Positions 1 through 34,635 of a stretch of DNA of 34,635 nucleotides are shown one piece after another. A model generated the notes under the pieces. The model was given only the letters and a program-made list of their open reading frames with translations. It was not told the DNA's origin and did no database searches. How positions within the stretch are numbered: the first letter of the stretch is position 1; every line of letters starts with the position of its first letter. The DNA is taken from the IMG/VR virus record IMGVR_UViG_3300027631_000067, positions 1-34,635 of that record. One strand, given 5' to 3'. The stretch is from a virus. The position numbers and the translations under genes are program-made.

Positions 1-1
1 A

Positions 2-43
2 AATGGGGAATGTTATTATAACGGAATAATTTATAAAGGATGA
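2..43 (+). CDS. Metallophosphoesterase, 3' end only (partial)
   Basis: The first bases encode the C-terminal residues NGECYYNGIIYKG followed by TGA at 41-43. They are identical in protein sequence to the end of the complete metallophosphoesterase gene at 33410-34243. The stop overlaps the ATG of the next gene in the same ATGA arrangement as at 34240. This partial gene is the evidence that the left end of the window continues the right end. Confidence 0.85.
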   Translation, partial: NGECYYNGIIYKG

Positions 44-348
44 ACGGCTCAATATTAATACCTGAAAAATTTAAATTAAATGGTAAGACCATTGAAGTAA
101 TAATTGACAATGATTATTGCAAAGACAATAAATGTATGGGAGAGGCTGACTTTACTTTAAACATTATAACGCTATGTGATGAGTATGGCGGTAAGAAAGT
201 AAATAAAAGAAGTAAGGAACAGATATTCTATCACGAATTAATACACCATATATTAAATGCTATGAACTTAGAAAAATTAAAGTATAATGAGTTATTCGTA
301 GATATGTTTGCTGATAAGCTAATTGAATACGAGCGCACAAAAAGATAG
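40..348 (+). CDS. Small HExxH (ImmA/IrrE-like) metallopeptidase, copy A
   Basis: A 102-residue protein with a zinc-metallopeptidase signature, HELIHH at residues 65-70, followed by NELFVDMFADKL at 83-94, where Glu84 is a plausible third zinc ligand. This HExxH...E layout resembles the minimal ImmA/IrrE or SprT-like core; no DNA-binding domain is attached. In temperate phages ImmA cleaves a repressor, but no repressor gene is visible here, so the target is unknown. The start overlaps the preceding stop (ATGA). A strong terminator follows, so it is the last gene of the late transcript rather than the first early gene. A near-identical copy lies at 34240-34548. Confidence 0.7.
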   Translation: MNGSILIPEKFKLNGKTIEVIIDNDYCKDNKCMGEADFTLNIITLCDEYGGKKVNKRSKEQIFYHELIHHILNAMNLEKLKYNELFVDMFADKLIEYERTKR

Positions 349-369
349 TTTGTTTTTTAGTTTTGGTTT

Positions 370-399
370 AAACCTGCCCTTTTTAGGGTGGGTTTTTTT
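370..399 (+). terminator. Rho-independent terminator, copy A
   Basis: An 11-bp stem pairs 370-380 with 385-395 around a TTTT loop and runs into a T-tract ending at 399. The stem contains two G-T wobble pairs. It differs from the copy at 34570-34600 by three compensatory pair changes (372/393, 377/388, 379/386), which supports a working hairpin. It separates the late transcript from the early promoter. Confidence 0.85.
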
Positions 400-549
400 A
401 TGCTTGAAACCCAATAAAATCAATAGTTATTATAATTATTATATATATATAATATAAATTAATTTAAAAAATACTTTAAAATTTATTTGGTAGTATGGAA
501 TATTCTTTTTATCTTTGATTTATCAAATAACAATTAAAACTAAAAACAA
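400..549. other. AT-rich intergenic region with early promoter
   Basis: About 150 bp without a gene between the late terminator and the first early gene. It holds a run of alternating T and A around 436-462 and then the promoter at 487-517. No other structure or small open frame is convincing. Confidence 0.6.
487..517 (+). promoter_or_regulatory. Bacteroidota-type promoter for the early genes
   Basis: TATCTTTG at 510-517 matches the Bacteroidota primary-sigma -7 consensus TAnnTTTG exactly. A TTG at 487-489 lies 20 bases upstream, in the -33 position. Transcription would start near 523-525, about 25 bases before the ATG at 550. This is the only good TAnnTTTG match I found in an intergenic gap of the + strand, and it sits where an early promoter is expected, just after a terminator. 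Confidence 0.7.
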
Positions 550-735
550 ATGAAACCATCTGAATTAAAATTGCTCGAAAGTGTATATAACTTTATGGGC
601 GCAAATGAAACCTTGCTTCAAAAAGAATTTAGTAAAATTACTAAAGTTGAAAAGAACTTTAGCTATCCACAATTTTGTTTAACAATTTATTCTAATTTAA
701 ATGAAAACAGTACAACCACCAAATCCTCCAAGTGA
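550..735 (+). CDS. Unknown early protein, 61 aa
   Basis: The first gene behind the early promoter. The product is 61 residues, with no recognisable motif, a helix-prone N-terminal half and a Ser/Thr/Lys-rich tail. Its position makes it a candidate host-takeover protein, but that rests on location alone. The 3' end overlaps a possible small open frame starting at 701. Confidence 0.55.
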   Translation: MKPSELKLLESVYNFMGANETLLQKEFSKITKVEKNFSYPQFCLTIYSNLNENSTTTKSSK

Positions 736-802
736 TTTTAACAACTGGATTAATTACATTTATTCATTAATAAAACAAAACTATGACACACCAAGAAATT
801 AA
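701..802 (+). CDS. Possible small protein, 33 aa
   Basis: An open frame begins with MKTVQPPNPPSDFNNW and overlaps the preceding gene by 35 bases and the following small gene by 20. The Pro-rich start and tight overlaps look like translationally coupled phage genes. It is very short and no homologue comes to mind, so chance is possible. Confidence 0.35.
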   Translation: MKTVQPPNPPSDFNNWINYIYSLIKQNYDTPRN

Positions 803-869
803 AGACGCAATCCTAATCTCAATCCTTATTATAGGCGCATTATTAGCCGATAACCTTTTAAACTTTTAA
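783..869 (+). CDS. Small membrane peptide, 28 aa
   Basis: ATG at 783 to TAA at 867-869 encodes a 28-residue peptide. After a polar start (MTHQEIKDA) comes a hydrophobic stretch (ILISILIIGALLA) long enough for one membrane span. It ends two bases before the next ATG. Such micro-proteins are frequent in early phage operons. The function is unknown. Confidence 0.45.
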   Translation: MTHQEIKDAILISILIIGALLADNLLNF

Positions 870-871
870 TT

Positions 872-1141
872 ATGAAATTTAAAATCGAATCAACAGAAGA
901 AATAGAAGTTAACCTTCCATTATACTTTAAATTAAACAATGGTGTAATTCAAGACTCTTATTTTGCTATTTTAAAAGATGATTTATGTATATCTAACTGG
1001 GGTGGCAGAGATATATTAATTGGCAGATTTCCTGAACATATAGCTAAGTTAACTTTAGATAAAGATTATCAGGAAGTTTCTAAAGAAGAATTTAAAACTA
1101 AATTAACCCAATCTTGTAACTATTTAATCAATCTAATATGA
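872..1141 (+). CDS. Unknown early protein, 89 aa
   Basis: An 89-residue acidic protein with a beta-rich pattern (FKIES, EIEVNLPLYFKL, YFAILKDDLCIS) and the sequence SNWGGRDILIGRF in the middle. I recognise no family. Its stop overlaps the start of the ERF gene (ATGA at 1138-1141), so it is probably coupled to the recombination genes. Confidence 0.6.
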   Translation: MKFKIESTEEIEVNLPLYFKLNNGVIQDSYFAILKDDLCISNWGGRDILIGRFPEHIAKLTLDKDYQEVSKEEFKTKLTQSCNYLINLI

Positions 1142-1665
1142 GTAATTTAATCAAAATTCAAAACGAACTAAAAGCACCTAAGAATCAAACGAATGCGTTT
1201 GGTAAGTACAAGTACAGAAGCTGCGAGGATATACTCGAGGCTGTTAAACCTTTACTTTTTAAGTATAATTGTAAGCTAATTATTAGCGATTCAATTAAGG
1301 AAGCAGGCGGAATTATTTACTGCGAAAGTAGAATAGTATTTACCGATGGTATAGAAAACTATTATACTACTGCTTGTGCCGGCATAGAACCAAATCGTAA
1401 AGGTATGGATTTAGGACAATCATTTGGTGCATCATCTAGCTATGCAAGAAAGTATGCCCTTAATGGTTTATTCCTTATTGATGATGCTAAAGATGCGGAT
1501 GCAACTAATAATTACCTTAAAGAAGAAAAACCTTTTATGACTGACCACCAAATGATTTCTTTAGTAGCTAGGTATAACGAAGGCGAAAGGGATGTATTCG
1601 AAAAAGCAAAAGCGCACTTAGTTTTAAGAGACAAAGATTTACTAACCATAAAAGCAATGAAATAA
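1138..1665 (+). CDS. erf: ERF-family single-strand annealing protein
   Basis: A 175-residue recombinase of the ERF superfamily, which anneals complementary single strands during recombination and recombination-dependent replication. The family core is clear: KYKYRSCEDILEAVKPLL at residues 23-40, and a Gly/Ser-rich segment (GQSFGASSSYARKYALNG, then LFLIDDAKDAD) at about 92-121. The remaining ~50 residues form a short variable tail. It overlaps the exonuclease gene by one base (TAATG), so the two are very likely translated together as an annealase-exonuclease pair like lambda Bet/Exo or P22 Erf. Confidence 0.92.
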   Translation: MSNLIKIQNELKAPKNQTNAFGKYKYRSCEDILEAVKPLLFKYNCKLIISDSIKEAGGIIYCESRIVFTDGIENYYTTACAGIEPNRKGMDLGQSFGASSSYARKYALNGLFLIDDAKDADATNNYLKEEKPFMTDHQMISLVARYNEGERDVFEKAKAHLVLRDKDLLTIKAMK

Positions 1666-2306
1666 TGATAGAACAATATAGCACAGAATGGTTTACTCAA
1701 AGGATGGGTAAAATCACAAGTTCAACCATCTACAATCTAATGACTGAACCTAAATTAAAGTCAGAAGCCGGCAATTTATCAGCAACCACTAAGGAGTATT
1801 TAACTTCTAAACTAGCTGAAAGGCTTACAGGAGTGCAACGTGAATTTACAAGTAACGCAACTAATCACGGATTAGAATTAGAGAACGAAGCTATTAAATT
1901 TTACGAAGGTAAGACAGGCACAACTGTAAAGTCAGGCGGTTATATAGAAATGATTAATGGATTGTACGGTGGCACACCTGATGGCTTAATAGAAGGTGGT
2001 GGAATCATCCAGGTTAAATGTCCTTACAATTATACGAATCACATTAACAATGGCTTAATTGAAGGTCAGGAGTATTTTAAGAAAAACTATAAACAGTACT
2101 ATTGGCAATGTCAAAGCGATATGATGATAACTGAAAGTGAGTTTTGTGATTTTGTTTCTTATTGCCCTGAGATTGCAGATAATTTAAAAATGTTTATTTT
2201 TAGAATTGAGGCTAATATTGAAGATATGCAATTACTTTTATCTAAAATTAATCAAGCAGGAGAATATATGAATAATCTTTATAATCAATTAACGAATGAC
2301 AGATAA
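1665..2306 (+). CDS. YqaJ/lambda-exonuclease-like nuclease
   Basis: A 213-residue protein of the YqaJ viral recombinase family, which resects double-stranded ends so the ERF protein can anneal them. N-terminal residues 8-23 (EWFTQRMGKITSSTIY) match the family's RxxxxTxS motif. GGTPDGL at 102-108 supplies the metal-binding Asp (D106). The next motif, normally E-x-K followed by CP, reads QVKCP here (Gln116, Lys118). A CAG codon stands where a single base change would give Glu. QxK variants exist in the wider PD-(D/E)xK superfamily, so activity may be changed rather than lost. The gene is directly coupled to ERF upstream and overlaps the HTH gene downstream by 11 bases. Confidence 0.88.
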   Translation: MIEQYSTEWFTQRMGKITSSTIYNLMTEPKLKSEAGNLSATTKEYLTSKLAERLTGVQREFTSNATNHGLELENEAIKFYEGKTGTTVKSGGYIEMINGLYGGTPDGLIEGGGIIQVKCPYNYTNHINNGLIEGQEYFKKNYKQYYWQCQSDMMITESEFCDFVSYCPEIADNLKMFIFRIEANIEDMQLLLSKINQAGEYMNNLYNQLTNDR

Positions 2307-2673
2307 TCTAAAGACAATTTTAAAATACATCCAAATTTATACAAGTTGCAGTAATTATGATTTAGAAAAAATTGCTTTATTATTTGAACGATACCCTTTA
2401 GAGAGAGTAAAAGTAAAGGTAATTGAGAAAGAAAAAAAGGTATTTGTTAAAGGTAAAAACGACTTAGACTATTGGACAATTAATTACTTAAAAGAAAATA
2501 ATATAACTTACGAACAATTAACAGAGAACAATCGTAAATATGAAACTGTTAAGCGTAGGGTAGAATTTTCAAAAGCAGCTAGAGAAAATGGATTTATTTT
2601 AACGGATATTGGAAGAAAATTAAAAATGCATCATTCTAGTATCATACACCTTGTAAACCACTTTAAACCATAA
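2296..2673 (+). CDS. DnaA domain IV-like HTH protein
   Basis: A 125-residue protein. Its last ~40 residues (about 86-125) resemble the DNA-binding domain IV of DnaA. DIGRKLKMHHSSIIHLVNHF corresponds to the IGxxFGxxDHSTVxHA signature that reads DnaA boxes. There is no ATPase domain. The N-terminal ~80 residues are Lys-rich and unassigned. It lies among recombination and replication genes, which suggests an origin-binding or regulatory role. This is inference from the domain and context. Confidence 0.65.
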   Translation: MTDNLKTILKYIQIYTSCSNYDLEKIALLFERYPLERVKVKVIEKEKKVFVKGKNDLDYWTINYLKENNITYEQLTENNRKYETVKRRVEFSKAARENGFILTDIGRKLKMHHSSIIHLVNHFKP

Positions 2674-2676
2674 AAA

Positions 2677-2931
2677 ATGACAACACCAACAAATCAGAAT
2701 GCAGAGGTATTAAATTTGCTTCTAACTGAAAAAAGACAAACAAGTTTAAACCTTGTAATGAACGGTATTTTAAACCCAACTGCCAGGATAACTAATCTGC
2801 GAAAAATGGGAGTAAATATCATATGCGATTTTATTAAACATACCAATAAATTTGGAAGGACTATTAAGTACGGAGAATTTTACGTATTAAACAAAAGAGA
2901 AGCAAGAAAAATTTACACAGAAATTAATTAA
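2677..2931 (+). CDS. Helix-turn-helix protein (HTH_39-like)
   Basis: An 84-residue protein. Residues ~30-50 (GILNPTARITNLRKMGVNI) match the pattern seen in small phage HTH_39-type proteins, where an LxxRIxxLRxxGxxI helix precedes a short wing. The C-terminal part (YGEFYVLNKREARKIYTE) would form the strand and final helix. It is likely a small DNA-binding regulator in the early operon. It starts 3 bases after the previous stop, and a hairpin follows immediately. Confidence 0.6.
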   Translation: MTTPTNQNAEVLNLLLTEKRQTSLNLVMNGILNPTARITNLRKMGVNIICDFIKHTNKFGRTIKYGEFYVLNKREARKIYTEIN

Positions 2932-2938
2932 TTAACTT

Positions 2939-2959
2939 GGGGAGGTTAATTGCCTCCCC
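2939..2959 (+). terminator. GC-rich hairpin, possible attenuator
   Basis: A perfect 7-bp stem GGGGAGG/CCTCCCC encloses the 7-nt loop TTAATTG. It is followed only by TTAAATTTAA rather than a clean T-run, so termination is probably partial. The hairpin sits between the HTH gene and the winged-helix gene. A related GC-rich hairpin recurs at 3549-3565. Confidence 0.55.
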
Positions 2960-2972
2960 TTAAATTTAACTT

Positions 2973-3203
2973 ATGATTAACATTAAAAAAGATATTTTAG
3001 AATACAGAATAAATAATTCAGCAAAGATTTTTTATATTTACCTTGAGCATACAAAAAGGTTAAATAAATCAAATGCCTATTATGCAGATGCTTTTGAAGT
3101 ATCAACTATGACAGTTAACAACTGGATAAACGAATTAAAAGATACAGGGCTAATAGAAATAACATTTGAGGATAACAAACGTAAAATAAAAATAAATGAA
3201 TAA
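2973..3203 (+). CDS. Winged-helix replication-associated protein, 76 aa
   Basis: A 76-residue protein built almost entirely of a winged helix-turn-helix. Residues ~35-62 (NAYYADAFEVSTMTVNNWIN followed by ELKDTGLIEI) show the layout of the HTH at the N-terminus of phage replication initiators, and residues 63-75 form a basic beta wing. The stop overlaps the next gene by 8 bases. It may act with the Lin1244-like protein as a two-piece replication initiator, which is inference. Confidence 0.6.
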   Translation: MINIKKDILEYRINNSAKIFYIYLEHTKRLNKSNAYYADAFEVSTMTVNNWINELKDTGLIEITFEDNKRKIKINE

Positions 3204-3630
3204 ATCTTATTACTTTAGCCACGATTATAATTCGGCAAATGATGTTAAAATCTTATTTTTAAGGCAGCAGTTAGGTATGGAGGGTTATGGTATTTATTGG
3301 TTTTTAGTTGAGAACTTAGCACAGGCAGGTGGGATTTTACCCTTAAATATTACTCCAGTATTAGCAATGCAGATGCAGACAAGCGAAGTAAAAGTAAAGG
3401 CAGTTATTGAGCAATTTAATCTATTTACAATAGCCGAAGATGGTTTCTTTTCTAGGAGGTTAAATGACCATTTAGGATTAAGAAAAAAACTAAGCGATAA
3501 AGGTAAAATTGGAGCAGCTTTACGTTGGAAAAATGGGGGGGCTATTACCCTCCCTAATGGGGAGGCTTATGCAAAGAAAGAAAGTAAAGAAATAAATAAA
3601 GGGGATTTTTTAACAAAAATAGTTCTTTAA
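3196..3630 (+). CDS. Lin1244/Lin1753-like (DUF4373) replication protein
   Basis: A 144-residue protein whose first ~95 residues match the Lin1244/Lin1753 N-terminal domain (DUF4373). Typical features are YYFSHDYNSANDVKILFL, the GMEGYGIYWFLVE core and SRRLNDHL before a Lys-rich linker. The domain usually heads a longer replication protein. Here only a short tail follows (RWKNGG..., then Lys/Glu-rich), so the C-terminal part is short or missing. A G7 run at 3535-3541 lies just where the domain ends, but neither alternative frame stays open for long. The gene precedes dnaB, which supports a replication role. Confidence 0.7.
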   Translation: MNKSYYFSHDYNSANDVKILFLRQQLGMEGYGIYWFLVENLAQAGGILPLNITPVLAMQMQTSEVKVKAVIEQFNLFTIAEDGFFSRRLNDHLGLRKKLSDKGKIGAALRWKNGGAITLPNGEAYAKKESKEINKGDFLTKIVL

Positions 3631-3758
3631 TACATTTTTAATCCATAGAATACTATTAATAGCATTTAAAAGCATTTTAAGGTAGTAAATTTAGATTATA
3701 ATTAAATTTTAAGGGAATCTATAAGGAAGGCATTAAATCATTAAAAAACAGGCTTAAA
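3631..3758. other. Leader region upstream of dnaB
   Basis: A 128-bp gap with no open frame. It contains a short direct repeat (AGCATTTAAA then AGCATTTTAA near 3660-3680) and TAAATTTA, one base off the TAnnTTTG promoter consensus. This may be a weak promoter or leader for the helicase gene, but nothing here is decisive. Confidence 0.3.
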
Positions 3759-5078
3759 ATGGCTAAACAACCACCAAATAATAAAGATGTCGAAGATAGG
3801 ATTTTAGGGGTACTATTAATTGAACAAAATTCAGTTCATACATATATAGGAAAAATTACAAGTGAATTCTTTTATCAAACTAAAAATCAACTAATATTTA
3901 AAGCGATACAGGGATTGTATGATAAAATGAGTGCTATTGATATAGTAACTGTATCAAATTACTTGACAAATAAAAAAGAAATGGATTTGGTTGGCGGTGC
4001 TTATGAGATTGTAAAGTTAACTAATAATGTAACCGGCAGCAGTTCAATGAATGATTGGATATTAATCCTGCAGCAATGTTATCTTCAAAGGAAAGGAATT
4101 ACAATAGGTCAGGAATTAATTAATGATTCTTATGTAGGCGAGATTGAGAACCATTTAAATAATGCTTCAACTAAGATTTTAAATGCTCAAGAAAGTATTT
4201 ATAAGAATAGTGAGAAAGGGATGGCGCACTATATTATGAGCCTAGCTAAAGAAAGGGATGCAGTAATTGAGAACGGTCAAATAGGAATAGATACAGGATG
4301 GCAGAGTTTAAATAGATATATTAGTGGATGGGTTAATCCTGATTTAGTAATCTTAGCAGCAAGACCTGCACAAGGTAAGACTGCTTTTATGTTAAATGCA
4401 ATCCTAAATGTTTTAAAACAAGACAAGCCAGTAGGAATATTTAGTTTAGAAATGAGTGGGGAACAATTAGTTAACAGGTTAATAAGTTTGGATTCAGGTA
4501 TTGCACATCATTTACTAAGGACTAATAAACTTACAGAAGCACATAAGTTTATGTTAATGGCTTCAGAGGATAGGTTACAAAAAGCAAAATTATACATTGA
4601 TGACACACCAAGTTTAAATATTAGAGACCTAAGAAGCAAGGCAGCAATATTAAAAAGAAAATATCAAATCGAGTTCTTATGTATTGATTATCTGCAACTT
4701 ATGAGCGGAGTAGACAGAAAGGGTAACAGAGAAAGTGAGATAGCAGAAATTAGTCGAGGATGTAAAATAATAGCAAAGGAATTAAATATACCAGTACTTG
4801 CATTAAGTCAATTAAGTAGAGCAGTTGAAAGTCGTAACGATAAGATGCCACAACTTTCAGACCTTAGAGAAAGCGGTGGCATAGAACAAGATGCTGATTC
4901 AGTTATCTTTTTAATGAGACCTGAGACCTACGGAATAAGAGAAATAGAAGTTGATGGTATGACACATAATGCAGAAGGTAAATGTATAGTTAAAATAGCT
5001 AAAAACAGACACGGAAGTTTAAAAAACATACCATTCCAATTTATAGGAGAAAGAATGGAATTTAAAGAATTATTATGA
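3759..5078 (+). CDS. dnaB: Replicative DNA helicase DnaB
   Basis: A 439-residue full-length DnaB-type helicase that unwinds DNA at the replication fork as a hexamer. The N-terminal primase-interacting domain covers about residues 8-100 (VEDRILGVLLIEQNS... DIVTVSNYL). The RecA-like motor follows, with Walker A ARPAQGKT at 201-208 (the usual first Gly is Ala), FSLEMS at 228-233, Walker B FLCIDYLQLMSG around 306-317 with Asp310, and LSQLSRAVESR with LRESGGIEQDADSV towards the C-terminus. No helicase loader or primase is obvious in the window, so the host primase is probably used. The stop overlaps the methyltransferase start (ATGA). Confidence 0.97.
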   Translation: MAKQPPNNKDVEDRILGVLLIEQNSVHTYIGKITSEFFYQTKNQLIFKAIQGLYDKMSAIDIVTVSNYLTNKKEMDLVGGAYEIVKLTNNVTGSSSMNDWILILQQCYLQRKGITIGQELINDSYVGEIENHLNNASTKILNAQESIYKNSEKGMAHYIMSLAKERDAVIENGQIGIDTGWQSLNRYISGWVNPDLVILAARPAQGKTAFMLNAILNVLKQDKPVGIFSLEMSGEQLVNRLISLDSGIAHHLLRTNKLTEAHKFMLMASEDRLQKAKLYIDDTPSLNIRDLRSKAAILKRKYQIEFLCIDYLQLMSGVDRKGNRESEIAEISRGCKIIAKELNIPVLALSQLSRAVESRNDKMPQLSDLRESGGIEQDADSVIFLMRPETYGIREIEVDGMTHNAEGKCIVKIAKNRHGSLKNIPFQFIGERMEFKELL

Positions 5079-5719
5079 GAGTATTAAATTTATATGCTTG
5101 TCTTGGAGGCAATCGTTTATTATGGGATAATTGCGAAGTTACTGCAGTAGAACTTGACCAGGAACTTGCTAGAATGTATCAAGAAAGATTCCCTAATGAT
5201 AAAGTAATTGTTGCAGATGCACACCAATATTTACTTGACCATTTTAAAGAATTTGATTTTATATGGACTAGTCCACCTTGCCCAAGTCATTCAAGAGCAA
5301 GATATTGGAATAGTTCAAATTACGATACAACTACTGAAGCTATTTATCCAGATATGAAATTATATGAAGAAATATTGTTTTTACAACATTATTATAAAAC
5401 TGGTAAATATGTAGTTGAAAATGTCATACCATTTTATGAACCATTAATTCCGGCAAAAAAAAGAGGCAGACATTTATATTGGACTAATTTTAATTTGCCT
5501 TTAGATTTAGGAGATAGAAGAATACAAATAGGTGCAGGAATAGATGAATTAAATAGACTTTGTTTATTTCATAAAATTGATTTAACAAGCTATAAAGGAG
5601 AACAAAGTTTATTAAAGATTGGTAGAAACCTTGTTGATTATGAAGCAGGATTAACAATTTATAATACTGCAAAAAATATAGTTAAAAATCAAAATATAAA
5701 TCAAATTAATTTATTTTAA
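5075..5719 (+). CDS. Minimal cytosine-C5 DNA methyltransferase
   Basis: A 214-residue SAM-dependent enzyme that would transfer a methyl group to cytosine C5 in DNA. The order of motifs fits the C5 family: motif I NLYACLGGN (5-13, a degenerate FxGxG), acidic VELD (25-28), VADAHQ (46-51), catalytic SPPCPSHS (66-73, Cys69) and motif VI VVENV (113-117). A KRGRHLYWT segment may replace the QxRxR of motif VIII. It is much shorter than typical host Dcm enzymes and has little room for a target-recognition domain. Fused by overlap to dnaB, it is probably made during replication and may protect new DNA from host restriction. Confidence 0.85.
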   Translation: MRVLNLYACLGGNRLLWDNCEVTAVELDQELARMYQERFPNDKVIVADAHQYLLDHFKEFDFIWTSPPCPSHSRARYWNSSNYDTTTEAIYPDMKLYEEILFLQHYYKTGKYVVENVIPFYEPLIPAKKRGRHLYWTNFNLPLDLGDRRIQIGAGIDELNRLCLFHKIDLTSYKGEQSLLKIGRNLVDYEAGLTIYNTAKNIVKNQNINQINLF

Positions 5720-5855
5720 ATAATGTAAAAGTAATGATAATAATTCGGAATATTTCCGACATAAGCAATATTTTATGACGAAGTCGGTATTAAAATAGTG
5801 CCAAATTAAGAAGTTATACTGCGCATATTGTAACATTATTAAACTTTATTTGTTA

Positions 5856-5863
5856 CAAATTTA
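5856..5863 (-). promoter_or_regulatory. Possible - strand promoter element
   Basis: CAAATTTA on the + strand reads TAAATTTG on the - strand, an exact TAnnTTTG match. It lies within the repeat-rich region and would drive transcription away from the downstream genes, towards the methyltransferase, perhaps an antisense or priming RNA. A single 8-base match in AT-rich DNA may be chance. Confidence 0.25.
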
Positions 5864-6052
5864 TACTGTGGGTATAAGAATAATGAAAAAAGTAAACCAA
5901 TAGCTTGACAAAATATACAAAAAGACAAGGTGTAGCTTTACTATTTGCATGAATTTTTCTAAATATTGATTAATAAAAAAACAAATATGAATGAGTAATA
6001 AGTCATTAATGTCACAATTATAGCAATATGAGTGACTTATAAGACACATTAG

Positions 6053-6121
6053 AAAGTGCAATATCTTGCATTATTGAACATACAAAAGTGCATAATACAA
6101 CTTATTGTACCAAAAAGTGCA
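6053..6121 (+). repeat. Three AAAGTGCA direct repeats (iteron-like)
   Basis: AAAGTGCA occurs at 6053-6060, 6085-6092 and 6114-6121, spaced 32 and 29 bases, about three helical turns. Each is followed by an A/T pair and then AT. The inverted half-site CACTTT follows at 6130-6135. Regular helical spacing on one face is typical of binding sites for an initiator or regulator. Confidence 0.55.
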
Positions 6122-6218
6122 TTATGCGACACTTTAAGTGACATAAAAATTAGATGCAAAAGAATATAAATAGGCGCAAATTAGGAATAAAGTTCTAAAA
6201 ACATATAAATAAAAAACT

Positions 6219-6413
6219 ATGGCAGACATTGCAAAATGCGAAGGACAAAAGGGTTTAATTAATTGTCCTTACAAAGAAAATTGCTACAGGTTTACTGCAA
6301 AAGCAGATGAACTATATCAGAGTTACTTTATGGAATTACCTTTGAAAGATGGTAAATGCGACCACTACTGGGGTAAGGATGGAGAAAAGATATGGAGTAC
6401 TAAACAAACATAG
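6219..6413 (+). CDS. Small Cys-rich protein, probable metal binding
   Basis: A 64-residue protein with Cys7, Cys16, Cys22, Cys47 and His49. The pattern KCEG...INCPYKENCYRF...KCDHYW is compact enough to hold a zinc ion. No enzyme motif is visible. As the first gene after the repeat-rich region it could be a regulator, but the function is not recognisable. Confidence 0.6.
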   Translation: MADIAKCEGQKGLINCPYKENCYRFTAKADELYQSYFMELPLKDGKCDHYWGKDGEKIWSTKQT

Positions 6414-6463
6414 TATTGATAACTTTTTTATTAATGTGAATAACTTTATTTTAATTTTATTTT

Positions 6464-6841
6464 ATGTTAGAGAAAGACTTACACAGGTTAGTTTGCGACT
6501 ACATACGTAAAATCTACCCATACGTTATATTCAGGACTGACTTTAGTTCAGGAATGAGAATGAGTATAGGAATGGCAAAGCGACACAAAGCATTGCAGTA
6601 TTCAAATGCTTATCCCGATTTATTTATAGCTGAACCAAAAGGAAACTATGCCGGACTATTCATAGAATTAAAAACAATTAATAATGTAGTATTTAAAAAG
6701 GATGGCACAATGAGAAAGAATGAACACCATCAAGAGCAAGAAGTAATGATGATGAAGTTAAGAGGCAAGGGTTACAAAGCAGAGTTTGGGCAAGGATTTG
6801 GACACACGATTAAAATAATAAACGAATATTTAAACCAATAA
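6464..6841 (+). CDS. VRR-NUC domain nuclease
   Basis: A 125-residue stand-alone VRR-NUC nuclease of the PD-(D/E)xK superfamily. Residues 50-54 (YPDLF) and 65-70 (LFIELK) give the catalytic PD (51-52) and Glu68/Lys70. The HHQEQ segment at about 88-92 precedes a helix and GYKAEFGQGF, also typical. Such phage enzymes are thought to act on branched or damaged DNA, for example resolving junctions before packaging. The gene is followed 2 bases later by the SSB-like gene, consistent with a replication-repair role. Confidence 0.85.
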   Translation: MLEKDLHRLVCDYIRKIYPYVIFRTDFSSGMRMSIGMAKRHKALQYSNAYPDLFIAEPKGNYAGLFIELKTINNVVFKKDGTMRKNEHHQEQEVMMMKLRGKGYKAEFGQGFGHTIKIINEYLNQ

Positions 6842-6843
6842 AA

Positions 6844-7113
6844 ATGAGCAACGAAAAAAAACAACCCATCAGATTAGGAAGCGGTAAAAAGATTAACGAA
6901 ACTTTCCTAAGTTCAAGCCTATGTATTACAGATGCACTAGAGCATTCATACGAATACAATGGAAAGAAATATGTTAAAGTTAATATCAGTATTTATGCAG
7001 AATCTGACCAATATGGTAAAAATGTAAAGATAACTTTGAATGACTTTGAACCAAAAGCAAAGGTAGAAACTAACCCAATTAATATAAATACAAAAAGTGA
7101 CCTCCCGTTTTAA
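6844..7113 (+). CDS. Probable small single-stranded DNA-binding protein
   Basis: An 89-residue protein with a beta-rich core (residues ~22-66, including YNGKKYVKVNISIYAES and VKITLNDFE). The C-terminus, SDLPF, is like the acidic D-x-P-F tip by which bacterial SSB recruits partners. I cannot show an OB fold from sequence alone, but size, tail and position between a VRR-NUC nuclease and an HNH protein fit a phage SSB. No other SSB candidate is visible. The stop overlaps the next ATG by one base. Confidence 0.55.
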   Translation: MSNEKKQPIRLGSGKKINETFLSSSLCITDALEHSYEYNGKKYVKVNISIYAESDQYGKNVKITLNDFEPKAKVETNPININTKSDLPF

Positions 7114-7385
7114 TGAAAAAATATACCAAAGAGTATTTTAAGTATTTTGGATATGGTATAGAAGATTTTGTTCCTTGTGAGGTATGCGGTAGTAAAGCGG
7201 TTGACATTGCGCATATAGTAGCACAATCTAAATTTGGCAGTAAAAGAAAGGATGAGCAAGATTTAATAACTAACATTGTCGGAATTTGTCGAACTTGTCA
7301 TTATGACTATGATTTTAAAAATAGATGGACAGTTGAAGAAATGACTGAAATACATTTGAACTTTTTAAAGAAAAATAAAATATGA
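7113..7385 (+). CDS. HNH-type nuclease
   Basis: A 90-residue protein with the beta-beta-alpha metal pattern of HNH endonucleases: CEVC at 22-25, DIAHI at 31-35 (His34), NIVGIC at 54-59 (Asn54), and CRTCH at 59-63 with a second zinc knuckle. It is not next to TerS, so a packaging role is less certain than for HK97-type HNH proteins. It may nick DNA in replication or be a relict homing enzyme. The stop overlaps the next gene's ATG (ATG at 7382). Confidence 0.8.
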   Translation: MKKYTKEYFKYFGYGIEDFVPCEVCGSKAVDIAHIVAQSKFGSKRKDEQDLITNIVGICRTCHYDYDFKNRWTVEEMTEIHLNFLKKNKI

Positions 7386-7561
7386 AATTATTAGACGATA
7401 TAAATGCAGACTTACAAAAGCGCATCGACAAAGGGATTAAGACCTACGGAACCACACTAGATGATGCTAATTTAAATAAAGAAGAATTGCTAAATCATTT
7501 ATACGAGGAATTACTTGATTCAATATTTTATATAAAGAAATTAATTAATGATAAAAGTTGA
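7382..7561 (+). CDS. MazG-like small protein, 59 aa
   Basis: ATG at 7382 (overlapping the HNH stop) to TGA at 7559-7561 encodes 59 residues. The pattern KRIDKGIKTYGTTL followed by an acidic helix HLYEELLDSIFYIKKL resembles small phage proteins related to MazG-type nucleotide pyrophosphohydrolases. In these, KGxxTYGxxL precedes a YEExLD helix. The product is shorter than a full MazG domain and may work as an oligomer. It overlaps the next gene by 14 bases, as in a coupled operon. Confidence 0.55.
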   Translation: MKLLDDINADLQKRIDKGIKTYGTTLDDANLNKEELLNHLYEELLDSIFYIKKLINDKS

Positions 7562-7751
7562 TATTTTAATAATTAATAAATTTATAAAAAAGGCTAAAGA
7601 TTTAAATAAAGGAATAAAAAAACTTTATATTAACCCTATACATTTAAAATTGATTCCTTATAAAAGTTATAAAAATGGGAATATTAAATATAAGGGATTA
7701 GAAATTATTACAGATGAGTATGTTAATATTGAAAATATATATTTTAAATAA
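7548..7751 (+). CDS. Unknown basic protein, 67 aa
   Basis: A 67-residue, Lys/Ile-rich protein (INKFIKKAKDLNKGIKKLYI) with a predicted helix then strands. No family is recognised. It lies in tight array between the MazG-like gene and the ParB-methyltransferase gene. Confidence 0.5.
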   Translation: MIKVDILIINKFIKKAKDLNKGIKKLYINPIHLKLIPYKSYKNGNIKYKGLEIITDEYVNIENIYFK

Positions 7752-7759
7752 ATTAATCA

Positions 7760-9292
7760 ATGATAAAAGTTAAGGTAGATAAAGTAAAAAGCAACCCAAA
7801 GAATCCAAGATTAATAAAGGATGAAAAGTTTAAAAAACTTGTAAAGTCTATTAAGGATTTCCCTGAAATGGAATCAGTACGACCTATTGTAGTAAATAAA
7901 GATATGGTTATATTGGGTGGTAATATGCGTTATAAAGCTATGATTGAATGCGGATATAAGGAAGTTAATGTTGAAGTAGTTGACTGGTCTGAACAAAAAC
8001 AAAATGAATTTATTATTAAAGATAATTTAGGATATGGCGAATGGTCTTGGGATGACATTGCAAACGAATGGGATATGGAGCAGTTAGAAGGATGGGGAAT
8101 GGATTTACCTGTATTTGATTATAAAGAAATAGAAGCAGAAGAAGATGACTTTGATGTGCCGGATGGTGGAATTGAAACTGATATTGTATTAGGAGATTTA
8201 TTTGAGATTGGAGAGCATAGATTATTATGCGGAGATTCAACTGATAGCGATTCAGTAGCAAAATTAATGAATGGTCAGAAGGCTGATATGGCACACAATG
8301 ACCCACCATATGGAATGAAGAAAGAAAAGCAAGGAGTATTAAATGATAATCTTAATTATAGTGATTTATTAAATTTTAATAGAGAATGGATTGGCTTACA
8401 ATTTTTGCATCTTAAAGAAAACGGAAGTTGGTATTGTTGGGGTATTGATGAACCACTTATGGATATTTATAGTGAGATATTAAAGCCATATATTGCAGAA
8501 CAAAAAGCAACATTTAGAAATTTAATTACTTGGGATAAAGGACACGGACAAGGTCAAAATTCAGATAATACCAGGAGTTATGCAATAGCAGATGAAAAAT
8601 GTTTATTTGCTATGATGGGAGTGCAAGGATTTAATAATAATGCAGATAATTATTTTGATAAATGGGAAACAATAAGAGTATATTTAGAACAAGAAATAAA
8701 AAAACTAAATGAATCCGATGGCAAAATTGCAACCGCTTTAGGTTACAAAGATGGAAGAACTGTAAACCATTGGTGGAGTAAATCACAATGGAATTTTCCA
8801 ACAAAAGAAAATTATGTAGCATTAAAAGAATATAGTAAAACTAAAAACATAGATGCTTTTAAAAAGGAATACGAAGAACTTAAAAAGGAATACGAAGAAC
8901 TTAAAAAGGAATACGAAGAACTTAAAAAGGAATATTATTCAACACGAGCATATTTTAATAATATACACGATAATTTTAATAATGTTTGGAAGTTTGAAAG
9001 GCATTTGCGACAAGGAGATGAAGGAGGACACGCAACACCTAAACCAATTTCATTATGTGAAAGAGCAATTAAATCAAGTTGCCCAGATAAAGGATTAGTT
9101 TTAGATGTATTTCTTGGTAGCGGTTCAACAATGGTAGCTGCTAATCAACTTAATCGCAAATGTTACGGTATTGAACTTGACCCTAAGTATTGCCAAGTGA
9201 TAGTAACTAGAATGCTTAAACTTGACCCAACATTAACCATTAAAAGAAATGGTATTGATGAAACGCAAAAATGGTTAGATGAACAAATGTAA
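7760..9292 (+). CDS. ParB-like domain fused to N4/N6 DNA methyltransferase
   Basis: A 510-residue fusion. Residues ~1-85 form a ParB/Srx-like domain (KSNPKNPRLI; VILGGNMRYKAMIECG at 50-65). A methyltransferase follows with catalytic DPPY at 181-184 and a C-terminal SAM-binding motif FLGSGST near 451-457, then CYGIELDPKYC. DPPY before FxGxG is the beta-class order, so the product is N4-methylcytosine or N6-methyladenine. Between them sits an insertion with KKEYEEL heptads (368-391). Such ParB-MTase fusions are common on phages and are thought to protect DNA from restriction. No cognate endonuclease is adjacent. It overlaps the next gene by 14 bases. Confidence 0.92.
   Translation: MIKVKVDKVKSNPKNPRLIKDEKFKKLVKSIKDFPEMESVRPIVVNKDMVILGGNMRYKAMIECGYKEVNVEVVDWSEQKQNEFIIKDNLGYGEWSWDDIANEWDMEQLEGWGMDLPVFDYKEIEAEEDDFDVPDGGIETDIVLGDLFEIGEHRLLCGDSTDSDSVAKLMNGQKADMAHNDPPYGMKKEKQGVLNDNLNYSDLLNFNREWIGLQFLHLKENGSWYCWGIDEPLMDIYSEILKPYIAEQKATFRNLITWDKGHGQGQNSDNTRSYAIADEKCLFAMMGVQGFNNNADNYFDKWETIRVYLEQEIKKLNESDGKIATALGYKDGRTVNHWWSKSQWNFPTKENYVALKEYSKTKNIDAFKKEYEELKKEYEELKKEYEELKKEYYSTRAYFNNIHDNFNNVWKFERHLRQGDEGGHATPKPISLCERAIKSSCPDKGLVLDVFLGSGSTMVAANQLNRKCYGIELDPKYCQVIVTRMLKLDPTLTIKRNGIDETQKWLDEQM
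8861..8934 (+). repeat. 21-bp tandem repeat, 3.5 copies (KKEYEEL heptad)
   Basis: Identical 21-base units begin at 8861, 8882 and 8903, with an 11-base partial copy at 8924-8934. Each unit encodes the heptad KKEYEEL, giving a short charged coiled coil inside the methyltransferase. Perfect identity at the DNA level indicates recent expansion by slippage. Copy-number change keeps the reading frame and alters only linker length. Confidence 0.95.
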
Positions 9293-9791
9293 TGATATAG
9301 TACTAGAGATATACAACCATCCTGACCTTATAAAAGCGATAAGCAAGACAAAGCCTGAATCAATACAAGACGATTTAAGACAAGAAATAGCAGTTAGCTT
9401 ACTACTTCAGCCTTGTGATAAGATATCAGCCCTATTCGCCTCTAATAACTTATTAAGGTATGCAATCAAGATATGTTGGTTTATGGCTACTTCTAAGACA
9501 AGTGAATTCTATTATAAATATAAAAAAAGTGATTTATTAAAGGCAGTTGAGTATTTTAATAGTCAATTAGATTTACCTACGATTCCTGAGAGTTTAGCAG
9601 TTGAGGCAGCAAAAGCGCTCACAAAAAATAACATAGACATAGAAACAGACCACGAAATAAGAATATTTAATAAATACGTAGAACTAGGCAGCAATAGAAA
9701 AGTAGCAGAGTATTACGGAATACCAGTTAATCACGTTTGTAATATTACTAACAAAGTAAAAAAAGAATTAAGATGTTTATTATACCAATAG
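9279..9791 (+). CDS. Sigma-like helix-turn-helix protein, 170 aa
   Basis: A 170-residue all-helical protein. An N-terminal acidic helix pair (DDLRQEIAVSLLL, then LLRYAIKICWFMA) recalls sigma region 2. The C-terminal segment (NRKVAEYYGIPVNHVCNITNKVKKEL, about 139-164) reads as a helix-turn-helix like sigma region 4. It could be a phage transcription factor switching on late genes, which begin shortly downstream. The match is weak and a TerS-like HTH is an alternative. Confidence 0.5.
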   Translation: MNKCNDIVLEIYNHPDLIKAISKTKPESIQDDLRQEIAVSLLLQPCDKISALFASNNLLRYAIKICWFMATSKTSEFYYKYKKSDLLKAVEYFNSQLDLPTIPESLAVEAAKALTKNNIDIETDHEIRIFNKYVELGSNRKVAEYYGIPVNHVCNITNKVKKELRCLLYQ

Positions 9792-10012
9792 CAGCATTTA
9801 CATTTGCTTATTATTTCATTAATGTATTTAATGGGCATATCATACTAAAGCGCATATTCAAAATACCTTTAGTAAAAAGATTAAAACCCTTTGACTGCAT
9901 TCAATGTTTAACAGTATGGAGTGCTTTATTATTTACCTTTTTACCAATACATACAGTAGAATTAATAGCAATAATATTCGGAGCAGGGTTTATATCAATT
10001 AAAATAAAATAG
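9773..10012 (+). CDS. Small membrane protein with CxxC motif
   Basis: A 79-residue protein with a hydrophobic N-terminal helix (FIIPIAAFTFAYYFINVF), a basic loop, then PFDCIQCLTVWSALL (Cys42, Cys45), and a last hydrophobic helix to the C-terminus. The PFxCxxCxxxW pattern between membrane segments resembles DUF1360-type small phage membrane proteins. It overlaps the preceding gene by 19 bases. Its stop codon TAG overlaps the first bases of the tRNA-like element. Confidence 0.6.
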   Translation: MFIIPIAAFTFAYYFINVFNGHIILKRIFKIPLVKRLKPFDCIQCLTVWSALLFTFLPIHTVELIAIIFGAGFISIKIK

Positions 10013-10114
10013 TCAGGTGGCGGAATTGGTAAACGCAAGTATACCGTAGCAACTATGGTCGGAGGGTACTTATAGTACAAGGTTGCATTGCAGGTTCGAA
10101 TCCTGCCTTGACTA
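10011..10114 (+). tRNA. tRNA-Leu-like element with abnormal centre
   Basis: A 7-bp acceptor stem pairs 10011-10017 with 10107-10113 (one G-T). A Leu-type D arm (GCG at 10020-10022, CGC at 10034-10036, loop GAATTGGTAAA) and a canonical T arm (GCAGG/CCTGC around TTCGAAT, 10090-10106) are clear. CCA is not encoded. The centre (10037-10089) is 53 nt, longer than in a type II tRNA. A hairpin at 10043-10059 (ACCGTAG/CTATGGT) shows CAA, a Leu anticodon, at its tip, but without U33 and after a 6-nt linker. GTACT/AGTAC at 10066-10078 could be the variable arm. It may be an aberrant tRNA, a pseudo-tRNA or a tRNA mimic. Confidence 0.55.
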
Positions 10115-10136
10115 CTAAAACATACAAAAGCAGTAA

Positions 10137-11132
10137 ATGAACATAATAGGAGTAACACATAAAGAATCAGGATGCGGATATCACAGAGTAATGTTACCAC
10201 TTGCTTTTATGAATGACATAAAGGGCTATGTAACCAATTATATAACAGAAGATAAGACTGATGATTGGGATTTATTACTCTATAATAGGATATGCCAATA
10301 CGATATAAATTGGAACAAAACTAAGGAATTACTTGGATGTCAAGTAGTTATGGATATTGATGACCATTGGCAACTACCACTTAACCATCTTTATTATAAT
10401 ACTTACCAGGATATAGCTGAAAGGATTGAAAGGAATTTAATGCAGGCTGATTTGGTTACGGTTACTAATTCTAATTTATTGAATAAAGTAAAGCAATTTA
10501 ATGATAATGTAATTGTAATGCCTAATGCCTTACCCTATGGATTGAATCAGTTTAACGATACTAAAGTTAAGTCTGATAAAGTAAGATTGTTTTGGTGTGG
10601 GAGCATTAGCCACGATAACGATATTAAGATATTAAAAGAACCGTTAAAAAGGTTACAAGGTAGAAAGGATATTCAAATGGTAATGGGTGGATATAATGAT
10701 AGCGATGCTTATACTAAGTCAATATGGGATAAAATGTTTTCTATGTTTACTGGTAATTTGCCATCAATAAAATTACATTCAGCTAGTCCTACTCAGTATA
10801 TGGATATGTATAACTATGCCGATATTGTATTGATACCTTTAGAAGATTCAGAATGGCACGCTTGCAAAAGCAATTTAAAAATATTAGAAGCAGCAGCAAA
10901 AAGATTGCCGGTCATTTGTTCAAACGTAGCACCTTATAATATGGATGTAGATGCACCTGTATTATGGGTAAACAATCAAAAGGACTGGTTCAGGTATATT
11001 AATTTATTAACTAACAACCCAAGCCTAAGGGAAAATTTAGGCAATGAACTATATGCGTGGGCGACCAAAAGGTACAACTTCAAAGAAATTAATCAACAAC
11101 GATACGATGCCTACAAAAGCATTATTAGTTGA
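10137..11132 (+). CDS. GT4-like glycosyltransferase
   Basis: A 331-residue GT-B-fold glycosyltransferase. The N-terminal half has a VTHKESGCGYHRVMLPL loop and DIDDHWQLP near residue 80. The C-terminal half shows LFWCGSISHDNDI and the donor-binding region YADIVLIPLEDSEWHACKSN, then LKILEAAAKRLPVI. It transfers a sugar from an activated donor, but the acceptor is unknown: modified phage DNA, virion protein or a host surface molecule are all possible. A SAM methyltransferase two genes on suggests a small modification cassette. The 3' end overlaps the next gene. Confidence 0.85.
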   Translation: MNIIGVTHKESGCGYHRVMLPLAFMNDIKGYVTNYITEDKTDDWDLLLYNRICQYDINWNKTKELLGCQVVMDIDDHWQLPLNHLYYNTYQDIAERIERNLMQADLVTVTNSNLLNKVKQFNDNVIVMPNALPYGLNQFNDTKVKSDKVRLFWCGSISHDNDIKILKEPLKRLQGRKDIQMVMGGYNDSDAYTKSIWDKMFSMFTGNLPSIKLHSASPTQYMDMYNYADIVLIPLEDSEWHACKSNLKILEAAAKRLPVICSNVAPYNMDVDAPVLWVNNQKDWFRYINLLTNNPSLRENLGNELYAWATKRYNFKEINQQRYDAYKSIIS

Positions 11133-11340
11133 TAAAAATGAAATATTTGATAAGCACAGACATTACTACGACTTCTATCATAGGACTGGAGAAATAGTAA
11201 ACTTTCATCACGATGTACAGGTAGAACTACTAAATGAATATCGTAGAGTAAAGGATGCTTATTATCATTATAACAATAATTGTAATGTTTGCGTAATTGA
11301 TTTTTTAAACCTAATATATAGATGGTATGATAACAACTAA
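11044..11340 (+). CDS. Unknown protein with AT-hook-like N-terminus
   Basis: A 98-residue protein starting inside the glycosyltransferase gene. From Met4 the sequence MRGRPKGTTSKK is an AT-hook-like RGRP motif of the kind that opens many phage DNA-binding proteins. The rest (HRHYYDFYHRTGEIVNFHHD, then LLNEYRRVKDAYYHY) is aromatic- and His-rich and unassigned. Starts at 11044, 11053 or 11107 are possible. The AT-hook favours one of the first two, giving an 80-89 base overlap coding in two frames. Confidence 0.55.
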   Translation: MNYMRGRPKGTTSKKLINNDTMPTKALLVDKNEIFDKHRHYYDFYHRTGEIVNFHHDVQVELLNEYRRVKDAYYHYNNNCNVCVIDFLNLIYRWYDNN

Positions 11341-11857
11341 AGAATTCCTAGAGAAAGAATTGGAGTGGGGTATTAGTTTTGCTAATCCTAGTTTTAAGAA
11401 CTTAGCAAGTGTAACTGCTAAACAATTTACAGACTTACCAATTAAAACAGTAATGGACTTCGGTGCAGGTACTGGAGTTTATTCCGATGCCTTTCACAAT
11501 GAGGGGTATGAAACCTTTGTTTATGAAATATGGGATGAGCATAAGGTTTATATCAAAGAGAATGCGCCACATCTTAATTTAATTGATAAGCCTATTACAA
11601 CCGATTTAATGGCATTCATTGAAGTAGCTGAGCATATGACCGATAAAGAGATTCTAAGCCTATTTAAGACCGTTAAACCTACTTATGTACTATTTAGTTC
11701 AACGAGTGAGAAAACGGACTATGATGAACAATGGGGGCATATAAACGTAAAGCAACAAGCCGAATGGATAGCAATGTTTAAAAAGATGGGTTATGAATTA
11801 GACAGGCATTTATTTAACCCTACATCTTGGAGTAAATTATTTAAATTATGTCTTTAG
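11327..11857 (+). CDS. Class I SAM-dependent methyltransferase
   Basis: A 176-residue methyltransferase with motif I MDFGAGTG at 43-50, an acidic strand end (YEIWDEH) and a motif IV-like FIEVAEHMTD near residue 100-110, the layout of small-molecule or sugar/protein methyltransferases. It lacks NPPY or PCQ motifs, so it is not a typical DNA methyltransferase. It lies two genes after the glycosyltransferase, suggesting they modify the same substrate. It overlaps neighbours by 14 and 10 bases. Confidence 0.8.
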   Translation: MITTKEFLEKELEWGISFANPSFKNLASVTAKQFTDLPIKTVMDFGAGTGVYSDAFHNEGYETFVYEIWDEHKVYIKENAPHLNLIDKPITTDLMAFIEVAEHMTDKEILSLFKTVKPTYVLFSSTSEKTDYDEQWGHINVKQQAEWIAMFKKMGYELDRHLFNPTSWSKLFKLCL

Positions 11858-12231
11858 AAAAACAACCACACGGAGGATATTTAAATAGATATGAGAAAGG
11901 TGCAGCCTGGAAAGGGAATCGTAACGGCAGACCTAGAAAGTATATCACAGAACTTGCACCATACGGATATAAGAATGCTCAAGTAATGGATTGCATTCAG
12001 GTATTAATGGCAATGACAGTTGAAGAACTTAAAGCGGTATGGGATAACAAAGAAAGCACAATACTTGAAAAGACTTTGGCTAATGCCTTAATTAAATCAA
12101 TGGCTAAGGGTTCTTTGTATTCCGTAGATACTTTACTATCAAGGGTATATGGTAAACCAAAAGAAACTACTGCAGTTACACAGGATAGTAAAATAGAAGT
12201 AGTATTTGTTAAGGGCAAAACTATATTATGA
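11848..12231 (+). CDS. terS: Terminase small subunit (probable)
   Basis: A 127-residue protein directly upstream of, and overlapping by 4 bases (ATGA), the large terminase gene. The basic N-terminus (WKGNRNGRPRKYITEL, residues 21-36) is typical of DUF5681-like proteins that open phage packaging modules. A helical middle (EKTLANALIKSMAKGSLYSV) and SRVYGKPKE follow. It would recognise the packaging site and activate TerL. The assignment rests on position and this motif. Confidence 0.75.
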   Translation: MSLEKQPHGGYLNRYEKGAAWKGNRNGRPRKYITELAPYGYKNAQVMDCIQVLMAMTVEELKAVWDNKESTILEKTLANALIKSMAKGSLYSVDTLLSRVYGKPKETTAVTQDSKIEVVFVKGKTIL

Positions 12232-13382
12232 TTTTAGAGTTACCAGAAGCGCATAAAAATCAAATTAAAATACTTGAATCAAATGCAAGGTTTAGAGTTG
12301 TTATGTGCGGAAGGAGATTTGGTAAATCAGAACTATCACAAGTTGAGATTATAAGCAATGCCATTTTAGGTATGAAGGTTGCCTATATTACACCTACCTA
12401 TAAACTAGCTAAAACATTCTTTGAGAAACTTATCCAATGCGTACCTTTTGAAAATAACAAAAGCGATTTAACGATACACTTTCCCAATATGGGAACTGTA
12501 GAATTCTTTACCGGCGAAAGGCTAGATAACTTAAGAGGTCGTAAATTTCATTTAGTAGTTATAGATGAAGCTAGTTTTATATCAGACTTACAAGATGGAT
12601 GGCTAAATTCAATTAGACCTACCTTAACAGATTATCAAGGCAGAGCATTATTCTTATCTACACCTAGAGGAAAGAATTATTTTTATTCCCTTTATATGAA
12701 AGGTGGGCAAAGAGATTGGGAGAGTTTTAAATTTACTACATACGACAATCCGTACATAAAAACTTCAGAGATTAACGATGCAAAAGCGCAATTACCCAGT
12801 TCAGTATTTGAGCAGGAGTATATGGCTAACCCTATGGAGAATGCAGCTAATCCATTTGGTGCTGAACACATTACAAAATGTACTTGCTATTTAAGTTCAA
12901 ATGAAGCAATGTATTATGGTATAGATTTGGCTAAGTCATTTGACTGGACAGTTATTATAGGACTAGATAGCGATGGTAAGGTTTGCCACTTTGATAGATT
13001 TCAAAAGGATTGGCTACAAACTAAAGAAACTATTAAACAGATACGAAAGCATAAACATATTTTTATTGATAGTACAGGAGTAGGCGATGCAATAGTTGAG
13101 GACTTACAAAAGTACTTTAATGATATGACAGGTTTTAAGTACACATCAACCAGTAAGCAGCAACTTATGGAAAGTCTTGCTTCATCAATTCATAAAAAAG
13201 AAATAGGATTCCCTGAAGGTGCAATCAAAGACGAATTAGAAATATTTGAATATTTGTTTACTTCAACAGGGGTAAGGTATTCAGCACCTGCAGGATTCCA
13301 CGATGACTGTGTAAATGCTTTGGCTTTAGCTAATAAATGCCGGATTGAGAACAGAGGAAGCGGTCAATACCACTTCATTTAA
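12228..13382 (+). CDS. terL: Terminase large subunit
   Basis: A 384-residue complete TerL, the motor that pumps DNA into the prohead and cuts the concatemer. The ATPase domain has Walker A CGRRFGKS (27-34), Walker B LVVIDEAS (109-116, Asp113/Glu114) and coupling motif STPRG (144-148). The RNase H-like nuclease has GIDLAKSFDW (Asp233), FIDSTGVGD (Asp281) and FHDDCVNALAL (Asp359/Asp360). All catalytic acids are present. The packaging type (cos, pac) cannot be told from the sequence; closure of the contig would fit cos, pac or terminal repeats. Confidence 0.97.
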   Translation: MILELPEAHKNQIKILESNARFRVVMCGRRFGKSELSQVEIISNAILGMKVAYITPTYKLAKTFFEKLIQCVPFENNKSDLTIHFPNMGTVEFFTGERLDNLRGRKFHLVVIDEASFISDLQDGWLNSIRPTLTDYQGRALFLSTPRGKNYFYSLYMKGGQRDWESFKFTTYDNPYIKTSEINDAKAQLPSSVFEQEYMANPMENAANPFGAEHITKCTCYLSSNEAMYYGIDLAKSFDWTVIIGLDSDGKVCHFDRFQKDWLQTKETIKQIRKHKHIFIDSTGVGDAIVEDLQKYFNDMTGFKYTSTSKQQLMESLASSIHKKEIGFPEGAIKDELEIFEYLFTSTGVRYSAPAGFHDDCVNALALANKCRIENRGSGQYHFI

Positions 13383-13413
13383 TTACATTTTACAAAAACT
13401 TATATAATAGATT

Positions 13414-14055
13414 ATGACAATTAAGCAATTTCAAGAGTTGTACTATGTGGCTACTTCTGAGGATATGGACTTAGACAAGTCAATTAAAATGGTAGGAATT
13501 GTTACAGGCAAAACACCTGAACAAGTAGAAAAAATGTCAATGAGGAAATTTAATATTTTATGTGGTGCAGTACATAACCATTTTAAAATATTTGAAAAGG
13601 ATTTACTAAAGGGTAAACCTAAAAAGATAGTAAGGGTAGGAAAGCGATTTTATAGAATTAACTATGATGTAACAAAATGTAAATCAAGCACTTATGTAGA
13701 GGTATCAACCTTTAGTACTGATATCATTCAGAACTTACATAAGATAATGGCTTCAATAGTTACACCAGTTAAATTCAAGTGGGGTAGATGGGTAGAACAC
13801 GAAGAACTAGCAGCGGATTTAGAGCAAATGGATTTTGAGGTTGCATATCACGCAGCGGTTTTTTTTTACACTTTATTCAACGTATCAATGCAAGTTATCC
13901 AGCCTTATTTGATAAACGAGATGACAAAGAAGGGGATAGCGAAGGAACAAGCAACGGAGATGTTGACGAATTCGCAAAGCATTTTGGATGGCTTTATAAT
14001 GCCAAGATGGTCGCAGACTTCGAAGGAATACCTGTTGAATCGGTTTGGAATTTAA
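13414..14055 (+). CDS. Tail assembly chaperone, frame-0 product (G-like)
   Basis: A 213-residue protein. The opening MTIKQFQELYYVATSEDMDL and the following helices (KTPEQVEKMSMRKFNIL) resemble tail assembly chaperones of Bacteroidota siphophages. FFYTLF at about 151-156 falls on a T9 run (13859-13867). Past this run the frame-0 codons have many G at third positions, unlike the rest of the genome, because the -1 frame is also coding. The protein would coat the tape measure during tail assembly. The tape measure gene lies four genes (about 4 kb) downstream, further than usual. Confidence 0.7.
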   Translation: MTIKQFQELYYVATSEDMDLDKSIKMVGIVTGKTPEQVEKMSMRKFNILCGAVHNHFKIFEKDLLKGKPKKIVRVGKRFYRINYDVTKCKSSTYVEVSTFSTDIIQNLHKIMASIVTPVKFKWGRWVEHEELAADLEQMDFEVAYHAAVFFYTLFNVSMQVIQPYLINEMTKKGIAKEQATEMLTNSQSILDGFIMPRWSQTSKEYLLNRFGI

Positions 14056-14132
14056 AAGTAATACATTTTTTAAATGATTTGCTTTATTTAAAATTAAAAT
14101 TAGAGAATGAGCATAACAAAAAGTCAAATTGA
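13414..14132 (+). CDS. Tail chaperone -1 frameshift product (GT-like)
   Basis: If ribosomes slip back one base on T9 after codon 151, translation continues in the -1 frame from TTA at 13866 to TGA at 14130-14132. This adds 88 residues, about 239 in total. The extension has an acidic linker (DKRDDKEGDSEGTSNGDVDE) and a clear domain FAKHFGWLYNAKMVADFEG, then IPVESVWNLKVIHFLNDLLY. The -1 frame shows normal G-rich first positions, is closed upstream by TGA at 13836-13838 and has no early ATG, so a slip is needed. An undercounted T in the assembly is the alternative. Confidence 0.65.
13859..13867 (+). promoter_or_regulatory. T9 slippery site for -1 frameshifting
   Basis: Nine T bases are read GTT TTT TTT TAC in frame 0, so the in-frame heptamer is T TTT TTT (13860-13866), a good simultaneous-slippage site. 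After a -1 slip the next codon is TTA at 13866-13868. This is the position of the chaperone G/GT switch known in many siphophages. The +1 frame ends at a TGA after 14 codons. Confidence 0.65.
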
Positions 14133-14742
14133 TGCTATTGCTAAAGGTAAGTTAAGCGGAGATATAGAGTTTGGCGATAATAAGGTTATTGATTTAAATG
14201 ATGTTACATTATCATTCTTTGAAAGATATTCAGCTATTTATGTAAAAGCAATCGCTGAAAGCATAAATAATAAAGGAGTAGTTGCAAGTGGTAAAATGCT
14301 TAAAGGTGTAGACCCTGAAGTTTCTAAAGATGGGAATACTTTGAGGATTTATATGGCTAACTATTATGACTTTGTAAATAAAGGTGTAAAGGGAGTTAAA
14401 AGTTCTAAGAATGCACCTAATAGTCCATATCAATATAAGACATATGGAATGAGTGATGCAGGTCGTAAAAGCATTAAACAATATATTCAAAGTGGTAAAG
14501 CAAAAATAAAAGTAGCTACTGAAAAAAGTACAGTTCACGCAGTAGGTAAAGAAAAAAAGAAAGTTAGTTTATTAGATTTAAAAACTGAGGCTTTAGTTTA
14601 TTTAATTAAGAAATGGGGTATTAAAACAACTAACTTTTTTGATGAAGCTACAGATAAGGTACAAGAAGAAATGATTAAAGATTTAGGCGAAGTAATGGCA
14701 CAAACAATAGTAATTCAAATAGGAAATCCTAAAAAGAAATGA
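14107..14742 (+). CDS. Putative neck/tail-completion protein (HK97 gp10-like)
   Basis: A 211-residue protein in the head-tail region. The segment around residues 80-100 (MANYYDFVNKGVKGVKSSKN) resembles the YAxYVExG turn of HK97 gp10-type tail-completion proteins. The C-terminal half is Lys-rich with helices (LKTEALVYLIKKWGI). The start overlaps the frameshifted chaperone product by 26 bases. The assignment is tentative. Confidence 0.45.
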   Translation: MSITKSQIDAIAKGKLSGDIEFGDNKVIDLNDVTLSFFERYSAIYVKAIAESINNKGVVASGKMLKGVDPEVSKDGNTLRIYMANYYDFVNKGVKGVKSSKNAPNSPYQYKTYGMSDAGRKSIKQYIQSGKAKIKVATEKSTVHAVGKEKKKVSLLDLKTEALVYLIKKWGIKTTNFFDEATDKVQEEMIKDLGEVMAQTIVIQIGNPKKK

Positions 14743-15887
14743 GCATAACAATTAATTCAAATCCTCCAAGTGGTTCAACTGCACAGGATGATTTATGGCA
14801 CGTGGCAACAAGTACGGCATCGGCTTCAACAGATATGAAATATATATTTGAGGTTTATGTAGGTGGAAGCAAGAAATTATCAGTAAGACAATTTCCTGAG
14901 CCATCTAATGGAAAGGGATATTTTAATGCCGGTGCAACTGTACGTAATTCAATAACGTTTAACTGGTTTGAACCATTGGGAACTGCTTATGTTTACCAAC
15001 CTAATGTAAGCGGAGAAATGGGTGTACAATATGAAATAAGAGTAGGAGATGAAGTAAACGGAATAGCAGCATTAAATCAAGCATCTGCAACTACACAGGT
15101 ATTTAATTATATTGCTCCTTTATTTAAACGTAGAACAATAGGCATATCAGCTAAATTAAATAAATGGTTAACCAATAGACCAAACTATGCTAATACCAAA
15201 CTAGGAGAGAATCTTTATATACCATTTTACACGAATACAAGTTTAAATTTAAAATGCTCTACTTATAACGAATCAAACAACCTTATAGCTACTGCATCAG
15301 GAAGCACTACTGCAGTTACTAATGGTTTTGTACAAATGAATATAGGCAGCAGCGCAATATCAACTAACTTAGGAATAACAATTAATGATAGTGTTAAATA
15401 CTATGAAGTTTGGTTTAATAGCTTTGATAAAATAAGGGTTAACATAGTTTGCAATCCTAAATACGAACCTATTAATATTCACTTTATGAATAGTTGGGGA
15501 ATGTGGGATAGTTTGAGGTTTGATTTAGTAAGCAAGTTGAATTTAAATGTAGAACGTAAATCATACGAGCAAAGAGATTATAGGTTTAACGGTAATTCAG
15601 TTGACTACAAAAGCGCATCTAATAGATATTATGAAGGTGCTACTAATTATAGCAATAAGGCAACCTATACCTATAAACTAACTGCAGATGCCTTAACGGA
15701 TGACGAATATACTTGGATGGCAGATATTATAACAAGTCCACAAATATTGATGGAGATAGATGGTTATTTTTATCCAGTTACATTAACAGATAATAACTAT
15801 GAATTCAGTAAGAATGTATTTAATAAATTAAAGCCATTGGAACTAACATTTAATATGAATCAAACTAGATACTCACAACTAAGATAA
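14739..15887 (+). CDS. Tail/baseplate structural protein, 382 aa
   Basis: A 382-residue protein. The N-terminal ~120 residues look like an Ig-like beta domain (TSTASASTDMKYIFEVYVGG...). The C-terminal region has SWGMWDSLRFDLVSKLN and ends in a ladder ADALTDDEYTWMADIITSPQ, then YPVTLTDNNYEF, a pattern I associate with distal-tail/baseplate proteins of Bacteroidota phages. It overlaps the previous gene by 4 bases (ATGA) and the next by one base. The exact role is not known. Confidence 0.55.
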   Translation: MSITINSNPPSGSTAQDDLWHVATSTASASTDMKYIFEVYVGGSKKLSVRQFPEPSNGKGYFNAGATVRNSITFNWFEPLGTAYVYQPNVSGEMGVQYEIRVGDEVNGIAALNQASATTQVFNYIAPLFKRRTIGISAKLNKWLTNRPNYANTKLGENLYIPFYTNTSLNLKCSTYNESNNLIATASGSTTAVTNGFVQMNIGSSAISTNLGITINDSVKYYEVWFNSFDKIRVNIVCNPKYEPINIHFMNSWGMWDSLRFDLVSKLNLNVERKSYEQRDYRFNGNSVDYKSASNRYYEGATNYSNKATYTYKLTADALTDDEYTWMADIITSPQILMEIDGYFYPVTLTDNNYEFSKNVFNKLKPLELTFNMNQTRYSQLR

Positions 15888-17959
15888 TGACAAGAATATT
15901 CATAGAAAACTTTGAGTTAGATATTGATAAGGGATTGAGTAATCAAATAACCTATTCGGTAAGTGATTTAAAAAACATTGATAGTAAGACTACGGCATTT
16001 AGTAAGACTATTATATTGCCAGGGACTGCTAACAATAACAATTTACTAGGTAATATCTTTGAGTTTAATAATGCAAACTTTACCAATAGTTCATCTCCAA
16101 ACGTAGGATATAACTTTAACGCTAGTAAAACTGCTAAATGTTCTATTGAGGTAGACAGGATGACTGTTATTAAAGGAGTATTTAAATTGCTTGAAATAAT
16201 TATTGATGGGAAAAATGTAGAATATGAGTGTAGTGTTATTGGAGAGTTGGGTGGATTCTCAATGAAGCTAGGAGCAAAGAAACTTGAGGAATTAGATTTT
16301 AGTGCTTACAATCATACGTATAGCTACCAAAATATTGTAGCAAGTTGGGATAACTATCAAGGCGGAGCAGGTTATTATTACCCACATATTGATTATGGTT
16401 TATATTCAACTAATAAGCACGATTGGGATTATGGAACATTTAGACCGGCATTATTTGTAAAGCAATACCTAGAGAAAATATTTGCAGCAGCAGGTTACAC
16501 ATATGACATTACTTGGAGCAATGGTTTTGAGGTTGATAGATTTAAAACATTAATTATTCCTTTTAACAAAAAGAAATTAACTAAATCGGGAACGCAACAA
16601 GTAGGATGTACACCTCAAGCAACTACTGGTTGTATTGACCAAGCTACACCAATGCCTATTCAATGGCAAAACTTTAGCGGAACAAACTGGACTATCAATG
16701 GTGGAACTACAGGTAGTGTTTTTACTTATACAGGACTTGACCCAACAAATGCAACCTTTAAAGTTGACATAACATTTACTGCATCTACAACTAACACACC
16801 AGTAAATAATGGCATTTATATTGATACATATAAAAATGGAGTTTTAATACCATCATCGACAAAATTTATTCCTCCATTTTCAGGAACAGTTAATGACTTT
16901 TATATTGTGAATTTAGTTGATGAGCCAGTTGTTACAGGAGATTATTTTGAGGTACAAGCAAGTGCAGCTGATACAGGGATGTGCTATGATAGTTTAATTA
17001 ATCAAGCAGGTACGGTAAGCATTAGTTCAGATATTCCAATTACATTAAATGTAAACTTAGGAGATACCGTTTCTTTAAACGATTGTATTCCACCAAACAT
17101 TTTACAAAAGGATTTCTTTGCTTCTATATTAAAGTTATTTAATCTTTATGTAGATGAAAATAGGTTTGAAGAAAAGCATTTAATTATTAAGCCATATACA
17201 AGTTATTATGATGGTACGGTAGAAGACTGGAGTCAAAAGATAGATAGGGCTAAGCCTATAAAAATAAAGCCGATGTCTGAATTAAATAGTCGTTACTATT
17301 CTTTTAAATATAAAGACGATAGTGATTATTGGAATGAGTTATATAGAAAGAGATACAACGAAGGATATGGAAGCAGAATATTTGATAGTGAATATGAATT
17401 CTCAAAAGAAACGGAAAGCGTAGAGATTATATTTTCTCCAACTGTATTAGTAAGTATAACGGATGAGGATAAAGTTTATAGTACTATTTATAAGTTCACA
17501 AACAACTTAGAGGAAAGAATTGATAGTAATATCAGAATATTACAAGCAAGAAAAATAACAGGTGTTTCAAGTTGGGATTTAAAAGAGGGTGCAACTACTT
17601 TAACTACATTAACCGTTTATGGTTATGCAGGGCATTTTAACAGTCCTGTTACAGTTGGTAATGATTTAAATTTTGGAGCAACTAGAGAATTATTTTATTC
17701 ATTAGCAGGTGGATTATTAAATCAAAATCAATTTAACATTTATTACAGTCCTTATATGGCTGAAATAACAGATAAGAATAGCAGGTTATTAGAATGCTTT
17801 GTTAAGCTAACCGATACGGATATATTTAATTTAAGTTTTGCATCCTTTAAGTATATAGATGGTGGATTATATAGATTAATTAAATTAACAGACTACACAC
17901 CAGAAGCGAATGAAACAACAAAAGCGGAATTTTTAAGAGTAATAAACAAAGAATATTAA
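15887..17959 (+). CDS. Tail hub/baseplate-like protein, 690 aa
   Basis: A large beta-rich protein. The N-terminal part (YSVSDLKNIDSKTTAFSKTI, LPGT) is a conserved opening of tail-tip proteins in Bacteroidota siphophages, followed by FKLLEIIIDGKNVEYECSVI. The middle (~240-370) holds a Cys/Thr/Asn-rich insertion that could be a carbohydrate-binding or Ig-like domain. The C-terminal third returns to tail-like sequence (FASILKLFNLYVDENRFEEK, then KHLIIKP). It lies just upstream of the tape measure gene, so a baseplate hub is likely. Function inferred from pattern and place. Confidence 0.55.
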   Translation: MTRIFIENFELDIDKGLSNQITYSVSDLKNIDSKTTAFSKTIILPGTANNNNLLGNIFEFNNANFTNSSSPNVGYNFNASKTAKCSIEVDRMTVIKGVFKLLEIIIDGKNVEYECSVIGELGGFSMKLGAKKLEELDFSAYNHTYSYQNIVASWDNYQGGAGYYYPHIDYGLYSTNKHDWDYGTFRPALFVKQYLEKIFAAAGYTYDITWSNGFEVDRFKTLIIPFNKKKLTKSGTQQVGCTPQATTGCIDQATPMPIQWQNFSGTNWTINGGTTGSVFTYTGLDPTNATFKVDITFTASTTNTPVNNGIYIDTYKNGVLIPSSTKFIPPFSGTVNDFYIVNLVDEPVVTGDYFEVQASAADTGMCYDSLINQAGTVSISSDIPITLNVNLGDTVSLNDCIPPNILQKDFFASILKLFNLYVDENRFEEKHLIIKPYTSYYDGTVEDWSQKIDRAKPIKIKPMSELNSRYYSFKYKDDSDYWNELYRKRYNEGYGSRIFDSEYEFSKETESVEIIFSPTVLVSITDEDKVYSTIYKFTNNLEERIDSNIRILQARKITGVSSWDLKEGATTLTTLTVYGYAGHFNSPVTVGNDLNFGATRELFYSLAGGLLNQNQFNIYYSPYMAEITDKNSRLLECFVKLTDTDIFNLSFASFKYIDGGLYRLIKLTDYTPEANETTKAEFLRVINKEY

Positions 17960-17960
17960 G

Positions 17961-19715
17961 ATGGCAGATAAAACAGTTGCGTTAACCATAACTACCGATT
18001 CTAAACAAGCAGAGGCATCGGTAGGCAGTTTTAAAAAACAATTAAGAGAAGCGAATAATGAGTTGTTCAGTATGACTGCACAATTCGGAGAAGCATCTGT
18101 TGAGGCAGTTAATGCAGCAAAGAAAGTAGCCGGTCTTAAAGATGCTATTGGAGATGCAAAAGCATTAGCAGATACATTCAACCCTGATAAAAAGTTTGTT
18201 GCTTTAGGCGGTGCATTACAAGGTGCTACTGCAGGATTTAGTGCTTTGCAAGGAGCAATGGGTTTATTCGGCGATGAGAATAAAGATTTAGAAAAGACTT
18301 TGTTAAAAGTTCAAAGTGCAATGGCTTTGCAACAAGGTATATCCGGATTGTATGAAGCAAGAGATGCCTTTGGTTTATTAAAGGATGGAGCAGTAAGGGC
18401 ATTCCAAGCGATTAAAGGGGCAATCGGTGCAACTGGTATAGGTTTGTTAGTTATTGCATTAGGAACGGTTGTTGCCTATTGGGATGACATTAAAGGAGCA
18501 GTTAGCGGAGTAACAGAAGAACAAAAGAAACTTACAAAAGCATCACAAGACAATTTAGCAGCAGAGAAAGAAAAGCTAAATGAAATAGGTAGCCAAGATA
18601 ACGTATTAAAGCTACAGGGAAAGAGTGAAAGGGAAATCTTGATGATGAAGAAGAATCAAGTAACTGCAGTTATTAAAGCAACTGAAGCTACTATTTTACA
18701 AGATAAAATTACTACAAAAGCGCAAGTTGATGCAGCTACAAGAAACCAACAATTACTTAAAGGTTTATTAGATTTAGTATTTCTCCCACAAAAGTTATTA
18801 TTTGAATATTCTTCAAAGGCTATTAATAAACTTATTGAGTTATTAAATAAAATACCAGGAGTTAAAATTGACTTTAAGATTAATGACCAGTTAGCAGATA
18901 ATGCAACTGACTATATTTCTAAATTAGTATTTAACCCTGAAGAAATACAAAAGAAAGCAGATGATGCAGCAGAGGCAAATCAAAAAGCAATTAAAAAACT
19001 ACAAAATGATGCAGCAGGTTATCAGTTGTCAGTTAATGCAATAGATAAACAAGCAAAAGATAATGCCTATGTAGATAGGTTAAAAGGATTAGAAAAAACA
19101 AAGATTGAAACAGATACTTTTGAAGCAGCAGCCGCTCAATCAAGGGTACAAATAAGTGCAAACGCAGCGAATGCCATTTTAGAAAAAACTAGAATGACAG
19201 AAGAACAAACTGCAGCACTAAAAAAGAAATATGCAGATGAAGATGCAAGGGATACTCAAATAGCACAAGATGCAAAAATTAAAGCTACAGTTGACACTTT
19301 AAATATTGTTAGTGATGTATTGGGTAAAGAAAGTGCAGCAGGTAAAGCGGTTGCAGTAGCAGGGGCATTAATTAATACTTACTTAGGTATTTCCGCAGGT
19401 GTTAAGTTAGGATTTCCTGCAGCTATTCCGGCAGTATTGGCTGCTTCTGTTACAGGTTTTAAAGCAGTCAAGAATATTATGGCTACTAAAATACCAGGAG
19501 CAGCAAGTTCAAGTGGTGGAGGTGGTTCAATGTCAGCCCCATCTTTATCAAGTTCAACTGCACCAATAACACCACAAGCGCAAACAACTACTTTATCTAC
19601 TCAATCTATTAATCAAATAGGAGTAGCAAGTTCAAGAGCATACGTATTAGAGACTGATGTAAGCAGTAACCAAGAAAGGTCACAAAGATTGAATAGGGCT
19701 GCTAGGATAAACTAA
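17961..19715 (+). CDS. Tail tape measure protein
   Basis: A 584-residue, Ala-rich, mostly helical protein. The N-terminus (VALTITTDSKQAEASVGSFK) and following coiled coil are typical of tape measure proteins. A hydrophobic segment GATGIGLLVIALGTVVAYW (about 155-173) would insert in the host membrane, and a Gly/Ser linker (SSSGGGGS) precedes the C-terminal tail. At about 1.5 angstrom per residue the tail would be near 90 nm. Unusually, baseplate-like genes lie upstream and the protease and capsid genes downstream. Confidence 0.9.
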   Translation: MADKTVALTITTDSKQAEASVGSFKKQLREANNELFSMTAQFGEASVEAVNAAKKVAGLKDAIGDAKALADTFNPDKKFVALGGALQGATAGFSALQGAMGLFGDENKDLEKTLLKVQSAMALQQGISGLYEARDAFGLLKDGAVRAFQAIKGAIGATGIGLLVIALGTVVAYWDDIKGAVSGVTEEQKKLTKASQDNLAAEKEKLNEIGSQDNVLKLQGKSEREILMMKKNQVTAVIKATEATILQDKITTKAQVDAATRNQQLLKGLLDLVFLPQKLLFEYSSKAINKLIELLNKIPGVKIDFKINDQLADNATDYISKLVFNPEEIQKKADDAAEANQKAIKKLQNDAAGYQLSVNAIDKQAKDNAYVDRLKGLEKTKIETDTFEAAAAQSRVQISANAANAILEKTRMTEEQTAALKKKYADEDARDTQIAQDAKIKATVDTLNIVSDVLGKESAAGKAVAVAGALINTYLGISAGVKLGFPAAIPAVLAASVTGFKAVKNIMATKIPGAASSSGGGGSMSAPSLSSSTAPITPQAQTTTLSTQSINQIGVASSRAYVLETDVSSNQERSQRLNRAARIN

Positions 19716-19745
19716 ACAACTATTTTTAAATTATATATTATAAAT

Positions 19746-21116
19746 ATGAAATTGCCTATTTACGATTTAATTATAAATCAAGATGAGAATAATGATGCTG
19801 AGGTTTCTTTTGTGGCACTTGTTGACAGTCCTGCAATTAAAAAGGACTTTCTTGCGTTTAAAGAAGAAGAATTTATAGACCCAAACAAAGGGGAACAAAA
19901 AGACGAGTTTTTAAGTCGTTGCATTAGTTATGTAATTAACGAGGGCAAAGAAACAGAACAAGCAGTAGCGATATGCAATAGTTTATGGGAGCAGCACTTT
20001 GCAGCTTGTCCAGTAGCTACACAAGATATAAAAATCAACTTAAAAAATAGAGGTACTGCAATTTCAGTTGCTAATTATGGTCCTGCAAACCCATCATTAC
20101 CTAATGAGCAATATTGGATAGATAAGGGCAATATATTTGGTGGTAGTCCTGAAGATGCTAAGACAATGACTTGTAATAATTGTGCTGCATTTAATAGGTC
20201 AAAAGAAATATTAGATTGCATTGCACAAGGATTAGGAAACAATACTGCAGCAGACCCTTGGGCTACTATTGATGCAGGGGATTTAGGATATTGTGAAATA
20301 TTCGATTTTAAATGTGCTTCAAGTAGAACCTGTGATGCTTGGGTAGCAAAACAACAAATGGCAGCTAAGAAAGTTTCATTTGATTATGATGATACATTAA
20401 GCACAAGTAAGGGCAAAGATTTAGCTAAAAAAGAATTAGCAGCAGGAAATATAGTTTTTATTATTTCAGCAAGAAGCGATAAAAGTCCAATGTTAGCAGT
20501 AGCAAAAGATTTAGGTATTCCTGAAAGCAGAGTATTTGCAACAGGTAGCAATAAAGCTAAAGTTGAAAAGGTTAAAGCATTAGGCATAGCAAAGCACTAT
20601 GATAACAATGCTGATGTAATTAAAGAACTTGGCGGTATAGGAGAGAAATTTATGTTAATGGCATTTGCTATACAGTCAGAAAGTGAGCATATTATTACTG
20701 GTCCTTTAATGATTCCTCAACAATTAATCTACCGTAATTCAGAACAGTTCGGAGAACATTATGTAAAGTTCTCAGTTGATACCATTAAGCAGATAGCTAT
20801 TAAGTTTAGCAAGAAGGGATATCAAAAGAACGTTAACCTAATGCACGAAGCAGATTTGCAGGTTGAAGGACTTACAATGTTTGAAAGTTTTATTAGTGAT
20901 TCTAAAAGAGGGATTAAACCAATGGAAGCATTTAAAGACTTGCCGGATGGAACTTGGTTTGGTAGTTTTTATGTAGAGAATCCTAAAGTATGGGAGTTAA
21001 TAAAGAAAGGAGAAGTTAAAGGATTTAGTGTTGAAGGTATGTTTGATTATGAAACACCAATGAGTGAAGACCAAAAACAATTAGCAGAATTAAGAGAAAT
21101 TTTAAACAGTTTTTAA
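19746..21116 (+). CDS. XkdF-like prohead protease with inserted Cys and HAD domains
   Basis: A 456-residue protein. The ends belong to the XkdF-type serine protease: residues 18-38 (AEVSFVALVDSPAIKKDFLA) and ~300-433, with TGPLMIPQQLIYR, VNLMHEADL (His367) and KGFSVEGMF (Ser428). About 260 residues are inserted. These comprise a helical EFLSRCISYVINEG segment, a Cys-rich stretch (Cys143, 146, 158, 183, 190, 196), and an HAD-like hydrolase domain with SFDYDDTLS (Asp213, Asp215, Thr217), FIISARS and HYDNNAD. The protease would trim scaffold and capsid. What the HAD part acts on is unknown. Confidence 0.85.
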   Translation: MKLPIYDLIINQDENNDAEVSFVALVDSPAIKKDFLAFKEEEFIDPNKGEQKDEFLSRCISYVINEGKETEQAVAICNSLWEQHFAACPVATQDIKINLKNRGTAISVANYGPANPSLPNEQYWIDKGNIFGGSPEDAKTMTCNNCAAFNRSKEILDCIAQGLGNNTAADPWATIDAGDLGYCEIFDFKCASSRTCDAWVAKQQMAAKKVSFDYDDTLSTSKGKDLAKKELAAGNIVFIISARSDKSPMLAVAKDLGIPESRVFATGSNKAKVEKVKALGIAKHYDNNADVIKELGGIGEKFMLMAFAIQSESEHIITGPLMIPQQLIYRNSEQFGEHYVKFSVDTIKQIAIKFSKKGYQKNVNLMHEADLQVEGLTMFESFISDSKRGIKPMEAFKDLPDGTWFGSFYVENPKVWELIKKGEVKGFSVEGMFDYETPMSEDQKQLAELREILNSF

Positions 21117-21135
21117 AAATCAATATAATAGTAAT

Positions 21136-21693
21136 ATGGAAGCAAAAGAAATTTTACAAAAAGTAAAGCAATATTTTAACGAATTAGCTGCTGCACCTGA
21201 AGTTTTACCAATGGCTGAAGCCACCGAATATGAATTAAAAGACGGTGGTAAAGTTATGATTGATAAACTAGAGGTTGGCGGTATTGTTATGATTGACGGA
21301 AATGCTGCATTGCCAGGAGAAGCTGAATTGGTAGATGGTACTAAAATGACAATAGGAGATAACGGTGTTATTACTGCTATTGAAGTTGTTAGCCCTGAAG
21401 CTACTCCAGTTGAAGAACCTATCGTTGAAGATATGGGAACTAAATTTGCAGCTTTTGAATCATTAACAAATGAGAAATTTGCTAGTTACGAAACTAAATT
21501 TGCAGCTTACGAAGAAAGATTTTCAGAGTATGAAGCAAAAATGAAAAAAGCAAACAAAGTAATTGATGAACTTTTAAAATTATCAACTTTATTGGTAGAA
21601 GCACCAGTACAAGCACCTGATAATTCAGTAAGAACTTCAAATGCTTTTAAAGAAGTAGAAGAAAAGAAAACACTAAATATTTTATTTAACTAA
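21136..21693 (+). CDS. Scaffold-like head protein, 185 aa
   Basis: A 185-residue acidic protein between the protease and the major capsid. Residues 28-85 form a beta repeat (YELKDGGKVMIDKLEVGG, GNAALPGEAELVDGTKM). Residues ~100-145 make a coiled coil with four near-repeats (KFAAFE, KFASYE, KFAAYE, RFSEYE). This layout, beta domain then coiled coil, fits a scaffolding protein removed by the protease. It starts 19 bases after the protease stop. Confidence 0.65.
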   Translation: MEAKEILQKVKQYFNELAAAPEVLPMAEATEYELKDGGKVMIDKLEVGGIVMIDGNAALPGEAELVDGTKMTIGDNGVITAIEVVSPEATPVEEPIVEDMGTKFAAFESLTNEKFASYETKFAAYEERFSEYEAKMKKANKVIDELLKLSTLLVEAPVQAPDNSVRTSNAFKEVEEKKTLNILFN

Positions 21694-21707
21694 ACAATTA
21701 TAAAAAA

Positions 21708-22673
21708 ATGGCATTAGCTTTTAGCGGATTATCCGCATACACTAAACAACTTGTTAAACCACTTTTGACAAGTGCAGTATTTGACGCAAAGACACAACAA
21801 TTAATCTTATCAAGCGGTATCGTTATTCCGAACGTTAAAAGTTCAGTAGCTATTCCTTTGATGGAAACAGATGCAGTATTTGCTGCTCAATCTTGTTCTT
21901 TCGATGCTTCAGGTACAACTACTTTCTCTCAACGTACTATCACAGTAGGTAAGATTAAAGTAGAAGAAAAAATTTGTCCGAAGGATTTAGAGGCGTACTA
22001 TACCCAAGAACTTTTAAAATCAGGGTCGACATATGAGGACTTTGGTAATGCTGATTTCCAAAAAGCATTCTTAGATAAAAAGAACGCAAGAATTGCTGCT
22101 CAATTAGAGACTGCAATTTGGCAAGGAGATGCAACAGGTGCAACTGCAAACACAAACAAATTTGACGGTTTACAGAAATTAATTGCTGCAGGTTCTCCAG
22201 TTGATGCAAACGTTTCAGGTTACACAGGAATTAGTGGTTCAGCTATTGCAACTGTTAACGCTTCAAACGTTATCGCTTGTACTGAAGGTATCTACAAAGC
22301 TATCCCTGTTTCTGTATTGAGCAAAGGAGATGTTAAAATCTTCGTTGGTAATGACTGGTATCGTTTATTAATCCTTGCTTACAGAGAGAAAAATATGTTC
22401 TCTTACAATCCACAAGATTCTCAAGCTGCTTCATTTATCCTACCTGCAACTAACGTTGAAGTAGTAAGTGTAAATGGTTTGAACGGAACTGGTGATGCTT
22501 ATGCAATCAGTCTTTCAAATATGGCTTTAGCAGTTGATTTGGTTGACGAAGAAGGTTCATACAAAATGTGGTATTCAGAAGATAACAATGATGTAAGATA
22601 TCGCGTAGAATTTAAAATCGGTGTGAACGTTGCGTTTACAAACGAGTGTGTTAAATTCGTAGCAGGAATCTAA
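21708..22673 (+). CDS. Major capsid protein
   Basis: A 321-residue protein of the expected size and position for an HK97-fold capsid subunit. The helical start, a beta strand-rich region (VAIPLMETDAVFAAQSCSF), and a peripheral domain with KAIPVSVLSKGDVKIFVGND are consistent with the fold. Codon use differs from neighbours: more ATC, TTC, AAC and CGT codons, the usual sign of a highly expressed gene. A strong hairpin follows the stop, as expected for the most abundant transcript. No N-terminal delta domain is present, so a separate scaffold (the previous gene) is likely. Confidence 0.85.
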   Translation: MALAFSGLSAYTKQLVKPLLTSAVFDAKTQQLILSSGIVIPNVKSSVAIPLMETDAVFAAQSCSFDASGTTTFSQRTITVGKIKVEEKICPKDLEAYYTQELLKSGSTYEDFGNADFQKAFLDKKNARIAAQLETAIWQGDATGATANTNKFDGLQKLIAAGSPVDANVSGYTGISGSAIATVNASNVIACTEGIYKAIPVSVLSKGDVKIFVGNDWYRLLILAYREKNMFSYNPQDSQAASFILPATNVEVVSVNGLNGTGDAYAISLSNMALAVDLVDEEGSYKMWYSEDNNDVRYRVEFKIGVNVAFTNECVKFVAGI

Positions 22674-22683
22674 TTTTCTAACA

Positions 22684-22710
22684 TAGAGAGGTGGTAACCC
22701 CATCTCTCTA
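22684..22710 (+). terminator. Hairpin after the major capsid gene
   Basis: An 11-bp stem (22684-22694 with 22700-22710, one G-T pair) encloses a 5-nt loop. The tract after it is TTTAATAC, so it may be a partial terminator or an mRNA-stabilising structure that raises capsid mRNA over downstream mRNA. It includes the GTG at 22691, arguing against translation starting there. Confidence 0.65.
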
Positions 22711-22726
22711 TTTAATACTTATAAAT

Positions 22727-23245
22727 ATGCCTTGTGCAATAGTTAGCGGATATACAATAGACTGTAGAGAGACCATTGGTGGTATAGATGCAGTTTTTTT
22801 CGCAGAATATGGAAACGTAACAATAAACGATGCTAGTGGTATCGTTACAGGAATTACAAAATTGACTGGAAAGAAATTTTACAAATTTGAAATACCTACT
22901 AAATCTAGTGCGGTTGCTTCAAGCAATCCAACAGGTTCTATCGAAAACGGTACTTTGTTTTTTGAGCAAACTTTAGATTTCCCTATCAATAAAAGAGATG
23001 CTACCACAAGAAACATTATCACTACCTTAGCTAAAAATAAAGTTGTAGCAGTTACCCTTGATAAAGATGGTACTTACAGAATGTACGGTAAAGGCGCAGG
23101 TCTATACTTAGCAGCAAGTACAGGAACAAGTGGTGCAGCAGCAGCAGATGCAAATGGTTATGTATTGAAATTTGAAGGTTCAGAAAGAGAAGATTTCTTT
23201 GAAGTAACCAACGCAGTTGGAATAGCTTTGACTACTGCAGGATAG
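22727..23245 (+). CDS. Probable major tail tube protein
   Basis: A 172-residue protein starting at ATG 22727 (MPCAIVSGYTIDCRETIGG). The GTG at 22691 lies inside a hairpin and is unlikely. The sequence is rich in beta strands with ENGTLFFEQTLDFP, RNIITTLAKNKVVAVTLD and a flexible Ala/Gly/Thr loop, as in phage tail tube subunits. Codon choice resembles the capsid gene, and its own strong terminator follows. A tube role is inferred from size, expression signs and place. Confidence 0.6.
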   Translation: MPCAIVSGYTIDCRETIGGIDAVFFAEYGNVTINDASGIVTGITKLTGKKFYKFEIPTKSSAVASSNPTGSIENGTLFFEQTLDFPINKRDATTRNIITTLAKNKVVAVTLDKDGTYRMYGKGAGLYLAASTGTSGAAAADANGYVLKFEGSEREDFFEVTNAVGIALTTAG

Positions 23246-23268
23246 AGTTTTTTAATTTTTAATTTATG

Positions 23269-23297
23269 CCCCGACCGATGAAAGTCGGGGTTTTTTT
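23269..23297 (+). terminator. Rho-independent terminator
   Basis: A 7-bp GC-rich stem CCCCGAC/GTCGGGG (23269-23275, 23284-23290) with an 8-nt loop runs directly into seven T bases. It is the most canonical terminator in the window. It closes the capsid-tube transcript, so the portal genes downstream need read-through or their own promoter. Confidence 0.92.
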
Positions 23298-23299
23298 CT

Positions 23300-23668
23300 A
23301 TGATTAATTTAACAAAAGGACTTACACAGACTATTTATTTCACGGCTACTGAGAAGGCTACCATTAGCAACCCTTACTTTTTATTTGTGTTTATCCACAG
23401 AGTAACTGGCGATGTTGTTAAGTTAATGGCTACTAATCAGAGTATTACTGGTAGATACGATAGTTTTGCATTTACAGTTAATAACTATTTCAATTTAAAA
23501 GAAGAAGGATTTTGGGGTTATACAATACATCAAAAAGTAAGTTCAAGTGATTTAACAGTTAGTGGATTAGTGTTAGAAGAAGGGTATATGTTTTTAAATC
23601 CTGCTACACCTTTTGAACCTACTAAATACGAAGAACAAAATAATAATTTCGTTACTTATGGATTATAA
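23300..23668 (+). CDS. Unknown structural-region protein, 122 aa
   Basis: A 122-residue beta-rich protein (TQTIYFTATEKATI, YDSFAFTVNNYF) with FWGYTIHQKVSSSDL in its middle. It starts 2 bases after the terminator T-tract and overlaps the portal start by 11 bases. I have an impression of similar small proteins beside portal genes in Bacteroidota phages, but no function is known to me. Confidence 0.6.
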   Translation: MINLTKGLTQTIYFTATEKATISNPYFLFVFIHRVTGDVVKLMATNQSITGRYDSFAFTVNNYFNLKEEGFWGYTIHQKVSSSDLTVSGLVLEEGYMFLNPATPFEPTKYEEQNNNFVTYGL

Positions 23669-25640
23669 AAATATTATTACAATAAAATTCGCACAAGCGG
23701 AGCAACCACGATTTGAAGAAAAGAGGGCAAAGGGGTATGTTGAATTTGGTGGCAATAATAACTATCCTGAATATTTAATCGGTTTATTTAATGAAAGTCC
23801 AAAACACGGTGCTATCATTAAGAGCAAGACTAATTATATTTTTGGTCAAGGATGGGATGGTATTGAACAGAAGGCAAACACTAAGGGAGAAACGTGGAAT
23901 CAAATTACTAAAAAATGTATTTTAGATGATGAACTTTTTGGAGGTTATTATCTACAAGTTATATATAATTTATTAGGTCAGATTAAGGATGTGTATCATC
24001 TTGAGTATCATAAAGTTAGGACTAATAAAGAGCAAAACGAATTTCAAGTTAAAAACGATTGGGCAGATAATAAAGAGAAAGCAAGATTATATCCTGCTTT
24101 TAATATTCAAGACCCAGTAGCAAGTCAGGTTTTATTTGTTAAACAATACAATCCTAAGTCTGATATCTATCCTTTACCTAATTACTTTCAGGGTTTAAAT
24201 TACATTGAGAGTGATGTACAGGTAAGCAGACATATTTTAGGTAATGCTAAAGATGGTTTTGTTGCAACTACTTTAATCAATTTAAATGGTGGCGAACCGG
24301 CAGAGGAGGCGAAGGAAGCAGTTGAAAGAGGAATTAAAAAGAAATTTACAGGTAGTGAGGGAGATAGGGTTGTTATTATGTTTAACAAGTCAAAAGATAA
24401 TAGTGCTGAAATATTGCCTTTATCTTCTACAATGTTAACTAAGGAAGATTTTACAAACGTAAATAATTTAATTCAGCAAGAAATATTCGCTTGTCATCAA
24501 GTTACTTCTCCAAGTTTATTTGGTATTAAAACTGAGGGACAACTTGGTGGTTCAACAGAGATTAGAGATGCTTATAAGATATTTGCTAACACTTATGTAA
24601 ACGAAAGACAACAAGCGATTGAAGAAGTATTTAATCAATTATTTAGTTATGTAGGTATTAAGGGAGATTATGAATTAATACCAGTAGAGCCATTAAGTTT
24701 TGAATTTAGCGAAAGTGTAATGGCTGCTAATATGACAAGAGAAGAAATTAGAGAGAAATTAGGTTTAGCTTCTGAGGTTACTGCAGTTAATCCTGCAGTT
24801 AATCCAACAGTTAATCCAACTGACCAACCTATTGCTGCTTCAAATGATTCTATAAAGAATCTTACCGGCAGACAATACCAAAATGTAATGAGGATTGTTA
24901 GGCAGTTTACTAATGGTAAACTTTCTAAAGAACAAGCTGCATTAATGTTAAAGAATGGTTTTGCTTTTACGGATAGTGATGTAAATACTTTCTTAGGTTT
25001 AGATACTGAGACATTTTCTAGCGATGATAAAGAAATGGAGTTGGTAGAAATGTTTGAAAAGTTTAGTGATAATTTAGATGATTATGAGGTGTTAAGTGAA
25101 AAATCAGCAAGAGAATTCAATCACTTTGCAGAGATTAAGCAGCTAAGCCAATTAGAAGCCGATATTTTGGGTTATATTAAGAAGGATAAGAGAATCAATA
25201 GCGAAGGACTTGCACAGGTTTTAAAGCAAGATGTGAAGGTTGTAGAGGCATCTTTACAAAATCTAGTTGATAATAAGATATTAGATGTTAAAGAGGTTAA
25301 GGTTGGTAAAGATGTAGTTATTGAAAGAGTTAGAACAAACGTAGAAGCGGATGCTCCTAAGCCTAAAAACTTATTATCTATTGCTTATACTTATGCCTGG
25401 AGAAGCATCGTACCAAGTTCAGAAAGAAATACACCTGCTCATCCATCTCGTTTATTTTGCGTTAAAATGATGGAACTTGCAAAGACTAAATTATGGTCAA
25501 GAGCAAGAATAGAACAAATGAGTGCTGCATTAGGTTATTCGGTATTTGATAGAGTAGGTGGATTTTGGAATAACGATGGAATAATAGAAACGCAATGCAG
25601 ACACGAATGGAAGGCATTAATAATTCAAAAGAAAAAATAA
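23658..25640 (+). CDS. Portal protein with C-terminal minor-head extension
   Basis: A 660-residue protein starting at ATG 23658 (MDYKNIITIKF). The in-frame ATG 45 bases upstream would add residues with no portal likeness. Residues ~25-370 match phage portal proteins (GNNNYPEYLIGLFNESPKHG, then YIFGQGW, SPSLFGIKTEGQLGG). A long extension follows: a helical TGRQYQNVMRIVRQFTNGKL segment, a probable winged helix (DILGYIKKDKRINSEGLAQV) and a C-terminal CRHEWKALI-type motif like the end of MuF minor head proteins. The portal forms the DNA entry ring. The extension may replace a separate minor head protein. Confidence 0.85.
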   Translation: MDYKNIITIKFAQAEQPRFEEKRAKGYVEFGGNNNYPEYLIGLFNESPKHGAIIKSKTNYIFGQGWDGIEQKANTKGETWNQITKKCILDDELFGGYYLQVIYNLLGQIKDVYHLEYHKVRTNKEQNEFQVKNDWADNKEKARLYPAFNIQDPVASQVLFVKQYNPKSDIYPLPNYFQGLNYIESDVQVSRHILGNAKDGFVATTLINLNGGEPAEEAKEAVERGIKKKFTGSEGDRVVIMFNKSKDNSAEILPLSSTMLTKEDFTNVNNLIQQEIFACHQVTSPSLFGIKTEGQLGGSTEIRDAYKIFANTYVNERQQAIEEVFNQLFSYVGIKGDYELIPVEPLSFEFSESVMAANMTREEIREKLGLASEVTAVNPAVNPTVNPTDQPIAASNDSIKNLTGRQYQNVMRIVRQFTNGKLSKEQAALMLKNGFAFTDSDVNTFLGLDTETFSSDDKEMELVEMFEKFSDNLDDYEVLSEKSAREFNHFAEIKQLSQLEADILGYIKKDKRINSEGLAQVLKQDVKVVEASLQNLVDNKILDVKEVKVGKDVVIERVRTNVEADAPKPKNLLSIAYTYAWRSIVPSSERNTPAHPSRLFCVKMMELAKTKLWSRARIEQMSAALGYSVFDRVGGFWNNDGIIETQCRHEWKALIIQKKK

Positions 25641-26426
25641 ATGAGCGCAAATATACTTTTCATATCTGAGAATCTAATTAAAAGCAGAACAGGAATAAGT
25701 GATGCTATCGATGGCAAACAATTAAAGCCACATATTAAAGTAGCGCAAGACCTTTATTTGCAACCTGCTTTGGGAAGTACTTTATACCTACGTTTACAGT
25801 CAGGAATTGAAGCGAACAACTTATCTAATTTAGAAAAATCTTTATTAGATAATTTTATTACCGATTGCTTAGTATGGTACACGATGAGTTTATTACCCTT
25901 TGGTTTGGGTTATCAATTTTTTAGTAAAGGTATACTACAGAAGACAAGTGAAGAAAGCAATGCTCCAAGTAGAGCAGATTTAGAGTTGATAGGTAATGAA
26001 TATAAAAAGACTGCTGAATTTTACAAGCAAAGGTTAATTAATTATTTAAGAGAAAATTATTTATTGTTTTCTGAATACTTTAATCCAGGCAGCGGATTAG
26101 ATGTTATATTCCCTGAATTAAAAGCATATACAAGTCCTATTTATTTAGGTAATGTAAATGATGGAGTAAGGGTATTTTCTAACAATGCAACAAGCGGTGG
26201 AGCAACAACTATTTATCATACACCGGCTGCCGGAGATAGTAGTTTCTCAGTTGGTGGATTGGTTAATAAAGTAGTATTAATTGCAATGAGGTCAGGACTT
26301 GTTAAAGGTATAACAAACTTACCTACTGCAAATCCTATGTACTTACAAATTAACGGTAATGTAATTACTTTACCTACTGGGGATGTAACACAAGCAGGAG
26401 AATTATTTTCATTCACAATAAGATAA
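25641..26426 (+). CDS. Head-tail connector protein (DUF6712-like)
   Basis: A 261-residue protein directly after the portal. Residues ~1-150 contain LFISENLIKSRTGIS, LKPHIKVAQDLYLQPALGST and an aromatic helix pair (YKKTAEFYKQRLINYL), resembling the DUF6712 connector family of Bacteroidota phages. The last ~90 residues form a separate beta-rich domain (AAGDSSFSVGGLVNKVVLIA). It would sit below the portal as the first neck ring. Confidence 0.65.
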   Translation: MSANILFISENLIKSRTGISDAIDGKQLKPHIKVAQDLYLQPALGSTLYLRLQSGIEANNLSNLEKSLLDNFITDCLVWYTMSLLPFGLGYQFFSKGILQKTSEESNAPSRADLELIGNEYKKTAEFYKQRLINYLRENYLLFSEYFNPGSGLDVIFPELKAYTSPIYLGNVNDGVRVFSNNATSGGATTIYHTPAAGDSSFSVGGLVNKVVLIAMRSGLVKGITNLPTANPMYLQINGNVITLPTGDVTQAGELFSFTIR

Positions 26427-26430
26427 ATTT

Positions 26431-26577
26431 ATGGCTTATAAAAAAGCATTAATTCAAAGAGTTTTATTTTATGACCTACAACCAGTTAATAACAACAATA
26501 ACAAGCCTGCTGCAAAATCACGAAATGATAAAAACGGCAAAGTACGCAACACCGAAAGAGTGGCTACTAAGAGATGA
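26431..26577 (+). CDS. Possible small basic protein, 48 aa
   Basis: ATG at 26431 opens a 48-codon frame (MAYKKALIQRVLFYDLQPVN, then an Asn/Lys/Arg-rich tail) that fills the 44-base gap after the connector gene. It overlaps the next gene by 107 bases in another frame. The first third looks coding; the rest may be chance. Confidence 0.25.
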   Translation: MAYKKALIQRVLFYDLQPVNNNNNKPAAKSRNDKNGKVRNTERVATKR

Positions 26578-26902
26578 ACAACCAGTTTATCCGATTGCTT
26601 GTTTTTCAATTAATTCAGGTAGTTTAAATTTAGGTAGAGAACAGATATACAATGTTCAATTTTTCTTTTTAGATAAAAGTGGTAAGGAAGCTGAATACGA
26701 GAATGATGTAATCAGCGACCAAGTACAGATAGCTTCTGATATTTTAAGTTTAATGCGTACAGGAAGGAATAGTTATTCAATAGATGAAAATATTACTTTC
26801 AATGCGATATCGGATAAGTACGAAGATTATTTGGCAGGGGTGGAGTTAACAATTAATATTTCAACACAAAATCAATTTACTGGATGCGACGTGCCATTAT
26901 AA
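26471..26902 (+). CDS. Tail terminator/completion-like protein
   Basis: A 143-residue protein between the connector and the fibre. Features are YPIACFSINSGSLNLGRE, YNVQFFFLDKSG, and the ending KYEDYLAGVELTINISTQ with TGCDVPL. I associate the LAGxxxxxxI...CxxP ending with tail-completion proteins of Bacteroidota phages. It would cap the tail tube and join it to the neck. It overlaps the fibre gene by 19 bases. Confidence 0.55.
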   Translation: MTYNQLITTITSLLQNHEMIKTAKYATPKEWLLRDEQPVYPIACFSINSGSLNLGREQIYNVQFFFLDKSGKEAEYENDVISDQVQIASDILSLMRTGRNSYSIDENITFNAISDKYEDYLAGVELTINISTQNQFTGCDVPL

Positions 26903-29900
26903 CATTATTAGTTTTATTATCTTTTGGATTAAAAGCGCAGGTTTACCAAGCTATGCCACAAGCAGGATATGGTCCTGTTAAACGTATGTTATTTGATAGT
27001 GTATTAACTATTCCGTTGAATATCAATCAATTAAGAAATATAACAGGTGGTAGGGATGCCGGTCAAATAAGATATAATGTTAGTGATAGTGGTTTATATG
27101 TATTTACAGGATATACTTGGATTAAAGCTAACTTAGATAGTGTTAATTTATCGAATAGAATAAATGGTAAATTAAACGTTACAGATACTGCTTATATGCT
27201 TAGTTGGTATATGAGAAAGACCGATACTTTAAGTTTATCAAATAGGATTAATTTAAGGGTAAAATATACAGATACTGCAGCGATGTTAGACCCATATTTG
27301 AGAAAGCTAGATACTGCTAGTTTATCAGATAGAATTAATAAAAAACAAAACGCAATAACATTAACTACTAATTTTAAAAGTGGTGCTTCAACTTTAGTAG
27401 GTGCAACATTAAATATTCCTAAGTATAGCGATACATTACAAGATAATTATGTGCCATATGTAGGTGCGATTAAGGATGTAGATTTAGGAGCATATAAATT
27501 AAATGCCAATACTTTACAATCTGATTATTTATTACAAGTTAAAAATAGTCCAACTTCGATTGCTCCAACAAAAGGCTATACTGCAATTACAGGTATGGAA
27601 AGTGGGTTAGTATTATATTCAAGTTGGATGACAGGAAATACAACTTATACTCAACAGAACTTTATAAATTATGCTAATACTAATTTACAAAACAATACAA
27701 GGCAATATAATTTACCAGTAAGAAATGGAACTTTAGCATTAGTAGAGGACACGGTTAATCTATCCAATAGAATTAATTTAAAGGCAGATAAAGCAACTAC
27801 ATTAACGATTAATGGAGTAGGATATGATTTAAGTACTAATCGTACTTGGACTATACCTACTGTTGATACAACATCTTTATCTAATAGATTAAATTTAAAA
27901 CTAAATATCAGCGATACGGCAGCAATGCTTAGTCCTTATCTTAGGAAAGCAGATACAAGTTCATTATCTAATAGGATTAATTTAAAATTAAATAGTGCAG
28001 ATACATTAAGTTTATCAAATAGGATTAATCTAAAGGCTGATAAATCAACTACACTATCTATTAATGGAACAAGCTATGATTTAAGTGCAAATAGAAGTTG
28101 GACTATACCTACTATCGATACTACATCATTATCCAATAGGATTAATTTAAAAGTTAACATAAGTGATACTGCAGCAATGCTTAGTCCTTATTTGAGAAAA
28201 GTAGACACAACTAATGCTTTTTTAACTGCAGTATCTCAACCTAATGACTCAACATTATCTTTTGTAAAGGGAAGTACATTAACAAGCTATACAATAAGAG
28301 CAAGTACACAAGGTAGTGCGGTTAAGTTAATTACAAACGTATATAATAATAGTGGTGCAACCATATTAAAGGGTAGTGTAGTTTATATTAATGGCGCACA
28401 TTCAAGTAACTTACCTACTATTGCTCTAGCTATTGCAAATAATGAATCAACATCTGCATTTACTTATGGATTAGTAGAAAGCAACATACCTAATAATTCT
28501 GCAGGAACAGTAGTACAAAATGGTGTTTTAACTGGATTAAATTTACCTACTTCAAGTTATACCGATGGGCAAACTTTATATTTAAGTCCTACAGTTGCAG
28601 GTGGATATACTACTACAAAAGTTATTGCACCAAATCATTATGTAGCTATTGGAACGGTTATAAGAGCGCATCCAAATTTTGGAACTATCCAGGTGGCAAT
28701 TAGAAATGGATTTCAGCTAGATGAATTGAGTGATGTATTAATTGCTGCAGTCCCTTTAGATAGTACAGTTTTACAATTTAGTAGAGTAGATAGTTTATGG
28801 CACGATGTAAGTATTACAAATGCTATTGGTTCAAAATATATAAAGCCAACTGATACTACTTCGCTTTCTAATAGAATTAATGCAAAAGCGGATGCACTAA
28901 GCGGAACTACAAACACAGTACCTAAATTTACTTCATCAACTACAATAGGTAACAGTAATATTAAAGATAACGGAAATGCGGTTACAATAAATGCAACTGC
29001 AGGAAGTTTTGGTGCTTTGCAAGTAGGTAGCTACAATGGTAATATTTTAATGAATACTACCAATGCAAATGGAGGTTTAATATTTCAAAATACATCATCA
29101 TCTAATAAGTTATGGGATTTTTCTTCTGATAACAATGATTTAGTTTTTAATGAATCAAACGTTGCTCCAGTAATGAAATTAAAAGCAGGTGGTAATGTAG
29201 TAATATCAAATCTTTCAGGTACAGGTACTCGTATGGTCGTGGCAGATGCAAATGGTGTATTATCTACACAAGCAATAAGTAGTGATACAACTTCATTAAG
29301 TAACCGAATTAATTTAAAATTAAATATTAGTGATACTGCTTCTATGCTTTCTCCTTATTTACGTAAAGTTGATACGGCTAGTTTAAGCAATAGAATTAAT
29401 ACTAAGCAAGGAACAATAACATTAACAACTACAGGCACAAGTGGAGCAGCAACCTTTAGTTCTAACACATTAAACATTCCTCAGTATCAAGCTGCAGGAA
29501 CTTATGTTACAAGTGTTACAGGAACTTCTCCAATAGTATCAAGCGGTGGTACTACACCTGCTATTTCTATACCTGCTGCAACAAGTTCAGTAAATGGATA
29601 TTTAAGTTCTACTGATTGGAGTACTTTTAATGGTAAACAAAATGCTATTAATGGAACAGGCTTTGTAAAGGCTAGTGGCACTACAATTAGTTATGATAAT
29701 AGTACTTATTATCTAGCATCTAATCCAAATGGATATACAAGTAATACAGGAACGGTTACAAGTGTAGCAACTGGCTTAGGATTAAGTGGTGGTACAATTA
29801 CAACATCAGGAACATTATTAGTTGATACTTCAAGTGCTTCTATTCTTAGCAGACAAAGGGCAGCTAATACTTATGCTACTACTTCATCATTAAGTGGATA

Positions 29901-31548
29901 TCTACCATTAACAGGTGGTGCACTTACAGGTGCTTTGGGTGGGACAAGTGCTACGTTTACAAGTTCAAGTTTTCCATTAGATGTTTATGGAACTACAAAT
30001 AACTATGGTTTAAGAATTAATAATGTACAAGCTGCTACATTATTTTTATATTCAAGTAATGCAAATGCAGCTAGTCGAAATTGGGGATTATTTACAAATT
30101 ATAATGCTTTTGGTGATTTTGCTATTGCTCAATCAAATGCAATTAATGGAGATTTAACTAATGGTGCAAATGGTACTTCAAGGTTTTATATATCTAATGG
30201 AGGAAATATAGGAATAGGAACTACAACAGATGCAGGCTACAAGTTAGATGTTAATGGTACAGGAAGGTTTAGTGGGAATTTAACTGCTTTATCAATAACT
30301 ACAAGTGCTTATTCTTATTTATATGGGTTGAGAATTAGTGGCAATGATGTAGGCAATACAATTTATCAAGCAACAGGTTCTTTAGGTATATCAACAGGTG
30401 GTAGTTCTATAACTTTTAATCCATCACTTACTACAGCTTTAACATTAGCCTCTACAGGAGCAGCTACATTCTCTAGTTCATTACAAACAAATTCATATCA
30501 AATAATTAATGGAGTTGCAGGAGGTACAAGTACATATTTACAATTTAATAATAATGGAAGTACAATAGGATATATTGGAAGTGCTGCTGCTATTAATGGT
30601 GGGGCAAGTACATCTATAGCTTTAGGTAATTCAAGTGGATATGGATTAACAATTAATTCTTCAAGTGGAGCAGCTACATTCTATAGTAGTGTAACGGCAA
30701 ATACTGGGTTTTATTTACCATCGGGTGGTAGTGGTACATCACCAACTATTTCATATCTTAATTCATTAACTTATGGATTAAGTGCATCGGGTGGTAATGC
30801 GGGTATTTATTTTGGTAATACATACAATAGCGATTACTCTACAGGAATGCAATTTAGAGTGGTTAATAGCGGTGGCTCTAATGTTACTGCAATGACTATA
30901 TCTCCAATAGGCAATGTAGGAATAGGAACTACAAGTCCTGCAAATAAGTTAACAATTAATGGTAGTGCTTCTGCTGCACAATTTAATATAACAAGGTCTG
31001 AAGAACCTAGTCAAGGATTCTCAATACAAGCAGGAGGTGGCATAACTACATTTAATAGTTATGAAGGAACTAATGTTGTTTATGGAGATTACGCTTTTAA
31101 TAGTACAAAGGGTTCTGCTACTGTTACAAGAATGAGTATAAATGGTAGTGGAGCAGTTACAATTAATAATTTAGGCACAGGAACAGTTTATTCAAATAGC
31201 GGAACACTTACTAATACTAACCCTTCAGATAGTAGTTTAAAAAATTCTATTGAACCGCTTTCGTATGGTTTAACTGAAATATTACAATTACAACCTAAGA
31301 CATTTTATTACAATTCAGATACTGCAAAGTCTAGTTTAAAATACGGTTTTGTTGCTCAAGATGTTCAACCTATTATGCCCGATATAGTTAGACCAATAGG
31401 TAACGGAAGCGATAAATTAGGACTTGAAAGTGATGGAATATATGTTACAATGGTAAACGCAATCAAAGAACTTTCAGCACAAATAAAAGAACTATCAGCT
31501 AAAAATGAAGCATTAATTAAAAGAATAGAAACATTAGAAAACAAATAA
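26884..31548 (+). CDS. Tail fibre/spike with S74 chaperone and signal peptide
   Basis: A 1554-residue fibre. The N-terminus is a Sec-type signal (MRR, hydrophobic ITLLVLLSFGL, then KAQ at 17-19). Residues ~80-840 contain eleven near-copies of SLSNRINLK with linked blocks such as DTAAMLSPYLRK, suggesting a repetitive trimeric shaft. A long Ser/Thr/Gly/Asn-rich beta region follows. The end, from SDSSLKNSI (Ser1448) to the coiled-coil tail, is the peptidase S74 intramolecular chaperone (YGFVAQDVQPIMP), which helps trimerise the fibre and then cuts itself off. It would bind the host surface. Confidence 0.88.
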   Translation: MRRAIITLLVLLSFGLKAQVYQAMPQAGYGPVKRMLFDSVLTIPLNINQLRNITGGRDAGQIRYNVSDSGLYVFTGYTWIKANLDSVNLSNRINGKLNVTDTAYMLSWYMRKTDTLSLSNRINLRVKYTDTAAMLDPYLRKLDTASLSDRINKKQNAITLTTNFKSGASTLVGATLNIPKYSDTLQDNYVPYVGAIKDVDLGAYKLNANTLQSDYLLQVKNSPTSIAPTKGYTAITGMESGLVLYSSWMTGNTTYTQQNFINYANTNLQNNTRQYNLPVRNGTLALVEDTVNLSNRINLKADKATTLTINGVGYDLSTNRTWTIPTVDTTSLSNRLNLKLNISDTAAMLSPYLRKADTSSLSNRINLKLNSADTLSLSNRINLKADKSTTLSINGTSYDLSANRSWTIPTIDTTSLSNRINLKVNISDTAAMLSPYLRKVDTTNAFLTAVSQPNDSTLSFVKGSTLTSYTIRASTQGSAVKLITNVYNNSGATILKGSVVYINGAHSSNLPTIALAIANNESTSAFTYGLVESNIPNNSAGTVVQNGVLTGLNLPTSSYTDGQTLYLSPTVAGGYTTTKVIAPNHYVAIGTVIRAHPNFGTIQVAIRNGFQLDELSDVLIAAVPLDSTVLQFSRVDSLWHDVSITNAIGSKYIKPTDTTSLSNRINAKADALSGTTNTVPKFTSSTTIGNSNIKDNGNAVTINATAGSFGALQVGSYNGNILMNTTNANGGLIFQNTSSSNKLWDFSSDNNDLVFNESNVAPVMKLKAGGNVVISNLSGTGTRMVVADANGVLSTQAISSDTTSLSNRINLKLNISDTASMLSPYLRKVDTASLSNRINTKQGTITLTTTGTSGAATFSSNTLNIPQYQAAGTYVTSVTGTSPIVSSGGTTPAISIPAATSSVNGYLSSTDWSTFNGKQNAINGTGFVKASGTTISYDNSTYYLASNPNGYTSNTGTVTSVATGLGLSGGTITTSGTLLVDTSSASILSRQRAANTYATTSSLSGYLPLTGGALTGALGGTSATFTSSSFPLDVYGTTNNYGLRINNVQAATLFLYSSNANAASRNWGLFTNYNAFGDFAIAQSNAINGDLTNGANGTSRFYISNGGNIGIGTTTDAGYKLDVNGTGRFSGNLTALSITTSAYSYLYGLRISGNDVGNTIYQATGSLGISTGGSSITFNPSLTTALTLASTGAATFSSSLQTNSYQIINGVAGGTSTYLQFNNNGSTIGYIGSAAAINGGASTSIALGNSSGYGLTINSSSGAATFYSSVTANTGFYLPSGGSGTSPTISYLNSLTYGLSASGGNAGIYFGNTYNSDYSTGMQFRVVNSGGSNVTAMTISPIGNVGIGTTSPANKLTINGSASAAQFNITRSEEPSQGFSIQAGGGITTFNSYEGTNVVYGDYAFNSTKGSATVTRMSINGSGAVTINNLGTGTVYSNSGTLTNTNPSDSSLKNSIEPLSYGLTEILQLQPKTFYYNSDTAKSSLKYGFVAQDVQPIMPDIVRPIGNGSDKLGLESDGIYVTMVNAIKELSAQIKELSAKNEALIKRIETLENK

Positions 31549-31549
31549 T

Positions 31550-31774
31550 ATGAAAAAAACAATCACAACCCTAGTAATGGCATTAGGTATGTCAGCAGCA
31601 TTTAGTCAAAACGCAGGAGATAGCTTAATAGTTAAATTTGACACAACCGTCTTTAAAAATGTAATTGCAATCATCCAAAAGCAATTAGATTCAAAAACAG
31701 CTTCAAATTATGTACTTGAAGCATTAAGTAAATATGAATTAATAGCAACAAAGCCTAAAGAAATAAAAAAGTAA
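31550..31774 (+). CDS. Small exported protein, 74 aa
   Basis: A 74-residue protein with a signal peptide (MKKTITTLVMALGMSAAFSQ, cleavage likely after about residue 19-20) and a mature part of ~54 residues with no motif (VFKNVIAIIQKQLDS). It starts 1 base after the fibre stop. No function is recognised. Export of a late phage protein to the periplasm suggests a role in fibre handling, lysis or superinfection exclusion. Confidence 0.6.
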   Translation: MKKTITTLVMALGMSAAFSQNAGDSLIVKFDTTVFKNVIAIIQKQLDSKTASNYVLEALSKYELIATKPKEIKK

Positions 31775-31775
31775 T

Positions 31776-32150
31776 ATGAAAAAAATAATCCTATCAGTTT
31801 TAGTGTTGGCTAGTTTGTCAACAAAAGCGCAAATGTTTAGAAATTCTAGCGATACTGCTATAATTGGAAACGATACCATCTACTATCAAAAGGGTGGCAT
31901 CTTAATAAAGCCAGTTATAGTTAACTATCAAGGAGAATCTGCTTGGTCATTAAGTTGGACTGCTAACAACCTTTCAAGCAACGGAGAAGGTTGTAATACC
32001 TATGTAACATTAAGAGGTAAAAACAACAACCAGTTAGCTGATTTTAATTGCTATATACCTGCTTCTGTAGTTGCAGTTTGGGGGATTAGCAATGCTCCGA
32101 TAGATGAGTATATCATTAGTCAATATCCACGATTTGTAAAACAAGACTAA
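31776..32150 (+). CDS. Exported protein, 124 aa
   Basis: A 124-residue protein with a clear signal peptide (MKKIILSVLVLASLSTKAQ), typical of Bacteroidota. The mature part has a beta pattern (GGILIKPVIVNYQGESAWSL) and two Cys (in GEGCNTY and DFNCYIP) that could form a disulphide in the periplasm. No family is recognised. It lies between a small exported protein and the lysis genes; its TAA overlaps the next ATG by one base. Confidence 0.6.
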   Translation: MKKIILSVLVLASLSTKAQMFRNSSDTAIIGNDTIYYQKGGILIKPVIVNYQGESAWSLSWTANNLSSNGEGCNTYVTLRGKNNNQLADFNCYIPASVVAVWGISNAPIDEYIISQYPRFVKQD

Positions 32151-32308
32151 TGAACTGGCACGATTCTAAAATATATGTTTTAAATGCTTTTGCGCTTTCG
32201 GTATCATTATCGAATGTAGAAACTTATCTACGCATTACATTATTAGTATTATCAATAGCTTACACACTTTTTAAACTTTTAAAAGATGATAAAAATGAAA
32301 AACTTTAA
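32150..32308 (+). CDS. Holin-like membrane protein, 52 aa
   Basis: ATG at 32150, overlapping the previous stop, to TAA at 32306-32308 encodes 52 residues. A short polar start (MNWHDSKIY) is followed by one or two hydrophobic stretches (VLNAFALSVSLS and ITLLVLSIAYTLFKLL) and a charged tail KDDKNEKL. Size, topology and place just before a second small membrane protein, a spanin and a lysozyme fit a holin. It overlaps the next gene. Confidence 0.6.
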   Translation: MNWHDSKIYVLNAFALSVSLSNVETYLRITLLVLSIAYTLFKLLKDDKNEKL

Positions 32309-32477
32309 GACAAGTATTGCCGGATTATTGGCAGGTGTACCTTTCATAGTTGATGCTTTATTAGAGGCATATAATCAAGGTGCTTTCACAGGCAAAAGCG
32401 GTTTACAATTAGTAGCTGCTATCGGAGTAGTATTATTAGGTCTATACTCAAAAGACCACGATGTTAAGGGGTTATAA
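32295..32477 (+). CDS. Small membrane protein, second holin candidate
   Basis: A 60-residue protein from ATG 32295 (an in-frame ATG at 32286 is possible). It has a hydrophobic helix (SIAGLLAGVPFIVDALLEA), a Gly/Ser turn, then LQLVAAIGVVLLGLYS and a SKDHDVKGL end. The KDxxVxG ending after a Gly-rich hydrophobic helix is common in small phage membrane proteins beside lysis genes. It may act as holin, or as antiholin to the 52-residue protein. Confidence 0.6.
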   Translation: MKNFKTSIAGLLAGVPFIVDALLEAYNQGAFTGKSGLQLVAAIGVVLLGLYSKDHDVKGL

Positions 32478-32958
32478 GATATTAGTAGCAGCTTTCTTAT
32501 TAGGAGGCTGCTACACTCAAAATAAGGCGGTTAAACAAGTTAATAAGGCATTGGGCAGCTATCCTGAAATAGTGGCTAAAATCGCCTTAGATTCATTCCC
32601 TTGCAATGTTGTTAAAGTTGATACAATCATCACTTACTTTGATACAACAATCGAGGTAATTTACCCTCACTTTGATACAAGTGTAATAAATACAGTAATT
32701 GTAGAAAAAAAAGTGTACGTAAAATTACCGTACAAAACAGTTTATATAACTAAGTCAATAGAATCAACTGCTAAATTAACTATCTTAAATGCAAGGTTTG
32801 ATTCTTTAACAAAAGTTACTACTTCTATTCAGAAGTCTAATGAGGATTTAACCAGTAAGGTAGGCAGAAAGAATAAAGTTATTTATTGGCTGATTGCATT
32901 ATTAATAGGATTCTCAATACCCTATTTAATTAAACTTATAAAAATACTAGATATATGA
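32461..32958 (+). CDS. Unimolecular spanin (u-spanin)
   Basis: A 165-residue protein with a lipoprotein signal at the N-terminus (lipobox LLGGC, Cys17) and one membrane span at the C-terminus (VIYWLIALLIGFSIPYLI, about 142-159) followed by Lys residues. Between them are beta-rich repeats (DTIITYFDTTIEVIY, DTSVINTVIVEKK) and a short coiled coil. A lipid anchor in the outer membrane plus a C-terminal inner-membrane helix is the u-spanin layout known from phage T1 gp11. It would fuse the two membranes in the last step of lysis. Neighbours are holin-like genes and a lysozyme; it overlaps both. Confidence 0.8.
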   Translation: MLRGYKILVAAFLLGGCYTQNKAVKQVNKALGSYPEIVAKIALDSFPCNVVKVDTIITYFDTTIEVIYPHFDTSVINTVIVEKKVYVKLPYKTVYITKSIESTAKLTILNARFDSLTKVTTSIQKSNEDLTSKVGRKNKVIYWLIALLIGFSIPYLIKLIKILDI

Positions 32959-33404
32959 CACCATCAAATGAATTTTATAGATTATTAAAGTTATTTGAAG
33001 GTTGTAAATTAGATGCTTATAGATGTCCGGCAAATGTCGTAACTATTGGGTATGGTAGTGTAATGGATTTAAAAGGCAATTCTATAATAATGGGCAGTAA
33101 AATAAGCCTTGCAGAAGCGGAAGCATTATTAAAAAATGAGGTTGATAAGAAAGCGAAATACCTAAATAAAGAACTAGGTAAAATAATAGTTACACAGAAT
33201 CAATTTGATGCTTTATTATTATTTCAATATAATTGCGGTAGTGCAGCATTAACCAGAAGCACGTTATTTAAAAAAGTAAAAGCAAATCCTAACGATGAAA
33301 GTATTGAAGCGGAATTTATGAGATGGGATAAAGCAGGTGGTAAATCATTAAAAGGTTTAACAATACGTAGAGCAACCGAATCAAAACTATATTTCACGAA
33401 ATAA
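32955..33404 (+). CDS. GH24 endolysin (lysozyme)
   Basis: A 149-residue T4/P22-type lysozyme that cuts peptidoglycan glycan strands. The catalytic region reads LFEGCKLDAYRCPANVVTIG, giving Glu15, Cys24 and Thr30. The second residue is Cys instead of Asp, a variant common in phage GH24 enzymes (E-8-D/C-5-T). QFDALLLFQYNCGSAAL and a C-terminal R-R-A-E-like segment (GLTIRRATESKLY) complete the fold. No signal peptide or SAR segment is present, so export depends on the holin. It starts on the last codons of the spanin gene. Confidence 0.93.
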   Translation: MTPSNEFYRLLKLFEGCKLDAYRCPANVVTIGYGSVMDLKGNSIIMGSKISLAEAEALLKNEVDKKAKYLNKELGKIIVTQNQFDALLLFQYNCGSAALTRSTLFKKVKANPNDESIEAEFMRWDKAGGKSLKGLTIRRATESKLYFTK

Positions 33405-33409
33405 AACTT

Positions 33410-34243
33410 ATGCGCCCAAGATTCAATAAAACACAAACGGAATGGTGGCAACAGAAACAGTTATTTGACAAACAACTTTATAAGGTTTTGATTTTTAGCG
33501 ACTGCCACGGATGGTTAGCCGACCTTTCAGCCTTAAGATGTATTAATCAAGTGCTACAACATAATAAATTTGATGAGGTAATTATTAATGGAGATGTAAC
33601 CGATATGCCTTACATATCAAAGCATAGTCAGAAACTTTACCAGGAGGGCATACTAAAAGGATATACCGAAGTTGGAGAGATTGAATATACTAAAGAGCAG
33701 ATACTCAAGCCTTTACGATTAAGTACGGATGCTAAGATTAGGGTAAGATTAGGTAACCACGATGAAAGAATAACAAATCCATATAACTTAGGAGATAAGC
33801 AGTTAGCAAGATTAGCGGTACTTTATAAGAATTATAATAGTACTAAGTATAATGAAATGCTAGATTTGAAGCAAAGCGATGGCTTTATTTATGATGAAAG
33901 CGATGTTTATAATTTATTTAATATTTTCGATATTACACACGGATTAAGTTTAAATAAAACTGCAGCAGAAAAAAATATTTTTGAATATATGGGTAGTGGT
34001 AGCACTGGTCATACACACCGATTAAATTCTAAGTATTTAACAAATAGAAAGAATCCGTATGTATGGCTTGAAAGTGGTTGCACTCGTTTAACTAAAGAGG
34101 TAGAGTTTTTCCCTACTGGGAAAACTGCAGACTGGCAGCAGGGATTCATTGAGGTTGTATTTACAAAGACGGGATTTTTTGCTCAACCTACTTTAATACT
34201 TAATGGAGAATGTTATTATAACGGAATAATTTATAAAGGATGA
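33410..34243 (+). CDS. Calcineurin-like metallophosphoesterase
   Basis: A 277-residue metallophosphoesterase with all family motifs: SDCHGW (Asp31, His33), GDVTD (61-65), GNHDER (115-120), THG (His177) and GHTH (200-203). These bind two metal ions and hydrolyse phosphomono- or diesters. Phage homologues lie in many late regions, but the substrate is rarely known; nucleotides, nucleic-acid ends or cyclic signalling nucleotides are possible. The stop overlaps the HExxH peptidase start (ATGA), an arrangement repeated at 40-43. Confidence 0.88.
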   Translation: MRPRFNKTQTEWWQQKQLFDKQLYKVLIFSDCHGWLADLSALRCINQVLQHNKFDEVIINGDVTDMPYISKHSQKLYQEGILKGYTEVGEIEYTKEQILKPLRLSTDAKIRVRLGNHDERITNPYNLGDKQLARLAVLYKNYNSTKYNEMLDLKQSDGFIYDESDVYNLFNIFDITHGLSLNKTAAEKNIFEYMGSGSTGHTHRLNSKYLTNRKNPYVWLESGCTRLTKEVEFFPTGKTADWQQGFIEVVFTKTGFFAQPTLILNGECYYNGIIYKG

Positions 34244-34548
34244 ACGGCTCAATATTAATACCTGAAAAATTTAAATTAAATGGTAAGACCATTGAAGTAA
34301 TAATTGATAATGATTATTGCAAGGATAATAAATGTATGGGGGAAGCTGACTTCACTTTAAATATAATTACTTTATGTGATGAGTATGGCGGTAAGAAAGT
34401 AAATAAAAGAAGTAAGGAACAAATCTTCTACCACGAATTAATACACCATATATTAAATGCTATGAACTTAGAAAAATTAAAGTATAATGAACTGTTTGTA
34501 GATATGTTTGCTGATAAGCTAATTGAATACGAAAGGTCAAAAAGATAG
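34240..34548 (+). CDS. Small HExxH (ImmA/IrrE-like) metallopeptidase, copy B
   Basis: Same 102-residue protein as at 40-348 except Ser100 for Thr100. HELIHH at 65-70 and Glu84 are intact. Twenty-two of 309 bases differ from the other copy, almost all silent, so the protein is under strong purifying selection and is functional in both strains. Here it is seen in its full context, directly overlapping the metallophosphoesterase stop and followed by a terminator. Confidence 0.7.
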   Translation: MNGSILIPEKFKLNGKTIEVIIDNDYCKDNKCMGEADFTLNIITLCDEYGGKKVNKRSKEQIFYHELIHHILNAMNLEKLKYNELFVDMFADKLIEYERSKR

Positions 34549-34569
34549 TTTGTTTTTTAGTTTTGGTTT

Positions 34570-34600
34570 AACCCTGTCATTTTTATGATGGGGTTTTTTT
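34570..34600 (+). terminator. Rho-independent terminator, copy B
   Basis: The stem pairs 34570-34580 with 34585-34595 around a TTTT loop, followed by T bases to 34600. Compared with copy A, three stem pairs have changed on both sides: 34572/34593 (A-T to C-G), 34577/34588 (C-G to T-A) and 34579/34586 (C-G to A-T). Pairing is kept in all three. Confidence 0.87.
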
Positions 34601-34635
34601 ATGGCTGAAACCCAATAGAATCAATAGTATTATAA

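What the first reader, a model, noticed from the sequence alone, without database searches (positions are those of the whole stretch)
10011..10114. tRNA-Leu-like element with an enlarged, possibly mimic, centre
Acceptor, D and T arms are excellent, and even the Leu-type D loop is present. The middle 53 nt do not fold into a standard anticodon arm. One hairpin displays CAA (a Leu anticodon) but lacks U33, and a pseudoknot between 10049-10053 and 10082-10086 is an alternative. The element begins inside the stop codon of the upstream gene, so it must be cut from the mRNA. It may be a decayed tRNA, a decoy against host anticodon nucleases, or an RNA using the tRNA shape for processing.
Basis: partly seen in the sequence, partly recalled or inferred. 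Interest (0 to 1): 0.6.

Follow-up and report, generated by a model that had tools for sequence, protein, structure and literature searches.

The report
Anticodon-less, knotted tRNA-like phage RNAs
This phage encodes a transfer-RNA body whose anticodon arm has been replaced by a knotted RNA fold, and hundreds of other phages carry similar RNAs with very different inner parts, so phages appear to re-use the tRNA shape for RNAs that cannot decode codons and whose job is unknown.

Summary
Window 10011-10114 is a tRNA body (Rfam tRNA, 41.8 bits) without an anticodon arm; ARAGORN finds nothing. Relatives settle the centre: the CAA-displaying hairpin is broken in 6 of 8 homologues, while the pseudoknot 10049-10053/10082-10086 is kept in all 8, with a C-G to U-A change. 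The element belongs to a large phage family. Not imposed by the search: U8 95/95; residue 48 is U in 94/95 A15-type and C in 39/41 G15-type elements; a helix ending exactly 2 nt before the T stem (43 observed, 10.8 expected). Crossing helices are enriched and covary within classes. One shell (AGTCAGG...ACAGGTTCGAATCCTGTCCTGACTA) recurs up to six times per phage around unrelated interiors; of 121 such shells of ordinary tRNA length, 2 have a canonical anticodon arm (1.35 by chance; 487/605 ordinary tRNAs pass). So it is not a decayed tRNA-Leu but a non-decoding, tRNA-shelled RNA. Function is inferred: most likely a tRNA-body mimic or decoy, or a scaffold for structured payloads. No description was found in the open-access papers held. 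A cultured example: Bacteroides phage BS-TP2.

The parts
10011..10114 (+). tRNA-like element (whole): tRNA shell with pseudoknotted centre
   Evidence: Rfam RF00005 41.8 bits; homologues L002, L005, L009, L039, L040, L044, L260, L264, L268, L271
10011..10017 (+). acceptor stem, 5' strand AGTCAGG (pairs with 10107-10113)
   Evidence: 100% of cells paired in 8 homologues
10018..10018 (+). U8
   Evidence: U8 in 95/95 family members, not imposed by the search
10020..10036 (+). D arm of tRNA-Leu type (stem 10020-10022/10034-10036; A14, A15, G18, G19)
   Evidence: sequence; Rfam alignment
10044..10046 (+). S1 5' strand CCG (pairs with CGG 10060-10062); tentative
   Evidence: invariant in class I; the equivalent position in class E is ACG/CGU with the same UA spacer
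10049..10053 (+). S2 5' strand GCAAC, pseudoknot helix
   Evidence: 8/8 paired, C-G to U-A in L039 and L260
10060..10062 (+). S1 3' strand CGG; tentative
10066..10078 (+). lineage-specific hairpin GUAC-UUAUA-GUAC in loop 3
   Evidence: replaced in relatives by other self-complementary hairpins: UGUGC-GAYU/ARUC-GCAUA, AACU/AGUU, GUG-GCAA-CAC
10082..10086 (+). S2 3' strand GUUGC
   Evidence: positional peak of such helices 2 nt (here 3 nt) before the T stem in the family
10089..10089 (+). U48 equivalent (Levitt partner of A15)
   Evidence: U in 94/95 A15-type and C in 39/41 G15-type elements
10090..10106 (+). T arm GCAGG-UUCGAAU-CCUGC
10107..10114 (+). acceptor 3' strand CUUGACU and discriminator A73; CCA not encoded (CTA follows)
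   Evidence: CCA encoded in only 6/95 family members
9773..10012 (+). upstream 79-aa ORF (hydrophobic, no Pfam/PHROG hit) whose TAG stop overlaps the element by 2 nt
10137..11132 (+). downstream glycosyltransferase gene used to find sibling phages; about 30 siblings lack the element at this junction
   Evidence: PHROG 7162 E=1.7e-63

Best explanation
The element is a non-decoding tRNA mimic. It is transcribed as part of a phage operon and cut out by the host's tRNA-maturation enzymes (RNase P at U-1/A1, RNase Z, then CCA addition; inferred). It folds into a normal acceptor-T arm, D arm and elbow, while an H-type pseudoknot fills the place of the anticodon and variable arms (shown by comparison). 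It cannot decode. In this reading the conserved tRNA body is the working part: it presents a stable, probably CCA-tailed tRNA top half to a host factor that binds tRNA bodies (a tRNA-acting defence toxin, an aminoacyl- or deacyl-tRNA sensor, EF-Tu or a synthetase), as a sponge or decoy. The knot keeps the RNA compact and out of the ribosome, which lets its sequence drift widely. Confidence by step: shell plus pseudoknot under selection about 0.9; release by tRNA processing about 0.75; decoy action about 0.35. The overall figure is for the whole statement.
For: Shell: Rfam hit; 124 elements (95 distinct centres) with intact acceptors of 45 different sequences; U8 95/95, U48 94/95 versus C48 39/41 in the G15 type. 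Pseudoknot: S2 positional peak at 2 nt (43 strong stems, 10.8 expected); crossing helices enriched (10 at p<=0.05, 2.9 expected) while nested ones are not; class I 100% paired with a two-sided change; class E 100% paired, three pairs with two-sided changes, covariation 0.556 versus 0.212 in shuffles; further two-sided changes in classes B, C, D (stems picked by hand). Non-decoding: 2/121 ordinary-length AGTCAGG shells have an anticodon arm (1.35 by chance), against 487/605 ordinary tRNAs. Sense transcription: 69 elements co-directional with both neighbours, 6 opposed to both. No partner gene recurs within 5 kb, which fits action through host factors. U at -1 and C after A73 are enriched, much as at tRNA ends.
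Against: No expression, processing, charging or phenotype data exist. A pure decoy does not obviously need several copies per genome with different interiors (six shells in one 105-kb phage), nor a centre as conserved as class I (core AGTATACCGTAGYAACTATNGNCGGA...AGGTTRCAYT). S1 in the window itself is only 3 bp and invariant, so it is untested by covariation within class I.
Confidence: 0.45

Rival explanations
1. Natural tRNA scaffold: the shell is only a stabilising and processing wrapper, and the different pseudoknotted interiors are separate payload RNAs (aptamer-like inhibitors, antisense or protein-binding RNAs), exchanged like cassettes through the identical shell ends.
For: Same shell around unrelated interiors of 65-148 nt total length, several per genome; interiors keep their own covarying folds; class I centre shared by phages of different genome size.
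Against: Payloads would not need to keep the D arm and the 15-48 pair so strictly; many interiors have no detectable strong fold.
Confidence: 0.3
2. mRNA punctuation: a harmless tRNA-shaped RNase P/RNase Z target that separates or protects phage messages, with the anticodon removed so that it cannot mistranslate.
For: Mostly between co-directional genes, often within 30 nt of a stop or start codon; in the window it overlaps the stop codon.
Against: About 30 sibling phages manage without it at this junction; does not explain why pseudoknots rather than short loops are kept; ordinary tRNAs in the same phages could do it.
Confidence: 0.12
3. Leucyl-RNA: the RNA is charged by LeuRS, which does not read the anticodon (own knowledge), and donates leucine outside translation.
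For: A73 74/95, A14/U8, A15-U48 and a long helix ending 2 nt before the T stem resemble tRNA-Leu identity features.
Against: Related shells with the same acceptor have non-Leu D arms, and G15-C48 elements exist with A, G, T or C at 73; no amino-acid-using partner gene.
Confidence: 0.08
4. Decayed phage tRNA gene (pseudogene).
For: Ordinary tRNA arrays occur in some of these phages, and a standard tRNA finder rejects the element.
Against: Tertiary-core residues and acceptor pairing maintained across 95 divergent members; covarying pseudoknots.
Confidence: 0.02
5. A tRNA with a small intron that is spliced out to restore an anticodon arm, or a DNA-level recombination cassette rather than an RNA.
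For: Extra 20-50 nt near the anticodon region; identical shell ends could promote cassette exchange.
Against: Shells of ordinary length (65-93 nt) also lack an anticodon arm; RNA tertiary covariation has no meaning for DNA.
Confidence: 0.03

Closest known systems
tRNA / tRNA-Leu (Rfam RF00005)
   Same: acceptor, D and T arms, U8, 15-48 pair, A73, no encoded CCA as in many bacterial tRNAs
   Different: no anticodon arm; the variable-arm 3' strand pairs with the enlarged S1 loop (pseudoknot)
tmRNA (RF00023)
   Same: tRNA-like top half combined with pseudoknots (own knowledge)
   Different: no Rfam tmRNA hit, complete D stem, only 65-148 nt, no tag frame recognised by ARAGORN
Plant-virus 3' tRNA-like structures
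   Same: viral RNA mimicking tRNA with the help of pseudoknots (own knowledge)
   Different: those sit at the 3' end of RNA genomes and build the acceptor by a pseudoknot; here it is a DNA phage gene with a normal acceptor and a knotted anticodon domain
MHV68 TMERs and mascRNA-type processed tRNA-like RNAs
   Same: tRNA-like module used for processing of a non-decoding RNA (own knowledge)
   Different: eukaryotic; payload lies outside the tRNA fold
Synthetic tRNA scaffolds (recombinant RNA inserted at the anticodon)
   Same: anticodon replaced by another RNA inside a tRNA body (own knowledge)
   Different: natural, phage-borne, diversified

Membership tests
functional tRNA | acceptor, D and T arms with tertiary core | tested here: met
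functional tRNA | 5-bp anticodon stem with 7-nt loop and U33 | tested here: not met
   (ARAGORN none); window hairpin lacks U33 and is not conserved; 2/121 shells pass
functional tRNA | aminoacylated and used by the ribosome | not testable with these tools
   needs experiment
tRNA-Leu | A73, A15-U48, class II variable arm | tested here: inconclusive
   A73 and U48 met; variable arm replaced by pseudoknot helix
tmRNA | match to Rfam tmRNA models and tag reading frame | tested here: not met
   no tmRNA found
H-type pseudoknot | two crossing helices | tested here: met
   class E; family test; in the window S2 is firm, S1 tentative
intron-bearing tRNA | exons rejoin into a canonical anticodon arm | tested here: inconclusive
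   no direct test; ordinary-length shells also lack the arm, and no intron family of Rfam was hit in the window
plant-virus TLS | 3' end of an RNA genome | tested here: not met
   internal to a DNA phage record

The most novel reading that the evidence does not exclude
Phages of Bacteroidota and other bacteria carry a large, previously undescribed class of tRNA-shelled RNAs: a maturation-competent tRNA body in which the anticodon domain is replaced by interchangeable pseudoknots. They are kept singly or as arrays of cassettes and act on host tRNA-binding machinery or on defence during infection.
Probability: 0.5. Interest if true: 0.9.

Novelty: categorically new. Interest (0 to 1): 0.78.

Why it matters
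A standard tRNA finder either misses these genes or gives them spurious or undetermined isotypes, so a very common phage RNA type may have been overlooked. They separate the tRNA body from the anticodon in nature, offer many divergent pseudoknots inside a fixed scaffold, and point to an untested way in which phages could interact with tRNA processing, translation or tRNA-targeting defence. A cultured phage (Bacteroides phage BS-TP2) makes this directly testable.

Tried and rejected
Leu(CAA) anticodon: rejected. AAGUA/UACUU pairing in the window: fits the window but not relatives L039 and L040. LR756501 hit: ordinary tRNA-Leu. Recurrent partner gene: none found. Unconstrained best-pseudoknot energy versus shuffles over whole centres: weak and hardly better than nested (mean z -0.85 versus -0.78); only the position-anchored tests are informative. 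INPHARED search for AGTCAGG-type relatives: none; L038- and L105-type elements: none. Genome scan with the exact 27-mer: none; a shorter one gave three Bacteroides genomes and one chance hit. In 395 Bacteroidota genomes: 1 true hit and 2 tRNA-Leu-like genes with an extended anticodon arm. Paper searches found no description; preprints and most subscription papers were not searchable. MFE folding cannot show pseudoknots.

Full report
OBSERVATION. Window 10011-10114 matches the Rfam tRNA model over its whole length (41.8 bits, gathering 29), and it is the only RNA family hit in this 34,635-base virus record. ARAGORN calls nothing. Acceptor, Leu-type D arm, T arm and A73 are intact; the 53-nt centre is not an anticodon arm. 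The upstream 79-aa ORF ends with TAG at 10010-10012, so the element starts inside its stop codon. The MFE fold is only mildly better than shuffles (z -1.63), so chance had to be tested with relatives.

THE WINDOW'S OWN CLASS. The glycosyltransferase gene downstream gave 36 sibling loci. The element is present at this junction in L002, L005 and L009 and absent in about 30 siblings, where the two genes lie close together or overlap (for example ...AAAATAG-ATACAAAAGCA...). It is a moron-like insertion. Pattern scans found the same class in unrelated records, such as L039 (174,694 b), L040, L044, L260, L264/L270, L268 and L271. Across eight distinct sequences the core AGTATACCGTAGYAACTATNGNCGGA...AGGTTRCAYT is nearly invariant. 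Helix S2 (10049-10053 x 10082-10086) is paired in all, with C-G changed to U-A in L039 and L260. The hairpin that would display CAA is broken in 6 of 8. Between the core halves sits a hairpin that is replaced from relative to relative but stays self-complementary. S1 (CCG/CGG) is invariant and thus not tested within the class.

THE FAMILY. After extraction, 124 elements have at least 6/7 acceptor pairs; 95 have distinct centres. D- and T-loop letters were imposed by the search; the following were not. (a) Acceptor stems: 45 different sequences, pairing at all seven positions with few exceptions. (b) U8: 95/95. (c) The residue before the T stem (48): U in 94/95. In a second search with a G15-type D arm it is C in 39/41; that is, the Levitt pair covaries between the two types. 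(d) A helix whose 3' strand ends exactly 2 nt before the T stem, as in a class II variable arm: mean best energy -6.4 versus -3.8 in shuffles, 43 strong stems versus 10.8 expected, with a sharp peak at that position. (e) Among 58 elements with a strong S2, helices crossing it are enriched (10 at p<=0.05 versus 2.9), while hairpins nested inside it are not (4 versus 2.9); loop 3 is A-rich, 42% versus 34%. The control pattern read backwards finds nothing in 46 whole records, where the real pattern finds all.

PSEUDOKNOTS INSIDE CLASSES. Class E (L100, L155, L331, L373) keeps S1 ACG/CGU and S2 as GAUAAC/GUUAUC, GAACAC/GUGUUC, GGGUAC/GUACUC, GGGUAU/AUACUC: 100% paired, three pairs with two-sided changes, covariation 0.556 versus 0.212, 1/500 shuffles. 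Class E has the same layout as the window (three pairs, UA spacer, S2), with ACG/CGU in place of CCG/CGG, which supports S1 indirectly. Classes B, C and D give further two-sided changes in S1 and S2, with the four strands in crossing order (stems there were picked by hand). One 84-nt element (L148) has S1 CUGG/CCAG and S2 CGGG/CCCG with loop UUAGAAA between S1 and S2 3' strands.

ONE SHELL, MANY INTERIORS. AGTCAGG...ACAGGTTCGAATCCTGTCCTGACTA recurs with different D arms, with insertions in the D loop (L149, L155) and with total lengths of 65-148 nt. Whole records hold up to six (105-kb G044) or four within 1 kb (L148). Sibling phages of the window carry another 148-nt shell about 3.5 kb upstream of the glycosyltransferase gene. 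Of 121 shells of ordinary tRNA length, 2 have a canonical anticodon arm (1.35 by shuffling); of ordinary tRNAs in the held loci 487/605 pass, and of 59 shells that ARAGORN gave an isotype only 2 pass. So anticodon loss is systematic, and automatic isotype calls for such genes may be spurious.

CONTEXT. 69 elements are co-directional with both neighbours and 6 opposed to both. No gene family recurs near them. 39 of 93 loci also hold tRNAs called by ARAGORN, some in arrays of about 20; the ordinary tRNA-Leu genes there have other acceptors. True hits in 395 Bacteroidota genomes: one; three Bacteroides genomes carry the L038 type. A cultured example, unannotated, lies between gp31 and gp32 in a run of replication and recombination genes of Bacteroides phage BS-TP2.

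MECHANISM. Shown by comparison: tRNA shell with tertiary core, pseudoknot in place of the anticodon domain, selection on both, anticodon absent. Inferred: release by RNase P and RNase Z with CCA addition (U at -1, C after A73 and lack of encoded CCA fit), then action as a tRNA-body mimic or decoy. The chief rival is that the shell is a scaffold for varied payload RNAs. Several copies per phage and the conserved class I centre favour the rival; strict retention of the elbow in otherwise unrelated elements favours the mimic. I cannot decide between them from sequence.

NOVELTY. It fails the defining feature of tRNA (anticodon arm), does not match tmRNA, and is unlike plant-virus TLS in position. 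I found no description in the open-access library. Preprints and most subscription papers were not searchable, so prior description cannot be excluded.

Noticed in passing
L038 2645-2778 and 3537-3608 (also L047, L049): Bacteroides element with a pseudoknotted Leu-type RNA also carries a 134-nt tRNA-like composite (outer tRNA shell enclosing T-arm-like and D-arm-like hairpins) and a tRNA with a too-small anticodon loop.
   Followed up: partly
L042 2400-2465: A 65-nt tRNA-like element lies a few nt after a pseudoknotted one; its GATACT is complementary to AGTATC in its neighbour.
   Followed up: no
L186, L208, L217, L222, L223, L233, L234, L238: Second recurring shell, TGACCCT...AGGGTCA G, with a G15-C48 core and 48-50 nt centres sharing an AGTACT motif.
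   Followed up: no
L195, L200, L204, L210, L227: Related tRNA-like genes with conserved GCTCGG...GTACGTGCTGAG-AGGTC centres, partly from isolate genomes.
   Followed up: no
L053, L088, L110, L116, L121, L123, L127, L148, L155, L165: ARAGORN 'tRNA-???' genes with 6- or 8-nt anticodon loops are frequent in phages that carry the knotted elements.
   Followed up: partly
L256, L257 (Bacteroidota genomes G221, G084): tRNA-Leu-like genes with a long extended anticodon hairpin plus a normal variable arm.
   Followed up: no
window 7760-9292: 510-aa protein joining a ParB-like nuclease domain and a DNA methyltransferase domain.
   Followed up: no
window 5075-5719: 214-aa protein matching only the first 80 positions of the C-5 cytosine methylase model.
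   Followed up: no
window 26884-31548: 1554-aa protein, probably a tail or fibre protein, ending in a Peptidase_S74 chaperone domain.
   Followed up: no
L015 2830-2902, L028 2807-2879: Sibling phages of the window carry an ordinary tRNA-Gly(UCC), which the window lacks.
   Followed up: no
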